A stretch of DNA of 64,000 bases, taken from Anaerobaca lacustris (GTDB taxonomy: Bacteria > Planctomycetota > Phycisphaerae > Sedimentisphaerales > Anaerobacaceae). The notes beneath the pieces are model-generated. The model saw only the letters and a program-made list of their open reading frames with translations. It searched no databases and was not told the origin of the DNA. The stretch is taken from NCBI RefSeq assembly GCF_030012215.1, contig NZ_JASCXX010000019.1, positions 1 to 64,000 on the forward strand, in the 5' to 3' direction. This document shows, in pieces, positions 1 through 64,000 of this stretch (positions are counted from its first letter, which is position 1; each line of letters opens with the position of its first letter). The position numbers and the translations under genes were made by a program.

Positions 1-227
1 TTATTTACTGAATCAGTTATACAATTAATTTGGTCTAGTCCTCCCAGTATTGCGAGCTTATATGAAGCAGCAACTTTTTCCCATTTCCCTTTTTGGAGAA
101 GTACCTGTACCTCTTTTATGTGCTTGGAATCATTGAATCCTTCGGTGCATTTTGAACCTGCATTTCTAAGGGCAATTAAGATAAGTACAAGAAGCAGGAA
201 CGTGCCGACAACTATTACGGTAGGCAT
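1..227 (-). CDS. Small N-terminally membrane-anchored protein, 3' end cut by window edge
   Basis: This minus-strand reading frame starts at ATG 227 and stays open for 75 codons to the window edge, so the C-terminus is missing. A strong Shine-Dalgarno sequence, GGAGGTG, lies five bases upstream. The protein begins with one hydrophobic helix (residues about 3-20, VIVVGTFLLLVLILIAL), followed by a soluble, lysine-rich part containing KGKWEKVAASYKLAIL, which could be the start of a helical repeat. I do not recognise the family. Base composition is clearly more AT-rich than the rest of the window, so the gene may belong to a transferred segment to the left. The gene call is supported by RBS, start and codon pattern; function is unknown. 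Confidence 0.7.
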   Translation of the reverse strand, partial: MPTVIVVGTFLLLVLILIALRNAGSKCTEGFNDSKHIKEVQVLLQKGKWEKVAASYKLAILGGLDQINCITDSVN

Positions 228-347
228 TTTTCACCTCCGGAATCTCCCGATCTACCCATGGGTCCTCCACAGAGTCTTTCTCGGTGTCACGTCTTCCTTA
301 TTCATTATTCAGCCCATTGGCGACACCATACTCATTTTTCCTATAAA

Positions 348-536
348 CTAGGGACAGTCACCTATTTCTGGCTGGACCTTGTTCTTCTTGAGACTTTGCT
401 GGCGTGTTATGAGTTCTTCGGTCCCTTTCTGCCAGTATTCCAGTTGCTCCTGAACGGTCTTTCCCTCCAACCGCTTCATCACCTGCTCGGCCCCTCGGCG
501 CTTCATCTGAACGCAGTCAAAGGTCTTCGGTCTCAT
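348..536 (-). CDS. Small antitoxin-like protein (KTFDCVxMKRRG type)
   Basis: This 62-residue protein starts at ATG 536, which overlaps the TGA stop of the upstream gene in an ATGA arrangement and implies translational coupling. The start MRPKTFDCVQMKRRGAEQVM followed by LEYWQKGTEEL resembles, from memory, a widespread family of 60-80 residue proteins that begin KTFDxVxMKRxG and lie in toxin-antitoxin neighbourhoods. A longer upstream in-frame extension exists but overlaps the whole neighbouring gene and is not favoured. The likely role is antitoxin or toxin-linked accessory protein. No PIN-type toxin is visible downstream in this window, so its partner is either the adjacent gene, a gene beyond the edge, or absent. 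Confidence 0.6.
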   Translation of the reverse strand: MRPKTFDCVQMKRRGAEQVMKRLEGKTVQEQLEYWQKGTEELITRQQSLKKNKVQPEIGDCP

Positions 537-772
537 GGTCGCGGCGTTCCATGGAGATAATGGTCGTGATTCCGAGCCAGATCGGAAGGCCCTTCCTTGA
601 CCACGCCCGAAAACGACAAAAGCCCATCGCGCAGATGCTGCGTCTCTTGCGAATCGGGCAAGACGTCTCCATTTGGGTCCACCGGCTCGACGCGCACGTG
701 GGTCCCCTCGCGCAGGCGCACGCCCTGCTCCAGCACGATCACCCCGCTCCTGACCCGGGCTCGATACGTCAT
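533..772 (-). CDS. AF2212-like (DUF104) antitoxin
   Basis: This 79-residue protein starts at ATG 772 (MTYRARVRSGVIVL); an ATG at 784 would add four residues. The N-terminal half follows the pattern VRxGVIVLxxGVxLxEGTxVRVEPV typical of AF2212-like antitoxins, a beta-strand-rich fold that binds PIN-domain toxins. The C-terminus, GVVKEGPSDLARNHDHYLHG, is also typical of planctomycete and cyanobacterial members. The stop codon overlaps the next start by four bases, forming a two-gene unit. Family assignment is from recalled motif pattern and the role in growth control is inferred. The usual PIN toxin is not next to it. Confidence 0.7.
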   Translation of the reverse strand: MTYRARVRSGVIVLEQGVRLREGTHVRVEPVDPNGDVLPDSQETQHLRDGLLSFSGVVKEGPSDLARNHDHYLHGTPRP

Positions 773-902
773 ACACCACCTCATGCTTCGCTCGTGTTCA
801 CGACCTAAGCGTAGCTTTTCCAGGGGGATATGTCAAGACAGATCGGGTACAGAGAAATGGACAGAGGTAACGCGCATCCGACGTATTGCCGGCCCTTGGG
901 CT

Positions 903-954
903 GTAGGGGCAACCCCCTGAGGTTGCCCGGGCAGGCACGGGGACCTGCCCCTAC
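903..954. repeat. Compound palindrome, GGGGCAACC/GGTTGCCC plus GGGCAGG/CCTGCCC
   Basis: Two adjacent hairpins lie between converging units: GGGGCAACC pairs with GGTTGCCC, and GGGCAGGcacGG pairs with CCTGCCCC. The same pair of hairpins, with the same TAGGGGCAACC start, recurs at 46410-46506. This is a dispersed REP-like family. It may also work as a bidirectional transcription stop, but no T-run follows it. The remainder of 773-978 shows no gene. Confidence 0.7.
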
Positions 955-978
955 GGGATGCCGTGGGCATGTCAATGT

Positions 979-1035
979 TTAGAACTGGTCGAGGAAGCGG
1001 AGGTCGTTTTCGCTGAATCTGCGGATGTCGGTGAT
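979..1035 (-). pseudogene. Detached copy of the 3' end of pheS
   Basis: Read on the minus strand, this stretch encodes ITDIRRFSENDLRFLDQF followed by a stop codon. The true pheS C-terminus at 1173-1229 encodes IADIRWLYENDLRFLDQF and stop: 14 of 18 residues match and the DNA is roughly 70% identical. The copy lies about 140 bases beyond the real pheS stop and has no start or upstream body. It is therefore a remnant, either of a tandem duplication or of a recombination junction at the pheS 3' end. The stretch 1036-1172 between copy and gene has no gene that I can support. Confidence 0.7.
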
Positions 1036-1172
1036 GGGCTGCGCCCGGGCCGGAGGCTTCAGAGCCTGCCCCGAGTGAAATCGAGGGGCCTTAGGCCGTA
1101 GGTACCGAATGCAACTCCTACCGTCTCCGGCCTACGGTCTCCCGCCTGACTCCGCGAAACGCTGGCGCGACG

Positions 1173-2162
1173 TCAGAACTGGTCCAAGAACCGCAGATCA
1201 TTCTCGTACAGCCACCGGATATCCGCGATGTCGTATTTGCGCATGGCGAGCCGCTCGATGCCGAATCCGAAGGCCCAGCCGGTGTATTTTTCGCTGTCGA
1301 TGCCGACGGCGTCGAAGACGTTGGGGTCCACCATGCCGCAACCGCCCATCTCGACCCAGGTCTCGTTGCCGGCCTTGTCGGTCAGCAGCAGATCGACCTC
1401 GGCGCTGGGCTCGGTGAAGGGGAAGAAGCTCGGGCGGAAGCGCCACTGCGTCTCGGGGCCGAAGAAGACGTGGATGAACTGCTCGATGGTGGTCTTCATG
1501 TCCACCATGCTGACGCCTTCATCGACGACGAGGGCCTCGAGCTGGTGGAACATGTACATGTGCGTGGCGTCGACGGTGTCGGGCCGGTAGACGCGGCCGG
1601 GGGCGACGACGCGGATCGGCGGCTTCGTGTTCTCCATGACGCGGATCTGGATCGTCGAGGTCTGGCTGCGCAGCAGAACGTTGTCCTCGATGTAGAAGTT
1701 GTCGAGCGGGTCTCGGGCGGGGTGCTCCGGCGGGATGTTCAGGGCGACGAAGTTGTGCCACTCGTCCTCGACTTCGGGGCCGTAGGCGACGGCGAACCCC
1801 ATGCGCCCGAAGATGTCGAGCAGCTCGGAGATCGTCTGGCTGATGACGTGTGGCTTGCCCCGGCTGACGGGCAGGCCGGGAAGGGTCACGTCGCTGCGCG
1901 GTCGCTTGGGCTTCTGGGTCTGTTCGAGGGCGGCCTTACGCTGCTCGAAGGCGGCGGCGACGTCCTTTTTGATGCGGTTGGCGAGCTGGCCGGCCTTGGG
2001 CTTGTCTTCCTTGGGCAGCGAGCCGATCCGGCTGAGCAGGTCGGTGACCAGGCCCTTGCGGCCGAGGTACTGGATGCGGTAGTCCTCAAGGGCCTTGAGG
2101 TCGACGACGGCCTCCAGATCCGCCAGGGCCTCGCGGCCGATTTGTTCGAACTGCTCCAACAT
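1173..2162 (-). CDS. pheS: Phenylalanyl-tRNA synthetase alpha subunit
   Basis: This is the catalytic alpha subunit that, with PheT, charges tRNA-Phe in the cytoplasm. The 329-residue protein has the N-terminal helical tRNA-binding arm followed by the class II core. Motif 1 surrounds GPEVEDEWHNFVALN, motif 2 includes RPDTVDATHMYMFHQLE, and motif 3 is FGFGIERLAM near the C-terminus. I chose ATG 2162 because MLEQFEQIGREALADLEAV matches the normal PheS start. An upstream GTG at 2213 only adds residues encoded by a repetitive spacer. It is the last gene of thrS-infC-rpmI-rplT-pheS. No pheT follows, so the beta subunit gene lies elsewhere. A decayed copy of its 3' end lies at 979-1035. Confidence 0.96.
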   Translation of the reverse strand: MLEQFEQIGREALADLEAVVDLKALEDYRIQYLGRKGLVTDLLSRIGSLPKEDKPKAGQLANRIKKDVAAAFEQRKAALEQTQKPKRPRSDVTLPGLPVSRGKPHVISQTISELLDIFGRMGFAVAYGPEVEDEWHNFVALNIPPEHPARDPLDNFYIEDNVLLRSQTSTIQIRVMENTKPPIRVVAPGRVYRPDTVDATHMYMFHQLEALVVDEGVSMVDMKTTIEQFIHVFFGPETQWRFRPSFFPFTEPSAEVDLLLTDKAGNETWVEMGGCGMVDPNVFDAVGIDSEKYTGWAFGFGIERLAMRKYDIADIRWLYENDLRFLDQF

Positions 2163-2392
2163 ACGTCGTATCTCGTGACTCGTGGCTCGTATCTCGTGAC
2201 GCGTCTCCGCCACCGGCCGAAGACGTCAAATCCGAATATCGAAAATCGAAATCCGAAACAAGCACGAATTGCGAAAGCCCAAATCCGAAACCATCGCTTC
2301 GCAGCCAGAAGGCTCCTTGTTTGGGGCATTCGAACCTGGCTATTTCGAATTTGCTTCGGATTTCGTACTTCGAATTTCGTGTTTCGCGGCCG
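2163..2392. repeat. Spacer of degenerate TCGTATCTCGTGAC / AATCCGAAA words
   Basis: The pheS-rplT spacer consists of short repeated words in both orientations. They include two copies of CGTATCTCGTGAC, then a run of CGAAxxTCGAAAxxCGAAA-type units, ending in their reverse complement (TTCGGATTTCGTACTTCGAA). A similar CGTATCTCG run lies at 12748-12772. Related spacer words (AAATATCAAATATCAAA) occur at 38612-38640. The unit continues up to the pheS start codon and replaces any clear ribosome binding site. No gene is seen. Confidence 0.65.
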
Positions 2393-2749
2393 TCAGGCCA
2401 AAGCCGCCTTGACGGCTTCGGCGATCTTGTCAAAGCCTTCGGGGTCGGCGATGGCGATCTCGCTGAGCATCTTGCGGTTCAGCTCGATGTTGGCCTTCTT
2501 GCAGCCGTGGACGAACTCGCTGTAGCGAACTCCTCTGGCCCGGCAGGCGGCGTTGAGACGCACGACCCACAGGCCGCGGAACTCGCGTTTTCGTCGTCGG
2601 CGATCGGTCTTGGCGTTGACTTCCGCCCGTGTGGCGGCCTCTTTGGCCAGGCGAATCTGGCGGCCGGCGGGACCGCGATGGCCGCTGACGGATTTGAGGA
2701 TTCGTTTCTTGGCCTGACGCCGTGCGGCGCCTCTGCGAACTCGTGGCAT
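2393..2749 (-). CDS. rplT: 50S ribosomal protein L20
   Basis: This 118-residue basic protein binds 23S rRNA and is needed for early assembly of the large subunit. The start MPRVRRGAARRQAKKRILK, the central RRRRKREFRGLWVVRLNAA and the C-terminal RKMLSEIAIADPEGF are diagnostic for L20. Length is normal for the family. It lies between rpmI and pheS, the order seen in many bacteria. In several bacteria L20 represses its own operon by binding the leader mRNA. I cannot confirm such a site here. Confidence 0.98.
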   Translation of the reverse strand: MPRVRRGAARRQAKKRILKSVSGHRGPAGRQIRLAKEAATRAEVNAKTDRRRRKREFRGLWVVRLNAACRARGVRYSEFVHGCKKANIELNRKMLSEIAIADPEGFDKIAEAVKAALA

Positions 2750-2857
2750 ATCAGCTTTTCCTTACAAATCGTCGTTCCAGCCCGCTGCGGCAGCTGATGG
2801 GCGCCGAGAAGCAGGCCGTAAATGATGCGATCCGCCCGCCGGGGGCGTACGTTTGAT

Positions 2858-3055
2858 CTACTTGGCGCCCAGCTTGAGCTTCATCGTCTCGACGGTCTTG
2901 ATTTCCGTCACAGACGGCTTGCTCAGCCGGCGACGACGCTTGGCGTTCTTGCTGCTCATCAGGTGACCGGCGCCGGCGCGGCGGTGTTTGACCTTGCCCT
3001 TGGCGGTCACTTTGACTCGCTTGGCGAGCCCTTTATGGGTCTTCTGCTTCGGCAT
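2858..3055 (-). CDS. rpmI: 50S ribosomal protein L35
   Basis: This 65-residue protein of the large ribosomal subunit begins MPKQKTHKGLAKRVKVT and contains the usual KGKVKHRRAGAGHLMSSKN core, with the final KPSV segment. It is highly basic and of normal length. It is the third gene of the translation operon, 108 bases ahead of rplT and 213 bases after infC. Confidence 0.98.
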   Translation of the reverse strand: MPKQKTHKGLAKRVKVTAKGKVKHRRAGAGHLMSSKNAKRRRRLSKPSVTEIKTVETMKLKLGAK

Positions 3056-3268
3056 CTGCCCTGAACCTCACAACCATAGACGCGATTCGCTGGATACGGA
3101 GAAAACGTGGAGTATACCCGCGCGGCCCGAGGCGGTCAAGCCGGATTGGGAAACTTTGCGAAAAATAGGGGATTCTGCGGGCCCGCCTGGTCGAAGGCGG
3201 CACGTACGCACCCGCCGCTGCCGACATGGCCGGGCGGAGGCTGAAAGACCGGCCGGAGTCGCCCCCGG

Positions 3269-3790
3269 CTATGCCGGCTGCCTGGAGACCAGCAACAGCG
3301 TCATGCGACGGCCCGACATCATCGGCGGCCGCTCAACCTTGGCCAGGTCCTCCAACGCCTGGGTTACCCGAGTCAGGACATCGTACCCGTGCTCCTTGTG
3401 GAGCATCTGACGACCCCGGAAGAAGACGGTGAACTGCACCTTATGCCCCTTCTCCAGGAACTCGCGGGCGTGTTTGACCTTGATCTCCAGGTCGTGCGTG
3501 TCGGTTTCCGGTCGCAGTCGGATCTCTTTCAGCGTCGCGACGTGATGCTGGCTCTTCTTGTGCGAGTCCCTCATCCGCCGCTTCTGCTGGTATTGCCACT
3601 TGCCGTAGTCCATTATTCGGCAGACGGGCGGATCACTGGTGGGGGCTACCTCGACCAAGTCCAGGCCGACCTCGCGGGCCCTGGCCAGGGCATCGTCCTT
3701 GCGAACGACGCCAACCTGATTGTCTTCCTCGTCAATGAGCCGAATGGTGTCGGCTTTGACTCCTCCGTTTACACGTAGGCCTTTTTTCAC
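3269..3790 (-). CDS. infC: Translation initiation factor IF-3
   Basis: IF-3 binds the 30S subunit, prevents subunit joining and checks the start codon and initiator tRNA. The 173-residue product has the N-terminal domain (RVNGG..IRLIDEEDNQVGVV), the linker DYGKWQYQQKRRMRDSHKKS, and the C-terminal domain beginning LKEIRLRPETDTHDLEIKV. The start codon is GTG 3790, with AGGTGG about eleven bases upstream. The unusual AUU start seen in some species is not evident. The gene lies between thrS and rpmI. Confidence 0.96.
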   Translation of the reverse strand: MKKGLRVNGGVKADTIRLIDEEDNQVGVVRKDDALARAREVGLDLVEVAPTSDPPVCRIMDYGKWQYQQKRRMRDSHKKSQHHVATLKEIRLRPETDTHDLEIKVKHAREFLEKGHKVQFTVFFRGRQMLHKEHGYDVLTRVTQALEDLAKVERPPMMSGRRMTLLLVSRQPA

Positions 3791-3883
3791 GTGTTAGGAC
3801 CACCTTGCCTTTCTCATAAGCACAATCAAACGCGTGATCTGGCCGCCGATCGACCGGCGGTGCCGCTGGTGGCGACAATCACT

Positions 3884-5800
3884 TTAGAATTCCACATATA
3901 GGTCCTTATCGGCGATTTTCCGCTTCACCGTCTCCAAAAACTCGCCGACAGGCATCGTCCGGGTCTCCTGGCTGTTGCGGACCCGCACGCTGACCGCATC
4001 GTTATCTGCCTCTTTCGGTCCAACAACGAGCATATACGGCACCTTTTCCCCGTGGGTTTTGGCGATTTTGGCGCCGATCTTCTCGTCCGAGAGGTCGGCC
4101 CCGCACCGCAGCCCCGCCTCGAACAGCCGCTGCTGCACCGCCCGCCCATACTCGCTGGTCTTCTCACTGATCGGCAGCACCCTCGCCTGCTCCGGCGACA
4201 ACCACACCGGCATCGCCCCGGCGTAGTGCTCGATCAGAATCCCCATAAACCGCTCGAACGACCCCAGCACCGCCCGATGGATCATCACCGGAACCTTCTC
4301 CGTATTGTCCTCGGCCGTATAGACCAGCTCGAACCGCTGCGGCATCGAGAAATCGAGCTGGATCGTCCCAAGCTGCCACGACCGCTTGAGGCAGTCGCGG
4401 ATATGGAAATCGATCTTCGGCCCGTAAAACGCCCCATCGCCCTCGTTGATCTTGTAGTCGATCCCCTTGTGCTCCAGGGCCGCCTTCAGTGCGCCGGTCG
4501 CAACGTCCCAGATCTCGTCCGAGCCGATGTGCTTGATCGGCTTGGTGCTCAGCTCGATCGCGAAATCCTCGAACCCGAACGACCGGTACGTCTCGAAAAT
4601 CAGGTTGATGACGCCGACGATCTCCGCCTCGATCTGCTCGGGCATACAGAAAATATGCGCGTCGTCCTGCGTAAACTGCCGCACCCGGAACAGCCCGTGC
4701 ATCACCCCGCTGGCCTCATGCCGGTGCACCATGCCGAACTCGGCGATCCGCATCGGAAACTCGCGATACGAGTGCTTCGTGGTCTTGTAGACGAGGCAGC
4801 CGCCGGGGCAGTTCATCGGCTTGACCGCGTAACCAACGTCGTCGATCTCGCAGAAGTACATGTTCTCTTTGTAGTTGTCCCAGTGCCCGCTGCGGTGCCA
4901 CAACTCCTCGTTCAGAATGATCGGCGTGCGGATCTCCTTGTACCCGTACTTGCGGTTCAGCCCGCTCATGAACCCCACGATCTGGTTCCAGATGACCATT
5001 CCCTTGGGGTGCATGAACGCGAACCCCGGGCCCATCTCGCTGAAGCTGAACAGGTCCAGTTGCCGGCCCAGGACGCGATGATCGCGCCGTTTGGCCTCTT
5101 CGAGCCGGTTGAGGTGCTCGTCCAGCTCCTTCTGGGTCGGCCAGGCGGTGCCATAGACCCGCTGGAGCATCTTCTGCGTGGGGTCGCCGTGCCAGTAGGC
5201 CCCGGCGACGCTCATCACCTTGAAGCTGCCGACCTTGCCCGTGCTGGGCACGTGCGGCCCGCGGCAGAGGTCCTCAAAACCGTCCCCGTGCGAGTAGAAG
5301 CTGATCGTCGCACTATCGACCCGCTGGATATTATCGGTCTTGTACCGATCGCCCGCCAGCTTCGCCAGGGCCTCGTCCCGGCTCATCTCCGTCCGGACGA
5401 ACGGCTCGTCGGCCTTGGCGATCTCGGCCATCTCCGCCTCGATCCGGGCAAAATCGTCCGGACGAATCGGCTCGTCCAGATCGATATCGTAGTAGAAGCC
5501 GTCCTCGACGGTCGGCCCGTAAACCAGCTTGGTCTGCGGCCAGAGCCGGCAGATCGCCTCGGCCATCACGTGGGCACAGCTATGGCGCATCGCGTCGAGG
5601 CCTTCAGCGTCCTTAGCCGTGACGATCTGGACCCGATCGCCGTCCTTGACCGTCGCGGCAAGGTCCACCAACTCGCCGTCCACGCGGCCCACAAGGGCCG
5701 CCCTGGCCAGTCCCGGCCCGATCTGCTCGGCCACCTGCCGGACCGTCGCACCGTCGCCAACCTCCAACACCCGGCCGTCGGGAAGAGTAATTTTCGCCAT
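3884..5800 (-). CDS. thrS: Threonyl-tRNA synthetase
   Basis: This cytoplasmic class II synthetase attaches threonine to tRNA-Thr and edits mischarged serine. The 638-residue protein has an N-terminal TGS domain (1 to about 62) and the editing domain with HSCAHVMAEA and DLCRGPHVPSTG. The catalytic core has the zinc cysteine in MNCPGGCLVY, RQFTQDDAHIFC, and motif 3 in AVLGSFERFMG, and the anticodon-binding domain follows. Start ATG 5800 (MAKITLPDGR) has AAAGGACGT directly upstream. An in-frame extension to 5893 is spacer. It leads the translation operon behind the promoter at 5931-5960. Confidence 0.97.
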   Translation of the reverse strand: MAKITLPDGRVLEVGDGATVRQVAEQIGPGLARAALVGRVDGELVDLAATVKDGDRVQIVTAKDAEGLDAMRHSCAHVMAEAICRLWPQTKLVYGPTVEDGFYYDIDLDEPIRPDDFARIEAEMAEIAKADEPFVRTEMSRDEALAKLAGDRYKTDNIQRVDSATISFYSHGDGFEDLCRGPHVPSTGKVGSFKVMSVAGAYWHGDPTQKMLQRVYGTAWPTQKELDEHLNRLEEAKRRDHRVLGRQLDLFSFSEMGPGFAFMHPKGMVIWNQIVGFMSGLNRKYGYKEIRTPIILNEELWHRSGHWDNYKENMYFCEIDDVGYAVKPMNCPGGCLVYKTTKHSYREFPMRIAEFGMVHRHEASGVMHGLFRVRQFTQDDAHIFCMPEQIEAEIVGVINLIFETYRSFGFEDFAIELSTKPIKHIGSDEIWDVATGALKAALEHKGIDYKINEGDGAFYGPKIDFHIRDCLKRSWQLGTIQLDFSMPQRFELVYTAEDNTEKVPVMIHRAVLGSFERFMGILIEHYAGAMPVWLSPEQARVLPISEKTSEYGRAVQQRLFEAGLRCGADLSDEKIGAKIAKTHGEKVPYMLVVGPKEADNDAVSVRVRNSQETRTMPVGEFLETVKRKIADKDLYVEF

Positions 5801-6362
5801 ACGTCCTTTCACAATCCACGCGCCATGCCCGGCGGTGTCCGGCACACCCCCTCGCATGCCGTATCCAGTCCGTGCCGCCCGAACCAGCCGCACGCCCCCA
5901 TCGCGCAGCCCGGCCCCCGGCTACCCCAAGAGAGTACTGCACCCCACCAACCATTGTCAACCCCCATCCCAGCCCTGTAGAATCCGGGAATCCGCCACCC
6001 CGCAGGTCGCGCGTCCCATTGAATCCCGACACATATCGGGACTCAGAGCCCCTCCTGAACCCGGCTGAAGGGGCAAGCTCCCACACCAGCCCAACGACAC
6101 ACCGCGCGGCGCCCGTGAGCCCGCATCCTCCGTGGCCCGCAAGTGGGCCTGCCAGGCAAACGCCCCCCCCTCGCGGCTGCCCGAAGAAAAACCCCAAGAA
6201 ACGGCCACATCCGCAGTGAATCCGTGTATCTCCAGGAAATTCACATCCTTCTCAACTACCACCCCGAACCGGCCGACAGAACGAGAGGATGGGAGCATCC
6301 TTGATGGGGTCTACGGAAGCGTACAGGCCCCAAGGACAGGAAGTCGCCCGATGAGGCGCGGT
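5801..6362. other. Intergenic region between divergent thrS and DuOB genes
   Basis: About 560 bases separate the divergent genes thrS and the dual-OB gene. The part next to thrS holds the promoter described separately. The stretch 5961-6362 contains no gene I can support and no recognised RNA. It carries CCCGACACATATCGGGACTC at 6025-6044, whose CCCGA and TCGGG arms could pair. Confidence 0.5.
5931..5960 (-). promoter_or_regulatory. Sigma-70-type promoter for the thrS operon
   Basis: On the minus strand a perfect -35 box TTGACA (5955-5960) is followed after 18 bases by TACTCT (5931-5936). It lies about 130 bases upstream of the thrS start. The long 5' leader could hold regulation, but I see no T-box or operator with certainty. 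Confidence 0.5.
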
Positions 6363-6380
6363 GCAGGACCATCGTCCTGC
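6363..6380 (+). promoter_or_regulatory. Stem-loop directly before the DuOB ribosome binding site
   Basis: GCAGGACcatcGTCCTGC forms a seven-base-pair stem with a four-base loop. The ribosome binding site AAAGGAGA of the following gene starts a few bases after it and the start codon is 19 bases from the stem. The position suggests control of translation initiation or mRNA stability. This is inference from sequence only. Confidence 0.4.
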
Positions 6381-6398
6381 AAGGGAAAGGAGATTGTC

Positions 6399-7097
6399 AT
6401 GAAGATCATCGTCACCGACCTGACGAGGTTCAACAACCAAGATGTCTGCATCGCAGGCATTTGCCCCGATACCGGGGCTTGTATCCGGCCCCTGCCCTAC
6501 CTTTCCAAGGCCGAGTGCAGGGAACGGAATATCCTGCCGGGCGAGATTCTCGCGGGGCAGTTCACCCCAAGCCGGTGCTCACGCCCTCATGTGGAAGATC
6601 ACTCCTGGAAAAACCGGGACTTCTGCGGGCCTTGTTCTTCAGCAACGTTCCGTAACATCCTGGCGGAGAGTGCGACCGAATCTGTGGAAGACGGGTTCTC
6701 CGTTCGGATTCCACGGGGCCAGAAGTACATACCCACAGAAACGCCACCGAATACCTCTATCATCACGCTCCGCATCGACCCGCGGGGTTGGCAAATCTTG
6801 AGAGATCGCTATAATAAAGTCAAGGTCCACCTGAGAGAGAACTCCGGTAGAGAGTTCCAATATGTACCGATAACGGATCTTGGGCTTTATGAGTATGTCA
6901 TGAGTCATGTCGCCGATGATGGTGCGTTAGGGCGACTGAATGATTTCCTCTGTTCCCAGAGAGAGGTCTTCATCCGTGTGGGACTGGGCCGGGAATACAG
7001 GGTGCCTGATAGAGGAAGAGGATTCTGGATACAGGTAAACGGAATTTATACTTTCCCTGAGTGTTTTAAGGACATAAGGTGCCACTGGAGAGGTTGA
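6399..7097 (+). CDS. Dual-OB-domain-like protein, first gene of a DUF488 operon
   Basis: This 232-residue protein starts at ATG 6399 behind AAAGGAGA. The opening MKIIVTDLTRFNNQDVCIAG, then DTGACIRPLPYLSKAEC and LPGEILAGQF, matches my memory of the dual OB-fold (DuOB) family: a strand-rich start, an arginine-proline stretch and a GE/GD turn. A second strand-rich unit ends in FWIQVNGIYTFPECF. These proteins are small, cytosolic and often next to DUF488 genes, as here, where the next gene starts seven bases downstream. OB folds commonly bind nucleic acids or nucleotides, so a sensor or adaptor role is likely but not shown. Six cysteines are spread through the first 80 residues. Family call moderately sure; function unknown. 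Confidence 0.65.
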   Translation: MKIIVTDLTRFNNQDVCIAGICPDTGACIRPLPYLSKAECRERNILPGEILAGQFTPSRCSRPHVEDHSWKNRDFCGPCSSATFRNILAESATESVEDGFSVRIPRGQKYIPTETPPNTSIITLRIDPRGWQILRDRYNKVKVHLRENSGREFQYVPITDLGLYEYVMSHVADDGALGRLNDFLCSQREVFIRVGLGREYRVPDRGRGFWIQVNGIYTFPECFKDIRCHWRG

Positions 7098-7104
7098 CGT
7101 TCGC

Positions 7105-7731
7105 ATGTGGGAAATCTTCACAATCGGGTATTCTTCTCACACCTTGCAGTCGTTCTGCGCTCTCCTGAACCAGTACGGGATAACAGCCGTCGCCGATGTA
7201 CGGTCGAATCCCCACAGCAAGTTCAAGCCCGAGTTCAATCGAGGACACCTGACTGTCGCTCTGCGCAAAATGGGTATTGCCTATGTCTTCCTCGGAAACC
7301 AGTGCGGAGCCCGGCCAAACATGCCGGGATGTTACATTGATGGTGCCGTCGACTTTGACATCCTCGGCCATCGTCCCGAGTTTCAGCAGGGCATCAAGCG
7401 TCTGCACGAAGGGATGGCGCAATTCCGGGTGGCCCTCATGTGTGCAGAGAAAGACCCGATCATGTGCCACCGCATGGTGCTGGTCTCGCGTCACCTCGGG
7501 CGTATCTCACACGTGAACGTTCGCCACATTCTGGGCGACGGGAGATGCGAAGAGCACTGTGAAGCAGAGGCCCGGCTATTGAAGCTCTTCGACTTAGCAT
7601 CGGAAGAACTCCCCGGGTTTGGAAGGTCTTATGAGGAACGCCTTGACGAAGCCTACAGACGGCAAGCCGAGCGAATCGCGCATCACGCGGACGAGGATGC
7701 GGAAGAGACTGTTCGGGTGAAGCATGCGTGA
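7105..7731 (+). CDS. DUF488 protein, long form
   Basis: The 208-residue product starts WEIFTIGYSSHTLQSFCALL, the DUF488 signature, and contains DVRSNPHSKFKPEFN, a YVFLGNQCGARP segment and the conserved LMCAEKDPIMCHR with the Cys-His-Arg triad. DUF488 proteins are widespread and have no settled biochemical role; conserved Arg, Cys and His suggest an active site. The C-terminal 60 residues are a charged extension. It lies seven bases after the dual-OB gene and overlaps the next DUF488 gene by eight bases, so the three form one operon. A strong Shine-Dalgarno is not obvious beyond GGAGAGG, which favours coupling. Confidence 0.85.
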   Translation: MWEIFTIGYSSHTLQSFCALLNQYGITAVADVRSNPHSKFKPEFNRGHLTVALRKMGIAYVFLGNQCGARPNMPGCYIDGAVDFDILGHRPEFQQGIKRLHEGMAQFRVALMCAEKDPIMCHRMVLVSRHLGRISHVNVRHILGDGRCEEHCEAEARLLKLFDLASEELPGFGRSYEERLDEAYRRQAERIAHHADEDAEETVRVKHA

Positions 7732-8167
7732 GGTCAGGCTGTACACCATCGGTTTCACGAAGAAGACGGCGGAGGAGTTCTTCGCCAGTCTGCGGGGTGC
7801 TCATGTCAAGCGGCTCATCGATGTACGTCTCAACAATATGTCCCAACTGGCCGGTTTCAGCAAACGAGATGATCTGGCCTTCTTTCTGCGTGACATTTGT
7901 CAGTGCGACTATCGACACGAACCAGCTCTCGCGCCCACGGAGGCAATTCTCGACGCCTACAAGAAGAAGGCGATGGACTGGACCGAATACGAAGCGAGGT
8001 TCAGCGCGCTCTTGAGACAACGACAGCCGGAGGACCACATCGATCTGGCCACACTGGACCAAGCGTGCCTGTTGTGCAGTGAGCCGGAAGCGGACAAATG
8101 CCATCGCCGTCTGGTCGCCGAATATTTCAGAAGCAAGCTCGGCCACATCCAAATCGTACACCTCTGA
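7724..8167 (+). CDS. DUF488 protein, short form
   Basis: This 147-residue protein, VRLYTIGFTKKTAEEFF at its start, is a second DUF488 member. It keeps the TIGFT start, DVRLNNMSQLAGFSKRDDL (the second-strand motif) and CLLCSEPEADKCHRRLVAEY (the Cys-His-Arg motif). It is clearly different in sequence from the upstream DUF488, so this is not a fresh duplication. Its start codon lies inside the previous gene (ATGCGTGA overlap). Two divergent members in one operon suggest a hetero-oligomer or two substrates; this is inference. Confidence 0.85.
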   Translation: MREVRLYTIGFTKKTAEEFFASLRGAHVKRLIDVRLNNMSQLAGFSKRDDLAFFLRDICQCDYRHEPALAPTEAILDAYKKKAMDWTEYEARFSALLRQRQPEDHIDLATLDQACLLCSEPEADKCHRRLVAEYFRSKLGHIQIVHL

Positions 8168-8331
8168 CATCTGCTCTGCGGCATAGCCATCGTCCAGACG
8201 AGGAAATGAGGGTCTCCGGCGAATGGCACTTCCCTATGCGTTAAGTCTTGGCCCGATAAAGGTATAGAAGAACAGGCCTCCCGGCCGAAGAGATTGTTGT
8301 AAACGCAATCGAATCAGCAAGGAGGTCTGTC

Positions 8332-8430
8332 ATGAAGGAATTAAAGGAGGAATTAAAGGTGTCCGGTACTTTTTCGGGGTCTTCGTCTGGGGGCGGATGG
8401 TGGATTGGGGCGGCGGTCTCTCGTTCGTAG
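8332..8430 (+). pseudogene. Gene start cut off by a dispersed repeat
   Basis: A very good ribosome binding site, AAGGAGG, stands eight bases before ATG 8332. The frame runs MKELKEELKV and then enters repeat copy A at codon 8-9, reading SGTFSGSSSGGGWWIG and stopping at 8430 after 32 codons. The first codons look like a real protein start and the rest is repeat. The simplest reading is a gene whose body was replaced when the repeat inserted or recombined. A translated 32-residue peptide is possible but less likely. The spacer 8168-8331 shows nothing else that I can name. Confidence 0.5.
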
Positions 8431-8448
8431 TGGCGTCGTCAGACGCTG
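8355..8448 (+). repeat. Dispersed repeat AAGGTGTCCGGTAC..., copy A
   Basis: This copy contains AAAGGTGTCCGGTACTTTTT, then GGATGGTGGATTGGGGCGGC, then CGTTCGTAGTGGCGTCGTC. Copies B (10669) and C (12641) share the same order of words with a few mismatches. Copies A and B flank the methyltransferase-endonuclease gene in direct orientation. Confidence 0.8.
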
Positions 8449-8466
8449 CGTACTGAGCAATGTCGA

Positions 8467-8482
8467 ATGGGCTTCAGCCCAT
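8467..8482. repeat. Palindrome ATGGGCTTCAGCCCAT, copy 1
   Basis: This 16-base near-perfect palindrome occurs here, at 12812-12827 and at 59606-59621. At the third site it supplies the stop codon of the aroK-aroC fusion. It belongs to the REP-like elements of this genome. Confidence 0.8.
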
Positions 8483-8504
8483 GCGGCATTCTGAGGGTTT
8501 CTCC

Positions 8505-8533
8505 TTGCCAATCGGTGGGCCGTCTCTTAGAAT
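8505..8533 (+). promoter_or_regulatory. Promoter of the methyltransferase-endonuclease gene
   Basis: TTGCCA (8505-8510) and TAGAAT (8528-8533) are separated by 17 bases, ideal spacing for a sigma-70 promoter. The gene starts 37 bases further on. The promoter lies after the repeat, so this gene is probably transcribed apart from the DUF488 operon. Confidence 0.55.
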
Positions 8534-8569
8534 ATTCGTGTTCGGAGACTTGGGAGGAGGGTGGACCAG

Positions 8570-10660
8570 ATGATTCAGGGAACTTTCGCGTTCATGGAAG
8601 AGTTGCTCGCGCCCAAGGATTTGCGCCATAACAAGTTGCGCGGTGAAGACCGTGCATTTCACGACTGGTATCGGTTCGTGCTGTCGTATCCTCCCCATCT
8701 GGTCAGAGCGTACATTGACAAGCTGGGGCTGGAGCCCGGTCATCTGCTTGTCGATCCGTTCTGCGGGACTGGTACAACTCTTGTCGAAGCGAAGAAGCGC
8801 GGCGTACGATCATGTGGCCTCGAAGCCCATCCGATGGCGCACTTCGCCTCCCGTGTCAAAACCAACTGGGCGATCGGTGCTGACGCGTTACTTCAGGATG
8901 CCGAGCGTGTGGCTCGGACCGCCTTGCGGGCCCTGGGGCAGACAAACGGCGAGCTGCAAAGGCTTTCCCCTGAGGAAGAGAACGTCCTTCTTTCGAATTC
9001 CATCAGCCCTGTTCCGCTGCACAAGTGTCTTGTTCTTCGCGATGCGATTCTCGCACAACCGACATCTGCCATACGTGATGTCGAACTGCTGGCCTTGGCG
9101 TGGGTGGCGGTATTCGAGGCGAGCAATTTGAAGTTCGGTCCGGAGGTAGGCGTGCGAAGAGCGAAGAGGCTCGACGCCGCTGTTCTGGAAATGTGGCGCA
9201 CCAAAGTGGAGTCGATGGCAGGAGATCTCAGCGAGTTCGCATCACGTCGCCCTGTCGCCTCCGAGTGCGTTCTTGCTGACGCCAGATGCGCGCTCGATAC
9301 ACTGCCAACGAATTCCATTAATGGGGTCATTACGTCCCCGCCTTATCCGAATGAGAAGGATTACACGCGCACCACTCGACTGGAAAGCGTGCTTCTCCAG
9401 TTCGTACGGTCGAAACACGATCTGCGTGCCTTGAAACAGAACCTTGTTCGCTCAAACACACGAAATGTGTATCGCGCAGACGATGACGACAGGGCGATAG
9501 CGAACAATGAGAAGATCGGCGCGATTGCGGGCGAGATCGAACGGAGGCGGATTGCTCTCAAGAAGACGTCAGGGTTCGAGCGGCTTTACCATCGAGTTAC
9601 CGCATTGTACTTCGGAGGGATGAAGCGACATTTCGAGCAACTCAAGCGACCTTTGAAACCGGGCGCGAAGCTGGCCTACGTGGTCGGCGATCAGGCTTCG
9701 TACCTTCAGGTTCTGATCCGGACGGGGGAGTTGCTGGCAGATATCGCCAATGAGCTTGGATACAATATCTTGGCTTTGGATTTGTTCCGGACACGCCTTT
9801 CGACGGCGACAGGGGAGCAATTGAGAGAAGAGGTTCTGGTTCTTGAATGGCCCGGAGAGAAGAGGATGCCACAGAAGAATGCACGCAACCGTTACGACCA
9901 GCTCATCGAGAAGATCTTCTTCAACAACTACACCGACGGCGCAACGGAAGTATCGTTCGAACGAGACGAATTCGCTGCTGTCGCCAAGAAGATGAAGATC
10001 GTCCTGCCGAAGAACCTTGGCGACATCATCTATTCGTACCGATACCGAAGCAAGCTGCCGAAAGCCATTACGGACCTGCTCCGAGAAGACGAAGAATGGG
10101 TAATTCGGTCTGTGGGGCGTGCCAGATACGTTTTTGCCAGGAGTCCCCTGCATCAGATTTCGCCGAATCCGAGGCTCTCCAAGATCAAGATCCTCGATTC
10201 CACTCCTGAAGTGATTCGGCGATACTCCTTAACGGACGAACAATCGCTCCTTGCGATCGTTCGCTACAATCGGTTGATCGATATCTTCACCGGGGTTGCA
10301 TGCTATTCTCTGCAAAGCCATCTTCGAACGTTTGTCGAGGACATGGGGCAGGTCGAAACGGACGAAATCTATATCGGCATCAACAAGAATGGGGAGCAGT
10401 TCGTGTTTCCTGTTCAGGCGAAAGGCGCCAAGGACAGCGTGGGAATCATTCAGGTCGAGCAAGACCTTGCGTTGTGCGCGTCGAAGTTCCCCTCTCTGCG
10501 ATGTCGGCCCATCGCGGCCCAGTTTGTGGAAAATGACCTTGTGGCTTTGTTCGAATTCCAGATGTCCGAGGGGCTGCTCTCCATCAAGGAAGAAAGACAC
10601 TACCGGCTTGTGCCCAACGACGACTTGACCGATGAGGAGCTTCTGGAATACCGCTCGTGA
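8570..10660 (+). CDS. DNA methyltransferase fused to a restriction endonuclease-like domain
   Basis: The 696-residue protein starts at ATG 8570, nine bases after AGGAGG; a GTG at 8561 would overlap the binding site. The N-terminal part is an amino-methyltransferase with motif I DPFCGTGTT (about residue 62) and motif IV TSPPYPNEKDY (about 250), giving N6-adenine or N4-cytosine methylation. A middle segment (about 440-560) starts RNRYDQLIEKIFFNNY. The C-terminal part holds TDEIYIGINKNGEQFVFPVQ followed by AKG, a probable PD-(D/E)xK nuclease core (Asp-Glu, then Gln-x-Lys), and then VEQDLALCASKF. Such fusions make single-protein restriction-modification systems. No separate specificity protein is visible. 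A promoter sits at 8505-8533. The neighbouring DUF488 operon makes this a likely defence island. Confidence 0.85.
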   Translation: MIQGTFAFMEELLAPKDLRHNKLRGEDRAFHDWYRFVLSYPPHLVRAYIDKLGLEPGHLLVDPFCGTGTTLVEAKKRGVRSCGLEAHPMAHFASRVKTNWAIGADALLQDAERVARTALRALGQTNGELQRLSPEEENVLLSNSISPVPLHKCLVLRDAILAQPTSAIRDVELLALAWVAVFEASNLKFGPEVGVRRAKRLDAAVLEMWRTKVESMAGDLSEFASRRPVASECVLADARCALDTLPTNSINGVITSPPYPNEKDYTRTTRLESVLLQFVRSKHDLRALKQNLVRSNTRNVYRADDDDRAIANNEKIGAIAGEIERRRIALKKTSGFERLYHRVTALYFGGMKRHFEQLKRPLKPGAKLAYVVGDQASYLQVLIRTGELLADIANELGYNILALDLFRTRLSTATGEQLREEVLVLEWPGEKRMPQKNARNRYDQLIEKIFFNNYTDGATEVSFERDEFAAVAKKMKIVLPKNLGDIIYSYRYRSKLPKAITDLLREDEEWVIRSVGRARYVFARSPLHQISPNPRLSKIKILDSTPEVIRRYSLTDEQSLLAIVRYNRLIDIFTGVACYSLQSHLRTFVEDMGQVETDEIYIGINKNGEQFVFPVQAKGAKDSVGIIQVEQDLALCASKFPSLRCRPIAAQFVENDLVALFEFQMSEGLLSIKEERHYRLVPNDDLTDEELLEYRS

Positions 10661-10668
10661 GTGGGATT

Positions 10669-10867
10669 GAAGGTCTCCGGTACCTTTTCGGGGTCTACTT
10701 CTGGGGCGGATGGTGGATTGGGGCGGCGGGCTCTCGTTCGCAGTGGCGTCGCCCGACGCTCTCTGCCGAGCGTATGCCCCTTCGGCACGCTCAGGGCAAG
10801 CTCTCACGGGCACACTACCAACGCCGTCTTCCCCCACGTCAAGCCATTCGTACCTGGTACCTTTAAT
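10669..10867 (+). repeat. Dispersed repeat copy B with an inverted end (MITE-like)
   Basis: Copy B starts AAGGTCTCCGGTACC at 10669, nine bases after the methyltransferase stop, and repeats the GGATGGTGGATTGGGGCGGC core of copy A. About 180 bases later GTACCTGGTACCTTTAATT (10850-10868) is close to the reverse complement of the AATTAAAGGTGTCCGGTAC start of copy A. Left and right ends therefore form imperfect inverted repeats around a 200-base unit without an open frame, as in a miniature inverted-repeat element. Confidence 0.6.
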
Positions 10868-11251
10868 TCTCGGTGAGTGAGGGCGATCCGCCTCTGGCGG
10901 ACGTCGGGGCTGCCGGGGGGCGGGCGAGGACGTTCGGCGCAGCGGGGACCGATCGCGCCGGCGGCGCAGGGTGGGCGCGCCGCTGGGGGGTTGCTGGGGG
11001 TGTTTTTTGCTGGTGTGGAGGGCGTTGCGGGGGTATAATTTATTGGTTGCCGGTTGTTTATCATCGTATCGGTTGCGGCGGTTCTTCGGGGGCCTGCACG
11101 GCGCGGATATCGACGAGATCCTGGGCATAAACCTGGTGGCGGTCTGGCAACACCGGGCTCAGGGCCGGACACGACTCCGCTGACGGCATCGCGTTGACGC
11201 ACAGCATATTCACCGAGTCGGGCCAAGCCACTCGGGGAGAAGGAGAAGACC
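10868..11251. other. Spacer before the duplicated-module gene
   Basis: This spacer has no gene I can support; its open frames are GC-rich artefacts. A TATAAT word lies at 11033-11038 inside a short T/A-rich patch, but no -35 box has the right spacing. The end contains GGAGAAGGAG, the ribosome binding site of the next gene, eight bases before a TTG start. Confidence 0.45.
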
Positions 11252-12628
11252 TTGGCAGAGAGAGCAGAGATACCGAAAAGCAAGGGGCCGCTCCAGCGTC
11301 CGGTCGATAAGCATCACGCGCTGTTGCGGGTGGAGGGAAAGAACGCCTGGATTCGGAGTCTGGATCGGGGACTGGCGGAGACGTTCTGCGCGCTGGTGAC
11401 GGAGGGGGTCCCGGTGACCGGGGCGCGGAGCGCAGGAGTGGTCTCGTGGGGGATTTACGCGGGGCAGCCCGATCAGACGGGCACGATCCTTCTCGATCGC
11501 AAGTCGGACGGTCGGTTCAAGCTCGTGCCATTGGACGATGCGGCGAACGAGCTGCTGGAAGAGGTGGCGCAGCTCGTGGGACGCGAGGGGAGCGTGACTT
11601 CCAAGGAAGGCAAGCATGGACGGGTCTTTCGCGGCGAACTGAGGAAGCCGGACGGGTCGATCGGAACGGAGGCAGCGGCTTCGGAGGCGAAATCCGGAGT
11701 CGGGGCGGGCGAAGAGACGGCGAAGGCGAGGAAGGTGAAGATGCCCAAGAGCAAAGGGCCGCTCCAGCGTCCGGTCGATAAGCGTCACGCGCTGTTGCGG
11801 GTGGAGGGAAAGAACGCTTGGATTCGGAGTCTGGACCGCGAGATGGCGGAGACGTTTTGCGCGCTGGTGACGGAGGGAGCCCCGGTGACCGGGGCGCGGA
11901 GCGTAGGGGTGGTCTCGTGGGGGATTTATGCGGGGCAGCCCGATCAGACAGGGACGATCCTTCTCGATCGCAAATCGGACGGTCGGTTCAAGCTCGTGCC
12001 GTTGGACGATGCGGCGAACGAGCTGCTGGAACAGGTGGCGCAGCTCGTGGGACGCGAGGGGAGCGTGAGCGGCGAAGAAGGGAAGCATGGACGGGTCTTT
12101 CGCGGCGAGATGCGGAAGCCGGACGAAGCGGCCCAGACGCAGGGGACGGGTGCGGCATCGGAGGCGGAGGGCGCGCCGGGCGACGAGGCGCCGGCAGGTG
12201 AATTCGAGACGATTACGGGGGAGGATGCCATCGCAGCCATTGGGCAGAAGGTCGCCATGGAGTTCATCGAGCGTGGCATCAAGGTCCGCATCCGAGGCAA
12301 GCAGGCGGACTGCGAGATGACGGCGAAGCGCATTCTCAAGGGCAGCCCGACGGTGGCTTCGCAGCAGGGTGCGAAATACATGATCGAAGGCAACCTGAGT
12401 AAGTCCTATCTCAGGAAAGGAGCCCGCCAGCAGGGTCCCGATGCCAACGGTGTGTGTACCAGGGAGGACGGCCCGGAGCGTAGCTTCACGGCGTTCGGAG
12501 AGAACCTGCGGGCGGTGGAGGCGGCGTGCCTTACCGGCTGCAAGAAGGAGACGATGTTCACGATCGTGGTCAACGACCGCTCGACGGGTTACGTCGTGAT
12601 CAGTTCGGGCAGGCGGCGCATGGTGTGA
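11252..12628 (+). CDS. Unknown protein with two nearly identical modules and a third C-terminal domain
   Basis: The 458-residue product starts with TTG 11252 behind GGAGAAGGAG. Residues 8-134 and 165-291 are two copies of one 127-residue module that differ at only ten positions (92% identity) and are nearly identical in DNA (11273-11653 and 11744-12124). Each reads PKSKGPLQRPVDK...NAWIRSLDR...GVVSWGIYAGQPD. An acidic, alanine-rich linker precedes a different C-terminal domain (about 310-458) with VRIRGKQADCEMTAKRILKG and a VVNDRSTGYVVISSG end. No signal peptide or membrane helix is present. I do not recognise any domain. The very high identity points to a recent internal duplication or gene conversion. 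It sits between repeat copies B and C. Confidence 0.75.
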   Translation: MAERAEIPKSKGPLQRPVDKHHALLRVEGKNAWIRSLDRGLAETFCALVTEGVPVTGARSAGVVSWGIYAGQPDQTGTILLDRKSDGRFKLVPLDDAANELLEEVAQLVGREGSVTSKEGKHGRVFRGELRKPDGSIGTEAAASEAKSGVGAGEETAKARKVKMPKSKGPLQRPVDKRHALLRVEGKNAWIRSLDREMAETFCALVTEGAPVTGARSVGVVSWGIYAGQPDQTGTILLDRKSDGRFKLVPLDDAANELLEQVAQLVGREGSVSGEEGKHGRVFRGEMRKPDEAAQTQGTGAASEAEGAPGDEAPAGEFETITGEDAIAAIGQKVAMEFIERGIKVRIRGKQADCEMTAKRILKGSPTVASQQGAKYMIEGNLSKSYLRKGARQQGPDANGVCTREDGPERSFTAFGENLRAVEAACLTGCKKETMFTIVVNDRSTGYVVISSGRRRMV

Positions 12629-12640
12629 TGGGGGCGAATC

Positions 12641-12712
12641 AAAGGTGTCACGTGCTTTTTCAAGGTCTTCGTCTGGGGCGGATGGCGGATTGGGGCGGCG
12701 TCTTTTTCGCGT
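12641..12712 (+). repeat. Dispersed repeat copy C
   Basis: This is the third copy of the AAAGGTGTC...GGTCTTCGTCTGGGGCGGAT...GATTGGGGCGGCG element, twelve bases after the stop of the duplicated-module gene. It is followed by repeated CGTATCTCG words (12748-12772), like those before pheS, and by the ATGGGCTGAAGCCCAT palindrome at 12812-12827. The rest of 12713-12880 contains no gene. Confidence 0.75.
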
Positions 12713-12811
12713 GACGCGTGAAGCGCGCGGCCGGAGGCCGCAGTTCGTATCTCGCGTCTCGTATCTCGTATCTGGGGGAATACAGGGACGGACCCCCGGT
12801 TTGGATTCTGC

Positions 12812-12827
12812 ATGGGCTGAAGCCCAT
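12812..12827. repeat. Palindrome ATGGGCTGAAGCCCAT, copy 2
   Basis: This is the same 16-base palindrome as at 8467 and 59606, here followed by CCTAC as at 59601-59605 in reverse orientation, which shows that the repeated unit is slightly longer than the palindrome. Confidence 0.75.
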
Positions 12828-12880
12828 CCTACGGGGTTTCTTGGATGCCGTAGAGGAAGCGGTTGGAGCGGACGAAGGCC

Positions 12881-13264
12881 TCAGGCGCATTCGCTGTCGG
12901 CGGTGTGGCGGGCTCGATGCGTGGCGGCGCGGAGTTCGTACTCGCCTTGCAGCCACTTGAGGAAGGGGCGGGGATTGCTTCCGACGCGGCCGCCGATGCG
13001 CAGGAGCTTGAGTTCTCGGCTGCGCCAGAACTCCTCCGGCGTGGGGGCCCCGCTGCTTTCGCCCCGATAGAGCGTAGTCTGCTTCCAATCGTAGACGGTG
13101 AAGACGTCGCCCCGGTCGCTGGTGAAGACGTGCTTGCGCGAGACCTTGCATCCGTCGCTGTCGCAGACCTCGCCGAACAACTCCACGAGGCCAACCGGTG
13201 GAAATTCGAATAACGTCAGGCCGTCCGTGCCACTGGTATCGACCTTTGGATTCAGTTTGTACAT
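12881..13264 (-). CDS. Hypothetical 127-residue protein
   Basis: The gene starts at ATG 13264 with GGAAGG about eight bases upstream; a much longer in-frame extension upstream is only the antisense of the next gene and is not accepted. The protein starts MYKLNPKVDTSGTDGLTLFE and contains GEVCDSDGCKVSRKHVFTSD, then VYDWKQTTLYRG and EEFWRSRELKLLRIGGRV. It has two closely spaced cysteines, no membrane helix, and looks like a compact strand-rich soluble domain. I do not recognise the family. It is transcribed away from the glycosidase gene at 13631. Confidence 0.7.
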   Translation of the reverse strand: MYKLNPKVDTSGTDGLTLFEFPPVGLVELFGEVCDSDGCKVSRKHVFTSDRGDVFTVYDWKQTTLYRGESSGAPTPEEFWRSRELKLLRIGGRVGSNPRPFLKWLQGEYELRAATHRARHTADSECA

Positions 13265-13630
13265 CGCCGTTGCCTTCCCATCGAATGCTCGTCGATTTCG
13301 CATGCAGAAGAGCGGGCTCCGTCGGGCGGTCGGCACCGTTGCTCTGCAGAAGACGAAGAACTCATTGTACCAAAACACCACAATCTCATTCGACGCGTAA
13401 GTCGGGTTGGTTGGCGGGCAAATGGCGGAACCGTGCGAGCTTTTTGCTCGCCCCGCGCGGCTTTTTGGCGGCATCGAGGGAATCCGAGAAGAGCGATGCG
13501 AGCACCGCTCCCTCAGGAATGCCGGAGACGGGTTTCTGTCGACGGCAGACACCATAGTGTGTCGTTGGTGGATTGTCCCGTTGCAGGCCGCTACAATGGG
13601 GGCCATGCGTCTTTTGGAAAGGGTTCTGTG
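13265..13630. other. Divergent intergenic region
   Basis: This region separates a minus-strand hypothetical gene from a plus-strand glycosidase gene. TACAAT occurs near 13590, about 40 bases before the glycosidase start, and another TACAAT on the minus strand near 13370. Neither has a convincing -35 box at normal spacing. I see no further gene or RNA. Confidence 0.45.
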
Positions 13631-14668
13631 ATGATCGCATTCGGCGGCTTCTTCCATCTGATGGGCGTTTGCACGATCGCGACGGTGCTCGCGCTGCCTT
13701 CGGGCGCCGGCCGGCGACAGGTCGCGACGTTCGAGGTCGAGCGGCTCGCGAACAACCCGATCGTCTATCCGGGCATGGAGGGTCTTGAGCCGGAGCGGGG
13801 GCATGAGAACATCAACGGCCCCTCGCTGATCCGGGTGCCCGATTGGGTCGATAACCCGCTCGGCAGGTATTACCTCTACTTCGCCCATCACAACGGCACG
13901 CACATCCGCCTGGCGTACGCCGACTCGCTCGAAGGCCCGTGGCGCATCCACACCGGTGGCGTGCTGTCGATCGATCAGGCGCCCGGCCGAGGCCACATCG
14001 CCAGTCCTGACGTCCACGTCGACCGCGACCTCGGGCGAATTCGTATGTACTTCCACCAGCCCTCCCCGCAGGGCAGCGGCCTGCAAGGCCAGATGACCTG
14101 GGCGGCCCTGTCGGACGACGGTCTGCGCTTCAAGGCCCGCGAAGAGGTGCTCGGGCTGTTCTACTTCCGCGTGTTCGAATATGACGGGCACCATTACGCC
14201 TTCGCCAAATACCACAACGACGGCGGCATTCTCTATCGCTCTCGCGACGGGCTGACCGGCTTCGAGCCGGGGCCGCGCATCCTGCCGCGCGTCCGGCACA
14301 CGGCGTTGTGGCACGATCGCAACAACGGCGTCCTTTACGTCTTCTATTCGCGCGGACTGGACACGCCGGAGCACCTGATGGTCAGCCGCGTGGAGAACCT
14401 TACCGACCCCTGGGACCAGTGGCAGTTCTCCGAGCCTGTGTCGATTCTCAGGCCGGAAGAGGACTGGGAAGGCACCAACGAACCGCAGAGGCCATCCGGG
14501 TGGGGCGCCGCCCGCGGCCCGGTCCATGAACTGCGCGATCCGGCGATCTACGAGGAGGACGGCCGACTGTATCTGCTCTATTCCGTTGCGGGCGAACAGG
14601 GCATCGCCATCGCACGGCTGCACGTCACCTACCGGCCGATGGACGAGGGGAAGGCAGACGGCAACTGA
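13631..14668 (+). CDS. Secreted five-bladed beta-propeller glycosidase-like protein
   Basis: The 345-residue product starts at ATG 13631 after GGAAAGGG and has an N-terminal signal-like helix (residues 1-25). The rest looks like the propeller fold of GH43/GH32/GH130-type enzymes: NNPIVYPGMEG at the first blade, INGPSLIRVPDWV, YYLYFAHHNGTHIRLAYADS, HIASPDVHVD, and VHELRDPAIYEEDGRLYLLYS near the end. The Asp in SPDVHVD and Glu/Asp in HELRDPAIYEED are candidate active-site residues. Substrate cannot be assigned. It probably acts on plant or algal polysaccharide outside the cytoplasm. Confidence 0.75.
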   Translation: MIAFGGFFHLMGVCTIATVLALPSGAGRRQVATFEVERLANNPIVYPGMEGLEPERGHENINGPSLIRVPDWVDNPLGRYYLYFAHHNGTHIRLAYADSLEGPWRIHTGGVLSIDQAPGRGHIASPDVHVDRDLGRIRMYFHQPSPQGSGLQGQMTWAALSDDGLRFKAREEVLGLFYFRVFEYDGHHYAFAKYHNDGGILYRSRDGLTGFEPGPRILPRVRHTALWHDRNNGVLYVFYSRGLDTPEHLMVSRVENLTDPWDQWQFSEPVSILRPEEDWEGTNEPQRPSGWGAARGPVHELRDPAIYEEDGRLYLLYSVAGEQGIAIARLHVTYRPMDEGKADGN

Positions 14669-14698
14669 CCAAGCGGATGCTCGGCGCTGGTGGGCGCG

Positions 14699-16609
14699 TC
14701 ATTCCGCCCGGGGGAGGTCTTCGAGATTGCGGTGGACCTGCGCGGTGTAGAAGCTGTTGGGATAGAGGTTCACGAAGCTGGTCAGCATGTCTCTGGCCTC
14801 GGCCAGGAACTTGCGCTTCTCGGCGACAGAATCCTCCTCCTGCTGATAGAGTCGAATCTTCAGTCGGGTCAGCTCGTAGAGCGCCTGCATCCCGCCGTCG
14901 GTGTTCTGGTACTCGCGGTTCAACTGGATCAAACGCTCGGACCGGCGCTGGTCGTCGGCGATGAGCTTGGCCTGGGCCAGCAGGATGTTGTCGCGCAGGC
15001 CGTCGTCGGGACCGGCCAGCGACAGGAGCGTGTCGAGTTGCTGAGCGTATTCCAGACCGTGTGGATTGAGCATGACAAACTTGGCCAGCCGGTCGGCGGC
15101 CCCTTCGTTGCCTCGGAGATTCTCGTCGCCGACCAGGGTCTTCAACTCGTGCACGCGCCGGTGCAACTGCCGGAGCTTGACCTGTGTCATGACGGTCTTG
15201 GCGGGCGGCCTGAACGCGCTGAACAGCGAATCCGACGCAGCGGTGCTGTTGTCCTGAGCGAGATGCTCTTCCACGATCGCCTGGGCCTGGTCGAGAAAGG
15301 TCCCGGCCTGGCTGAACCGGCCGCGTCCGGCTACATACTTCGCGCTGCGCCAACGCGCTTCGGCCGACTCGGGCGTCCAGCCGAAATCGCGATGCAGCTC
15401 CCACCAGATCTCCCCCGACCGCTCGTGCGGGTAGTCACTGTAGAAGTGCAGCATCTCCTCCCGACGGATGCGCGGCAGGTCCGGGCTGTACTCGCTGAGC
15501 AGCGCCTTGTAGTAGAGAGCAATCGGCATCCGCGCGCTGGCCGAGCGGCGCTCGACGATCTCGGCGTGCAGCCACAGCGGCATCCACCAGGACCTCGTCG
15601 GATGGATGAAACGGTCATACTGCTCGTTGAGCCACTGACGTTTCTGCTGATACTTCAGTTCGTCGGGCACAATGAACCAGCTCGGCCAGCGGTCGAGGCT
15701 CAGTTGGATCTGGATTTCCGTCTTGAGTTCTTCGCGCAGAGGAATCGGGTCGGTGGGCAGAAAGAACCCCGCCAGCGTCTTTCGCGTGGCCGGGTCCATG
15801 ATCGTTCGATCCAGGGCCTCGCGGATGCTGCGATCGTGGAACTCGGGGACCTCTTCCGGGTTGTTGCCGGCCACGTAGAACTGGTAGTCCAGTTCGTCGA
15901 ATCCGATTTTCCACTCGAAGACGCCCAGCGCCAACAGCAGCGTGGTCATGGTGAAGACCCAGTTGAGCCCGGGCCGGTAGCGGGTGTAATGGCCGATTCC
16001 GAGGACGAGCCCGGCAATCGTCAGACCGACGAGCCAGGCCCAGATCCACGGGGCAAACGAGAAGCCCCATTCCAGCGGCTCCATGCCGGGGACTGGACCG
16101 AAGATGCCCCAGTACAGAAGCTGCGGGGCCGTGCACAGCGCGATCGCGATGATCCGCGAGCGAAAGCGGAGGGGACGCGACGCCACGAGAAAACAGCTCA
16201 CTACGAGCGACAGAGCGAAACCCGGCATACTCGCCAGGAAGAACACCGCCAGGATGAAGATGAAGCTGTGCCCGAAGCTCATGAGCTGGGCGATCAGAAT
16301 GGGCACCACCGCCAGGACACCCATCAACAACCCCAACACAACGATCTGCCAGGGGTACTCGAAGATGCTGGCCCCGGCCATGGTCGCCGTGCTCAGTCGC
16401 CAGAAATCGGGCGCCGTCTGCGACTCGAGATCGAACGCCCAAAACGTCCCCGTGACGATCCGGGACCAGATCAGGCAGGTGATCCCGAAGGAGACGACCG
16501 CCAGCAGCCAGCATCGCTGCACGTTCTTGTGGCTGTAGTGCAGGGTCGGACCGACGGCCAGGAAGGACTTGGGCGCCTTCGGCGTCTTTTCCGTCTCTTT
16601 GTTTTCCAT
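14699..16609 (-). CDS. Polytopic membrane protein with long TPR-like soluble C-terminus
   Basis: The 636-residue protein starts at ATG 16609 (MENKETEKTPKAPKSFLAVG). Residues about 35-260 contain six or so membrane helices, for example WLLAVVSFGITCLIW, IVVLGLLMGVLAVVPILIAQ and FIFILAVFFLASMPGFALSL, recalling Yip1-type membrane domains. A large soluble part follows, rich in helices and Tyr/Leu spacing typical of TPR (KLRQLHRRVHELKTLVGDEN, ALYELTRLKIRLYQQEED). The last part, FVNLYPNSFYTAQVHRNLED, also fits a TPR hairpin. I do not recognise a named family. It may scaffold an envelope complex; this is a guess from topology. Confidence 0.7.
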   Translation of the reverse strand: MENKETEKTPKAPKSFLAVGPTLHYSHKNVQRCWLLAVVSFGITCLIWSRIVTGTFWAFDLESQTAPDFWRLSTATMAGASIFEYPWQIVVLGLLMGVLAVVPILIAQLMSFGHSFIFILAVFFLASMPGFALSLVVSCFLVASRPLRFRSRIIAIALCTAPQLLYWGIFGPVPGMEPLEWGFSFAPWIWAWLVGLTIAGLVLGIGHYTRYRPGLNWVFTMTTLLLALGVFEWKIGFDELDYQFYVAGNNPEEVPEFHDRSIREALDRTIMDPATRKTLAGFFLPTDPIPLREELKTEIQIQLSLDRWPSWFIVPDELKYQQKRQWLNEQYDRFIHPTRSWWMPLWLHAEIVERRSASARMPIALYYKALLSEYSPDLPRIRREEMLHFYSDYPHERSGEIWWELHRDFGWTPESAEARWRSAKYVAGRGRFSQAGTFLDQAQAIVEEHLAQDNSTAASDSLFSAFRPPAKTVMTQVKLRQLHRRVHELKTLVGDENLRGNEGAADRLAKFVMLNPHGLEYAQQLDTLLSLAGPDDGLRDNILLAQAKLIADDQRRSERLIQLNREYQNTDGGMQALYELTRLKIRLYQQEEDSVAEKRKFLAEARDMLTSFVNLYPNSFYTAQVHRNLEDLPRAE

Positions 16610-16699
16610 AGTTCTACGAACGCCCGACTCACCAGTCCCGATGTCCACCGGGACGCGGGAAGGCGTCAACGCGCCGCCCGGCAACGCGTGGGGCTATGG

Positions 16700-17959
16700 C
16701 TACGTCCCTTCGCCGCTGCTGGCCAGGTACTCGACCTGTTCCGGCGTCAGTTTGTCGACGGCAATCGACATCGTCCGTAGTTTCAATCGGCAAACCTGCT
16801 CTTCGATCTCCAGTGGAACCGCGTGGACCGCGATTTCCAGCTTGCCGGCGTGCTTGAGCACGTACTCGGCCTGGAGGGCCTGGGTGGCGAAGCTCATGTC
16901 CATCACACACGCCGGGTGCCCCTCAGCGGCCGCCAGGTTGATCAGACGGCCCTCGCCCAGCAGGTAGATGCTCTTGCTGCGGCCGATCACATACTCATCG
17001 ACGTGGTTCCGCACGCCGCGATTGACCTTCTTGCTCATCTTCTTCAGGCCGGGAATGTCGATTTCCACGTCAAAATGGCCACTGTTGGCCACGGTGGCCC
17101 GATGCTTCATCGCCCGGAAATGCTCCGGACGCAGCACGTGCTTGTTGCCCGTCAGCGTCACGAACAGGTCGCCGACCTTGGCCGCCTGGGCCATCGGCAT
17201 CACCTGGAAGCCGTCCATCGCCGCTTCGAGGGCCTTGATCGCGTCCACTTCCGTGATGATGACGATCGCCCCCATCCCGCGAGCCCGCATGGCGAAGCCG
17301 CGACCGCACCAGCCGTAACCGGCCACCACGACGTTGCTGCCGGCCAGCAGGTAGTCCGTCGCCCGGATGATCCCGTCAACGGTGGACTGGCCGGTCCCAT
17401 AACGATTGTCGAACAGATGCTTGCTCTTGGCGTCGTTGACCGCGATGACCGGGAACTTGAGCTTGCCTTCCCTGGCCATCGCCCGCAGGCGGATCACGCC
17501 GGTCGTCGTCTCTTCCATGCTCGCGACGATCCGCCCGGCGTCCTTCTTCCGCTTGATGTGCAACTCGTTGACCAGGTCGGCGCCGTCGTCGAAGGTCACG
17601 GTCGGCTTGTGGTCCAACGCCGCGTTGAGATGCTTGTAGTACGTGGCCCGGTTCTCGCCCCGGATGGCAAACGTCGGAATCCCAAAGTCCTTCGTGAGCG
17701 ACGCGGCGACGTCGTCCTGCGTGCTCAGCGGGTTCGATGCACAGAGCACGGCGTTCGCCCCGCCGGCCTTAAGCGTACGCATCAGGTTGGCGGTCTCGGC
17801 CGTCACGTGCAAACAGGCGGAGATGGTCATTCCTTTGAGGGGTTTGGTCCGGGCGAAGCGCTCGCGGATCGCCGCCAGCACGGGCATATCGTTGTCGGCC
17901 CAGAGAATCCGTTTCTTCCCACCAGGGGCCAGCTTCACGTCCGCTACGTCGTATTTCAT
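16700..17959 (-). CDS. ahcY: S-adenosylhomocysteine hydrolase
   Basis: This NAD-dependent enzyme splits S-adenosylhomocysteine into adenosine and homocysteine and so removes the product inhibitor of methyltransferases. The 419-residue protein has the substrate region CLHVTAETANLM, EETTTGVIRL, the catalytic NDAKSKHLFDN and RYGTGQSTVDG, and the Rossmann glycine loop VVAGYGWCGRGFAMRARG. It ends QVEYLASSGEGT, without the long insertion of some bacterial forms. The start ATG 17959 has AAAGGACTG upstream. A good promoter lies at 17997-18025. Confidence 0.97.
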   Translation of the reverse strand: MKYDVADVKLAPGGKKRILWADNDMPVLAAIRERFARTKPLKGMTISACLHVTAETANLMRTLKAGGANAVLCASNPLSTQDDVAASLTKDFGIPTFAIRGENRATYYKHLNAALDHKPTVTFDDGADLVNELHIKRKKDAGRIVASMEETTTGVIRLRAMAREGKLKFPVIAVNDAKSKHLFDNRYGTGQSTVDGIIRATDYLLAGSNVVVAGYGWCGRGFAMRARGMGAIVIITEVDAIKALEAAMDGFQVMPMAQAAKVGDLFVTLTGNKHVLRPEHFRAMKHRATVANSGHFDVEIDIPGLKKMSKKVNRGVRNHVDEYVIGRSKSIYLLGEGRLINLAAAEGHPACVMDMSFATQALQAEYVLKHAGKLEIAVHAVPLEIEEQVCRLKLRTMSIAVDKLTPEQVEYLASSGEGT

Positions 17960-17996
17960 CCGTCAGTCCTTTCAAGAATCGTCAATCAAACCCCGG

Positions 17997-18025
17997 ATTT
18001 TAGGCACGATCGCGCCACCACGCAA
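17997..18025 (-). promoter_or_regulatory. Sigma-70-type promoter of ahcY
   Basis: On the minus strand TTGCGT (18020-18025) and TAAAAT (17997-18002) are separated by 17 bases and lie about 40 bases before the ahcY start. No SAH riboswitch structure is evident in this short leader. Confidence 0.5.
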
Positions 18026-18130
18026 CCCCTAAATCGGCCACATTCCAGCCTTTTCGGGACAAGCCCGAACCCGGTCGAACTGACGTTGCCTCGCACGCAC
18101 CGCGGCGCGGGACACATCGCGGGGCGGTCG

Positions 18131-19303
18131 CTACGGAATCTCGTACAGGTGGACGTCCCAGGGCGCGAAGTCGTCGGTGAAGACACCGTCGGTCGATGCC
18201 AGCGTCCGGTTTTCGTCGAGGACGATGACCGTGCGCAGGCCGGTGAGGCCGTCGATCCGGAACTCGGCGGATGCGGCTTCATCGCACATCGTGACGGCGA
18301 AGACGTAGGTCTTGCCTTCATGTCGCTTCATCATCGCGGCAATGGGGACTTCCGGACGACTGGAAATCACTTGGATGCCGTCGGAGATCGTCGGGCCGTT
18401 CAGGACGGGCGCCAACTGCCCGATCCGCCGGTTGATCCGAGTCACCGCCTCAAGCATCTCCGCATCGGCGAGCAGCGCCGCTTCGTTGAACCTCGGCTGC
18501 CATTCGTGCACGAAATAGATCAGCCCCTGCGAGCCGTGGACGAGAGCCATCCACACCTCGGACCGCACCTGATGCGGCGTGGGCTTCCTGGTGGGATGGT
18601 TGATCTGGGTGCACTCGATGCAGTTCCAGACCCCCTTGCGGCCGCCCGTCCATTCCACCAGACGCGACACGCCCCGCGCGACGTAATCGAGTTGGCCGGC
18701 CACCTGCGGACTGCTGTGCGTAGCCGGATAGATGTCGAACGAAACGATATCGCAGCCCTGGATGTATTGCGGGTAGTCTTCCGGATGGTTGGTCCGCACG
18801 CCGCGTCCGTGCCAGTTGTCCCAGGCCACTCCCTGGCCCAGATTCAAGAACACCGGACGACTCGGGTCGGCCGCCCGCAGGCGCTGGTAGTCTTCCACGA
18901 TCTTCGCAGGCGGGATCGGCGGACCGTAGCCTTTGCCCTCTCCGAGCGACTGGGCATTGTCCGGCTCGTCGCCGTGCATCCAGGCGGCGATGATCGGGTC
19001 GTCCCGATTCGCCAGCCCCACGGCGTTCTGATGGCAGATCACCGGCATGTCCGCTTCTCGCAGAGCGCGCAACTGCTCTCCTGTCGGCCCCCTCCACAAC
19101 CCGACATACAGATTGATCCCCGCCGCCTGATAGCGCGGAGCGTTGGCCGGATTCTGAAGCCAGACCGCGATCGGGAAGAAGTCCTTCTCGGCAAACCGCC
19201 CCACCCGCCAGGCATTCGAAGACTCGGCCTCCTGCGATCCCTGCACGGAGGCAATCATAAGCACCGCTGTTATCATCCCCAGCACGAACCTGTACGACTT
19301 CAT
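18131..19303 (-). CDS. Secreted TIM-barrel-like putative glycoside hydrolase
   Basis: The 390-residue protein starts at ATG 19303, directly after GGAGGTGATTCGG, and has a signal peptide (MKSYRFVLGMITAVLMIASV). The body has features of a (beta/alpha)8 hydrolase: FFPIAVWLQ, AGINLYVGLWRGP, MHGDEPDNAQSL with an acidic pair, VSFDIYPATHS, WNCIECTQINHP with a Glu suited to be the nucleophile, and GLIYFVHEWQP. The C-terminal part is a beta-sandwich (YVFAVTMCDEAASAEFRIDG). I cannot assign a GH family. It likely acts on extracellular carbohydrate. Confidence 0.7.
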   Translation of the reverse strand: MKSYRFVLGMITAVLMIASVQGSQEAESSNAWRVGRFAEKDFFPIAVWLQNPANAPRYQAAGINLYVGLWRGPTGEQLRALREADMPVICHQNAVGLANRDDPIIAAWMHGDEPDNAQSLGEGKGYGPPIPPAKIVEDYQRLRAADPSRPVFLNLGQGVAWDNWHGRGVRTNHPEDYPQYIQGCDIVSFDIYPATHSSPQVAGQLDYVARGVSRLVEWTGGRKGVWNCIECTQINHPTRKPTPHQVRSEVWMALVHGSQGLIYFVHEWQPRFNEAALLADAEMLEAVTRINRRIGQLAPVLNGPTISDGIQVISSRPEVPIAAMMKRHEGKTYVFAVTMCDEAASAEFRIDGLTGLRTVIVLDENRTLASTDGVFTDDFAPWDVHLYEIP

Positions 19304-19551
19304 CCGAATCACCTCCCGACAACGATCGATTCGTCCGACCGACGAAACACGGCGGGCGCCCACCCGCCATCGGCACCATCATAGACCTCCCATCGCCTGC
19401 ATGCGACCTCAAAAACAGACCTTTCTGCCCTCCCCCAACGACCGAGGTTGCGTCGCCCAAGGCAGATGCCTATCATGGAGCAGTACGCGACTGTCGAACG
19501 GATCGCAGATCTGACATGCGAGGCCATGCCGCCGAGAAAGGAGGCCATAGG

Positions 19552-20478
19552 ATGTCAAGGTCGATTGCATTTCTTGCCGTTGCCATACTGTTCGTCTCGA
19601 TGGTGCTGTTCTGGCTGTATGCGGAGCGCTGGCGTCCCTTGCGTCCTTCGACCTGGGCCGTTATGCAGAAGACCGGCTGGCGCGGGCTATTGGATTTCAG
19701 TGCCTTGCACGCCTATATTTACGGCCGCTGGACCAAGCAGTACCTCAACGTGCTGACCAATCAGGTCTTTCCGCATCTGAGTGCCGCAGGACGAAAGCGC
19801 TGGGCAGACCGCTATCACGGCAAGGTGCTGACGCACGATCAGGCCAAGGCCATCGTGACCATCAACCGAGAAATCCCTTTGCGGGACCTGGAACAGATTA
19901 TTCCCTATCCGATGGCACGTGATCTGGTGCTCGCGGGACCTCCCGAAGTAGCCGTGTTTCCCTGCGGATGCCGTCAAAGGAGGGCGAATCCCTGCCGGCC
20001 GATCCAGGTCTGCATGGTCATCGGGCAACCCTTTGCGGATTTCATCCTGGAGCACCACCCCAAGACGAGTCGTCGGCTCAGCCAGGCGGAGGCGGTCGAA
20101 CTGCTGGAGGCCGAGCACGAACGGGGCCATCTGCATTCGGCCTGGTTCAAGGATGTTCTGCTGGGCCGCTTCTACGCGATCTGCAACTGCTGCAAGTGCT
20201 GTTGCGGCGGGATCGAGGCCATGCGCAAGCACGGCGTCCCGATGGTCGCCTCGTCCGGCTATGTGGCCCAGGTGGATGAAGCCGCCTGCACCACCTGCGG
20301 CGCGTGCGAAGAGGCGTGCCCGTTCGGCGCGATCCGGATGAATGGAACAGCCGCCCTGGACTGGGAGGCCTGTATGGGATGTGGGGTCTGCGTAGACTCG
20401 TGTCCCAGCCAGGCGCTATCACTGGTGCGTGACGAAAGAAAGGGCATGCCCCTCGATGTCCGGCTGCTGAATTCGTGA
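19552..20478 (+). CDS. Membrane-anchored polyferredoxin-like protein with two 4Fe-4S clusters
   Basis: The 308-residue protein starts at ATG 19552 after AAAGGAGG and has one N-terminal membrane helix (IAFLAVAILFVSMVLFWLY). Two ferredoxin cluster motifs lie near the C-terminus, CTTCGACEEACP and CMGCGVCVDSCP. Further cysteines occur at CGCRQRRANPCRP and ICNCCKCCCGG, which could bind another metal centre. The protein probably passes electrons in the cytoplasm while anchored to the membrane. The partner is unknown: the neighbour on the opposite strand is a radical SAM enzyme, but they are convergent rather than co-transcribed. Confidence 0.8.
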   Translation: MSRSIAFLAVAILFVSMVLFWLYAERWRPLRPSTWAVMQKTGWRGLLDFSALHAYIYGRWTKQYLNVLTNQVFPHLSAAGRKRWADRYHGKVLTHDQAKAIVTINREIPLRDLEQIIPYPMARDLVLAGPPEVAVFPCGCRQRRANPCRPIQVCMVIGQPFADFILEHHPKTSRRLSQAEAVELLEAEHERGHLHSAWFKDVLLGRFYAICNCCKCCCGGIEAMRKHGVPMVASSGYVAQVDEAACTTCGACEEACPFGAIRMNGTAALDWEACMGCGVCVDSCPSQALSLVRDERKGMPLDVRLLNS

Positions 20479-20514
20479 GAGGAAGAGCCCCCTCGCAGTC
20501 ATCGAGCGCTCCGC

Positions 20515-21969
20515 TCACAGGACGGCGGCGGCCCGCTGGGCCGACTGCACACTGTGGTGGTGCCTTTGTCGCTTCTTTCGCCGCTTTCGCGTGGCAAGCC
20601 GATAGAGCAGCACGGGCAGACGGGGAAGCACGCCTGCAAGGTCTCGGCCGTCGGCCAGGCCGATTCGGCGGGCCTTCTTGGCGATATGCAGAAGCTGCGC
20701 CGGATCGTAGAACCCGGCTCGAATCCGGTTGCGGATTCGCTTGAGTCCCTCGCGCCCGTATCGGTCGGAATAGACGTGGCCGCCGATTCGGCCGTAGTGA
20801 TATCCCGGCGTGGACTCGACCAACTCCTTCAGAGGCGAGAACTTCTCGACGCGCAGCTTGTGAAAACTGATGGTGTCCAGCCCGATCTCCTTGGCGAATT
20901 TCGCGATGTAGAGCATCTCCTCTTCGCTCTCGCCGATGTTGCCGTAAATGAAATACCCGTGGAGATGGAAATCGTACTTCGTCAGGACGGTGAATGCCTC
21001 GCGGATCTGTTGCTGGGTGATGCCCTTCTGAAGCTGTTCGAGAATCCAATCGTGCGGCGACTCGATCCCGAGCAAGAACAGCCTGAACCCCGCCCGCTGC
21101 GCCTTATCGAGGACCCTGGGATGTCGGGCGATATCGACGCGGGCCTGAACGACGAACGTCTTCTTGATCCCGTTGGCGACGATCAAATCGCAGATCTCCT
21201 CGCTGCGCTTGATGTTCGTGAAGAAGTTGTCGTCGCTGAACAGCACGATGTCGGCGGTGATCTGCTTGAGCTCTTCGATGACCGACTCGACGGGGCGCTC
21301 GGTGTAGCTGCGCTTCTGCCCGAGCGGATTGAGACTGAACGTACAGAACTTGCACTTGAACGGGCAGCCCCGCGTCGTCAGCACCGTATCGAACGTGCGC
21401 CGGCCGAACCGGACCCCGTACTGCGACCAGTAGTAATCGTGCGTCCGCAGCGAGCGATCGGGGAACGGAATGCCGTCCAGCTCGGGCAGAGGCCGGTTCT
21501 CGTTGTGAACCACCTTGCCGTTCTCGCGGTAGGACAGGCCGCGAATGTCCTTGCAGGGCCGCCCGTTGCAGATGTCCCGAATGATCTCCTCGCCTTCGCC
21601 TCGGACGACCATGTCGATATTCGGGCAGCGCTCGAGCAGGTATTCGACCTCCAGCGTCGCCTTGTAGCCGCCGACGACGGTGGTCACCTCCGGCGGCAGT
21701 TGCGAGATGAAGTCGCAGATCTCCTCGAACCGGGTCTCCCAGCGGATGCTGATGCACAGCAGATCGACCTCGGCCCGGATGAACCGGCTCAGCGCCTCGG
21801 GGTCCTGGAACGCCTTCTGATAGCGCAGGTCAAGGAGGGTGATTTTGCCCACCAGGTCTTTCATGCTGGCGACGATGTATTCGAGCCCGGTCGGCGGGAA
21901 GACGCCCATCGTGGCGGTCGAATCCCCGAAGTATGGATTCAGGGCCAAAGCGTGTCTGTAGATTGTCAT
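20515..21969 (-). CDS. B12-binding radical SAM protein
   Basis: The 484-residue protein starts at ATG 21969 (MTIYRHALALNPYFGDSTAT). The N-terminal 170 residues look like a cobalamin-binding domain (TGLEYIVASMKD, VDLLCISIRWETRFEEICDF, VVGGYKATLEVEYLLERCP). The radical SAM core has the CX3CX2C cluster in RGCPFKCKFCTF, then DDNFFTNIKR and FLLGIESP. The C-terminal tail is very basic. Such enzymes carry out methyl transfer or rearrangements in lipid and cofactor synthesis; the substrate here is unknown. No hopanoid or other partner gene is adjacent. Confidence 0.88.
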   Translation of the reverse strand: MTIYRHALALNPYFGDSTATMGVFPPTGLEYIVASMKDLVGKITLLDLRYQKAFQDPEALSRFIRAEVDLLCISIRWETRFEEICDFISQLPPEVTTVVGGYKATLEVEYLLERCPNIDMVVRGEGEEIIRDICNGRPCKDIRGLSYRENGKVVHNENRPLPELDGIPFPDRSLRTHDYYWSQYGVRFGRRTFDTVLTTRGCPFKCKFCTFSLNPLGQKRSYTERPVESVIEELKQITADIVLFSDDNFFTNIKRSEEICDLIVANGIKKTFVVQARVDIARHPRVLDKAQRAGFRLFLLGIESPHDWILEQLQKGITQQQIREAFTVLTKYDFHLHGYFIYGNIGESEEEMLYIAKFAKEIGLDTISFHKLRVEKFSPLKELVESTPGYHYGRIGGHVYSDRYGREGLKRIRNRIRAGFYDPAQLLHIAKKARRIGLADGRDLAGVLPRLPVLLYRLATRKRRKKRQRHHHSVQSAQRAAAVL

Positions 21970-22078
21970 CGGCCAATTGTACGGCCGGGCAGGGGCGTTG
22001 TGCAGCGAAATCGGTCGCCAAAACGGATTTCGTGAACTTTTCTTCTCACCGGCCCGTCCGGCGGCCGGCGAGGCAGGG

Positions 22079-23197
<1,119 letters not shown>

Positions 23198-23686
23198 CTA
23201 TCTCAGATACTTCTCCAGTCCGCTCGATCGCACGGTCACGGTCCCATCGGCCATGTCCATATACAGGTTGCGGGCGGCGCTGCCTCCCACGTCCTCGGCA
23301 TTGATGAACATGCCGTTGCTCCAGAGGATCTTGCGGATCGCCAGATAGTTGCGTTTGCCGATGTCGAATCCCTGAGGCCCCGTCGCCATCGCCGCCCCGC
23401 CGGCCAATCGAACGTGCATGCGCTTCTTGTTGGCGCCCATCGAGAGCAGCTTGTTCAGCAGCAGCGTCATGCCGGTGTCGGCGAACATCAACGGCTTGTT
23501 GCGGGCCCGCTCTTCGTCCATCTTCGAAGAGGGCAACTGATAGTGCAGCATCCCGCCGATATGCGTGACCGGGTCGTACAGACAGACCCCGATGCACGAG
23601 CCGAGCGAGTAGGTGACCAGCACGTCGGATGGGTCGCTGGAGACCTTCGCATCGGAGATGTCGATTACGATTCGCGTCTTAACCAT
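23198..23686 (-). CDS. cheD: Chemoreceptor glutamine deamidase CheD
   Basis: CheD deamidates receptor glutamines and also binds CheC/CheX-type phosphatases. The 162-residue protein contains the signatures VTYSLGSCIGVCLYD with the catalytic Cys, GGMLHYQLPSS with the His, and MHVRLAGGAAM with the Thr/Ser region. ATG 23686 has GGGGGTG just upstream; a GTG six bases earlier is an alternative. It lies between cheR and cheB. Confidence 0.95.
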   Translation of the reverse strand: MVKTRIVIDISDAKVSSDPSDVLVTYSLGSCIGVCLYDPVTHIGGMLHYQLPSSKMDEERARNKPLMFADTGMTLLLNKLLSMGANKKRMHVRLAGGAAMATGPQGFDIGKRNYLAIRKILWSNGMFINAEDVGGSAARNLYMDMADGTVTVRSSGLEKYLR

Positions 23687-23695
23687 GCCCACCCC

Positions 23696-24547
23696 CTACG
23701 GCTTCTGATAAATGGTTGGTTGGACGTACTTGAACGCGTGCTCGATTCCCGTCAGCGACTCGGAATGCCCCGTGAAGAGGACGCCTCCGGAATCCAGCAA
23801 ATCGTAGAATCGACGGATCAGCCGCGCCTGCGTCGGTTTGTCGAAGTAGATCATGACGTTACGACAGAAGATGAAGTCGATCGGCCCTTTGACCGGCCAG
23901 TCCTTCATCAGGTTCAGATACCGGAAGATCACCAGGCTCCGCAAGGCCGGTCCGACCTCGTATTGTTCCTTCATCCCCTCGCGCCGGCAGATCAGGTACT
24001 CGTTGCGCAGCGGCAGCGGAATCGGCTCGATTCGCTCTCTGTCGTAGACGCCCGCCCGGGCCCGCTCCAGAATGCGCGTGGAGACGTCGGTGGCCAGCAG
24101 TCTGGCGTCCCAACGCCCGCCCTTGCCGCCAAGGGATTCGATCAGCGTCAAGGCGATGGAGTATGGTTCCTCGCCGGACGAGCAGCCCGCGCTCCAGCCG
24201 CGAATCCGCAGCGGCCCGCGGCTCTGTTTGGCCTTCATCAGGCGCGGCAGCAGTTGCGCGCGCATGTACTCGAAATGCCGCTCCTCGCGGAAGAACTTCG
24301 TCAGGTTCGTGCTGAGCGAATCGACCAGGATCGAGAATTCCTTGCCGGTGGGGTCCTCGAGCACGTGCTTGATGTACTGTGAGAACGATGTAAAACGTCC
24401 TTTGTGCAGCCGCTTGGCGAGTCGGGCCCGCACGAGTTCCTTCTTGCCGTCGTGCAGGTTGATTCCACAGTGCTCGTAGACGAGATCGCTGATCCGACGA
24501 AACTCGTCTTCGCCCAGCACAACGTCCTGTAAGACCGATGTGTTCAT
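23696..24547 (-). CDS. cheR: Chemoreceptor methyltransferase CheR
   Basis: CheR uses S-adenosylmethionine to methylate receptor glutamates. The 283-residue protein has the N-terminal helical domain, then the Rossmann core with GWSAGCSSGEEPYS (SAM binding), LLATDVSTRILERARAG, FCRNVMIYFD and GGVLFTGHSESL. Start ATG 24547 (MNTSVLQDVVLGEDEF) is used; a longer frame into cheA exists. No TPR tail. Its neighbours are cheA and cheD, with short gaps. Confidence 0.95.
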   Translation of the reverse strand: MNTSVLQDVVLGEDEFRRISDLVYEHCGINLHDGKKELVRARLAKRLHKGRFTSFSQYIKHVLEDPTGKEFSILVDSLSTNLTKFFREERHFEYMRAQLLPRLMKAKQSRGPLRIRGWSAGCSSGEEPYSIALTLIESLGGKGGRWDARLLATDVSTRILERARAGVYDRERIEPIPLPLRNEYLICRREGMKEQYEVGPALRSLVIFRYLNLMKDWPVKGPIDFIFCRNVMIYFDKPTQARLIRRFYDLLDSGGVLFTGHSESLTGIEHAFKYVQPTIYQKP

Positions 24548-24573
24548 TGCCGAAACCCCCCTGGCCAGCCCGG

Positions 24574-26700
24574 CTACATCGCCTGCGCCAGCGCCACAAG
24601 TCCTGGAATATCGAGAATCAAGCACACTTTGCCATCGCCCATGATCGCCCCTCCCGAGACCCCGTTGACGCGTCCCAGCGCGTCGCCGAGGTTTTTGATC
24701 ACCACCTGTTGCTGCGCCAGCAGGTCGTCGACGAGGAGGCAGCACTTCTTGCCGTCTTCCTCCACCACGACGACCAGCGCTTCGGTGGGGTCTTCTTCGT
24801 TCGGAACCGCGCCGAGCAGGCGATAGAGTCGGACGAGAGGAATCAGCTCGCCCCGTTCGAGAATCATCTCGCCCCGGCCCTGCACGGACGAGATCTGCTG
24901 GCGTGTGGGGCGCAGGCTGCGGACGATGGAGTTGATCGGAATGATGTAGCGCTGGGCGCCGATGGAGACGACCTGGCCGTCGATGACCGCCAGCGTCAGA
25001 GGCAGTCGAATCGTGAACTTGGTGCCCTTGCCGGGAGTGGAACTGATCTCAATCTTGCCGCGCAGCGCCTCGATGTTCTTCTTGACGACGTCCATGCCGA
25101 CGCCGCGTCCGGAAACGTTCGTGATCTTCTCGGCGGTCGAAAGTCCGGGATGGAAGACCAGCTTGAAGACCTCTTCGTCGGGAAGCTCCTGTCCGGGCTC
25201 GACCACGCCTTGGTCGATGGCCTTCTTCAGAATGCGGTCCTTGTCCAGACCTTTGCCGTCGTCTTCGATCTCGATGACGATATTGCCGGCCTGGTGAAAC
25301 GCGCGCAGCTCGACGTGCCCGGCGGGGTCCTTGCCGGCGCGAACGCGGGCGTCGCTCGACTCGATCCCATGGTCGAGCGAATTGCGCACCATGTGGATCA
25401 GTGGATCGGCGATCTTGTCGACGACCGTACGATCCAGCTCCGTCTCCTCGCCGATGGTGACGAAGTCCGCCCGCTTGTCCGCCTTGCGCGACAGGTCGCG
25501 GGCCAGCCGGGTCATCTTCTGGAAAACGCCCTGGACCGGCACCATGCGCATGGACATCGACAGTTCCTGAAGCTCTCGCACGATCTTGCCCTGATGGGCG
25601 ACCTTGCGGGCGAGTTCGTGGACCGATGCGGTGCCGGTATTGATCTCTTCGGCCACCATCAGTTGCGCGATCACCAGTTCGCCGGTCATATTGATCAGGT
25701 TGTCGAGTCGCGTGGTGCTGACCTTGATCTTCTCTTCGGCGGCCGCATGGCCGGTCGCACCGCCCGACGACGCTTTCTTGGCCTCGGCCTTGTCGGCCAG
25801 AATGCCGTCGAGCGTCTCATCGTCTTCCTTCGTCCGCGGCGGAGGAGCGGACACGGTGGACGCCCGTCCTTCGGCGGCCGCCTTCAACGTTTCGAGCAGC
25901 GCAGGAAGCTGGTCCTGCACAGGCACCGGCGCGCCGGATTCCACACAGTCCTTCAACCCGGCAAGCATCCGCTTGAGCATGTCCACCGAGGCGAACACGA
26001 CATCACTGTTCTCGGCCGCCATGACCAGCTTGCCCTTGCGCGCCAGGTCCAGCAGATTCTCGGCCGAGTGGGCCAGCGACCCGATCTCGGTCAGATTCAG
26101 AAAGCCGGCCATGCCTTTGATGGTGTGGAAGCCGCGGAAGATCTTGTTGATCAGTTCGTCGTCTTCCGGGTGATTCTCCAGTTCGAGAAGGGCCGATTCG
26201 GCCGTCTCGATGTGTTCGCAGGCCTCCGTGATGAAATCCACGACCAGCGGTGCATCCTCTTCGGAGATCGTCATCGCTTCGGAATTCGGCGACGGCGCGC
26301 TCGCATCGACGGCGACGCCTTCCGACGCGACCGTTTCGCCTCCCGAACGCTCGGACGCCGCTGTCACAGAAACATCGCTCGCATCAGGTTCATCCAGCTT
26401 GCGGGCCAGACCCTGAAGACTGCAAATGGCCTTGGCGATGGCGTCCAATGCCAGAGACGTGTCCTCCACCTCCTGCTGGAGAACCTGCTTGAGCGTCTGG
26501 ACCGCGTCGGCGGTCGTCCCTTCCAGTTGGGTCATCAACTGCCCAGGCCCTCGATCCAGTCCATGGATCGCACGGTCGATCCGGCCGAGGATCTCGTCGA
26601 GCTGTCCGGCATCGGACAGGTCCGATGGACCGAGCATATTGACGCAGCAGGCCGCCTGCTCTACCAGTTGGATCAGCGTATCGTCGTTGTTCATCGCCAT
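24574..26700 (-). CDS. cheA: Chemotaxis histidine kinase CheA
   Basis: CheA autophosphorylates and passes the phosphate to CheY and CheB. Of its 708 residues, about 1-110 form an extra helical segment without the HPt histidine. The HPt domain (about 150-240) has the phospho-His in FRGFHTIKGMAGF. A linker leads to the dimer domain (VSTTRLDNLINMTGELVIAQ), the ATPase core with MVRNSLDHGIES (N box), IEIEDDGKGLD (G1) and GRGVGMDVVKKN (G2), and the CheW-like domain near the end (VVSIGAQRYIIPINSIVRSL). No P2 CheY-docking domain is obvious. It stands in an operon without cheW. Confidence 0.95.
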   Translation of the reverse strand: MAMNNDDTLIQLVEQAACCVNMLGPSDLSDAGQLDEILGRIDRAIHGLDRGPGQLMTQLEGTTADAVQTLKQVLQQEVEDTSLALDAIAKAICSLQGLARKLDEPDASDVSVTAASERSGGETVASEGVAVDASAPSPNSEAMTISEEDAPLVVDFITEACEHIETAESALLELENHPEDDELINKIFRGFHTIKGMAGFLNLTEIGSLAHSAENLLDLARKGKLVMAAENSDVVFASVDMLKRMLAGLKDCVESGAPVPVQDQLPALLETLKAAAEGRASTVSAPPPRTKEDDETLDGILADKAEAKKASSGGATGHAAAEEKIKVSTTRLDNLINMTGELVIAQLMVAEEINTGTASVHELARKVAHQGKIVRELQELSMSMRMVPVQGVFQKMTRLARDLSRKADKRADFVTIGEETELDRTVVDKIADPLIHMVRNSLDHGIESSDARVRAGKDPAGHVELRAFHQAGNIVIEIEDDGKGLDKDRILKKAIDQGVVEPGQELPDEEVFKLVFHPGLSTAEKITNVSGRGVGMDVVKKNIEALRGKIEISSTPGKGTKFTIRLPLTLAVIDGQVVSIGAQRYIIPINSIVRSLRPTRQQISSVQGRGEMILERGELIPLVRLYRLLGAVPNEEDPTEALVVVVEEDGKKCCLLVDDLLAQQQVVIKNLGDALGRVNGVSGGAIMGDGKVCLILDIPGLVALAQAM

Positions 26701-26721
26701 CTCTTTCGCTCTTTGCCGAGT

Positions 26722-28248
26722 TCAGACCAACACGGGAATTGTCTGAGGAGGTTTGCCCTTCCACGAGAAGGACTGGTCGGCCTCCAGCACGCGCAGCAGA
26801 ATGTCAAAGACCGTGATGATGCCCAGCACCTGCGATTGGGCGTCGACCACGGGCAAGCAGCGTCCGCCATACCGGCACATACTCTCGATGATCGTGGCCA
26901 GCACGGTGTCCGGCTTGGCGGTGCGAACCGGACGACTCATGATCCACTTGACCTTGATTCCGAGCGTCGCGTCGTCTTCCGGCCGCCGGTACTTGGCGAA
27001 CACCGGACGCAAATACGGACTGATCGCTCCCTGGATCGTCGAGCCGGAAAGGAGTCCTTCCAGGACGCCCTCGCGTCCGACGAGAACGTATCCGATGCTG
27101 TGCTGCTGCATCAATTCGATCACGTCCTGAACGGTGCTCTCCGGATCGCACCAGATCACCTCGGGCGTCATGATCTTCCTGGCCGGCAGGTTGAGCAGAT
27201 CGGTCAGGGCGCTGTTGTCCGAACCGATGGTATAGTCGGATAGAACCTGGTCCAGCAGGGACGGATTGGCCTCGACCGGCGCGCGGCTTACCGGCGGCTT
27301 GGCCGGGACCTTTCGTTCCTCAGGCGGCGCGTGACCGACGACCGCCTCCACGACCGACTGGATGTCTTCCGGGATGGCCGTGAGCCCCTCTGAATCAGAG
27401 ACCTCAGACTTGACCGGCTCTTCTTTCGCGGGCGCAGGCGTCTGAGGCGCCTTGGAATCCGGACCCGGCGACACTCCGGCGGCAGAGGGCTTGACATCAC
27501 CGACGGCAGGTTCCTCAGCCGTTCTCGGTCCGCTGTCCGCTGTCGGCACTTCGCGAGGCGCTGGTTCGGCCGCAGGGACCGCCGAGGACGGGGCGTCGCT
27601 CTGCGCCGGCGATGCGCGGTCAACAGGGGCTTCCGCCACCGGACCGGCCTCCGCAGTGTCCTGCGAAGCGTGAACCACGGTCTTGGGAAAGACGGCGGCG
27701 CAGCGGAAGCTCGGGAAGGACGCGACCGTCATCTCGTAGACCACGAAGTGCACCTGTTCGTCGACGGCCAGGCCGACCTTGTCGGAGTCTTCCCAGGGTT
27801 TGCCGATGAACGTACCCGTCTTGAGGAAGTGCTCGTGCCCTTCGCATTCCTCGCGAAATACCCGGTCCCACGAACCCACCAGCAGATTGCCGACCTCGCG
27901 CGCGGCGTCCGCCAGATTGTCGGCGTCGTCGATCGAGCCGCGTTTGACATCGTCGAGGATCTTCTTCTCCGGCAGCATCACGACGAAACCCGAGAGGATG
28001 AACAGGCCTCCCTGGTCGAAGAACAACTGGAACGTCCCGTCGAGCGTCCCCGTCGCCTGGACCAGATGGACCGCCGCCAGCTTCTTGAAATGCTTGCGCA
28101 CCTCCTCGACGGTCCCGGCGCCGGCCTGCTGACGCACGCACTGCACGTCCGCGTCGAACATGCCGCCGAGGTCCTCACAGAAGGCCTCGAACGACGCGTC
28201 GGACAGTTCGGCCAAACGTGATTCTATGTCGATTGCTGTGGCTGCCAT
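26722..28248 (-). CDS. CheX/CheC-like phosphatase domain fused to a CBS-domain pair
   Basis: The 508-residue protein is a rare fusion. Residues about 1-190 look like a CheC/CheX-type domain, with AREVGNLLVGSWDR carrying the ExxN motif (Glu-Val-Gly-Asn) that holds the catalytic residues of CheY-P phosphatases. A long disordered linker rich in Pro, Ala and Glu (about 200-335) follows. The C-terminal part (about 345-490) has two CBS motifs: IMTPEVIWCDPESTVQDVIE and IMSRPVRTAKPDTVLATIIE. CBS pairs bind adenine nucleotides. The fusion could tie CheY-P levels to energy state. It lies between cheX and cheA. Domain calls are from motif pattern only. Confidence 0.8.
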   Translation of the reverse strand: MAATAIDIESRLAELSDASFEAFCEDLGGMFDADVQCVRQQAGAGTVEEVRKHFKKLAAVHLVQATGTLDGTFQLFFDQGGLFILSGFVVMLPEKKILDDVKRGSIDDADNLADAAREVGNLLVGSWDRVFREECEGHEHFLKTGTFIGKPWEDSDKVGLAVDEQVHFVVYEMTVASFPSFRCAAVFPKTVVHASQDTAEAGPVAEAPVDRASPAQSDAPSSAVPAAEPAPREVPTADSGPRTAEEPAVGDVKPSAAGVSPGPDSKAPQTPAPAKEEPVKSEVSDSEGLTAIPEDIQSVVEAVVGHAPPEERKVPAKPPVSRAPVEANPSLLDQVLSDYTIGSDNSALTDLLNLPARKIMTPEVIWCDPESTVQDVIELMQQHSIGYVLVGREGVLEGLLSGSTIQGAISPYLRPVFAKYRRPEDDATLGIKVKWIMSRPVRTAKPDTVLATIIESMCRYGGRCLPVVDAQSQVLGIITVFDILLRVLEADQSFSWKGKPPQTIPVLV

Positions 28249-28329
28249 TTCAGGTCCTTGCCCTCAATTACGGATCTCGGATCGGGCTTCACGCGGATGG
28301 GTGACTCCACAATCGGCGATCCGGAATCG

Positions 28330-28815
28330 TCAGTCTCCACTCTCACGATACAGCAGAGAGAACTGCATGCCGTGCTCCTCTTCGAGGTTCACGGTCACGG
28401 TGATCTTGCTCGCCCGATCGCCCAGGCTGTTGCGCAGTTCGCGCCCCCGAACGACGGACGGGATCGACATTTCCATCGTTCCGACCTCGTCCTGAACGCG
28501 GGCCTTCAGGGCGCCCATCACCATGTTGGCGACCTCGCCGATGGCGTCGCTCATCTCGTCGTCGCTCATCGGTTCGTCCGGATCGGCGCCGAGCATGTTG
28601 GCGCCGATCGTCCGCGCGCAGTGGCAGCCGCAGCAGATCGCCAGGCACCCTTCCAGGCTGCCCTTGAAGGTGATCGTACCCAACAACGTCGCGTCCTCAA
28701 AATGCGGCGCCTCCTGATCCTCATGGACCTCTTCCAGGGCCATGAACGCCATCGTCTCGAACACTTCTTTCGCACTGTCCAGCAGGCTGTCTCGGAGAGA
28801 CATCGTCGTAATCAT
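28330..28815 (-). CDS. cheX: CheX-like CheY-P phosphatase
   Basis: The 161-residue protein contains AIGEVANMVMGALK, the ExxN motif of CheX, CheC and FliY phosphatases, which hydrolyse CheY-phosphate. CGCHCARTIGANMLGAD with clustered cysteines and the SIPSVVRGREL strand region fit the CheX fold. It follows cheY directly and precedes the CheX-CBS fusion. Two ATGs, 28815 and 28803, are both possible starts. Confidence 0.85.
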   Translation of the reverse strand: MITTMSLRDSLLDSAKEVFETMAFMALEEVHEDQEAPHFEDATLLGTITFKGSLEGCLAICCGCHCARTIGANMLGADPDEPMSDDEMSDAIGEVANMVMGALKARVQDEVGTMEMSIPSVVRGRELRNSLGDRASKITVTVNLEEEHGMQFSLLYRESGD

Positions 28816-28852
28816 TCGTACGCCTCCGCGATAGGGAAACAGTTTGGCATTC

Positions 28853-29227
28853 TCAGTTGAGCAACGGGGCCAGCTTTTCCTGGAATTTCTCCGGGGTGAA
28901 CGGCTTGGTGATGTAACCGTCGGCGCCGTCGCTCATGACCTGATCGATCAGGTCCTGCGCGCTCTCGGTGGAGACCATAACGATCTTCGTCCCACTGCAA
29001 CTGGCCAGTTCGCGGGCCTTCTTGACCAGTTCGGTCCCGTTCATCTCCGGCATGTTGATGTCGCAGAGAATCACGTCCACCGGCCCGCCCTCGAGCTTCT
29101 GCAGGGCCTCGACCCCGCTGCCCGCCTCTTCGGTCCGGTCGAACTCCAGGCCCGACATCCGAACCGTCCGCATGATGATCTTCCGCATTGTTGCCGAATC
29201 ATCGACAATCATCAGTGACTTTCCCAT
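28853..29227 (-). CDS. cheY: CheY-type response regulator
   Basis: The 124-residue single-domain receiver has MIVDDSATMRKI with the acidic pair, phospho-Asp in VILCDINMPEMNG, the conserved Thr/Ser in IVMVSTES and the Lys in ITKPFTPEKF. It is the first gene of the chemotaxis operon. In this context it is the output regulator whose phosphate is removed by the two CheX-like proteins. Confidence 0.95.
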   Translation of the reverse strand: MGKSLMIVDDSATMRKIIMRTVRMSGLEFDRTEEAGSGVEALQKLEGGPVDVILCDINMPEMNGTELVKKARELASCSGTKIVMVSTESAQDLIDQVMSDGADGYITKPFTPEKFQEKLAPLLN

Positions 29228-29548
29228 AGCATTGCCTCACTTTCCGAACCCATGCAAATCCACGGCCCCATACCGAAGGAAGCCCTGTCCGTGCTCGCGC
29301 AAGCACGGCAACGGATCCGCCCATCGGAGCGTACCCGTCCAATCTGACCGTAGGTGCATCGGCGCATCGAGGCCGAGGCTCAATCAGCATTTGGCCATTT
29401 TCGAGATTTTGCGTGTGCATTTGGCGATGGCCCGCTTGGGTGGACATCTCTTCTCGGACGTTCGAGGGTCCCGGCGGAACGGTGGATCACGCCGGGGGAA
29501 GTGCGGGACAGGAGCGACCAGGTCGGCGCGGGGGAGTGTGCCGCGCGC
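29228..29548. other. Spacer between Bat and che operons
   Basis: This spacer lies downstream of the Bat operon and upstream of cheY. No gene or repeat can be supported, and no clear promoter for cheY was found. Confidence 0.4.
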
Positions 29549-30391
29549 TCAACGCTGAACGATCTCGGCGGCGGTATTGGGGACCCACGCCTTGCTGCCG
29601 TCGGCCAACTGGATATGGAACCAACCCGGTCGATGATCGATCAGGTCGAATTCCGTTCCGGCGTGCAGCGGGTCCTTGAAGCTCGGCGCGTAGTTCGGCC
29701 CGTCGCCCTGCCGGGCCACGATCTGGGGCGCGGTGACCACACCCTCAAGACGCGTGGACCGCTCGCGGCTCTCGACGACGACCGATACGAGCAAGCAAAG
29801 CCACAAGAGCCCGCTCAACACCACAACCGCCGAACTTACCGGACCGCGCCCCCGCCAGACGATCGCCGTCGCGCCGAGGCACAGGCCGGCAAAAGACAGA
29901 CAGGCCAGGAAAAGCCTCGTTCGAAGCGAGAAGTCATAGTGCCAGAAGAACAGGGTCTCCAGCACGCGCGTCTCCGTCCGATGAGAAACCTTGTCGATTC
30001 GCCGGCTTCGCGCGAAGGTGAGGTTGTTGCGGACGTTCACATCGCCGCTGTCGAGCTGCAGAGCGCGTCGATAGTTCAGGATCGCCCGTCCGATATCATC
30101 GGCCAGGAAATAGGCGTTGCCGAGGTTGTAGTAGAGTTTGGCGTTGCGCACGTTTCCCTGCTCGATGATCTTCTCATAAAGAAGGATGGCCTTGCCGTAG
30201 AGTTCGGCGGCCCGGCCCGGGGCGTTCGCCGCCATATTGGCCTGCTGGAACGCCGCATTCGCCTCATTCAGCAGCGCGTAGAGTTCCTCTCGCGATCCGC
30301 TGCTGCCCGTCTCGTCCGTCCCGTACGACCCTTTCGCTCCGGAGAGCCCGACAGCCACCAACAACAAGATGATCGCCGCGCGAATTCTCAT
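29549..30391 (-). CDS. batE: BatE-like TPR and SH3-like membrane protein
   Basis: The 280-residue protein has a signal-anchor (MRIRAAIILLLVAVGLSGA), a TPR region (LYYNLGNAYFLADDIGRAIL with NYRRALQLDSG), two membrane helices (LFLACLSFAGLCLGATAIVW and VVVLSGLLWLCLLVSVVV), and a C-terminal SH3-like part ending FHIQLADGSKAWVPNTAAEI. This matches BatE proteins of the Bacteroides aerotolerance-type loci. Its ATG overlaps the batD stop. The complex probably acts in the envelope. Confidence 0.85.
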   Translation of the reverse strand: MRIRAAIILLLVAVGLSGAKGSYGTDETGSSGSREELYALLNEANAAFQQANMAANAPGRAAELYGKAILLYEKIIEQGNVRNAKLYYNLGNAYFLADDIGRAILNYRRALQLDSGDVNVRNNLTFARSRRIDKVSHRTETRVLETLFFWHYDFSLRTRLFLACLSFAGLCLGATAIVWRGRGPVSSAVVVLSGLLWLCLLVSVVVESRERSTRLEGVVTAPQIVARQGDGPNYAPSFKDPLHAGTEFDLIDHRPGWFHIQLADGSKAWVPNTAAEIVQR

Positions 30392-32181
30392 CGTTTCGCC
30401 TTCTCCTCCACCTGCCGCACCAGCGCGATCGCTTCTTCGACCTGCGTCGCATCCACCTGCGCGTGGATCGACGCGTAGCGGGCCGCCTCCGACTCGGAGA
30501 CCTTCGCCCGAAGTCGCTCGGCAAGGTCCGCATCGCCGGTGGCCTCCCGCACGATGCCAAAGCAGTCGGCGGCGGTCAGTGAGCCGGCCGTCCGGTCGAA
30601 ACGGTCGCCCACATAGCCCCTCAGGGCAGCGATCAACAGGTCGTGCCGCTGATTCGCCTCGGCCGAAGCCACCTCACCGAGCCGGCGTACGGCCACCGAG
30701 CACGCCTGTCGCCGGCGCTTTCGCGCCACCGCCTCCGGACTGGTTCGCGTCGCCAGACGGAACACGACGCTGCCCGCCAGAGCGAACAACGGCAGCGCCC
30801 AGATCGCGGCGTAGCCCGGACTGACCAGCGCCGCCAAGGGCGAGAAGGTCTGATCGACCAGGACCTCGGAGCCATAGTAGTTGGCGCTGAATCCCTCTCG
30901 CAATGCCTGGACCTGCCGGCTGACAGACGTAGGACCGAGTCCCTCGACGTCGGCCCCGGTCAGCACTTTGGCCGGCGCGACCTCCAGCGGAATCGGCCTG
31001 GTCCGGGCGACGACATAATCGCCGGCGTCCGGATCGAAATAGGCCAGAGGGATGGGCGGGATCTCCGTCACACGGTCGTTGCCGGCCCGCAGCGTCTGCG
31101 TGAAGACCTTTTGCCCATTCTCGACGAGGGGCGAGGCCTTCTCGGCCGGGATCCTGAAGTTATCCACCAGTTCGGGCACCCCTTCCAGGTCGGGCCACTG
31201 AACCGGTTTGAGATACGGATTGCCGCCGATCCGGATGGTCAAAGTGATCGGGTCGCCCACGCTGACCTCGGTCGGCGTGGCCGAGGCGGAGATTGTATAG
31301 CGACCGACCAGACCGTAGAACCCCTTGGGCCGGCCCGTTTCCGGCAAGGCCCGCACGTCCAGCGTCACCGCTTCGGACTGCACGGCAAAACGCTCGTAGG
31401 TCACGCGCATTGGATTGAACAAGTCGCTCGTCCGGACACGTCCGGTCGCCATGCTCGTCGAGACCGTCACCGGTTCGAGCGTGATCCGGCCGGGACGCTT
31501 GGGGATCAGGACCTTGCGGAAGGAAATGATCGCCGCCTCCATGCCCTTGACCATCTCGCGATTCTCAGAGACCACCACGGGGACACCGTGGATGGTGGCC
31601 TCCGTCCTGGCATAAGCGCCCGCCGCGTCCGGCAGGTCCTCGATGAAGAAATCGTCGCTCTTGAAGACGGGCACGTCGAACGCCACATCTTTGACCTGGG
31701 CCTGGACAATCCAGCGGACCGTCATCACTACCGGCTGGCCGACGTAGCAGGTCGTCTCCGAGACATCCACCTCCAGCGCCAGGCGGTCGGTCGTGCCGGG
31801 CGCCGAGACCGTCACCTCCACCGCGTTGGTCGTGTACGTCTGGTCGTCTACAACCACAGTCACGCCGGGCAGAACCATCGTGCCGGGCTGACCCGCAACG
31901 ATGGCGTAATTCTCCGAATAGCTGATCGTCGTCCGGTCGCCGACGGTCTGGATCGAGCTTCCGCTGCCGGCCCGTTGCGGATTGAATCGGGCGATCGGCG
32001 AGATATCGATCTTGCTCGGCTTGCCCCCTTCGACCACCACCGAGTAGGTGAACATCTGGCCCGGATAGATCGTCATATCGGACTCGACCTTGGCATAGAC
32101 CCGCGTCCGCGCCTGACCGGCCGCGACGCCGGCCGGCAGGAGGATTGCTGCGAACGTGATGGTCCAGACGAGGTCTCTCAT
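30388..32181 (-). CDS. batD: BatD-like protein
   Basis: The 597-residue protein starts at ATG 32181 with a signal peptide (MRDLVWTITFAAILLPAGVA). It is built of Ig-like strands typical of BatD: VYAKVESDMTIYPGQMFTYS, LEVDVSETTCYVGQPVVMTV and VGDPITLTIRIGGNP. The C-terminus has a membrane helix (IWALPLFALAGSVVF) and a cytoplasmic tail with a conserved VGDRFD region. BatD proteins work with VWA proteins and MoxR. The stop codon overlaps batE in an ATGA. Confidence 0.85.
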   Translation of the reverse strand: MRDLVWTITFAAILLPAGVAAGQARTRVYAKVESDMTIYPGQMFTYSVVVEGGKPSKIDISPIARFNPQRAGSGSSIQTVGDRTTISYSENYAIVAGQPGTMVLPGVTVVVDDQTYTTNAVEVTVSAPGTTDRLALEVDVSETTCYVGQPVVMTVRWIVQAQVKDVAFDVPVFKSDDFFIEDLPDAAGAYARTEATIHGVPVVVSENREMVKGMEAAIISFRKVLIPKRPGRITLEPVTVSTSMATGRVRTSDLFNPMRVTYERFAVQSEAVTLDVRALPETGRPKGFYGLVGRYTISASATPTEVSVGDPITLTIRIGGNPYLKPVQWPDLEGVPELVDNFRIPAEKASPLVENGQKVFTQTLRAGNDRVTEIPPIPLAYFDPDAGDYVVARTRPIPLEVAPAKVLTGADVEGLGPTSVSRQVQALREGFSANYYGSEVLVDQTFSPLAALVSPGYAAIWALPLFALAGSVVFRLATRTSPEAVARKRRRQACSVAVRRLGEVASAEANQRHDLLIAALRGYVGDRFDRTAGSLTAADCFGIVREATGDADLAERLRAKVSESEAARYASIHAQVDATQVEEAIALVRQVEEKAKR

Positions 32182-32182
32182 G

Positions 32183-33094
32183 CTACCAGTCTCTTTCGAC
32201 CTTCTGGGTCTGCGTCCTTTGGCGAATCTGTCGCTGCTCTTTCTGCCGCTGCTCCTTGTCGAGGATCTCCTGGGCGGTCGTGTCCGGCGCCGTCTGCTGC
32301 TGGGCCTGTTGCTCATCGGGGCCCTGGGCCTGCTGCTGTTGGTCGGCCGGTTCCTGCTGGTCGTCCTGATTCGGGTCGGCCCCTTGCTGCGATTGATCTT
32401 CCTCCTGCGACTCGTTCGGGTCCTGCGGCTGCGATTGCGCCTGCTGTTGCTGGTCCTGCTCCTGTGGGTCCCCCTGCTCGTCCTGCTGCTGCTGTTGCTG
32501 CTGTTGTTGCTCCTCCTCCTGTTGTTGCTGTTGCTTGATCTGGTCGAGGATGTCCTTGATCGTCAGCCGGGCAACCTCGATGTTCCGGGCGGCCTTCTCG
32601 TTCTGCGGATCGATCTCCAGTACGCCTCGCCAGTACGTGATGCTCGTCTCCATGTCTTCCAGGGCCTTCTGGAGGTTGGAATCGCGCTGCTTGGCGCCCC
32701 GCTGGAAGAAGCTGTTGCCCAGGTTGTACTTGGCCTTGCTCACCAGCGTCATGTCCTTGCTCTCGGCGGCAACCTGGCGGTACAGATCGATCGCGCGGCC
32801 CAGGTCGTCCAGCCGATAGTAGCTGTTGGCCTTGTTGAACTTCGGCTCGACCGCCGCCGGCTGCTCGATCTCGGCCTCGTTGTACTTGTTGATCGCCTCG
32901 GAGTACTGCCCGTCGGCATAAAGCTGATTGCCCTGCCGGACCGCATCCCGCGCAGAGGCCCCCTGCGCCGCCGTCATCGCTGCCAGCAGCAGGAACACCG
33001 CTGTCAATGAGGTCCGCAAGGGCGAGGCATGCCTCGCCCCTACCGACGAATGCCTTACGGCGTCGCTACACACTGGGCGCTTTCTTGCGTTCAC
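32183..33094 (-). CDS. batC: BatC-like TPR protein with Gln-rich tail, carrying a repeat at its start
   Basis: The 303-residue frame has a signal-like segment (LTAVFLLLAAMTAAQG), three TPR-like hairpins (ARDAVRQGNQLYADGQYSEA, ANSYYRLDDLGRAIDLYRQV) and a very Gln/Glu/Pro-rich tail (about 190-285). The first 25 codons come from a dispersed repeat, reading SSVGARHASP. The GTG at 33094 overlaps the previous gene by 29 bases; a TTG at 33019, right after the repeat, would give a normal signal peptide and may be the original start. BatC proteins are accessory parts of Bat loci. Confidence 0.8.
   Translation of the reverse strand: MNARKRPVCSDAVRHSSVGARHASPLRTSLTAVFLLLAAMTAAQGASARDAVRQGNQLYADGQYSEAINKYNEAEIEQPAAVEPKFNKANSYYRLDDLGRAIDLYRQVAAESKDMTLVSKAKYNLGNSFFQRGAKQRDSNLQKALEDMETSITYWRGVLEIDPQNEKAARNIEVARLTIKDILDQIKQQQQQEEEQQQQQQQQQDEQGDPQEQDQQQQAQSQPQDPNESQEEDQSQQGADPNQDDQQEPADQQQQAQGPDEQQAQQQTAPDTTAQEILDKEQRQKEQRQIRQRTQTQKVERDW
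33020..33075. repeat. Dispersed palindrome copy across the batB/batC junction
   Basis: GGGCGAGGCATGCCTCGCCC (33020-33039) is a perfect 20-base palindrome, followed by CTACC and by a TTACGGCGTCGCTACACAC part like the element at 55640-55706. The batB stop codon TAG lies in the element. On the minus strand the palindrome is read as VGARHASP in the batC frame, the same frame as the insertions in the GntP and Clp N-domain genes. Confidence 0.75.
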
Positions 33095-34088
33095 TGAGCA
33101 GGGCCTCGCAAATCAACAGTCCGATGGCAAACGCCACGAAGATCTGGAATTTCTCGTCGTATTTCATCATTGTCACCGACTCCAGCTCACGTTTGGCCGC
33201 TGAAGCGATCAGGTTGTCGTAAATCTGTCCCAGGTCCATCGTCGTGCCCGGCTCGACCGAGAGGTACTTGCCCCCTTCCGTGGCATAGGCCACCTCGCGC
33301 AGCGTGTCGCTGTCGAGCCTTGACCAGACCTCCTGGCCCTGATACTTCAGGAACGTGGTCTGCCCGTCCGGCCCGGTGATGGGGATGCGCGATCCCGTGT
33401 TGTCGTCGCCCAGGCCGATGGCGATGATCCGGATGCCCTCCTCGGCCGCCTTCTGCGCCGCCTCGACGGGAAAGCTGTCGTGGTCCTCGCCGTCGGTGAT
33501 CAGAATCAGGTCCTTGTACTCACGACTCTGCCTGTCGAAGACCTCGTCGACGGCCTTGCGAATCGCGTCGCCGATCATCGTTCCGCCCCGGCTGGTGCTC
33601 TCGGTCGAGATGTCCGCCAGGACCATCCGCACGAACGCATAGTCCTGTGTCAGCGGACACTTGACCGTCGCATTGCCGGCAAACGTCACGATCGCGACGC
33701 GGTCGCCCTTGAGCACCTCCAGCAAATCGGAGATGGCGATCTTGGATCGCTCCAGACGATTGGGCTTGATGTCCTCGGCCAGCATGGACCGGCTCGTGTC
33801 GAGCAGGATGGCCACGTCGCGACCCTGGCGCCGAATCTGCTGCGGCTGCGGGTTCCACTTCGGCTCGGTCAGCGCCAGCACGATCAGCACAAACGCCAGC
33901 ACCAGCAGGAAGGCCTTGAACACCTGTTTGGGCAGGCTGACCGTGTTGTTGATCCGGGCGAGCATCTCGTGACTGGCCAGCGCCCGCAGCGCCTGGGCCT
34001 TGCGCCAGAAGCACCACGCATAGACCGGCGCCAGCACCGCCGGCACGAGGAAGAGCAACCACAACGCCTTGTCATTTCCCAGATTCAT
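33066..34088 (-). CDS. batB: BatB-like von Willebrand factor A protein
   Basis: The protein, about 340 residues from ATG 34088, has two N-terminal membrane helices (LWLLFLVPAVLAPVYAWCFW and FKAFLLVLAFVLIVLAL). It carries a VWA domain with a complete MIDAS: LLDTSRSM (DxSxS), then the Thr in STSRGGTMIGDAI and the Asp in ILITDGEDHDS. A C-terminal helix (FVAFAIGLLICEALL) anchors it again. A TTG at 34106 is another possible start. BatA and BatB are thought to form a membrane complex under MoxR control. Confidence 0.88.
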   Translation of the reverse strand: MNLGNDKALWLLFLVPAVLAPVYAWCFWRKAQALRALASHEMLARINNTVSLPKQVFKAFLLVLAFVLIVLALTEPKWNPQPQQIRRQGRDVAILLDTSRSMLAEDIKPNRLERSKIAISDLLEVLKGDRVAIVTFAGNATVKCPLTQDYAFVRMVLADISTESTSRGGTMIGDAIRKAVDEVFDRQSREYKDLILITDGEDHDSFPVEAAQKAAEEGIRIIAIGLGDDNTGSRIPITGPDGQTTFLKYQGQEVWSRLDSDTLREVAYATEGGKYLSVEPGTTMDLGQIYDNLIASAAKRELESVTMMKYDEKFQIFVAFAIGLLICEALLSERKKAPSV

Positions 34089-34107
34089 GTTCTGAACGTC
34101 ACTCAAG

Positions 34108-34152
34108 CATAGGTCCTATACGACCTATGGGACCTATCTCCTGTCCTATGGT
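34108..34152. repeat. Simple repeat of GACCTAT words between batA and batB
   Basis: The spacer reads ATAGGTCCTATACGACCTAT, GGGACCTAT, CTCCTGTCCTAT, a short array of the same word in both orientations. A similar array with AAGGGACC lies at 51098-51147. It overlaps the last codons of batA. Confidence 0.6.
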
Positions 34153-35237
34153 ATCTTTCGAAAGATCGTGCAGCCGGCCACCATCTCCAGGCCCAGCAGC
34201 AGCAGCGCCGGCAGCGTCCAGCGTCCGAAGCGTTCGGCGTACTGCGTGTACTGCACCGACTTCATCTCCGTCTTCTCCAGGGCGTCGATCCGCCGGACGA
34301 TGTCACGCAACGATTCGGCGTCGGTCGCCCGGCTGTAGAACCCGCCGGTCTTCTTGGCGATCTCCTCGAGTAGCCCTTCGTCCAGGTCATCCCGCGTCGG
34401 CATGCGGAACGTCCCGAGCATCGTCTGGACCGTCGCGAAGGACTGGGCCGAGCCGATCCCGATCGTATAAATCGTGATGCCCCACTGGGCGGCCAACTCG
34501 GCGGCCGCCAGCGGCTCGTAATCGCCCATGTTGTTGCGACCGTCGGTCAGCAGGATGATCACCTTGCTCTTGATCTCGAAGCCGCCCCGCTTGTTCTCGG
34601 GCGACTGCGCATCGCCGAAACCCAACTGCGCATTGCGGCGACGCAGCTCCTCTTCGGCCGTCTTCAGCCGGGCCGCCGCCAGGGCGATCGCGTCGCCGAT
34701 CGCGGTGCCGTCCTCGCTGCGAATGCTCACGATCTCGGTGGTCCGCAGAAACTCCGAAAGAATGCTGTGGCTAAGCACCAGAGGACAGACCGTGTCGGCG
34801 TACCGCGCGAAAGTGATCAGTCCGATCAGGTCGCCCGTCCGACCGCCGAGGCCCTTCCGGTCGCCCTCGACGAAATCGGCAAGAACGCGCTTGACCACCT
34901 CCAGGCGGTCGAACTTCTGGCCGTCGTAGTCCATCTCGGCGGCCATACTGCCCGAGCGATCGACGACGGCCTGGATGGCCACACCTTCGGTCGACAGCTC
35001 CGAGAGGACCGTCCCCTTTCGCGGCCGGGCCAGCGCGAGGATCAGCAAGGCCAGACACAGCAGCCGGACCGCCACCAGAACCGGTCGCAAACGAAGCCGC
35101 CAGGAGACGGGACAGGCCTGCATATCGATCAGGCTGGGGAACTTCACCGCCGCCGCGCGCTTTCGGCGCAGCATCGCCCAGCCCACAACGGGCAGCGTAA
35201 GAAACAACAGAAAAGCCCACGGCGTGTACCACTGCAT
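34146..35237 (-). CDS. batA: BatA-like von Willebrand factor A protein
   Basis: The 363-residue protein starts with a membrane helix (YTPWAFLLFLTLPVVGWAML), then has a second helix (VAVRLLCLALLILALARP). The VWA domain has the MIDAS DRSGSM in VVDRSGSMAAEM, the Thr in SEDGTAIGDAI and an Asp in ILLTDGRNNMGDYE. The C-terminal helix (LPALLLLGLEMVAG) completes the topology. The start codon overlaps the stop of the upstream gene by one base. Confidence 0.9.
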   Translation of the reverse strand: MQWYTPWAFLLFLTLPVVGWAMLRRKRAAAVKFPSLIDMQACPVSWRLRLRPVLVAVRLLCLALLILALARPRKGTVLSELSTEGVAIQAVVDRSGSMAAEMDYDGQKFDRLEVVKRVLADFVEGDRKGLGGRTGDLIGLITFARYADTVCPLVLSHSILSEFLRTTEIVSIRSEDGTAIGDAIALAAARLKTAEEELRRRNAQLGFGDAQSPENKRGGFEIKSKVIILLTDGRNNMGDYEPLAAAELAAQWGITIYTIGIGSAQSFATVQTMLGTFRMPTRDDLDEGLLEEIAKKTGGFYSRATDAESLRDIVRRIDALEKTEMKSVQYTQYAERFGRWTLPALLLLGLEMVAGCTIFRKIP

Positions 35238-36298
35238 CAGGTCACCTCCGCCGGTACCTCTGCGGCCTGCACGCGGTCGGTCACGTCAACCTGACGCTCG
35301 TCCGACCGCGTCCGCTCGATGAAATCTCTGACCAGATCGAACGAGCGCTGAATCTGATCGGTCGTCGGCGCGTGCCGGGCAAACTTGACCAGATCGCAAT
35401 GCACCAGAAACTCGCCCAGGACATCCTTGTCGGCTGCGTGCAGGACCTCGGTCCGCTGCCACTCGTCCAGGAACTCCTCGGTCGTCCGCTCGGGCGCGTG
35501 CAGGTCGAACCGGTCCTCGATGTAATATCGCAGGATGCCGCTGATTCGTTCGTAGAATTCCTTGATCCGCCCGGCCTCTACGAGATTCTCGGCCACCAGG
35601 GCGCGCAGGCGGGCATAGGCGACTTCATGGGCGGGCTGGAAGACGCGCTGCCTCCTGCGCGTGTCGGCTCGGCGAAGCAGGACCCAGATCAGGACACCCG
35701 CCGATGCCAGAAGGCCGCCGGCCCCGATGAGCAGCCAGGCCCACCAGGTCGTCGCCTTCCGCTGCATCGGCACAACGTCTTCGATGTCTTCGATGACCAG
35801 TTCGGCCCGCTGCTCGCCGAGCAGACTGGTGACCTCCACCGCAATCGGCTCGCTGGTCAACTGGTGCCGAGCGTCGGGCTCATTGACATCGTGAAACTCG
35901 AAGGTGAACGCCGGGAGTTCGTAGCGGCCCGAGAGGAACGGTTCGAGGCGGTATTCGTAGGTCGTGACCACGTGGTTTTTTGCATCAAGCCGGCGTCCGA
36001 GATGGTCCCAGCCGACGAGCCCGAAGTGCTGGAGGGCTTCGTCGACCTTGGGCATTCGGATCTCGTAGTCCGGCCGCACCGTCGCCTCCAATTGCAGCAG
36101 CACCGTCTCGGCGATGGTGATCTTCGTTCGGTCCAGCCGGACGTGGACCGTCACCGGCCCGCGCTCGTGGACCTGATCCACTTCGAACGCCGTGACGGTC
36201 TTCGCATCACCGGGATCGCGACGACACCCCGTGCAGACCACCAGCGCAGCAGCAACGACGAGAAGAGCAATTCGTATTGTCTTTCGCGAGTCGATCAT
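35237..36298 (-). CDS. DUF4381-like lipoprotein of the Bat locus
   Basis: The 353-residue protein has a lipoprotein signal (LLVVAAALVVCTGC, lipidated Cys at about 23), a strand-rich ectodomain, one membrane helix (WWAWLLIGAGGLLASAGVLI) and a cytoplasmic C-terminal part with RALVAENLVEAGRIKEFYER and ISGILRYYIEDRFD. This topology and the last motif match proteins placed between moxR/DUF58 and the VWA genes in many genomes. ATGA overlap with the upstream gene supports an operon. Confidence 0.8.
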   Translation of the reverse strand: MIDSRKTIRIALLVVAAALVVCTGCRRDPGDAKTVTAFEVDQVHERGPVTVHVRLDRTKITIAETVLLQLEATVRPDYEIRMPKVDEALQHFGLVGWDHLGRRLDAKNHVVTTYEYRLEPFLSGRYELPAFTFEFHDVNEPDARHQLTSEPIAVEVTSLLGEQRAELVIEDIEDVVPMQRKATTWWAWLLIGAGGLLASAGVLIWVLLRRADTRRRQRVFQPAHEVAYARLRALVAENLVEAGRIKEFYERISGILRYYIEDRFDLHAPERTTEEFLDEWQRTEVLHAADKDVLGEFLVHCDLVKFARHAPTTDQIQRSFDLVRDFIERTRSDERQVDVTDRVQAAEVPAEVT

Positions 36299-37680
36299 CT
36301 CTGCGTCGAAGGCTCCTGGAAATCCATCGGCGGCGCCAGGACCGATGTGTGAACGATGACGTTGTGCCTGTCCATCATCTCCTTGATGTAGTCCTGCTGG
36401 ACCTCCTGCTGCTTGCGGCGCAGCAGCTCCTGCGTCACCTGCTGGCGGACCTCGTCGAAGCCCTTCTGCCGCTCAGGCCGCTTCTCCTGCACCTGGACGA
36501 TCTCCCAGCCCCGGTCGGTATGAAACGCCTGCTCCAATACCGCCGGAGCATTGGTCGCAAAGATCGCCTTGTTGATCTCCTCAGCGTCGCCGATCCCCGG
36601 CACATAGGTGCCTTGGAGGACCTCTTCGGCAATTGCACCACCGGTAGCCTTGGTGGCCTCATCCTCCGAGAACTCTCCGGCCAGTGCGGCGAACTCCTCG
36701 CCGTCGCCCAGGCGTTTGAGCAATTCGGCGGCGCGGTCCTCCTCGGTCACACGGATGTGGCGGATCTTCGCCCGCGCCGGCTCGATATACTGGTCCTTGT
36801 TCGCCGAGTAGAACGTCCGCAGATCGGTCTCTGTAAGGTTGACCCGCGACGCCAGCTTCTGGTCCATCAACTGCTGACTCAACACACTTCGTGTCACATC
36901 CGCCAGCACCTGCTTCGTCTCGGCCTTGTCGGCCAGTCCTTCGTCCAGCGCCTGACGGTACAGGATCTCCTGGGCCAACCAGCTTTGGAGAAACTGCTGT
37001 CGGGCCTGGGGCGTGCGAGATTGTTCCAGCAGACGCTTCTTCTGCTCGCCGGCCTGCTCGGGCGACAGGAACGCCTTCACGGACACCAGTTGGTTCTCGA
37101 TGCTGCGTTCGATCATCGCATCGAGAGCGGCCTCGGTGATCTTCTCGGGCCCGATCTCGGCAACGATCTTCCCCCCCGCTGCCTCGGCAGGGTTCAGACT
37201 GGTTCGATCCATCAACTCGTAGCGCAACGCCGCGAACTTGCCCAGCGATTCGAAGCACTGCTTGACATGGGTGTTGATCTGCCCGGCAAGTTCATCGAGC
37301 GGGGCCGCCAGCTCGCTTCGGTAGTATTGCTCGACGGCCTGGGCGTATTGTCCGGCTTTCTCCAGCGACACGCCGGCCTGGAACAGCGCCTTGGCCCGCT
37401 CGGCCGCCGCCAGTTCGGGCGACGCGGCGTAGTCGCGCCAGATTCCTGCCGCCTCCAGATGCAAGCCGCGCTGGCCCAGCTTGGCCGCCAATTGCCTGAC
37501 CTGCTCCGACGAAAGCCCCTGGCCCCCCTGCTTCCTCTCCGGCTTTGCATTCCGAACCGTCACGGCGAGATTGGCCGCCATCAGCGCCGTCAACGCCACC
37601 AGAAGCAGGACCATCAGGGTCTGGCCCACCGAGCCATTGCCCTTCTTCTCGGGAAGTGAAAAATCGAGTTTCTCTGTCAT
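36295..37680 (-). CDS. SurA/PpiD-like membrane-anchored chaperone with parvulin domain
   Basis: The 461-residue product starts at ATG 37680 (MTEKLDFSLPEKKGNG), has one membrane helix (LMVLLLVALTALMAANLAVT) and helical SurA-N-like segments. A parvulin-type PPIase region follows (ARAKIRHIRVTEEDRAAELL, then GEFSEDEATKATGG and FHTDRGWEIVQVQEKRP). It probably folds proteins crossing the envelope. A larger frame upstream belongs to other genes. Overlaps the DUF4381-like gene by four bases. Confidence 0.82.
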   Translation of the reverse strand: MTEKLDFSLPEKKGNGSVGQTLMVLLLVALTALMAANLAVTVRNAKPERKQGGQGLSSEQVRQLAAKLGQRGLHLEAAGIWRDYAASPELAAAERAKALFQAGVSLEKAGQYAQAVEQYYRSELAAPLDELAGQINTHVKQCFESLGKFAALRYELMDRTSLNPAEAAGGKIVAEIGPEKITEAALDAMIERSIENQLVSVKAFLSPEQAGEQKKRLLEQSRTPQARQQFLQSWLAQEILYRQALDEGLADKAETKQVLADVTRSVLSQQLMDQKLASRVNLTETDLRTFYSANKDQYIEPARAKIRHIRVTEEDRAAELLKRLGDGEEFAALAGEFSEDEATKATGGAIAEEVLQGTYVPGIGDAEEINKAIFATNAPAVLEQAFHTDRGWEIVQVQEKRPERQKGFDEVRQQVTQELLRRKQQEVQQDYIKEMMDRHNVIVHTSVLAPPMDFQEPSTQR

Positions 37681-37721
37681 CGTTTCTTCTGTCTCCGCAC
37701 GGCGCGGCACCGGCCTGGGCG

Positions 37722-38597
37722 TCAGTGCCGGCGATGTCGCATGTGAAAGAACTGGATCAAATCGTTGATGTACGGCTTGTCCGTCGCAATCGGAATCAGA
37801 TCGACGTTGATGGACCGAAGCGTGTTCTTCAGCTCGCTGAACCGGCGAGAGCTGTGGTCGCCGTATTGAGCGCGAAATCGCTTGCTCGACGTGTCCACGA
37901 GCATGATCTGTCCCGTTTCGGCGTCCTGGACCTCGATCAGACCGACCGCCGGCATGGCGATCTCGACGCGGTCGCGGACCGGTACTGCGATCACATCGTG
38001 CCGCTTGTTCAGCAGACTCAGCGGCTTCTTGAAGTCGGTCTCGATGAAGTCGGAAACGAGAAACACCGTCGCGCGCTTGCGGACCACTCTGGCGATATAG
38101 TCGAGGGCCAGCGGGATGTTCGTCCTTCGCTTGGGCATCGTGAAGCCGAGCAGTTCGCGAATCAATCGCAGGATGTGCCGGCTGCCCTTCTTGGGCGGGA
38201 TGAACAGTTCGACGCGGTCGGTGAAGATCAGCAGCCCCACCTTGTCGTTGTTCTTGGCGGCGGCGAAGGCCAGCACCGCACAGAACTCGGCGGCCAGCTC
38301 GTTCTTGAGCTTGCTGACGGTGCCGAATTCCCCCGAGGCGCTCAGGTCCACCGCGAACAGCACCGTCATCTCGCGCTCTTCGACGAATCGCTTGATGAAG
38401 GGCCTGCCCGTCCGCGCGGTGACGTTCCAGTCGATCGTGCGAATCTCGTCGCCGGGCATATATTCGCGGACCTCGTCGAACTGCATGCCCCGGCCCTTGA
38501 ACACGCTCTCGTACTGGCCTGCAAAGCTGGCGTCCACCGCCCGCGAGGTGTAGATCTGAATCTGCCGAATTCGTTTGATGAGCTCTTCGGGAATCAT
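37722..38597 (-). CDS. DUF58 protein of the MoxR/Bat locus
   Basis: The 291-residue protein starts at ATG 38597 (MIPEELIKRIRQIQIYTSRA) and contains the signatures GRGMQFDEVREYMPGDEIR and TIDWNVTARTGRPFIKRF of DUF58, followed by a VWA-like fold (TVLFAVDLSASGEFG, DxSxS partly kept). DUF58 proteins stand beside MoxR ATPases throughout bacteria and probably are their partners. The next gene downstream is the parvulin-like one. Confidence 0.93.
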   Translation of the reverse strand: MIPEELIKRIRQIQIYTSRAVDASFAGQYESVFKGRGMQFDEVREYMPGDEIRTIDWNVTARTGRPFIKRFVEEREMTVLFAVDLSASGEFGTVSKLKNELAAEFCAVLAFAAAKNNDKVGLLIFTDRVELFIPPKKGSRHILRLIRELLGFTMPKRRTNIPLALDYIARVVRKRATVFLVSDFIETDFKKPLSLLNKRHDVIAVPVRDRVEIAMPAVGLIEVQDAETGQIMLVDTSSKRFRAQYGDHSSRRFSELKNTLRSINVDLIPIATDKPYINDLIQFFHMRHRRH

Positions 38598-38611
38598 ACA
38601 GAAGAAAGCAA

Positions 38612-38700
38612 AAATCAAATATCAAATATCAAAACGGCGGAATCGCCGCCTTGCGGCGATGGCTTCCTCAACTTTGCATCTTCCATTTTGCACTTTGATC
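38612..38700. repeat. AAATATCAAATATCAAA spacer repeat with a GC hairpin
   Basis: The DUF58-moxR spacer holds direct repeats of AAATATCA, a GGCGGAATCGCCGCC hairpin and a CGCCTTGCGGCGA hairpin, then a TTTGCA-rich run. Such strings resemble the degenerate words before pheS. No gene is seen. Confidence 0.55.
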
Positions 38701-38703
38701 TTC

Positions 38704-39693
38704 CTACGGCACTTCGATACTGTCGAAGATCGTCCGGATGACGTCTTCGCTGGTCTTGTCTTCGGCCTCGGCTTCGTAGCTGACGATCACGCGGTGCCGC
38801 AGCACGTCGAGGCCGATGCTCTTGACGTCCTGGGGCGTCACATAGCCGCGTTGCTGGATGAACGCGTGGGCCTTGGCCGCCACCGCCAGGTAAATCGTCG
38901 CCCTCGGCGAGGCGCCGTAGCTGATGAGGTTGGCCAGCTTCAGGCCATACTTCTGCGGATCGCGCGTGGCGCAGACGATATCGACGATGTAGTCCTTGAC
39001 CTTGTCGTCGATGTAGATCTCGTCGATGATCGAGCGGACCTCGGCAATGTCGGACGGCTTGATCACCGGGCGAACGTCGAGCTTTTTGTCCGTCACGGCC
39101 ATGCGATCGAGGATCAGACGCTCCTGATTCTTGTCCGGATAATCGATCTTGAGTTTCAGCATGAACCGGTCCAATTGCGCCTCGGGCAAGGGATACGTCC
39201 CCTCCTGCTCGATCGGGTTCTGCGTCGCCAGCACCAGGAACGGCGTGGGCAGCGCGAAGGTCTCCTCGCCGATGGACACCTGCCGCTCCTGCATGGATTC
39301 GAGCAGGGCGCTCTGGACCTTGGCCGGGGCGCGGTTGATCTCGTCGGCCAGAATGATGTTGGCGAAGATCGGGCCCTTGCGCGTGTAGAACTGCCCGTCG
39401 CTCTGGCGGTAGATCTGGGTTCCGATAAGATCGGCCGGCAGCAGGTCGGGAGTGAACTGAATCCGCCGGAACTCCGCGTCGATCGCCTTGGACAGCACCG
39501 TCACCGCCAGCGTCTTGGCCAGGCCCGGGACGCCCTCCAGCAGGATGTGCCCGTTGGCCAGCAGGCCGATCAGCATCCGTTCGAGCATGTAGCGCTGGCC
39601 CACGATGACCTTGTCCATTTCGGCCAGCAGCGTCCGGACGAACTCGCTGCGGGCCTGGACCATCTCGCCGATCTGCTTGACATCTGTCGCCAT
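38704..39693 (-). CDS. moxR: MoxR-family AAA+ ATPase
   Basis: The 329-residue cytoplasmic ATPase starts at ATG 39693 with GGAAGG upstream. Walker A is GVPGLAKT, Walker B LADEINRAP, sensor 1 lies in LATQNPIEQEGTYPLPEAQL, and the arginine finger region follows in LDRFMLKLKIDYP. MoxR proteins act as chaperones that load or remodel VWA-domain partners, which are encoded downstream here. It is the first gene of the Bat operon. Confidence 0.95.
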   Translation of the reverse strand: MATDVKQIGEMVQARSEFVRTLLAEMDKVIVGQRYMLERMLIGLLANGHILLEGVPGLAKTLAVTVLSKAIDAEFRRIQFTPDLLPADLIGTQIYRQSDGQFYTRKGPIFANIILADEINRAPAKVQSALLESMQERQVSIGEETFALPTPFLVLATQNPIEQEGTYPLPEAQLDRFMLKLKIDYPDKNQERLILDRMAVTDKKLDVRPVIKPSDIAEVRSIIDEIYIDDKVKDYIVDIVCATRDPQKYGLKLANLISYGASPRATIYLAVAAKAHAFIQQRGYVTPQDVKSIGLDVLRHRVIVSYEAEAEDKTSEDVIRTIFDSIEVP

Positions 39694-39846
39694 AAAGACC
39701 TTCCCCTGTTCGCAAACGACACTCGGTAAGTCCCCCACAACCGGCCCCGTCGGCCGGACTGGTCTTTGTCCATGAGACAAAACCCCGTTGATACGTCGGA
39801 GACCTTCAGATTGTTCTTCTCTACGCGAAAAACCGCGACGGTTCAA

Positions 39847-39930
39847 GTAGGGGCGAATGATTATTCGCCCCCTTCGCAGTGTGCTCGCACGAGCATCCGG
39901 AGGTACGGGCGAGGGGAGCCTGGCCCTTGG
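39847..39930. repeat. Dispersed palindrome GTAGGGGCGAAT..ATTCGCCC with tail
   Basis: GTAGGGGCGAATgattATTCGCCC has an eight-base stem. It is followed by CTTCGCAGTGTGCTCGCACG and then GGCGAGGGGAGCCTGGCCC, the same order of parts as at 51648, 52288 and 55618. The element is about 85 bases long in its complete form. Confidence 0.75.
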
Positions 39931-39955
39931 CCCCTGCGAACGGGTCTGATTTGTG

Positions 39956-39985
39956 TTGCATCGGGCCGCGCGAGAACGTTAGAAT
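39956..39985 (+). promoter_or_regulatory. Promoter candidate for the 40016 gene
   Basis: TTGCAT (39956-39961) and TAGAAT (39980-39985) are separated by 18 bases and lie 30 bases before the ATG. The ribosome binding site AAGGAG follows. Confidence 0.45.
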
Positions 39986-40015
39986 CCCGGATTATGTCGA
40001 TGCAAGGAGACGAGC

Positions 40016-40573
40016 ATGACCAAAGGCAAATCGATCACGCTGCGGATTGACGAAGAATGGCACAGGGACCTGTCGGCCCTGGCCGGGACATTTGGGGTCT
40101 CACCCGATGAGGTAGCCCGCCAGTCGCTGCCCGACGTCGGCGTGACACGCCTGTTCTTTCAGTGCAAGGACTACGTGGAGGAAATGCAGTGGGACGAGGT
40201 GGCGAACGTCGGCCGGGCGGCGATTCGCGATCATCTGCGGGCCAAATACATGGAGGGGCTCTCCTCGCACATGGCACGGCTGGGCGTCAGCATGGACAAC
40301 CCCTCCGGCGAGGAGGTCGAGGCGGCCAAGAGACGCGCGCTGGACGAGATGAGGAACGACACCGAGCGACCGCTCGATTGCCAGATCGCCCGGGCCGAGC
40401 AGGATTCGGTCTATCTGGGCCATCTGTACGAGGCGTGGAAACACGCCAAGGCCGGCGACCCTGCGTACACCATATCGGAAGTTGACATTTCGCATACCGC
40501 CAGCGCCCGCGACGGCGCCCCCAAACCTCCCCAGAGAACCTGGGCCGTCCTGCGAGACGGGCAGATCGTCTGA
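40016..40573 (+). CDS. Hypothetical protein, possible ribbon-helix-helix N-terminus
   Basis: The 185-residue protein starts at ATG 40016 eight bases after AAGGAG. Its opening, KSITLRIDEEWHRDLSALAG followed by TFGVSPDEVARQSL, resembles the strand-helix-helix of small DNA-binding proteins. The middle part is charged and helical (GEEVEAAKRRALDEMRNDTE) and the C-terminus is disordered. I do not recognise a family. The divergent neighbour is moxR and the next gene downstream is an ECF sigma factor. Confidence 0.6.
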   Translation: MTKGKSITLRIDEEWHRDLSALAGTFGVSPDEVARQSLPDVGVTRLFFQCKDYVEEMQWDEVANVGRAAIRDHLRAKYMEGLSSHMARLGVSMDNPSGEEVEAAKRRALDEMRNDTERPLDCQIARAEQDSVYLGHLYEAWKHAKAGDPAYTISEVDISHTASARDGAPKPPQRTWAVLRDGQIV

Positions 40574-40584
40574 GCCCCTGCCAC

Positions 40585-40607
40585 AGGGGCGAATGAGGAT
40601 TCGCCCC
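40585..40607. repeat. Dispersed palindrome AGGGGCGAATGAGGATTCGCCC
   Basis: This copy of the GGGGCGAAT..ATTCGCCC family lies twelve bases after the stop codon of the preceding gene. The arms pair over eight bases. The position directly after a stop codon recurs elsewhere in the window. Confidence 0.75.
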
Positions 40608-40741
40608 CCCATCCACATCGCAATGGGTTCATCTGCGGCGCATATTCTGCGTGCCCCCGGGTTTTTCCGCGCACTTTTGTGTGGATCGTTTCATCTGTAT
40701 GATGTCGTCGACGAGCAAGTGGATCTACAGGTGTTCAAGCG

Positions 40742-41278
40742 GTGCAACGGGACGCGGAAAACGAGATCGTGGAGGCAGCCCGCAAGGGCAACACGGAGTC
40801 TTTCGGGATTCTGTACACGCGGCACTATGCGGCGATGGTCTGGCTGGCCTATTCGATCGTTCTGGACCGCAACCTGGCCGAGGACGCAGCGCAGCAGGCC
40901 TTCGTCAAGGCCTGTGAGAAGCTACCCGGCCTGAAGCGGGCGGATCGGTTCGCTCCCTGGCTGGCAAGGATCTGCCGGAACGAGGCCCACCAACTGCTCC
41001 GCGACCGACGCCGGCTCCAGTCCGCCGCCTCGGTCGATACCGAGAGCGAAGCCATCGGCCGCACGGAAGGCCCCGACCTGGGTCCGGTCAAAGCAGCGGT
41101 CGATGCTCTGGCCCCGATGTACCGCGAGATCGTCGTGCTGCATTACTACCAGCGCATGGACTACCGGCAAATCGCCGCGACATTGGGCGTCGCCGGCCAT
41201 ACCGTGCGCGGCAGGCTCTTTCGAGCCCGCAGAAAGATCGAACAGACACTCAGACGAAACGGGTTTCCCGAGAGGTAA
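40742..41278 (+). CDS. ECF-type RNA polymerase sigma factor
   Basis: The 178-residue sigma factor starts at GTG 40742. Region 2 (about 10-80) has ESFGILYTRHYAAMVWLAYS and DAAQQAFVKACEKLPGL. Region 4 (about 110-170) has MYREIVVLHYYQRMDYRQIA followed by TLGVAGHTVRGRLFRARRKI. The next gene starts five bases after the stop codon and encodes a membrane-anchored protein with an anti-sigma-like N-terminal part, as normal for ECF pairs. Confidence 0.92.
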   Translation: MQRDAENEIVEAARKGNTESFGILYTRHYAAMVWLAYSIVLDRNLAEDAAQQAFVKACEKLPGLKRADRFAPWLARICRNEAHQLLRDRRRLQSAASVDTESEAIGRTEGPDLGPVKAAVDALAPMYREIVVLHYYQRMDYRQIAATLGVAGHTVRGRLFRARRKIEQTLRRNGFPER

Positions 41279-41283
41279 CGGTC

Positions 41284-44200
41284 ATGGTTCGCCTTGAAGA
41301 GACTAACTGGCTGGATGAAGCCATCGCGCAGACGGTCCCGGGCCGCCCGCCCGTGCCGGACTTCGACGCCTGGCGGCGCAAGCATGCCCGCGCCCTCGAG
41401 ACCCTGACCCGGCAAGCACGGCGAAAAACCCATCGCCCCGGCCCCCTGCCGGCCGCGATCGCATTCGGGAGAGAACTCATGAGACCTTCACCAGCCAAAC
41501 TGGCGGTTGCCGCCGCCATTGTCATCGCCGTGATGGCGGGCGTCCACTTGCTCGGTGGCGCCGCCGACGGAACGAGCCGGGCCTTCGCCGCCATCGCTCG
41601 AAATGTCAACCAGTCCAGCACCGTCCAATTCACCATCCATTCCGCCGACTACACGGGACGCGTATATGAAAAAGATGGCTATCTCGTCCGCTCCGAATTC
41701 CAGTCGCCCCAGGCGGCGCCTTTCGACGCCGTCCTGATGGACAAGCGAGCGGGCAACTACCTCTACATGGACAGCCAGCGAAAGGTCGCCTGGCATCCGA
41801 ACGTCGAGTTTCGTCACGCGCCGTCCAGCATTTACGATTTGTTCACGGACTATCGGAATATGCCGGGCTACTCGGTCAAGACGCTCGGTGAGAAGCGCAT
41901 CGGCAATCAGTTGGCCGCCGGCTTCCGGCTCACGACCTACGTGCCACACGTAGGCCCCCTGCAATGTGACATCTGGACGGACCCTCAAACGAAGCTGCCG
42001 GTCCGCATCGACACCACGGCATCGACGCCGCAGGGCGACCCCGTCGAGCAGACCATCACCGATATCCAATTCGACCAACCCCTCGACGACATCCTCTTCG
42101 ACTTCACCCCCGAAGGCTACGATATCGTCGCCCCCACCGACCTCAACGGGCCTCCAGGCGAGCCCGCCCCCACCACGGATGTTGAGCCCACGCCCGAAGA
42201 ACCAGCCGCCCAACTGCCGGCATCCGTGGAGACCTCCACCGAACCGCAGGACGCCAACATCACCCCAACCCCAACGCCCCAACCGCCAACCGGCGTCGCC
42301 GGCATCGTGGTGAACAAACTGACCCAGCAACCGGTCGAAGGAGCCATGATCCGACACAAGATCTCCGATCCCAACACCGCAACCTGCAGCGACCAGCGAG
42401 GTCGCTTCCTTCTGACGGACCTCGATGCGTCCGGACAGTATTATCTGTATCTCACCGCCCAGGGCTATGTCTCGCAGCGCATCGCCACCACGATTGTCGC
42501 CAGCCGCATCGTCGAGAACATCCGCTTCGAGCTGGATCCCGGTTCCCGCGTCGAAGGCATCGTAACCGACGCCCAGGGCGTCCCCGTCGCGGGGGCAACC
42601 GTCAAAACTTTCCACTTCACAAATGTAGCCTTCGTGACCGGTCCGGACGGCCGCTACGAAATTGATGGACTCAACCCGGTGACCGATGCGTACTCGCTGC
42701 ACGTCACGCACCCCGACTATCCAGCGGTTTCCATCCGCTTTGTGCCCGCCCCCGTGGGCCAGACCGTTCGCCAGAACGTCGTCCTCCAGCCGGGCGTCGA
42801 CGTCTACGGAACCGTGACCGATGCCCAGGGCCGATCCCTTGAGGGCGTCACCGTGGGCAACACGGATTCTCGGGCCATGTGGAACTGTATCACCGACCAG
42901 ACCGACGCCGAGGGGAACTACCTCCTGGAGAACGTCGACTTGGGTGAACTGGTCCTCTGGGCCGTGCATTCCGACCACGCGCTGTACGTCGAACGAACCA
43001 CCCTTTCGCCGGGACAGGACAGTGTGCGAATCGACCTGCAATTGGAACCACCCGTGCCGCTGCACATTCGGGTGGTCGATCAGGCCGGCGCGCCGGTGCC
43101 GGGAGTAACCGTCGTCATACACGAGTATAATGGCGTCTCGAATATGACGTGGCAGCGTCCCACCACCGATGCGAACGGCTGCGTCGCGATCCCCAGTGGT
43201 GCCGCCGAAGGCACGATCCGCCTGAACCCGTTCGGAGGCGGCATCTCGAGCGAATTGCAGGAATTCGAACTCGGTCAGGAAGAATACGTCGTCCAGGTCT
43301 ACCGGGCCGGACGCATCTATGGGAAGGCGGTTTCGGCCGCCACGGGTGAGCCGATCGAGGAATTCACCGTCAAGATGACCTCCAGCCAGGTCGAAAAGTC
43401 CCCTTCCGGCTATTCCGCCACCTGGAGCCGCGAAGGCATCATCTTCAATTCGCCCGACGGCCATTTCGACACAGGACGAGAGAGTCTGCCCATCGGAGGC
43501 AGCTACCGCGTAACCGTCTTCGCCGAGGGCTACGATCCGCTCACTCTCGACCCGGTCGAGGTCCAACCGACCAGCGAAGACCCGAACCGGGCACGCTTCG
43601 ACCTGGTTCAAGCCACCTTGCTGCCGGGCGTCGTGGTCGACGCACAAGGCCAGCCGATCGAAAACGCCACGGTTGCGATATTCTCCGATGTTGAACGATA
43701 TGACCCGCGATATTGGAGGACCTTTACCACCGATGCGCACGGCGTCTTCGTGATCGCGGGCTTCGCCAAGGAACAGCACTACGTCTACATCACCGCACAG
43801 GGTTACGCCCCTCACTACTGCCATCGAACGCAACTGGAGACCGAGAGCGATGCGCCGCCTCGCATGGTCCTGACCGAAGGCGCCACTATCTTCGGCACCG
43901 TCGTCGATGCTCAGGGCCGCCCCCGAGTCGGGCTGACCGTGAATGTCACGAAGACCAGCGATGTACAGACGGGCCCGGACTATCCCCGCCTGACCAGCCG
44001 CAAGAGCACCGAGACCGATCCGAACGGTCGCTATGAGCTGTCCGGACTCTCGCCCGGAACCTGCGACGTACGACTCAGCGGCTCGGGCAACATCACACTG
44101 GCCACCAAGTCGGTACAGCTCGAAGCGGGACAAGCCACTCAGGTCGATTTCGGCGACGAGGAGGGTTTCGCCGTCACGGGCGTTCTCCGCCGCGGCCCGG

Positions 44201-45357
44201 CGCCGATCGCTGAGGCAGACATCACGCTCTACCTCGCAGACGGAAACCGCAGGCAGGCACAAACCGACGGCCAGGGCCGGTTCAGGTTCGACGGGATCGC
44301 GACCGGCCAACATCGGCTGTCGATTCGTTGGTCCGAAGCGCCTCCATGGCAGTCGAACGCACGCAACTCGATCGAACGGCACTCCATCGAGGTCGACGGG
44401 GATATGCACCTGGACCTCGACCTGGGCGATGGCATCGTCCGCGCCTTCATCCCGCCCTCCGTCCGCGACCACGACGGGCTTTCCGTCAACGTGCGGCGCT
44501 GGACGGAGATCCCCGATGAGAACGAAATGAACCGCCACTGGGAGAACGACCACCAGGCCCGAGAATCGTCCCGAATCGAGGCAAATGGTTTCTTCGTGTG
44601 CGAGCGTCTGCGTCCCGGACAGTACTATCTCACGCTGAGCGATGAGAACCGCGTCCTGGGAATCACGGACGTTTTCGAGATGGGCTCGTCCGATCATCGC
44701 GACGATATCGTCTTCCATCTCGGTCACGCCCGCCTCTCCATTCGGGTGGTGGACGCCCAGACCGCCCGCGCCATCCCCCAGGCATTCTACGCGATCGAGA
44801 ACGACTTGGAGTGGCCATTCCATGACAAACGACTCACCGCCCGGAGCAATCGTGCGGCCATGGAAACCAACGCCCAGGGCCGAGCTACGTACGAGGGACT
44901 GCCACCCGGACGCTACCAGGTTTCCTGCGGCGCCGTGGAGTACCTCTGGGCCAGCAGCGATTTCGTCGAAGTCGAGAACGCCCGTCTCGCGCAGGTCACC
45001 GTCGCCCTGCAACCCGCTGCGATGGCGCGTTTCACCCTGTCCGAGCACCTTCGCAGCCGCGTCGACACCGACAGCGTCTTCATCTACTGCCAGGTCACCG
45101 ACCTTGACACGCAGACGACCGTCCCGATGCGTTTCGGTTCCTACCGCTCACAGCAGCACACGGTACGGTTCTCGCTGGCCGAATCGGATGAGGATGCCTT
45201 CTCACAGCTCCACCTGCCCGGCGGACGCTACCGCTTCGACTACGAGATGCGCCCCTACAACACCGCCCGAAACACCGTCGAGATGCCGGTCTACAAAGGC
45301 ACCGCCACCGCCGAATTGACAACAGGACAGACTGCGGTCGTCCCCCTCGACGATTGA
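41284..45357 (+). CDS. Giant membrane-anchored anti-sigma-like protein with LolA-like and carboxypeptidase-regulatory-like repeats
   Basis: The 1357-residue protein starts at ATG 41284 after GAGAGGTAACGG. Residues 1-70 are cytoplasmic and acidic/basic mixed, as in anti-sigma factors, then a membrane helix (LAVAAAIVIAVMAGVHLLGG, about 73-92). About 105-285 resembles a LolA/RseB-like domain (YLYMDSQRKVAWHPN, DIWTDPQTKLPVRIDTTA). A Pro/Thr/Glu-rich linker precedes about nine carboxypeptidase-regulatory-like domains to the end, each with a VxGxVxDAQGxPV...VxT start and a GxYxLxxLxPGxY-type end (for example VEGIVTDAQGVPVAGATVKT). The ECF sigma gene lies five bases upstream. The outer part probably senses an envelope or carbohydrate signal; this is inference. 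Confidence 0.85.
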   Translation: MVRLEETNWLDEAIAQTVPGRPPVPDFDAWRRKHARALETLTRQARRKTHRPGPLPAAIAFGRELMRPSPAKLAVAAAIVIAVMAGVHLLGGAADGTSRAFAAIARNVNQSSTVQFTIHSADYTGRVYEKDGYLVRSEFQSPQAAPFDAVLMDKRAGNYLYMDSQRKVAWHPNVEFRHAPSSIYDLFTDYRNMPGYSVKTLGEKRIGNQLAAGFRLTTYVPHVGPLQCDIWTDPQTKLPVRIDTTASTPQGDPVEQTITDIQFDQPLDDILFDFTPEGYDIVAPTDLNGPPGEPAPTTDVEPTPEEPAAQLPASVETSTEPQDANITPTPTPQPPTGVAGIVVNKLTQQPVEGAMIRHKISDPNTATCSDQRGRFLLTDLDASGQYYLYLTAQGYVSQRIATTIVASRIVENIRFELDPGSRVEGIVTDAQGVPVAGATVKTFHFTNVAFVTGPDGRYEIDGLNPVTDAYSLHVTHPDYPAVSIRFVPAPVGQTVRQNVVLQPGVDVYGTVTDAQGRSLEGVTVGNTDSRAMWNCITDQTDAEGNYLLENVDLGELVLWAVHSDHALYVERTTLSPGQDSVRIDLQLEPPVPLHIRVVDQAGAPVPGVTVVIHEYNGVSNMTWQRPTTDANGCVAIPSGAAEGTIRLNPFGGGISSELQEFELGQEEYVVQVYRAGRIYGKAVSAATGEPIEEFTVKMTSSQVEKSPSGYSATWSREGIIFNSPDGHFDTGRESLPIGGSYRVTVFAEGYDPLTLDPVEVQPTSEDPNRARFDLVQATLLPGVVVDAQGQPIENATVAIFSDVERYDPRYWRTFTTDAHGVFVIAGFAKEQHYVYITAQGYAPHYCHRTQLETESDAPPRMVLTEGATIFGTVVDAQGRPRVGLTVNVTKTSDVQTGPDYPRLTSRKSTETDPNGRYELSGLSPGTCDVRLSGSGNITLATKSVQLEAGQATQVDFGDEEGFAVTGVLRRGPAPIAEADITLYLADGNRRQAQTDGQGRFRFDGIATGQHRLSIRWSEAPPWQSNARNSIERHSIEVDGDMHLDLDLGDGIVRAFIPPSVRDHDGLSVNVRRWTEIPDENEMNRHWENDHQARESSRIEANGFFVCERLRPGQYYLTLSDENRVLGITDVFEMGSSDHRDDIVFHLGHARLSIRVVDAQTARAIPQAFYAIENDLEWPFHDKRLTARSNRAAMETNAQGRATYEGLPPGRYQVSCGAVEYLWASSDFVEVENARLAQVTVALQPAAMARFTLSEHLRSRVDTDSVFIYCQVTDLDTQTTVPMRFGSYRSQQHTVRFSLAESDEDAFSQLHLPGGRYRFDYEMRPYNTARNTVEMPVYKGTATAELTTGQTAVVPLDD

Positions 45358-45445
45358 CCGCGAACCACATCCCACACGTTTCAGGCCATTCGTAAGAGGG
45401 CTGGGAAGTCGAAGGTCGGGACGACGGCCGCGATCGCGCATCGAT

Positions 45446-46396
45446 TCACGGACTGACAAATCCGTTCGTTGTGATGCCGAGGTCGGTGATGTGGCGTTGG
45501 ACGATGTCGCGTTCGGGGCCTCGGAAGCGGTGCAGAGGCTCGGCGAGGAAGTCGCTGCAGATGCCCAGGCAGGACAGGGCGCACTTGAGGCCCTTGAGGA
45601 AGCTCGATTCAAATCGGCCGACGCGGTAGATCGTTCGAGCCAGCTCAGTGACCTTGCGGTGCAACGTCTGGACGCGGGGCATGTCGGCGGCGCAGGCGGC
45701 GGCGTACAGATCGACGTACAGGCGCGGCAGCAGATTGGCCCCGCCACAGATGCCGCCGTGCCCGCCCAGCAGGACGGTCTCGGCCAGGAGCATCTCCGGA
45801 CCCATCAGCAGCGCGAAGTCCGGCCGGTCCGCCATGAGGAACTGGAGGTGGCGGAAGTAGGTCATGTTCGCCGAGCTGTCTTTGAGGCCCACGATGCCGG
45901 GCATTTCGGCCGCCGCGATCTGGACCGTCTCGGGATCGAACATCGGCCGGGGATGGTTCGGCAGATTATAGAGAAACGCCGGCAGCGGCAGTTGCGGGAC
46001 GAGGTGGCGGAGGAATTCGAGCAGTTCCGGCTGGCCGGCCGGGTAGTAATGCGGCGCGGGAAGAACCAGGGCGTCGGCGCCGGCGTCGGCGGCCTTGTGC
46101 GCCAGGCCCAGCGCCTCGACGAACGAAGTGTCGATGATGCCCACCAGGACCGGGACACGGCGGTTGGCCAGGGCACAGACCCGATCGACCAGCTCGTGCC
46201 GAAGACGGTGGCTCAGGCTCGGGGCCTCGCCCATCGTGCCGAGGATGAACAAGCCGTGAACGCCGCCGGCCAGGATATGCTCGACCAATCGCTCCAGACC
46301 GGCCACGTCGAGCGCATCGCGGTCGGCAAGAGGTGTCACCATGGGCGGGATGATCCCGCGCAGCGGCCGAGCCAGACTACCCACATCCGATTTCAT
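45446..46396 (-). CDS. DapA/NanA-family aldolase (lyase) protein
   Basis: The 316-residue protein starts at ATG 46396 (MKSDVGSLARPLRGIIPPMV). It has the TIM-barrel signatures of the dihydrodipicolinate synthase/N-acetylneuraminate lyase family: FILGTMGEAPSLSHR, the Tyr in AFLYNLPNHPRP and the Schiff-base Lys in GIVGLKDSSANMTYF. Neighbouring GH130, GntP and propeller genes argue for a sugar-acid aldolase rather than lysine synthesis. Substrate unknown. Confidence 0.87.
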   Translation of the reverse strand: MKSDVGSLARPLRGIIPPMVTPLADRDALDVAGLERLVEHILAGGVHGLFILGTMGEAPSLSHRLRHELVDRVCALANRRVPVLVGIIDTSFVEALGLAHKAADAGADALVLPAPHYYPAGQPELLEFLRHLVPQLPLPAFLYNLPNHPRPMFDPETVQIAAAEMPGIVGLKDSSANMTYFRHLQFLMADRPDFALLMGPEMLLAETVLLGGHGGICGGANLLPRLYVDLYAAACAADMPRVQTLHRKVTELARTIYRVGRFESSFLKGLKCALSCLGICSDFLAEPLHRFRGPERDIVQRHITDLGITTNGFVSP

Positions 46397-46409
46397 CGCA
46401 CACCATTCG

Positions 46410-46506
46410 TAGGGGCAACCCCCCGTGGTTGCCCGATTTCCCGATGTCGTTGTCCGATCCCGATGCCCACTGGAATTCGGGCAGGCACGGGGGCCTGCCC
46501 CTGCAA
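46410..46506. repeat. Compound palindrome, second copy
   Basis: TAGGGGCAACCCCCCGTGGT with TTGCCC, and further on GGGCAGGCACGGGGGCCTGCC, repeat the two hairpins seen at 903-954, separated here by about 45 bases. The element lies between the DapA-like and GH130 genes. Confidence 0.75.
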
Positions 46507-46511
46507 GCCCT

Positions 46512-47966
46512 TCAGACCAGACGGGCCAGGAGGTCGTCGAGACTGACGGTGGCGAAGCCGGTGGCCGCGTCGCTGATCCCATAGGGGATCACAAGCAGTC
46601 CATTATGCACCAGTCCACCGCAGGAGTAAACCACATTCGGAACGTAGCCCTTGCGTTCCTCGGCCGTGGGCATCAGCAACGGCTCAGCCAGCCGGCCGAG
46701 AAGCCTCGTCGGATCGTCACGGTCCAGCAGCGTCGCACCGATGCAATAGCGGCGCATCGGGCCGACACCGTGCGTCAGCAACAGCCAGCCGGCCTCGGTC
46801 TCGATGGGCGAGCCGCAATTGCCGACCTGGATGACCTCCCAGGGGAACTGCGGCTCCTGAACCTTGACCGCCTCATCCCAGACGTGGATGTTGTCCGACT
46901 GGAGGATGAACAGGTTCTCGCCGTCGATCCGCCCGCTCATCATATAGTGCCCGCCGACCTTGCGCGGGAACAGGGCCAGGCCCTTGTTGCGGGCGCAGCG
47001 TCCGTGCAGGGTCCGCACGCGGGCCACGTTCAGCTCGGGCATCTCAACGATCTGCGGCAGCGTCTGGCGGCCGTTGTACGCTGTGTACGTGCCATAGTAA
47101 CGGACGGAGCCGTCGTCGTCGGTGAAACGAACGATCCGCATGTCCTCCATGCCCTGGCTCTCGGCCTCGCAGATCGGGAAGAGGACGACCTCGGTGATGC
47201 TGCCTTCCGGGCTGGCCTCGATATCGTAGTCACAGCCGGCCAGCCATTCGAAGCCGGCCGACTCGCTGTCGGGACGGAGCAGACCGTCGATCAGGGCCTG
47301 GGGACCGTTGATGGCCTCGCGCAGCTCGTCGGCAGTGAACCGCTCGCCCAGTCGGCGCAGGACCACCTCCATGATCGCGTCGCGCACGCCCAACTCGGCC
47401 AGTTTGACGCGGAACTTCGCCTTGCTGAACCGCTCGTATTCGGCCCGGCGCAGCGGCTCGTGGTATGGCCCGGGCGGCTCCATCACGATGTCACCGCCGG
47501 CCTTGACAATCCCACGGCGAAACACGATGGAGCTGAGATGTCCCTCGCCCACGGCCCGCAGGCTCATCACGAAACGAAGCGAGCCCGGCTCGAGCCCGCT
47601 CTGGTCGATCGCAGGCGTCATGGACGGATTGAACATGGCGGCCGAGGCGAAGGCGTATTCCAGCGTGAAGCAGGCGCCGATGTAGAGTTTCCGTTCGCGG
47701 GTGGCGTCAGCCGGCATCTCCACCCGTTTGGCCACCTGCTCGTAGTGGGCCAGGAAGATGTTCTCGATCCCGTCGTGCAGATGGGCGAAGTCCTCTCGTG
47801 TCGCGTCCAGCAGTCGGCGGACCTGCTCGTCGTCCAGCGTGTCTACGCGCTCGATCACGTTCCGCGCGCGGTCGGTCCCCGGCCAGAACAGCCTCGTGAT
47901 CGTCAGACTGGCGTCGGCGGTCAGCCGCACAGGCGACCGTTTCACCGCCAAAGGCCCTGCTGCCAT
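46512..47966 (-). CDS. GH130-type glycoside phosphorylase
   Basis: The 484-residue protein has the features of a GH130 phosphorylase with a long N-terminal helical region (TLDDEQVRRLLDATREDFAH). Propeller motifs include SGLEPGSLRFVMSLRAVGEG, MEDMRIVRFTDDDG, YTAYNGRQTLPQIVE, HGRCARNKGLALFPRKVGGH and NVVYSCGGLVHNGLLVIPYG. GH130 enzymes phosphorolyse beta-mannosides with release of mannose 1-phosphate. No signal peptide is visible, fitting a cytoplasmic phosphorylase. Start ATG 47966. Confidence 0.85.
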   Translation of the reverse strand: MAAGPLAVKRSPVRLTADASLTITRLFWPGTDRARNVIERVDTLDDEQVRRLLDATREDFAHLHDGIENIFLAHYEQVAKRVEMPADATRERKLYIGACFTLEYAFASAAMFNPSMTPAIDQSGLEPGSLRFVMSLRAVGEGHLSSIVFRRGIVKAGGDIVMEPPGPYHEPLRRAEYERFSKAKFRVKLAELGVRDAIMEVVLRRLGERFTADELREAINGPQALIDGLLRPDSESAGFEWLAGCDYDIEASPEGSITEVVLFPICEAESQGMEDMRIVRFTDDDGSVRYYGTYTAYNGRQTLPQIVEMPELNVARVRTLHGRCARNKGLALFPRKVGGHYMMSGRIDGENLFILQSDNIHVWDEAVKVQEPQFPWEVIQVGNCGSPIETEAGWLLLTHGVGPMRRYCIGATLLDRDDPTRLLGRLAEPLLMPTAEERKGYVPNVVYSCGGLVHNGLLVIPYGISDAATGFATVSLDDLLARLV

Positions 47967-48054
47967 TCTTCTGCCCCTTCCAAGGTTGCAGTCATACGCC
48001 GATTATAGCCACCCGGTTCGCCACGGCAACCGCCGTGTCGGGACCTTTGGGCCA

Positions 48055-48291
48055 TCAGTAGGTGAACAGGTCGGCGAGGCGGTACTGCTGCTGCGTCGCG
48101 CGGTTCAGAGCGGCCTGGACCTTGGCCTGGACGTTCGGGGTCAGGCGGCGGCCCTTGCACGCACGGGCGACCATCTTGTGCGTGATCTGCTCGGTCGAGG
48201 CGGCCACGAGGTCGTGCGGCTTGAGATGGTGCTCGGCCATGATCCGCTCGATCGGCTGCGGGCCCAGGTTTCGTTCGATCTCGTCGCTCAT
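48055..48291 (-). CDS. Small conserved protein, helix-turn-helix-like
   Basis: The 78-residue protein reads EIERNLGPQPIERIMAEHHL, then KPHDLVAASTEQITHKMVAR and ACKGRRLTPNVQAKVQAALN, resembling a short HTH-type protein that I recall from other planctomycete-like genomes. It is soluble and charged. It stands between GH130 and GntP genes with gaps of about 90 and 33 bases. A regulatory role is possible but unproven. Confidence 0.75.
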   Translation of the reverse strand: MSDEIERNLGPQPIERIMAEHHLKPHDLVAASTEQITHKMVARACKGRRLTPNVQAKVQAALNRATQQQYRLADLFTY

Positions 48292-48324
48292 CTATTCCAA
48301 CCACCATAGGCCCTCACGGGCACA

Positions 48325-49689
48325 CTACAAAACGATCGCGCCGACGATCCAGACGGTTCCGGCGGCGACAAGACCTTGAACCAGAGTCCCGAACGTCTGG
48401 AGCTTGTAGCCCTGCCTGACCGTCATCTTACAGAGCTGGGTAACAATCCAGAAGTAGCTGTCGTTGACGTGGCTGACAACCATCGAGCCGGCGCCGATGG
48501 CCACGACGGCCAGGGCCCTGCCGGTGGGCGTTGCCAAGCCGAGTGGTTCGAGCATCGGTGCGGCGATCCCGGCAGTCGTGATCATCGCGACGGTCGAGGA
48601 GCCCTGGGCGCTCTTGATCGCGGCGGCCAGCACGAAGGGAAGCCAGAGGCCCCAGGAACCCGCGCCGTCGCCCAGAAGCTGCGAGACGACCGTAGCGATG
48701 TTTGACTCCCGCAGCACCTTGCCGAAGGCGCCGCCGCAGCCGGTGATGATGAGAATCGTCGCCGCGCCCAGCACCGCCTCACCCACCCAGCCGGATGCGG
48801 AGAGCATCTCTCTCGTCAGCCTGGCCGGCAGCAGGAACGCGAGGAACACGCCGATCAGCAGCGCGACAACCGGCTGGCCGGTGAAATCGATCACGCTGAC
48901 AATCCAGCCTTCGCCCAATGGATAGCTCGGAAGACGGCATACCGACCGCAGCAGGATCAGCACGATCGGCACGAGGATCGGGGCCAGCGACCGCGCCACC
49001 GACGGACCGTCGGACGCCGAATCCGTTGCCGCCGAGAGGACGGGCGAATAATCATTCGCCCCTACTTCATCGGACGGCAGCTTGACTCGTGCGGCGATCT
49101 TCACGCTGAACAGCCACGAGACCAGCAGCGCCGGAACGCTGACGATCAAACCAAAGAGGATCACCCGCCCGAGGTCGGCTTCCAACATGCCGGCGGCCGC
49201 CACGGGACCGGGTGTCGGCGGGACCATTGTATGCGTGGCATAAAGGCCGAGGCTCAAGGCCATCGCCCCGGCCGCCAGCGGGACCCGTGCCTTCGAGGAG
49301 AGCGAACGGGCCAGAGGCGCAAGGAGGATGAACCCCGAATCACAGAAGACGGGGATGCTGACGATGTATCCGATAACGCCCATCGCCAGCGGAACGCGTC
49401 GGGGGCCGACGACATCGACCGTTCGCTGGGCCAGTCGAGCGGCACCGCCGGATTTCTCCAGGAAGATGCCGATGACCGAGCCGGCCAGGATGACGATGCC
49501 AATGGCCCCCAGAGTCTCCCCGAACCCGTCATTGATCGATTTGACGACCCCGGCGAGGGACATCTGCCGACTGAGGATGCCATAGCCGAAGGCGGCGAGC
49601 AGTAGCGCCAGAAATGGATGCAGCTTCAGCCGGCTCGTGGCCAACACGATAAACGCAATCGCAACCACGAGCAGCACGATCAGCCACAT
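48325..49689 (-). CDS. GntP-family sugar-acid permease with in-frame palindrome insertion
   Basis: The protein, about 454 residues from ATG 49689 (SD GGGAGGT ten bases upstream; ATG 49707 also possible), has about twelve membrane helices and the GntP signatures GGLSAMWLIVLLVVAIAFIV at the start, GGAARLAQRTVDVVGPRRVP, THTMVPPTPGPVAAAGML and CGGAFGKVLRESN. GntP transporters import gluconate or related sugar acids with protons. A hydrophilic loop (about 215-235) contains KLPSDEVGANDYSPVLSA, where VGANDYSP is encoded by the dispersed palindrome at 49042-49065. The frame remains intact. Confidence 0.92.
   Translation of the reverse strand: MWLIVLLVVAIAFIVLATSRLKLHPFLALLLAAFGYGILSRQMSLAGVVKSINDGFGETLGAIGIVILAGSVIGIFLEKSGGAARLAQRTVDVVGPRRVPLAMGVIGYIVSIPVFCDSGFILLAPLARSLSSKARVPLAAGAMALSLGLYATHTMVPPTPGPVAAAGMLEADLGRVILFGLIVSVPALLVSWLFSVKIAARVKLPSDEVGANDYSPVLSAATDSASDGPSVARSLAPILVPIVLILLRSVCRLPSYPLGEGWIVSVIDFTGQPVVALLIGVFLAFLLPARLTREMLSASGWVGEAVLGAATILIITGCGGAFGKVLRESNIATVVSQLLGDGAGSWGLWLPFVLAAAIKSAQGSSTVAMITTAGIAAPMLEPLGLATPTGRALAVVAIGAGSMVVSHVNDSYFWIVTQLCKMTVRQGYKLQTFGTLVQGLVAAGTVWIVGAIVL
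49042..49065. repeat. Dispersed palindrome inside the GntP permease gene
   Basis: GGGCGAATAATCATTCGCCC followed by CTAC. On the coding strand it reads GTA GGG GCG AAT GAT TAT, that is Val-Gly-Ala-Asn-Asp-Tyr, then Ser-Pro. Length and frame keep the gene open. The loop is between predicted membrane helices. Confidence 0.85.
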
Positions 49690-49725
49690 CGCCGAAAGAC
49701 CTCCCATTGCTTGCGAAACGCGCGA

Positions 49726-50967
49726 TCAGCGGGCCTGCACGTCGTAACAGAGCAGTTGGTCCTGATCGCGCAGGTACAGCTTCTTGCCGGCCACGACCGG
49801 ATGAGGCCAGGTCTTGGGCTTGCCGAAGTCCGGCTGCACGAAGCGGCCGGTCTCCTTGTAGCCGTCGGGCGTCGCCTCGATCAGACCGACGACACCGTTG
49901 TCCTCGGCGCGAAGGTACAGGCGGCCGTCGGCATAGGTCAGCGAGCCCTTGCCGATCTGCTGCTTCTCGGCCCACTTCAGCTCACCGGTCGCCATCTCCT
50001 GGCAGACCCAACCTCTGGCGTCGCAATAGCCGTAGATGTACTCCCCCACCCGCAGCGCGCCACCATGATGGTTCGCCATGCTCCGCTCGGCATAGGCCTG
50101 TCTGGCCTGGAAGGCAGCGCCCGCGCGCGAGACCTCAAAGAGGTTGCTTCCGACGCCGTAGCCGCTCGTGACATACACGTGATTGTCCTTGACGATGGGT
50201 GTCGGAACCACGGCGGTTCTGCCCCTCCGCTCGGCGCGCCAGAGCACCACGCCGTTCGGAGCGACCCCAACGACGCTCTCGGCGGTCAGTTGGACGTACT
50301 GCTTCATCCCGGTGATCTCGGCGCATACGAGCGAGGAATAGTGGGCCGGGTCCTTGAAGTCACCCGTCTGCCACAGGAGGTTGCCCGTCCTCTTGTCGAG
50401 GGCAACGATCGCGCCCTTGGACCCGCCGGGCGTGCACACAACCTGATCGCCATCAACCAGCACCGACTCGCTGTAGCCCCATTCGGGCAGCTTGCCGCCG
50501 AAATCCTTGACCATGTGCTTTTCCCAGACCTTGGCGCCGTCGCCCGTCCGCAAACAGACCAGTTCGCCGTATTGGCCCATAACATACAACAGGTCGCCAT
50601 CGACGGTGGGCGTGCCGCGCGGTCCGGCGAAGTTGCCCCAGCCCGGCGCGCCCGCCCGGCCGATCGCCGTGCTCCAGAGAACCTTGCCATCGGCTCGATT
50701 CAGGCCGTAGACGTAACAGGTGCGGTTCTTATCGCCCGTGGTGAAGATGCGGTCGCCGACGACCGCAACGCTCGAGAACCCCTCACCGAGCCCCGTGGCC
50801 TTCCACAGCAGCGCCGGCCCACCCGCAGGCCACTGCTGGAGCAATCCGGTCTCCGGGGACAGGCCATCACGGTCGGGCCCTCTCCACTGGGACCAGTCGC
50901 CGGCCGGGCACAGGGTCGAAATCAGCATCACGGCAGATACACACAGCATCATCGGTCTCAATTGCAT
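49726..50967 (-). CDS. Secreted PQQ-like beta-propeller protein
   Basis: The 413-residue protein starts at ATG 50967 with a signal peptide (MMLCVSAVMLISTLCPAG). Tryptophan-docking-type blades are repeated: GDWSQWRGPDRDGLSPETG, ADGKVLWSTAIGRAG, TGDGAKVWEKHMV, RTGNLLWQTGDF and ATGELKWAEKQQIG. It lacks the clear catalytic residues of PQQ dehydrogenases, so it may be a structural or binding protein in the envelope. Such propellers are very numerous in planctomycetes. It lies upstream of the GntP gene in the same orientation. Confidence 0.85.
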   Translation of the reverse strand: MQLRPMMLCVSAVMLISTLCPAGDWSQWRGPDRDGLSPETGLLQQWPAGGPALLWKATGLGEGFSSVAVVGDRIFTTGDKNRTCYVYGLNRADGKVLWSTAIGRAGAPGWGNFAGPRGTPTVDGDLLYVMGQYGELVCLRTGDGAKVWEKHMVKDFGGKLPEWGYSESVLVDGDQVVCTPGGSKGAIVALDKRTGNLLWQTGDFKDPAHYSSLVCAEITGMKQYVQLTAESVVGVAPNGVVLWRAERRGRTAVVPTPIVKDNHVYVTSGYGVGSNLFEVSRAGAAFQARQAYAERSMANHHGGALRVGEYIYGYCDARGWVCQEMATGELKWAEKQQIGKGSLTYADGRLYLRAEDNGVVGLIEATPDGYKETGRFVQPDFGKPKTWPHPVVAGKKLYLRDQDQLLCYDVQAR

Positions 50968-51312
50968 CACGCATTCTCCTGTTGTCGTCATTATTGCGGC
51001 TGTTTGGCCGGGCCAGTCTACCGGAACCCGAGCCGATCGGCAACCATGGTGTCCGGTACACAGGCGGCCGGGCTCACCGGCGGCCTTTCAACCCTTTGAG
51101 GCCTGAGGGACCCAAGGGACCGAAAAGACCTAAGGGACCATCCCTTCGATGCGGTCGTCGGGCAGAGCACGCAGACAATCGGGCCTTACGACGCCATTAC
51201 AAATTGTGGCGGCTACCGCACAATGGCGGCCGGCGGACGTAGTGTAGACGGACAACGAAACAATGGTATTGCACGTACGTTTCCGATCCAGGATTGGTTC
51301 TGGAGGTTTGGG
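50968..51312. other. Spacer with repeated AAGGGACC words and a repeat fragment
   Basis: The divergent spacer holds GAGGGACC, AAGGGACC and TAAGGGACC words (51098-51147), then AGAGCACGCAGACAATCG and TTACGACGCCATTAC, which are parts of the element seen at 55640-55706. A short upstream extension of the next gene is open but is not accepted as coding because the ribosome binding site is at 51301. Confidence 0.55.
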
Positions 51313-51660
51313 ATGCAAGTTCCACTACAGGTTTCGTTCAAGAGTATCCCCCACACCGCCGCAATCGAGGGGTTAATCCGACGCAAAGCCGACAAGCTTG
51401 AGAGGGTCTGCGACCATCTGTCGAGCTGTCGCGTGGCCGTCGAGAGGCCCCAGAAACGCCCGGAGGACGGCAATCCCTACCGCGTACGGATTGATATGAC
51501 CGTCCCGCCGGGACATGAGGTGGTGGTAAAAAACGAGCCGGGGAAGGGTAAGACCCACGACGGGCTCGACGTAGTCATCCGGGACGCCTTCGACACCGCC
51601 TCACGCCGGCTGAGAAAGCTCGTTGCGTTGCAGCAGGGCAGACGCAGGGGCGCATCATGA
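51313..51660 (+). CDS. hpf: Ribosome hibernation promoting factor (HPF/RaiA family)
   Basis: The 115-residue protein starts at ATG 51313 seven bases after GGAGG. MQVPLQVSFKSIPHTAAIEG and RIDMTVPPGHEVVVKNEP match the single-domain HPF/YfiA fold that binds the 30S decoding region and silences ribosomes. It lacks the C-terminal dimerisation domain of long HPF. The stop codon TGA comes from a dispersed palindrome (51648-51667) that has replaced the last codons, giving the tail GRRRGAS. Confidence 0.85.
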   Translation: MQVPLQVSFKSIPHTAAIEGLIRRKADKLERVCDHLSSCRVAVERPQKRPEDGNPYRVRIDMTVPPGHEVVVKNEPGKGKTHDGLDVVIRDAFDTASRRLRKLVALQQGRRRGAS

Positions 51661-51721
51661 TTCGCCCGTAGCGTCCTCGTAGGAGTATGCCGACATAGGG
51701 CGAGGCATGCCTGGCCCCTAC
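51648..51721. repeat. Dispersed palindrome supplying the hpf stop codon, plus second palindrome
   Basis: GGGCGCATCATGATTCGCCC (51648-51667) carries the hpf stop codon TGA. A second palindrome, GGGCGAGGCATGCCTGGCCC (51699-51718), follows and touches the stop of the gene on the other strand. The order of parts is the same as at 52288-52364. Confidence 0.78.
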
Positions 51722-52272
51722 TCGACGGCGATCTTGAGCACGGCCTTGTGGATGGTTCCTGTGCCGACCAGCGGCGCATGGGCATCGCAAGGGAAGAACA
51801 CGGCGAACGAGCCGGCCGGGACCACCGTCCAGCGGTCGGGCGCGTCCTTGAAGAACTCGATGTCCTTCTCGGCGTCGTACGGCACGGCCGAGATCACGCA
51901 GGTGGATGTGGGTTTCCATCCCATCTCGTCGGCGCCGCCGATGACGTATTGGATGTCGATGTACTTGCGGTGCGCCTCCAGCGGCGCTTCGGCCCGGCTG
52001 CGGCCCGGCCCCTTGCTGATCAGGCAGAACAGACGGTCCCCGTCGATCTCGTGACGGCCCTCGGGCAACTGTGCCAGGTCGGCCCGCCGCAGGAACGCGA
52101 AGGCCTGCTCGAACAACGGGTGCATGTCACAATAGTTCTCTGCATTCGCGAGACGATCGACGATCATGGTGTCCCGTTCCATTGTCCCTGCCACCTCCTT
52201 GTCCGTTGCACAGCCGGCCAGCCCCACCGCCATGCTGCACACAATGACGCAAACCATCCAATCTCTACTCAT
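51718..52272 (-). CDS. YhcH/YjgK/YiaL-family (DUF386) protein with lipoprotein signal
   Basis: The 184-residue protein starts at ATG 52272 after GGGAGAACC and has a lipoprotein signal (VCVIVCSMAVGLAGCATDKE). The body shows the cupin-like features of the YhcH family: HEIDGDRLFCLISKG, EAHRKYIDIQYVIGG and FFPCDAHAPLVG. The family is linked to sialic acid and other sugar catabolism and is usually cytoplasmic, so a lipid-anchored form is unusual. An upstream frame reads through the repeat and is not accepted. Confidence 0.82.
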   Translation of the reverse strand: MSRDWMVCVIVCSMAVGLAGCATDKEVAGTMERDTMIVDRLANAENYCDMHPLFEQAFAFLRRADLAQLPEGRHEIDGDRLFCLISKGPGRSRAEAPLEAHRKYIDIQYVIGGADEMGWKPTSTCVISAVPYDAEKDIEFFKDAPDRWTVVPAGSFAVFFPCDAHAPLVGTGTIHKAVLKIAVE

Positions 52273-52287
52273 ATCGGTTCTCCCGTA

Positions 52288-52364
52288 GGGGGCAAATGAT
52301 GATTCGCCCCACTCGTAGCGCGCTCGTAAGAGCACAAAAAGTAGGGGCGAGGCATGCCTCGCCC
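52288..52364. repeat. Two dispersed palindromes between divergent genes
   Basis: GTAGGGGGCAAATGATGATT with CGCCCC, a CTCGTAGCGCGCTCGTAAGA part, and a second palindrome GGGCGAGGCATGCCTCGCCC (52345-52364) form the complete composite element also seen at 51648 and 55618. Confidence 0.78.
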
Positions 52365-52488
52365 TTCCCAACGGGCGGCCCCGATCCCGATACATATCGG
52401 AATGGCGCTGCACTCGCCCCCATTATGAGCGAGCCGACCCAGACAGGCAAGACCAAGACTCCGTAAGTGGTAAAGAACAGAGGCTTGG

Positions 52489-52516
52489 TTGCCATCCGAG
52501 GGGAATCTGATATCCT
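52489..52516 (+). promoter_or_regulatory. Promoter candidate for the GH127 gene
   Basis: TTGCCA (52489-52494) and TATCCT (52511-52516) are separated by 16 bases and lie about 36 bases before the start codon. The ribosome binding site AGGAGG follows directly. Confidence 0.4.
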
Positions 52517-52551
52517 CTGGTGAAACGGAGTACTTGGCACAGGAGGCAGCA

Positions 52552-55035
52552 ATGGACACATCGCGAATTGCTATCGCAGCAGTCCTTACCCTGGTTCTTA
52601 TCTCCAGCCTGTACGGGGCGACGAGGGTCCAGGTCGTCTCGACGCCGCCGACAGCGCAGACGAACGACTTCTACGTCAGCAACCGGCCGCCCTTGACGCC
52701 GGAGCCACTGGTCAAGCTGCCGATCGGGGCGATCAGGCCGGAAGGCTGGGTCCGCCGACAGCTCGAACTCCAGGCCGACGGCTTCGTGGGGCATCTGGGC
52801 GAGATCAGCCAGTTCCTTCGCAAAGACGGCAATGCCTGGCTTTCGCCCGAAGGCGAGGGCCACAGCCCTTGGGAGGAGTTACCCTACTGGCTCAAGGGCT
52901 TCGGCGACATGGGTTACGTCCTGGGCGACGAGCGGATCATCGACGAAGCCAAGGTTTGGATCGAGGCGACCATCGCCAGCCGGCAACCCGATGGCTGGTT
53001 CGGACCGCTCGCCAACAAGGCCGGCGGCCGCGCGGAAGGCAAGGTCCCCGACCTGTGGCCCCACATGGTCATGCTCAACGCCCTTCAGAGCTACTATGAG
53101 TTCACACAGGACGCCCGCGTCATCGACCTGATGACAGAGTACTTCAAATGGGAGCTGGCGGTCCCGGACGAGCGGTTCCTGCCGCCCTTCTGGCAACAGC
53201 AGCGGGCCGGCGACAACCTCGCCAGCGTCCACTGGCTGTACAACCGCACGGGCGAGGCATTCCTGCTGGAGCTGGGCGAGAAGATCCATCGCAACATGGC
53301 GCGGTGGGATGAGACGGTCGCCAGTTGGCACAACGTCAATATCGCCGAGTGCTTCCGCGCCCCGGCCACGTTCTATCAGCAGTCGCACGACCGGCACCAT
53401 CTCCTGGCGGCCGAGCGCAACTATGCGATGGTCTGGGGCGTCTACGGCGAGGTCCCGGGCGGCATGTTCGGTGGCGACGAGAACTGCCGCAAGGGCTACC
53501 ACGGCCCGCGTCAGGCAATCGAGACCTGCGCTTCAGTCGAGTTCATGCTCTCCTGCGAGATGCTGCTGAAGATCACCGGCGACCTGAAGTGGGCCGACCG
53601 CTGCGAAGACGTCGCGTTCAATACGTTTCCGCCCTCGATGACGGCGGATCTGAAGGCATTGCACTATCTGACCAGCCCGAACGCCTGCCAGCTCGACCAC
53701 GCAAACAAGGCGCCTGGAATCCAGAACGGCGGCGAGATGCTCTCGTACAATCCGCACAGCTACCGCTGCTGCCAGCACAACGTCGCGCACGGCTGGCCGT
53801 ACTACGCCCAGCACCTGTGGATGGCGACGCCCGACAACGGCCTGGCCGCCGTGCTGTACGCCGCCTCGGAAGTGACCGTCAAAGTCGGAGCGGGCGACGA
53901 GGTCACGATCCGCGCACAGACGCGGTATCCTTTCGAGGACACCATTCGCCTGACGATCGGTGCGAAGAAGCCAGCCCAGTTCCCACTGTATCTGCGCGTG
54001 CCCGGCTGGTGCGAAGGCGCGGCCGTGAAGATCAACGGCAAGCGGATCGAGGTCCACGCCCGGCCACAGTCGTATATCGTGCTCGACGGCCTGTGGAAGC
54101 AGGATGACAAGATCGAGCTGACGCTGCCAATGACCATCGGCCTTCGCTACTGGCCGAGAAACGGCGACTGCGTCTCGGTCGATCGCGGACCCCTGACCTA
54201 CTCGCTCAAGATCGCCGAGAAATACGTTCGCTACGGCGGCACCGACACGTGGCCCGCCTTCGACGTCTTCCCGACCAGCGACTGGAACTACGGTCTTGTC
54301 ATCGACCCGGCCAGACCTGTCGCGGCCCAGTTCCAGGTCAGGGAGAAACGCTGGCCGGCGGACGATCAGCCGTTCGAGACGAACGCCGCCCCGATCGAAA
54401 TGACGGCCAAGGCCCGGAAGATCCCGAACTGGCAGGCGGACCGGCGCGGGCTGATCGATGAGGTGCAGCAGAGTCCGGTCCGATCCGACGAGCGCACCGA
54501 GACGGTGACACTGATCCCGATGGGCTGCGCGCGATTGCGCATCAGCGCGTTCCCCTGGATCGGCGACGGTCCCGATGCCACCGAGTGGACGCTGCCGTCG
54601 ACGGAGGGCGTGGGCAAGATCCCGGCCAAAGCGTCACACTGCAACGATGCCGATACGGTCACGGCGCTGAGCGACGAGAAGCTGCCGGCCCATTCCAATG
54701 ACCACGACATCCCCCGCTTCACGTGGTGGCCACGCCGGGGCACCACCGAGTGGGTCCAGTACGATCTCAAGGAACCGCGTGCCGTCCGCTCGGTGGACGT
54801 CTACTGGTTCGACGACAGTCCCATCGGGGGTGGCTGCCGCGCCCCGCAGTCATGGAGGCTGCTCTATCGCGACGGCGACGACTGGAAGAACATCCCGAAC
54901 TCGTCCGCCCACGGCGTACAGAAGGACCGCTTCAACACCGTGACGTTCGACGAAGTGACCGCGCCGGCCCTGCGCATCGAAGTGCAACTCCAGGAGGGCT
55001 TCTCCGGGGGCATCCTCGAATGGCGCATCCGGTAG
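52552..55035 (+). CDS. Secreted GH127-type beta-L-arabinofuranosidase-like protein
   Basis: The 827-residue protein starts at ATG 52552 after AGGAGG and has a signal peptide (ISRIAIAAVLTLVLISSLYG-like, residues 1-25). Residues about 45-560 form an (alpha/alpha)6 barrel with YWLKGFGDMGYVLGDERIID, DGWFGPLANKAGG and DLWPHMVMLNALQSYYEF. The zinc and catalytic ligands of GH127 are visible: ETCASVEFMLSCEM (Glu and Cys) and SYRCCQHNVAHGWP (Cys-Cys). A C-terminal region (about 715-827) resembles a discoidin-like carbohydrate-binding module (SVDVYWFDDSPIGGGC). GH127/GH146 enzymes release L-arabinofuranose from plant glycans. Confidence 0.88.
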   Translation: MDTSRIAIAAVLTLVLISSLYGATRVQVVSTPPTAQTNDFYVSNRPPLTPEPLVKLPIGAIRPEGWVRRQLELQADGFVGHLGEISQFLRKDGNAWLSPEGEGHSPWEELPYWLKGFGDMGYVLGDERIIDEAKVWIEATIASRQPDGWFGPLANKAGGRAEGKVPDLWPHMVMLNALQSYYEFTQDARVIDLMTEYFKWELAVPDERFLPPFWQQQRAGDNLASVHWLYNRTGEAFLLELGEKIHRNMARWDETVASWHNVNIAECFRAPATFYQQSHDRHHLLAAERNYAMVWGVYGEVPGGMFGGDENCRKGYHGPRQAIETCASVEFMLSCEMLLKITGDLKWADRCEDVAFNTFPPSMTADLKALHYLTSPNACQLDHANKAPGIQNGGEMLSYNPHSYRCCQHNVAHGWPYYAQHLWMATPDNGLAAVLYAASEVTVKVGAGDEVTIRAQTRYPFEDTIRLTIGAKKPAQFPLYLRVPGWCEGAAVKINGKRIEVHARPQSYIVLDGLWKQDDKIELTLPMTIGLRYWPRNGDCVSVDRGPLTYSLKIAEKYVRYGGTDTWPAFDVFPTSDWNYGLVIDPARPVAAQFQVREKRWPADDQPFETNAAPIEMTAKARKIPNWQADRRGLIDEVQQSPVRSDERTETVTLIPMGCARLRISAFPWIGDGPDATEWTLPSTEGVGKIPAKASHCNDADTVTALSDEKLPAHSNDHDIPRFTWWPRRGTTEWVQYDLKEPRAVRSVDVYWFDDSPIGGGCRAPQSWRLLYRDGDDWKNIPNSSAHGVQKDRFNTVTFDEVTAPALRIEVQLQEGFSGGILEWRIR

Positions 55036-55051
55036 AACGCCAGCGGATGAC

Positions 55052-55546
55052 CTATTCGATTGGACCGACCGCGCCGTTGTGGATCGCCGGCGAGAGCCTC
55101 CCCACCTGCTCGCGCACCGCATCGATGCGCAGCCCCAGGTTGGTCAGGACCTTGGCCGAGATGGCTTTGCCGTCGCGCATCAGGCCCAGCAGCAGGTGCT
55201 CGGTGCCGACGTAGTTGTGGTGCAGCGACCGCGCCTCCTCCACTGCGTAGCGAATGACGTTCTTGGTGTGCTCGGTCTGGGCGAGCTTCTCGGTGGCCTC
55301 GACGTGAGGGCGACCTTCGAGAAGTGTTTCGACCTCTTTGCGAAGGGGCTTGAGATCGACGTTGAAGTGTTCGAGCACAGCCGCGGCCACGCCTGGTACG
55401 GGCGAATCATGATTCGCCCCTACTTTGGCCAGACCCCAGAGAATGTGTTCGGTGCCGATAAACTCGTGCCCGAACTGCTGGGCCTCCTGATTGGCCAATG
55501 ACATGACCTCCCTCGCGTGCTCGGTGAATCGCTCGAACATGTGCAT
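55052..55546 (-). CDS. Stand-alone Clp N-domain protein with in-frame palindrome insertion
   Basis: The 164-residue protein has two Clp N repeats: FGHEFIGTEHILWGLAKV and LHHNYVGTEHLLLGLMRDG, the signature of ClpA/ClpC adaptor domains. No AAA+ domain follows, so it is a free-standing adaptor-like protein. In the first repeat the usual ILxGLxKEGxGVAAxVL core is broken after GLAK by VGANHDSPVP, encoded by the palindrome at 55397-55423. The second repeat lacks the insertion. ATG 55546 or 55540 may be the start. A role in substrate delivery to a Clp protease is inferred. Confidence 0.9.
   Translation of the reverse strand: MHMFERFTEHAREVMSLANQEAQQFGHEFIGTEHILWGLAKVGANHDSPVPGVAAAVLEHFNVDLKPLRKEVETLLEGRPHVEATEKLAQTEHTKNVIRYAVEEARSLHHNYVGTEHLLLGLMRDGKAISAKVLTNLGLRIDAVREQVGRLSPAIHNGAVGPIE
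55397..55423. repeat. Dispersed palindrome inside the Clp N-domain gene
   Basis: GGGCGAATCATGATTCGCCC is a perfect 20-base palindrome (55400-55419) with GTA on one flank and CTAC on the other. Read on the coding strand it gives Val-Gly-Ala-Asn-His-Asp-Ser-Pro. It splits a conserved helix-loop in the first Clp N repeat without loss of frame. Confidence 0.88.
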
Positions 55547-55617
55547 CCTTTCAAAGTGCCTTGATGCTCCATGACGCCGGCTGATGCAGCGCCTGTGGGT
55601 ATTCTACCACATCCGGC

Positions 55618-55706
55618 GTAGGGGCGGATGATTATTCGCCCGGTTCGTAGTGTGCTCGCAAGAGCATACAGACATTAGCGTCTTACGACGCCACTACGAA
55701 CGAGCC
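55618..55706. repeat. Complete composite dispersed element
   Basis: GTAGGGGCGGATGATTATTC with GCCC begins the element. Then GGTTCGTAGTG pairs with CACTACGAAC at the other end, enclosing TGCTCGCAAGAGCATACAGA and CATTAGCGTCTTACGACG. The inverted ends suggest a folded RNA or a mobile miniature element. Parts of it recur at 8422, 10733, 33040, 39860, 51140 and 52305. Confidence 0.78.
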
Positions 55707-58700
55707 TACTCCTCAAAGCCGGGCGAGCCGCCGAGGATGGTGCTGGGGCGCCATATGTCCTTGTCAGCCCAGGCTTTCGGGTCGGTGTTTGCGGGGTCCA
55801 CAACGGTCAGGGAGTACCCCTTGCCGTCGGTCTTGGTGTACCAGTCGTCCTCATAGGGGAAGTCGTGGATGACCTGCCCCGCGGCATCCCTCAGCTCGAC
55901 CCGCTCGCCCGCGTTGTCCAGCCGGCCGTCGTACTGGCCGACCACGGGCAGGCCCGGACCGTACCGCGCCTCAAAGGCCGCCAGGTCTCGCACGATCAGC
56001 ACGTACTCGCCGGGTAAGAGCTCGACGCTCGGAAAGATGAAACGGACGCCGGCGGTGAACTCGACGAGGCCCAGGTCGATCGTCTCGGCGCCGATGTTGA
56101 CCAGCTCGATGTACTCGGCGTTCGGATCGTCCACCGGATGGTACATGATCTCGCTGATCCGAAGGCTCTCGGCCACCGGTCCGACGGCGAACGTCGCGGC
56201 GTTCAGGGCGCTCCAACTGCCGCCGACGAGCGATCGGGCCTTGACCTGCACGCTTCGGTCCAACGAGAGCGGTCCGACGTATTGCTCGACTGCAGGAACG
56301 TCATCCCGTCGTTCGACGACGGTCGCCACCAATGCGGCCGAGATCAGGAAGTCCGAACTCGTCGCCGAGACGTTCACGCCGTGGATCGCCAGAACGTTGC
56401 CGGCGCGGCGCAGCAGCAACTCGAAATCGGCGATGTCGATCTCTTCGAACTCCATCGCCTCCAGATCCGGATTCTGGTCGGCGGCGCCGGCGTTCCAGGC
56501 CGGGACGCCTGCGACGTTGCGCCGGGCGATCTCGGTCCCGTTCAGATACGCAACGAAGCCGTCATCATACCGAATCCGCAACGTCAGCTTGTCGAACTGG
56601 GCGGCCGGTTCGGCAAGGTTGAAGGGGATACGAATGTAACAACTGCGCTGCCGGCCGTACATCGCGTCTCCCACGTCGAGCGTGATGAGATGCTCGTAGC
56701 CGACGCTCCTCTCGAAACCGACGCCGCCGGGACTGCCGGTCACCAGCGACCATGCGGAATCGTCGAACGCCGTACCGCCCCGCCAGGCGTCATCGACGGG
56801 CCCGGTCGGCACGTGGACGCGCTTCGGCGCGCTCTCCGGAATCAGCACGGTCCGATGTACGGTGTCGGAGGCGGTCAGCGATCGCGGATCGGAGCCGTCC
56901 AGGGTGTAGTGGATGGTCCCGGGCCCGTCCATAGCCAGGACGAACCCCGTCTCAACGTGGCCGCCCTGTTGATTGAAGGCCGGCGGCGCCGCGGCATATT
57001 CGATGGCGATTCGGTCGTCCATCCAGGCGAGCCGTTCGGTCAGCCAGCCCTTCATCCAGACGATTTCCTGGCGATAGGTATTGGCGATGTACCAGTTGGG
57101 CCAAACGTAGCGTCCCAGGATGGGCCACCGCGCGAAGTTCCGGGCCTGCGACTCGTCGAGCAGAGCGGCATAGTCGTCGATGACTTCCAGCAGGCGGTCG
57201 GTCGTGAACGCACCCCGGCGAAACTCGAACCAGCGGTCGGCGTAGAGCAAGCGGAACACCGGGTCCTGGAAAAGGCGGGTGTACCAGCCGTGAAGGTAAT
57301 CGGACTGCGAGATCAGCGGGTAGTACCAGCCCTGCGGGTTCCAGCCGTCGAGGTAATTGGCGTTGCCGAGGCTCAGGTTGAAGTCCCACAGAGGACCCAT
57401 CGTCAGCTTGCCGCCCCGATCCTTATGCATGAAGGTGCTGAGGCGATAGCCGTCGATTTCCTTGCACAGCTCGGTGATCAGATGCAGATCGACGAACGAT
57501 TCGGGGTCGATGAACGCGGCGTATCCGGCGTGAGGATCGGCAAAGCCGGTGCCGAACAGGGCGCTTTCGAATTGGTTCAGGTAACCGATCAGCCACTGCC
57601 GCTGGGCGACGGTGATGTCCCGCTCATTCGGCCGGACATAGGCCAGATGGGCGCCGCGTGAGGTGCGAAGCCCCTGTTCGCCGGGATTGAGCCGGTCTTT
57701 CTTGATGATGTACCCGCCGGTGATCTCGGGCTCGGAATCGTCGGCCGGCTCCAGCTTGGCGATCTCGACCCGCCCGTCGGCCCATTTGATCCGCTCGACC
57801 AGAACGTAGACCCCGTGATAGTGCGAATAGTTCAGGGGACCGACGCCGCTGTGCAGGAACAACTCGACGAACCGGGTCCGCGGTGCATAGCGACCGATGT
57901 CGTTGCTCATCCCATAGGCGACGGCGTTTCGCATGAGGCTCTTGTCGCTGTACGGGGCATAGAGGACCCAATTGTGCTCGGCGGGCATGCCGAGGAGCGA
58001 CTCCTTTCGATTGTCGCCGTCCTCATCAACCAGATGGACGCCGAACATCCGCTTGGGAAACTGCTGCGAGCTCGATCCGCGAACGCTGGCCATGACACGG
58101 CTGTGCAGGGTCGCAGGGCCGGAGAATCGGGCCCGGCCGTCCGAACTGCGGTCGACCAGGGCGAGGTAGGCCTCGGAGCTGCGTGCGGCGGTGATCGGGC
58201 TTTCGCTTTGATCCAGAACGATCAAGGGCAGATTGGAGTTGAAGCCTTGCAGGTCGCGTGAAATGAAGATGTACCGCTCGCTGCTGACTTCACTCTGGCG
58301 CCAGCCGGGCCGCCAGGCAACGGCTCGGACCGTCGTCGTGTTCGTGATCTGGATCGGGCCGGCGTAGATGTTGCCGCCGGGCCTTTGCCGGGCTTCGCTG
58401 TAGGGAACGCTACCGTCAGTTGTGTAGTAGATCGTCGCGCCCGGCGTTTCCGTAGCCAGCGTGACTGTCAGCGGCTCGGTGAACAGGCCGCCGGCCCGGC
58501 TGATTCGCGGCGCTTCGGCGATCCCATCGTAGACACTGACGTTGGCAGCGCCCGGCGTCGGGACCGCCATGAACCGCCACTCGTCACTGCCATCCGGGTA
58601 GAGGCCGCAAGAAATGTCCGTACGCTGTGGGCCGAAGACGACGCTGTCGATCACCGTCACCCCGTCGCTTGCGACCAGGACGATCTCTTCCCCATCGGCA

Positions 58701-59083
58701 CTGAGTTTGAAGTCTGCGTGCAGACCGGCAGAGGCAATGCCGCCATCGGCCCAGATCAGCAAATAGCCGCCCGGCCCAATCGTCGTCAACGAGGGCGAGC
58801 CGACGGGGAACTGCCATTTCGCAGGCGCCGATGAGTCGTCGCTCAGGTACATCCCTGCCAGGTCGACATTGGTGTTGCTGGGGTTGTGGAGCTCGATCCA
58901 GTCGCTGTATCGGCGGTCGGGGCTCTGAATCGTGCTCTGATTCGACGCCATGAACTCGTTGATGACGACTTGCATCTCGTCGCCGGGTCGCACGGGCCGG
59001 CCTTGACCGGCCGCCGCAGCGGCCCACAGACCTGACACCACGAACGGCAGCACCCACAGTGCTCTTGACCGACCTGCACCCAT
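55706..59083 (-). CDS. Secreted CotH-kinase protein with lamin-tail and chitobiase-like domains
   Basis: The 1125-residue protein starts at ATG 59083 with a signal peptide (ALWVLPFVVSGLWAAAAAG). An N-terminal lamin-tail domain (VVINEFMASNQSTIQSPDRR) is followed by a strand-rich CHB_HEX_C-like region (GATIYYTTDGSVPYSEARQR). The CotH kinase-like core spans about 340-720, with MASVRGSSSQQFPKRMFGVH, LYAPYSDKSLMRNAVAY, RFVELFL, HGVYVLVERIKW and GGKLTMGPLWDFNLSLGNAN. A second propeptide-like beta part and a C-terminal lamin-tail domain (RISEIMYHPVDDPNAEYIEL) complete it. CotH proteins phosphorylate secreted proteins in Bacillus; here the role is extracellular and unknown. Confidence 0.88.
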   Translation of the reverse strand: MGAGRSRALWVLPFVVSGLWAAAAAGQGRPVRPGDEMQVVINEFMASNQSTIQSPDRRYSDWIELHNPSNTNVDLAGMYLSDDSSAPAKWQFPVGSPSLTTIGPGGYLLIWADGGIASAGLHADFKLSADGEEIVLVASDGVTVIDSVVFGPQRTDISCGLYPDGSDEWRFMAVPTPGAANVSVYDGIAEAPRISRAGGLFTEPLTVTLATETPGATIYYTTDGSVPYSEARQRPGGNIYAGPIQITNTTTVRAVAWRPGWRQSEVSSERYIFISRDLQGFNSNLPLIVLDQSESPITAARSSEAYLALVDRSSDGRARFSGPATLHSRVMASVRGSSSQQFPKRMFGVHLVDEDGDNRKESLLGMPAEHNWVLYAPYSDKSLMRNAVAYGMSNDIGRYAPRTRFVELFLHSGVGPLNYSHYHGVYVLVERIKWADGRVEIAKLEPADDSEPEITGGYIIKKDRLNPGEQGLRTSRGAHLAYVRPNERDITVAQRQWLIGYLNQFESALFGTGFADPHAGYAAFIDPESFVDLHLITELCKEIDGYRLSTFMHKDRGGKLTMGPLWDFNLSLGNANYLDGWNPQGWYYPLISQSDYLHGWYTRLFQDPVFRLLYADRWFEFRRGAFTTDRLLEVIDDYAALLDESQARNFARWPILGRYVWPNWYIANTYRQEIVWMKGWLTERLAWMDDRIAIEYAAAPPAFNQQGGHVETGFVLAMDGPGTIHYTLDGSDPRSLTASDTVHRTVLIPESAPKRVHVPTGPVDDAWRGGTAFDDSAWSLVTGSPGGVGFERSVGYEHLITLDVGDAMYGRQRSCYIRIPFNLAEPAAQFDKLTLRIRYDDGFVAYLNGTEIARRNVAGVPAWNAGAADQNPDLEAMEFEEIDIADFELLLRRAGNVLAIHGVNVSATSSDFLISAALVATVVERRDDVPAVEQYVGPLSLDRSVQVKARSLVGGSWSALNAATFAVGPVAESLRISEIMYHPVDDPNAEYIELVNIGAETIDLGLVEFTAGVRFIFPSVELLPGEYVLIVRDLAAFEARYGPGLPVVGQYDGRLDNAGERVELRDAAGQVIHDFPYEDDWYTKTDGKGYSLTVVDPANTDPKAWADKDIWRPSTILGGSPGFEE

Positions 59084-59365
59084 GCAGTCCTCTCTCCTGA
59101 AGGAGGTTTCGCTTTTCCACAGCCGCGAGCGGGGTTTGTCGCGGCCCACAGCGGCTGCCACCCGAACAGTACTTCACCATTTTAACACATCGACCCCGAT
59201 TTCGCCACCTCCTTCGGCCCCACTGCGGCATACGCTCCTGCGCCGCTCGGCGTTCTCGGACGTTAAGTGGGCGGAGGAATCGGCCGATGGGAAGTGCGAG
59301 TGAAGGACCGAAGAGAAGCCGGGAGGACGGCCGGATCGCGCTGTGTATCGGGAAGGAGACGTCGG

Positions 59366-59575
59366 ATGAATACCGGCTCCATCAAGAGACGCCTGCGGGT
59401 CTGCAAGGGGTGCGCCTACCTCTGTACGGGCTGCCCCCACGCCCTGCCCTGTGTCCGGCAGGGCCAGAAGGTCCGGCCGACCGAGTGCTACGTCTGCTGG
59501 CACAACCAAGGCACCATGCTGCCGAAAGACTGCCGGCTGCGCCGCACGCCCGTTCGACAGAAGGTCCACGCCTGA
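59366..59575 (+). CDS. Cys-rich zinc-ribbon-like mini-protein
   Basis: The 69-residue basic protein starts at ATG 59366 behind GGAAGGAGACGTCGG. It has eight cysteines, mostly in pairs: CKGCAYLCTGC, then CVRQ, then CYVCW and a last Cys in KDCRLRR. Pair spacing suggests one or two zinc ribbons. The family is not recognised. It is transcribed convergently with the aroK-aroC gene. Confidence 0.65.
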   Translation: MNTGSIKRRLRVCKGCAYLCTGCPHALPCVRQGQKVRPTECYVCWHNQGTMLPKDCRLRRTPVRQKVHA

Positions 59576-59605
59576 GAACTGAGCCCAACGATAGTACGCT
59601 GTAGG

Positions 59606-59621
59606 ATGGGCTTCAGCCCAT
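59606..59621. repeat. Palindrome ATGGGCTTCAGCCCAT, copy 3, at the aroK-aroC stop
   Basis: This palindrome, with GTAGG before it, provides the last two codons (Met-Gly) and the TGA stop of the shikimate kinase-chorismate synthase gene. The two other copies are at 8467 and 12812. Confidence 0.8.
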
Positions 59622-61223
59622 GCGGTCCCAGCCGGGACGCAGCCGGTCCTGGACCTCCCAGGCGTCGAGCAAGGCCAGGGCCACCATCGATTCAATGACG
59701 GGGACGACGCGGGGCACGATGCACGGATCGTGACGGCCGTGGGTTTCGATGGGCCGGTTCTCCATCTGTTCGTTCAGAGTCCGCTGCGGCTTGGCAATCG
59801 ACGACGTCGGCTTGACCGCCACGCGCAACATGATGGATTGCCCGGTGGAGATGCCGCCGGTGATGCCGCCGGCGTGGTTGCTGACGAATCCGCCGTCGGC
59901 CATGTTGTCGTTGGACTGGCTGCCCCGCAGCCGGGTCAGTGCAAAACCCTCGCCGATCTCGATCCCCTTGATCGCGCCGACCGTCATGATCGCCGCGGTC
60001 AATTTGGCGTCGAGCTTCTGGAACACCGGATCGCCCAGGCCGGCGGGCAGTCCGTGAATCTCGAGTTGAATGACCCCACCGACGGAATCGTTATCATCCT
60101 TAGCCGCGAGGATCGCCTGCACCATGCGCTCGGCCGCTGCCCGATCGGCGCAGCGGACCGGATTGCGCTCGATCGCGTCGTAGTCGCACGTCTCGGCGGC
60201 GATGCCCGCGATCTCGACGGCATGGGCCACGATGCGGACGCCGCGATAGGCCAGCTCCTGCAAGGCGAACGCACCACCCATAACCCGGCCGGCCGTCTCG
60301 CGGCCGGAGGAGCGGCCGCCGCCGCGATGGTCGCGAATGCCGTACTTGCGGTAATACGTGAAGTCGGCGTGGCCGGGACGGAACAGGTCCTTGATCCCCT
60401 CGTACTTGGACGAATCCTGGTCGCGATTGAAAATCGCCATCGCAATCGGTGCGCCGGTGGTCTTGCCCTCAAATACACCCGAGAGCACCTCGACCCGGTC
60501 CTTCTCGTCGCGAGGCGTGGTCACTTCGCTCTGGCCGGGCCGGCGACGGGTGAGCTGCTCCTGAATCTGTTCCTGCGAGAATTCGATGCCGGGCCGGACG
60601 CCGTCCAGCACGGCGCCGATGGCCGGGCCGTGGCTCTCGCCAAAGGTTGTCAGACGGATGATGTCGCCGTAGGTGTTGGCCGCCCGGCAGCGGACGGTCA
60701 GCTCCTCAACAATGTGCCCGATCGCGATCTCGGCGATCTGGCTCGGCGTCCTGCCTGTCGTATCGATCACGGCATCGGCGAACGGGCTGAGCAGCTCCTC
60801 GCGGTAGGCGACGTTCTTGTCGAGCTGGGCCCGAGCATCGGGCCCGCGCAACCAGGGCGGCAGTCCCTTCTCAGCGATGCGGCCCCAAAGCGTAGCCGGG
60901 TCGGCCGACAGATAGACCAGAATGGCGTTCTTGCGCAGCGCCCGCCGGCTGACCGGGTCCAGCAGGCTCGAACCGCCGCAGACGATCAGCTTCCAGTCCG
61001 CCTCGGCCAGCTCGACGGCCACCTTCTTCTCGGTCGCCCGAAACGCCGGCTCGCCGTGCTCGATGAAGATCTCCCGGCACGTGTGCTTCTCGCCCGTGTC
61101 CCGCTCGAAGCACTCCTCGATCAGGCGATCCGTCTCGATCGCTTCGAGGCCGGTCAGCCTGGCCAGTTCGGCCGCCACGGAACTCTTGCCCGCCCCCTTC
61201 GGTCCTGCCAATACAATCTTCAC
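59613..61223 (-). CDS. aroKC: Shikimate kinase-chorismate synthase fusion
   Basis: The 536-residue protein starts at GTG 61223 (KIVLAGPKGAGKSSVAAELA); AGGATG lies nearby upstream. Residues 1 to about 175 form a shikimate kinase (P-loop GPKGAGKS, ETDRLIEECF, VCGGSSLLDPVSRRALR). About 180-530 form chorismate synthase with FGESHGPAIG, RRRPGQSEVTTPRDEKD and the signature GRSSGRETAGRV. The two enzymes catalyse steps five and seven of the shikimate pathway; EPSP synthase, the step between, is not in this window. The fusion is unusual. Its last codons come from a dispersed palindrome. Confidence 0.93.
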   Translation of the reverse strand: MKIVLAGPKGAGKSSVAAELARLTGLEAIETDRLIEECFERDTGEKHTCREIFIEHGEPAFRATEKKVAVELAEADWKLIVCGGSSLLDPVSRRALRKNAILVYLSADPATLWGRIAEKGLPPWLRGPDARAQLDKNVAYREELLSPFADAVIDTTGRTPSQIAEIAIGHIVEELTVRCRAANTYGDIIRLTTFGESHGPAIGAVLDGVRPGIEFSQEQIQEQLTRRRPGQSEVTTPRDEKDRVEVLSGVFEGKTTGAPIAMAIFNRDQDSSKYEGIKDLFRPGHADFTYYRKYGIRDHRGGGRSSGRETAGRVMGGAFALQELAYRGVRIVAHAVEIAGIAAETCDYDAIERNPVRCADRAAAERMVQAILAAKDDNDSVGGVIQLEIHGLPAGLGDPVFQKLDAKLTAAIMTVGAIKGIEIGEGFALTRLRGSQSNDNMADGGFVSNHAGGITGGISTGQSIMLRVAVKPTSSIAKPQRTLNEQMENRPIETHGRHDPCIVPRVVPVIESMVALALLDAWEVQDRLRPGWDRMG

Positions 61224-61391
61224 GATGACATCCTCATACCTGTTCCCACGCCGGATTGAGTTTCGAGCGTCCGGCCCGTCGATTCCTACGGCAACGAGGC
61301 CTCTTCTCCCATTCGAACACCTTATCTTACCCGCACACACGCACCATTTCAATGCTCGCTCGTGAGAACGGCCCTACGGTCAGTCGATGGC

Positions 61392-61420
61392 TTTCCGCAA
61401 GGGGTTCCAGTCGGTACAAT
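61392..61420 (+). promoter_or_regulatory. Promoter candidate for the polysaccharide deacetylase gene
   Basis: TTTCCG (61392-61397) and TACAAT (61415-61420) are separated by 17 bases and lie about 60 bases before the start codon. The -35 box is weak. Confidence 0.35.
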
Positions 61421-61479
61421 AGATGTGCTTCTGCAGGGGTATGTTCAATGACCAAGAGGACTCTACCCAGGAGATGGAC

Positions 61480-62382
61480 ATGATGCCAGACACAAAGATA
61501 ACTCAATCGGCACGCTGGAAACGACCTGTTGTATCGGCGGCCATGTTATGTGTCTTCGTCTCTATCGAAGCCGGGCTGCTCGCAAACCAGGCCATAAGCG
61601 CGTCGGGACCATCGGCCTCCGACGTCTTCCGCTGGCCCGCCGGACAGCAGGGCGCCGTGACGCTGTCTTACGACGACGCCATCGTCTCGCATTTCGAGTC
61701 CGTCGCTCCACAGCTTGAGAAGGCCCAACTGCGCGGAACCTTCTACATCCAGATCGACAGCCCCGGATTCCGACTTCACACCGATGCATGGCGGAAGGTC
61801 GCCCGCGCCGGGCACGAGTTGGGAAACCATTCGCTGTTCCACCCCTGTCGCAAGGACCGGCCGGACGAACACACTTGGCTGTCCGATGACTACAACCTGT
61901 CGAAGTACACGCCTGACCGGTGGCTCGGAGAAATGCGGATCGCCAACCTCGTGCTCCAGCTCATCGACGGCAGGACCGAACGCACCTTCGGCAACACCTG
62001 CTGCAACAATCACGTCGGACCACTCGACGACCGGACCAGTCTCGAGAAGCTCATCCCAAGACTGTTCGTCGGCGCGCGTGGCGAGTACGTCAGCCGACCG
62101 ATCGACCCGCTGAACGCGAACTTCACGGCGGTGGGCCATTATAGCGGAGACAGCAAATCGTTCGAGCAGCTTCGCAGCGAAATCGAGTCGGCCGTACGCA
62201 AGGGCCAATGGATTTTCTACATGTTCCACGGCGTGGGCGAGGGCACGCACAGCCTCTACATCGACGCCCACGAGCACCGCAAGCTCGTCGAATACCTCGC
62301 CGCCAACAAGGACCGCATCTGGACCGCGCCAGCCATCGACGTAATCGGCTACCTTAAGGCCTCCGCGAGGCAATCGCAGTAA
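61480..62382 (+). CDS. Secreted polysaccharide deacetylase-like protein
   Basis: The protein, 300 residues from ATG 61480 seven bases after AGGAG, has a membrane or signal helix (VVSAAMLCVFVSIEAGLLA). The NodB-like domain shows QGAVTLSYDDAI with the catalytic Asp pair, then ELGNHSLFHP with the two metal-binding histidines, and FYMFHGVGEG near the end. Such enzymes remove acetyl groups from surface or peptidoglycan-like polymers. The start could also be 61474 or 61483. Confidence 0.83.
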   Translation: MMPDTKITQSARWKRPVVSAAMLCVFVSIEAGLLANQAISASGPSASDVFRWPAGQQGAVTLSYDDAIVSHFESVAPQLEKAQLRGTFYIQIDSPGFRLHTDAWRKVARAGHELGNHSLFHPCRKDRPDEHTWLSDDYNLSKYTPDRWLGEMRIANLVLQLIDGRTERTFGNTCCNNHVGPLDDRTSLEKLIPRLFVGARGEYVSRPIDPLNANFTAVGHYSGDSKSFEQLRSEIESAVRKGQWIFYMFHGVGEGTHSLYIDAHEHRKLVEYLAANKDRIWTAPAIDVIGYLKASARQSQ

Positions 62383-62503
62383 ACACACTGCTTCTCTTCA
62401 CGTCCCAGCGCGAGAAGATATGAAATACGCGGGCACGATGGACTCCGTGCCCGCGCATCATATGGTCTGCAATACGCTTCGCGCGCAACGCCATCCGATC
62501 CTA

Positions 62504-63256
62504 TTACCGCACTTCTCCGGTGGCGGCCCATTCGACGCCGTTGCGGATCAACTGCTGCATGCTCGGGTGCAGGATGGCCTTGAAGTCGTGGCCGAACGCA
62601 TTCTGGACGCTGCGGCCCTTGCCATACGGCCTCGTGAAGACCAGCGGCTCCTCCTTCTCGCTCCAGTCGGAGTAGGCCGAGACCAGGACCTCGATCTCTT
62701 CATCGCCCTGAAGCTTGGCGTACAGCTCATCGAAGATCTTGAAGTCCTTCATCCCTTTGGTGATCGGATGGTCCTTCTTGACGATCTTGGCATCGAAGAC
62801 GCTTCGCGGGCCGTGGCCGGAAGTGCCCATCACCCACTTGCGACCGCACAGCTTGCCGAACTCGGCCCAGTCGGGGAACGAGGCGCTGGCCAGGTGCTGA
62901 ACGTAGAAGCCCTTGCCGCCCTTGACGAAGTTCAGAAGGTTTTCCTTGGCCTGGTCGGTCATCTTGGGCGTGCCGCGATGGAACATCGTCAGGACGATCA
63001 CGTCGTACTTCGCCAGGGCCGCCTTCGAATCGAGGATCAGCGGGTCCTCGCTGACTCTGACATCGAAGCGGTCCGAGCCGGCCAGGACCTCGCGCGTCTT
63101 CTCGGAAATCTCCCGCCAGTCGTGGTACGGCGCCACGTCGTCGCCGGCAATCAACAGAACCTTGATCTGCGCGGGCTGCTTGCCCTCCTCGGCCGCCCCG
63201 CAAACACCCTGCACCATCGCACCCACCAAGACCAAACCCATGAACAGTCGCCCCAT
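62504..63256 (-). CDS. Secreted ThuA-domain protein
   Basis: The 250-residue protein has a signal peptide (MGRLFMGLVLVGAMVQGVCG) and a ThuA/glutamine-amidotransferase-like fold: VLLIAGDDVAPYHDWREISE, KYDVIVLTMFHRG, FVKGGKGFYVQHLAS and KKDHPITKGMKDF. ThuA-like proteins are very frequent in planctomycetes with sugar and sulfatase genes and probably bind carbohydrate. GGAGTG stands seven bases before the start. No enzyme activity can be claimed. Confidence 0.87.
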   Translation of the reverse strand: MGRLFMGLVLVGAMVQGVCGAAEEGKQPAQIKVLLIAGDDVAPYHDWREISEKTREVLAGSDRFDVRVSEDPLILDSKAALAKYDVIVLTMFHRGTPKMTDQAKENLLNFVKGGKGFYVQHLASASFPDWAEFGKLCGRKWVMGTSGHGPRSVFDAKIVKKDHPITKGMKDFKIFDELYAKLQGDEEIEVLVSAYSDWSEKEEPLVFTRPYGKGRSVQNAFGHDFKAILHPSMQQLIRNGVEWAATGEVR

Positions 63257-63459
63257 TTCGACACTCCTTCTCTTTCTAAGACCCGATTGGTGTACATACC
63301 ACGTGCACGACGGGACATGCTAACGCATCGGAGGCGATTGCGAAACGGAAAAACCCGGAGGTTCGGCAGGTGCAATACCTGTGGAACAGGCGATGCACTG
63401 TCAACGGCGCATGGCGATGCGATGATGGCGCTGGCGGGCGGGCGGACGCAAGAAAGGGA

Positions 63460-63633
63460 TCAGACCCTGTGCATTTCTTCAGTGGAGGCCACGAGCAGCG
63501 AGAGCAGGACCGCCCCGACGGCCATCGGGGCCAGTTCGGCAAGGCCCCAGGCGCCGAGCGTGGCCGTGGCGATCACGACCGACGCAAAACCGATCGCGGC
63601 GTATTTCAGGGTCAGTTTGTTGCACTTGCTCAT
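63460..63633 (-). CDS. Small two-helix membrane protein
   Basis: This 57-residue reading frame starts at ATG 63633 (MSKCNKLTLKYAAIGFASVV) with AAGGGCGG upstream and stops at 63460. Two hydrophobic stretches are present, AAIGFASVVIATATLGAWG and MAVGAVLLSLLVA, so it looks like a tiny inner-membrane hairpin. No family is recognised. Codon use fits the other genes. It lies about 200 bases upstream of the ThuA gene on the same strand. Confidence 0.55.
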   Translation of the reverse strand: MSKCNKLTLKYAAIGFASVVIATATLGAWGLAELAPMAVGAVLLSLLVASTEEMHRV

Positions 63634-64000
63634 CGCGATCCGCCCTTCTCATGGCTGCCAATGACCCGCGTGCGTGCCCGTCGACCGGGCATCCCACGCT
63701 CTGCCCAAAGCATACGGAATGGACGCCGGATGGCCAAATCACAGCGTCCGCCGACCCGGAGGTCGTCCTGGCCACCGAGTGGCAGCCGTGGCGGTCCCCA
63801 CGCAGTGATTTGGGCCACGTAAACCTGTCGTACCGGAGTGAATTGCGTGTCGGGCACAGGTCCAGGCAATGGAACCGGGGGCACTTGGTGATTGACCGTC
63901 ATGGGCCGATCGCAGTACAATGGACTTTGGCTGGAGACGCAACAACTTCTTGCACGGATGGGCGCACCGATCTGATCGGGAAGCGGCAACCACAGTAGTA
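63634..64000. other. Right-end region without supported gene
   Basis: Several overlapping short frames of both strands cross this stretch, none with a good ribosome binding site or protein-like composition. No RNA gene or repeat was identified. A gene starting beyond the window is possible. Confidence 0.4.

Follow-up and report, generated by a model that had tools for sequence, protein, structure and literature searches.

In the window, the 64,000-nt stretch of genome G000 that was analysed, a stand-alone gene on the minus strand encodes a protein with two Clp_N repeats, starting either with the ATG at 55546 or with Met3 at 55540. A short palindromic element of the GTAG REP kind lies in frame within its first repeat, and related copies occur elsewhere in the window:

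55052–55546, minus strand: host gene, stand-alone, two Clp_N repeats, 164 aa (PF02861, E=3.2e-30)
55396–55423, minus strand: GTAG double-foot REP, 28 nt, coding strand GTAGGGGCGAATCATGATTCGCCCGTAC, absent from the orthologues in 7 genomes
55394–55423, minus strand: ten codons VGANHDSPVP (residues 42–51), replacing EVQ of the sister species in the eight-genome DNA alignment
49038–49065, minus strand: second intragenic REP, in frame in the GntP permease gene (48325–49689, minus strand), peptide VGANDYSPVL
39847–39874, plus strand: intergenic REP, AAT subfamily
55618–55645, plus strand: intergenic REP directly upstream of the Clp_N gene
51644–51671, plus strand: REP with an AAT-like stem (GCAGGGGCGCATCATGATTCGCCCGTAG)
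51694–51721, minus strand: REP, AGG-stem subfamily
52341–52368, plus strand: REP, AGG-stem subfamily (GTAGGGGCGAGGCATGCCTCGCCC)
33016–33043, minus strand: REP, AGG-stem subfamily
903–954, no strand assigned: inverted REP dimer (REPIN/BIME-like), longer-stem subfamily

Read directly on the plus strand, positions 55396–55423 are GTAC GGGCGAATCATGATTCGCCC CTAC, a 28-nt "double-foot" palindrome with a perfect 20-nt core and 14-nt arms that pair at 93%. Three perfect 20-nt palindromes were observed in the window, as compared with 0.08 expected under a first-order Markov model, and the 24-mer GTAGGGGCGAATCATGATTCGCCC was found 9 times in the whole genome (5.73 Mb), its reversed control 0 times. On the coding strand of the Clp_N gene, the element opens with GTAG-GGGC, placing the GTAG tetranucleotide at one foot of the short palindrome; the feet of this double-foot copy are GTAG and GTAC, and those of many others GTAG...CTAC. 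Translation across the insert gives LAK-VGANHDSPVP-GVAA. The initial annotation had described a dispersed, perfect 20-base palindrome lying in frame within a conserved Clp N-domain, and the sequence, the genomic copies and the orthologues all bear this out. Its comparison was with intergenic elements of the window; the copies at, e.g., 39847–39874 and 55618–55645 are intergenic, but the one in the GntP permease gene, which is shared with G005 and missing from G002, is not.

The REPs of the genus have GTAG at one foot, usually a CTAC-like sequence at the other, and about ten base pairs in the stem. The stem subfamilies (GAATNATNATTC, GAGGCATGCCTC, GACGCATGCGTC and GAAGCATGCTTC) all retain base pairing, and the AAT, AGG, ACG and AAG stems are each self-complementary, as dispersed copies with compensatory stem variants. 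The pattern GTAGGGGCN(4-24)GCCC occurs at 159 places in the genome, its reversed control at 44. The AAT core was present in 33, 17, 103, 11 and 60 copies in five of the six genomes of the genus, and a search for this core in the sixth genome and in 35 other relatives found none. We conclude that the Clp_N insert is one of the GTAG REPs associated with TnpAREP/RAYT transposases, and that it belongs to a known kind of element and not to a new class. Long-loop variants of the REP, bearing a second small hairpin (TCCGCCTCTGGCGGA) at the centre like a palindrome nested in a palindrome, were seen at the G001 and G005 orthologues of C16:68368 and at C17:90216 of G000. The G005 counterparts of C20:16832 and C23:44211 of G000 look like REPs that have collapsed or been deleted in part (GGGGGCCCCAC; GTGAGGGCGAGGCATGCCT), which suggests that REPs can be lost via deletion across the hairpin.

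A DNA alignment of eight genomes showed that the element is missing from the Clp_N orthologues of five congeners and from those of G029 and G036, which represent other genera of the same family; since the insert is absent from all of these, its presence is a derived state. In the nearest orthologues, those of G005 and G001, the site reads CTGGCCAAA-GAGGTCCAA-GGTGTGG, corresponding to LAK-EVQ-GV, and the exchange of three codons for ten thus results in a net gain of 21 nt, or seven residues, relative to both. The initial annotation, which had posited an insertion and not an ancestral sequence, was correct in this respect, as the extra residues occur in 0/5 congeners and in neither G029 nor G036; its count of ten extra residues has to be reduced to seven, because VGANHDSPVP stands for EVQ. 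The gap that it expected in homologues is accordingly present at a length of seven, and a 7-residue gap was also found in the solved ClpC N-domains, between GTEHIL and GVAA of repeat 1 (42 distinct PDB sequences matched, the gap being read from the two best alignments). We take these two segments to be helices, and the new residues would sit between them as a surface loop. An AlphaFold model of the protein, built from the single sequence, had a pLDDT of 47.7, and only two relatives, both from viral contigs, were found for modelling.

The manner in which REPs arrive was examined in ten filled/empty pairs, in which the element is present in one sister genome only and the junction can be located by projecting the flanks. 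The empty-site lengths replaced by the 28-nt element were 7, 13, 28, 16, 7, 19, 5, 37, 49 and 10 nt. With a 28-nt unit, a clean insertion with zero target loss was found in none of the ten pairs, and with a 20-nt unit some of the losses are about zero. Among the coding pairs, 7 nt were displaced in the Clp_N gene, 13 in QueA, 28 in a gene for an M56-peptidase/Clp_N protein and 16 in a sulfatase gene, and in those of G005, 19 at C121:26205, 37 at C144:65298, 49 at C158:52260 and 10 at C80:103763. The change in length was a multiple of three in all eight pairs inside called genes (8/8). A further coding candidate, C16:37331 of G005, has a very long difference (110 nt) and no length change by a multiple of three; it is not counted among the ten pairs. 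Elements of the IS200/IS605 family (IS608) insert precisely beside a fixed tetranucleotide without target loss, whereas 5–49 nt were displaced in the ten pairs under the 28-nt unit. At the Clp_N site itself, GGACCTC on the plus strand (7 nt) is missing if the unit is 28 nt, and three bases if it is 24 nt; under the 28-nt definition, the event reads as a replacement and not as a clean insertion.

The targets themselves provide additional indications. In three pairs out of the ten, namely C9:151596, C158:52260 and C9:167418 (the right flank of the last having diverged over 12 nt), the empty site already has CTAC at the exact position of the CTAC (GTAG) foot of the filled site. Random segments gave foot matches in 0.065 pairs, and three were reached in 0/20,000 simulations, figures to be read in the light of a test picked after the data were seen, with few pairs and with outgroup polarisation for some of them only. 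Both flanks of 53 elements of G000 could be found in the G005 sample; a REP with the same stem occupied the site in 23 of these and a REP with another stem in 7, while the remaining 23 held no standard 20-nt REP, some having decayed or long-loop variants. C5:42498 is an inverted REP dimer in G000, a single REP in G001 and G005, and empty in G002. This REP-against-REP pattern fits a patch-like replacement, and the smallest losses can also be explained by a shorter unit with later changes.

One possible explanation, about which we are somewhat doubtful, is that a hairpin of 20–24 nt inserted cleanly and that the missing target reflects ordinary divergence or later deletions that restored the frame. 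If the unit is 20 nt long, the losses at the lower end (5, 7 and 7 nt) shrink to about zero, compensating deletions in genes would be favoured by selection, and the sister genomes, separated by a dS of 0.19, are old enough to have acquired extra changes. However, 10–49 nt were lost in seven of the ten pairs, and at C9:151596 the REP substitutes an ancestral sequence common to three sister genomes, leaving the length unchanged. These comparisons point to replacement over insertion. We tentatively put forward the hypothesis that REPs overwrite 5–49 nt of target as a single-stranded patch, often with the GTAG foot on a pre-existing GTAG, and that older REPs with other stems are overwritten as well; on the present evidence, this is a serious possibility.

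The sampled regions, which amount to 1.245 Mb in G000 and 0.975 Mb in G005, contained 113 and 74 elements, of which 26 and 20, respectively, lay wholly inside called genes in G000 and inside genes in G005, giving dozens of in-frame intragenic copies; these counts come from regions picked mostly around known elements and not from a random sample, and, since genes were called with a simple hexamer model, the in-frame status is partly built into the method and is no independent test. Coding DNA made up about 84–85% of both samples, so that genes are depleted in REPs, a pattern to be expected if most REPs that enter genes do not persist. The host genes encode a HisC-like aminotransferase (VGAKHLSP), ThiG (VGARHASP), a ThiF-family protein, QueA, a Tat-signal sulfatase, an MTHFR-like protein, a GntP permease and the large M56-peptidase/Clp_N protein, and peptides resembling VGA[NR]xxSP, the pattern for which the initial annotation had recommended a search, are present in unrelated proteins. 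The large protein (C9:148623-154439 of G000, 1938 aa) combines an M56 peptidase, two Clp_N repeats and an AhpC/TSA domain, and its length-neutral REP, C9:151596, adjoins the Clp_N repeats.

Which peptide appears is determined by the DNA sequence, since the GTAG foot together with the usual AAT stems puts stops in the two other frames; VGAN(H/D)DSP and close variants result from the REP DNA itself, and no function of the insert is needed to explain them. Outside the insert, the Clp_N gene, when compared with G005, shows a dS of 0.193 and a dN of 0.009 (ratio 0.045), and is under strong purifying selection. This selection, and the presence of a REP in a second Clp_N-containing gene of the genome (C9:151596), would be compatible with an insert recruited to alter substrate or partner binding by the protein. 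We nevertheless regard such a role as improbable, because peptides of these types are found in many proteins unrelated to each other, as the DNA alone predicts, and because the Clp_N insert is present in one genome only. It is still less probable that the gene is dead or its frame an artefact, which would make the in-frame fit meaningless: stand-alone Clp_N genes are accessory genes, but this one has an open frame, two recognised repeats and orthologues in five of five congeners, and with its conservation outside the insert it is most likely alive. That the residues are ancestral and were lost in the relatives is hardly credible and is ruled out by the seven empty orthologues, two of them from other genera, which share the short form with the solved ClpC N-domains, even though partly deleted REPs exist elsewhere in G005 (C23:44211 and C20:16832).

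A REPtron is present in G000. The TnpAREP-like gene C7:13108-13680 encodes the HUH motif MPNHVHG and matches NF047646, the model for REP-associated tyrosine transposases, with E=1.8e-14, at 53.8 bits, below the curated cut-off of 80. REPs of the family described above lie on both sides of the gene (C7 13076, 13700, 13888 and 13943), and another, C7:13383, sits in frame inside it, directly after MPNHVHG. Judged by its double-foot REPs, flanking REPs and in-frame REP, this locus appears to be a matching REPtron with the traits of TnpAREP subclass 2.4, for which in-frame REPs within tnpAREP genes have been published (Quentin et al. 2018, PMC6006769), and it is the likely source of the Clp_N insert. 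Homologues of the C7 protein were examined at 80 loci from many phyla; of the 63 that could be read, 49 have a GTAG REP within the gene, mostly directly after the HUH motif. Such in-frame REPs near the HUH motif were seen in Chloroflexi, Nitrospirae, Thermus, Cyanobacteria, Proteobacteria and others; flanking REPs, where present, often have the same stem as the in-gene REP, and the peptide of the latter tracks the stem (VGARHASPL, VGAGFKPAPT, RGGSRTAPT). Other Y1 transposases of the genus were rejected as the REP source, the flanks of the PF01797 matches checked being free of such REPs up to 1.5 kb.

The valyl-tRNA synthetase gene (valS; C13:125097-128741 of G000, minus strand) is a single 1214-aa frame enclosing a complete TnpAREP-like protein (about 235 aa), which matches NF047646 above the cut-off (E=2.7e-25). 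This segment has REP-like hairpins at its edges and is located just before YVTVATTRPETML. It is missing in the five congeners; at the corresponding position, G001 carries a small REP-like hairpin. Either a REPtron lies in frame within an essential gene here, or the assembly is wrong.

Taken together, these results make it very probable that a GTAG double-foot REP of the genus was joined into the Clp_N gene after mobilisation by a TnpAREP (RAYT) HUH/Y1 enzyme acting in trans. In this process, a REP copy would have been processed by TnpAREP, probably as single-stranded DNA, and joined at CCTTGGACCTCTTTGG on the lineage to G000, taking the place of GGACCTC with a 28-nt unit or of three bases with a 24-nt unit. 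Since 7 nt of target replaced by 28 give a net gain of 21 nt, the frame would have been kept, by chance, and, the position between helices being tolerant, the gene would have been kept by selection. The C7 enzyme may have performed the mobilisation by this single-strand route, and the insert itself would be neutral.

The SDR elements of Nostoc, which Elhai et al. are said to have described in 2008, are reportedly very small repeats that form hairpins, carry compensatory changes in their stems and can be nested, as here; an RNA route was reportedly proposed for them, with no link to TnpAREP. The IS200/IS605 family (IS608) resembles the present system in having a related HUH/Y1 enzyme and a tetranucleotide beside the hairpin that guides cleavage (background in PMC6006769). 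The closest parallel is TnpAREP subclass 2.4, or RAYT group 4, with its GT[AG]G foot, C[TC]AC second foot and long stem, its REPs flanking the transposase gene and lying in frame between the HuH and Y motifs, and its patchy spread over phyla; the in-frame cases there are mainly in transposase genes, whereas here the Clp_N gene is one of many hosts, and sister genomes provide empty sites (PMC6006769). In the sections of Di Nocera et al. 2013 cited here, the GTAG REP/TnpAREP system is known from many phyla including Planctomycetes, short palindromic GTAG and CGTC REPs lie in frame in unrelated genes of several phyla, and PVC bacteria such as Opitutus terrae are among the hosts of intragenic REPs (PMC3733652). 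The results reported in those sections do not include a base-level filled/empty comparison, and they emphasise DNA repair genes, which are not prominent among the host genes of the present sample (PMC3733652). The initial annotation had likened the insert to Rickettsia palindromic elements, and the likeness stands in so far as RPE-4 and RPE-6 are also dispersed palindromes lying in frame in protein genes; it does not extend to membership, as these are CGTC-tagged and, according to the same sections, CGTC REPs have no known dedicated transposase (PMC3733652). Identity with Rickettsia RPE or CGTC REPs was rejected, the feet here being GTAG and GTAC/CTAC, with an associated transposase.

The dissemination of REPs has been called unresolved (PMC8266576, PMC3116915). 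Our literature search, outside of which many journals lay, found no published base-level filled/empty comparison showing REP replacement, and the replacement pattern in the filled/empty pairs is possibly new. REPs rank with the smallest mobile DNAs known. In this genus, filled and empty sites exist in conserved genes of sister genomes, and the exchange can be followed there at single-base resolution. Most deserving of further study are the replacement pattern and the GTAG in the target: if true, overwriting would explain how REPs arrive in genes in a frame-neutral, even length-neutral, manner, and the dissemination step would gain a testable form. In this genus, a selfish hairpin repeatedly writes short peptides (VGANHDSP, VGARHASP, GDACVAPT) into unrelated proteins that are still in use.
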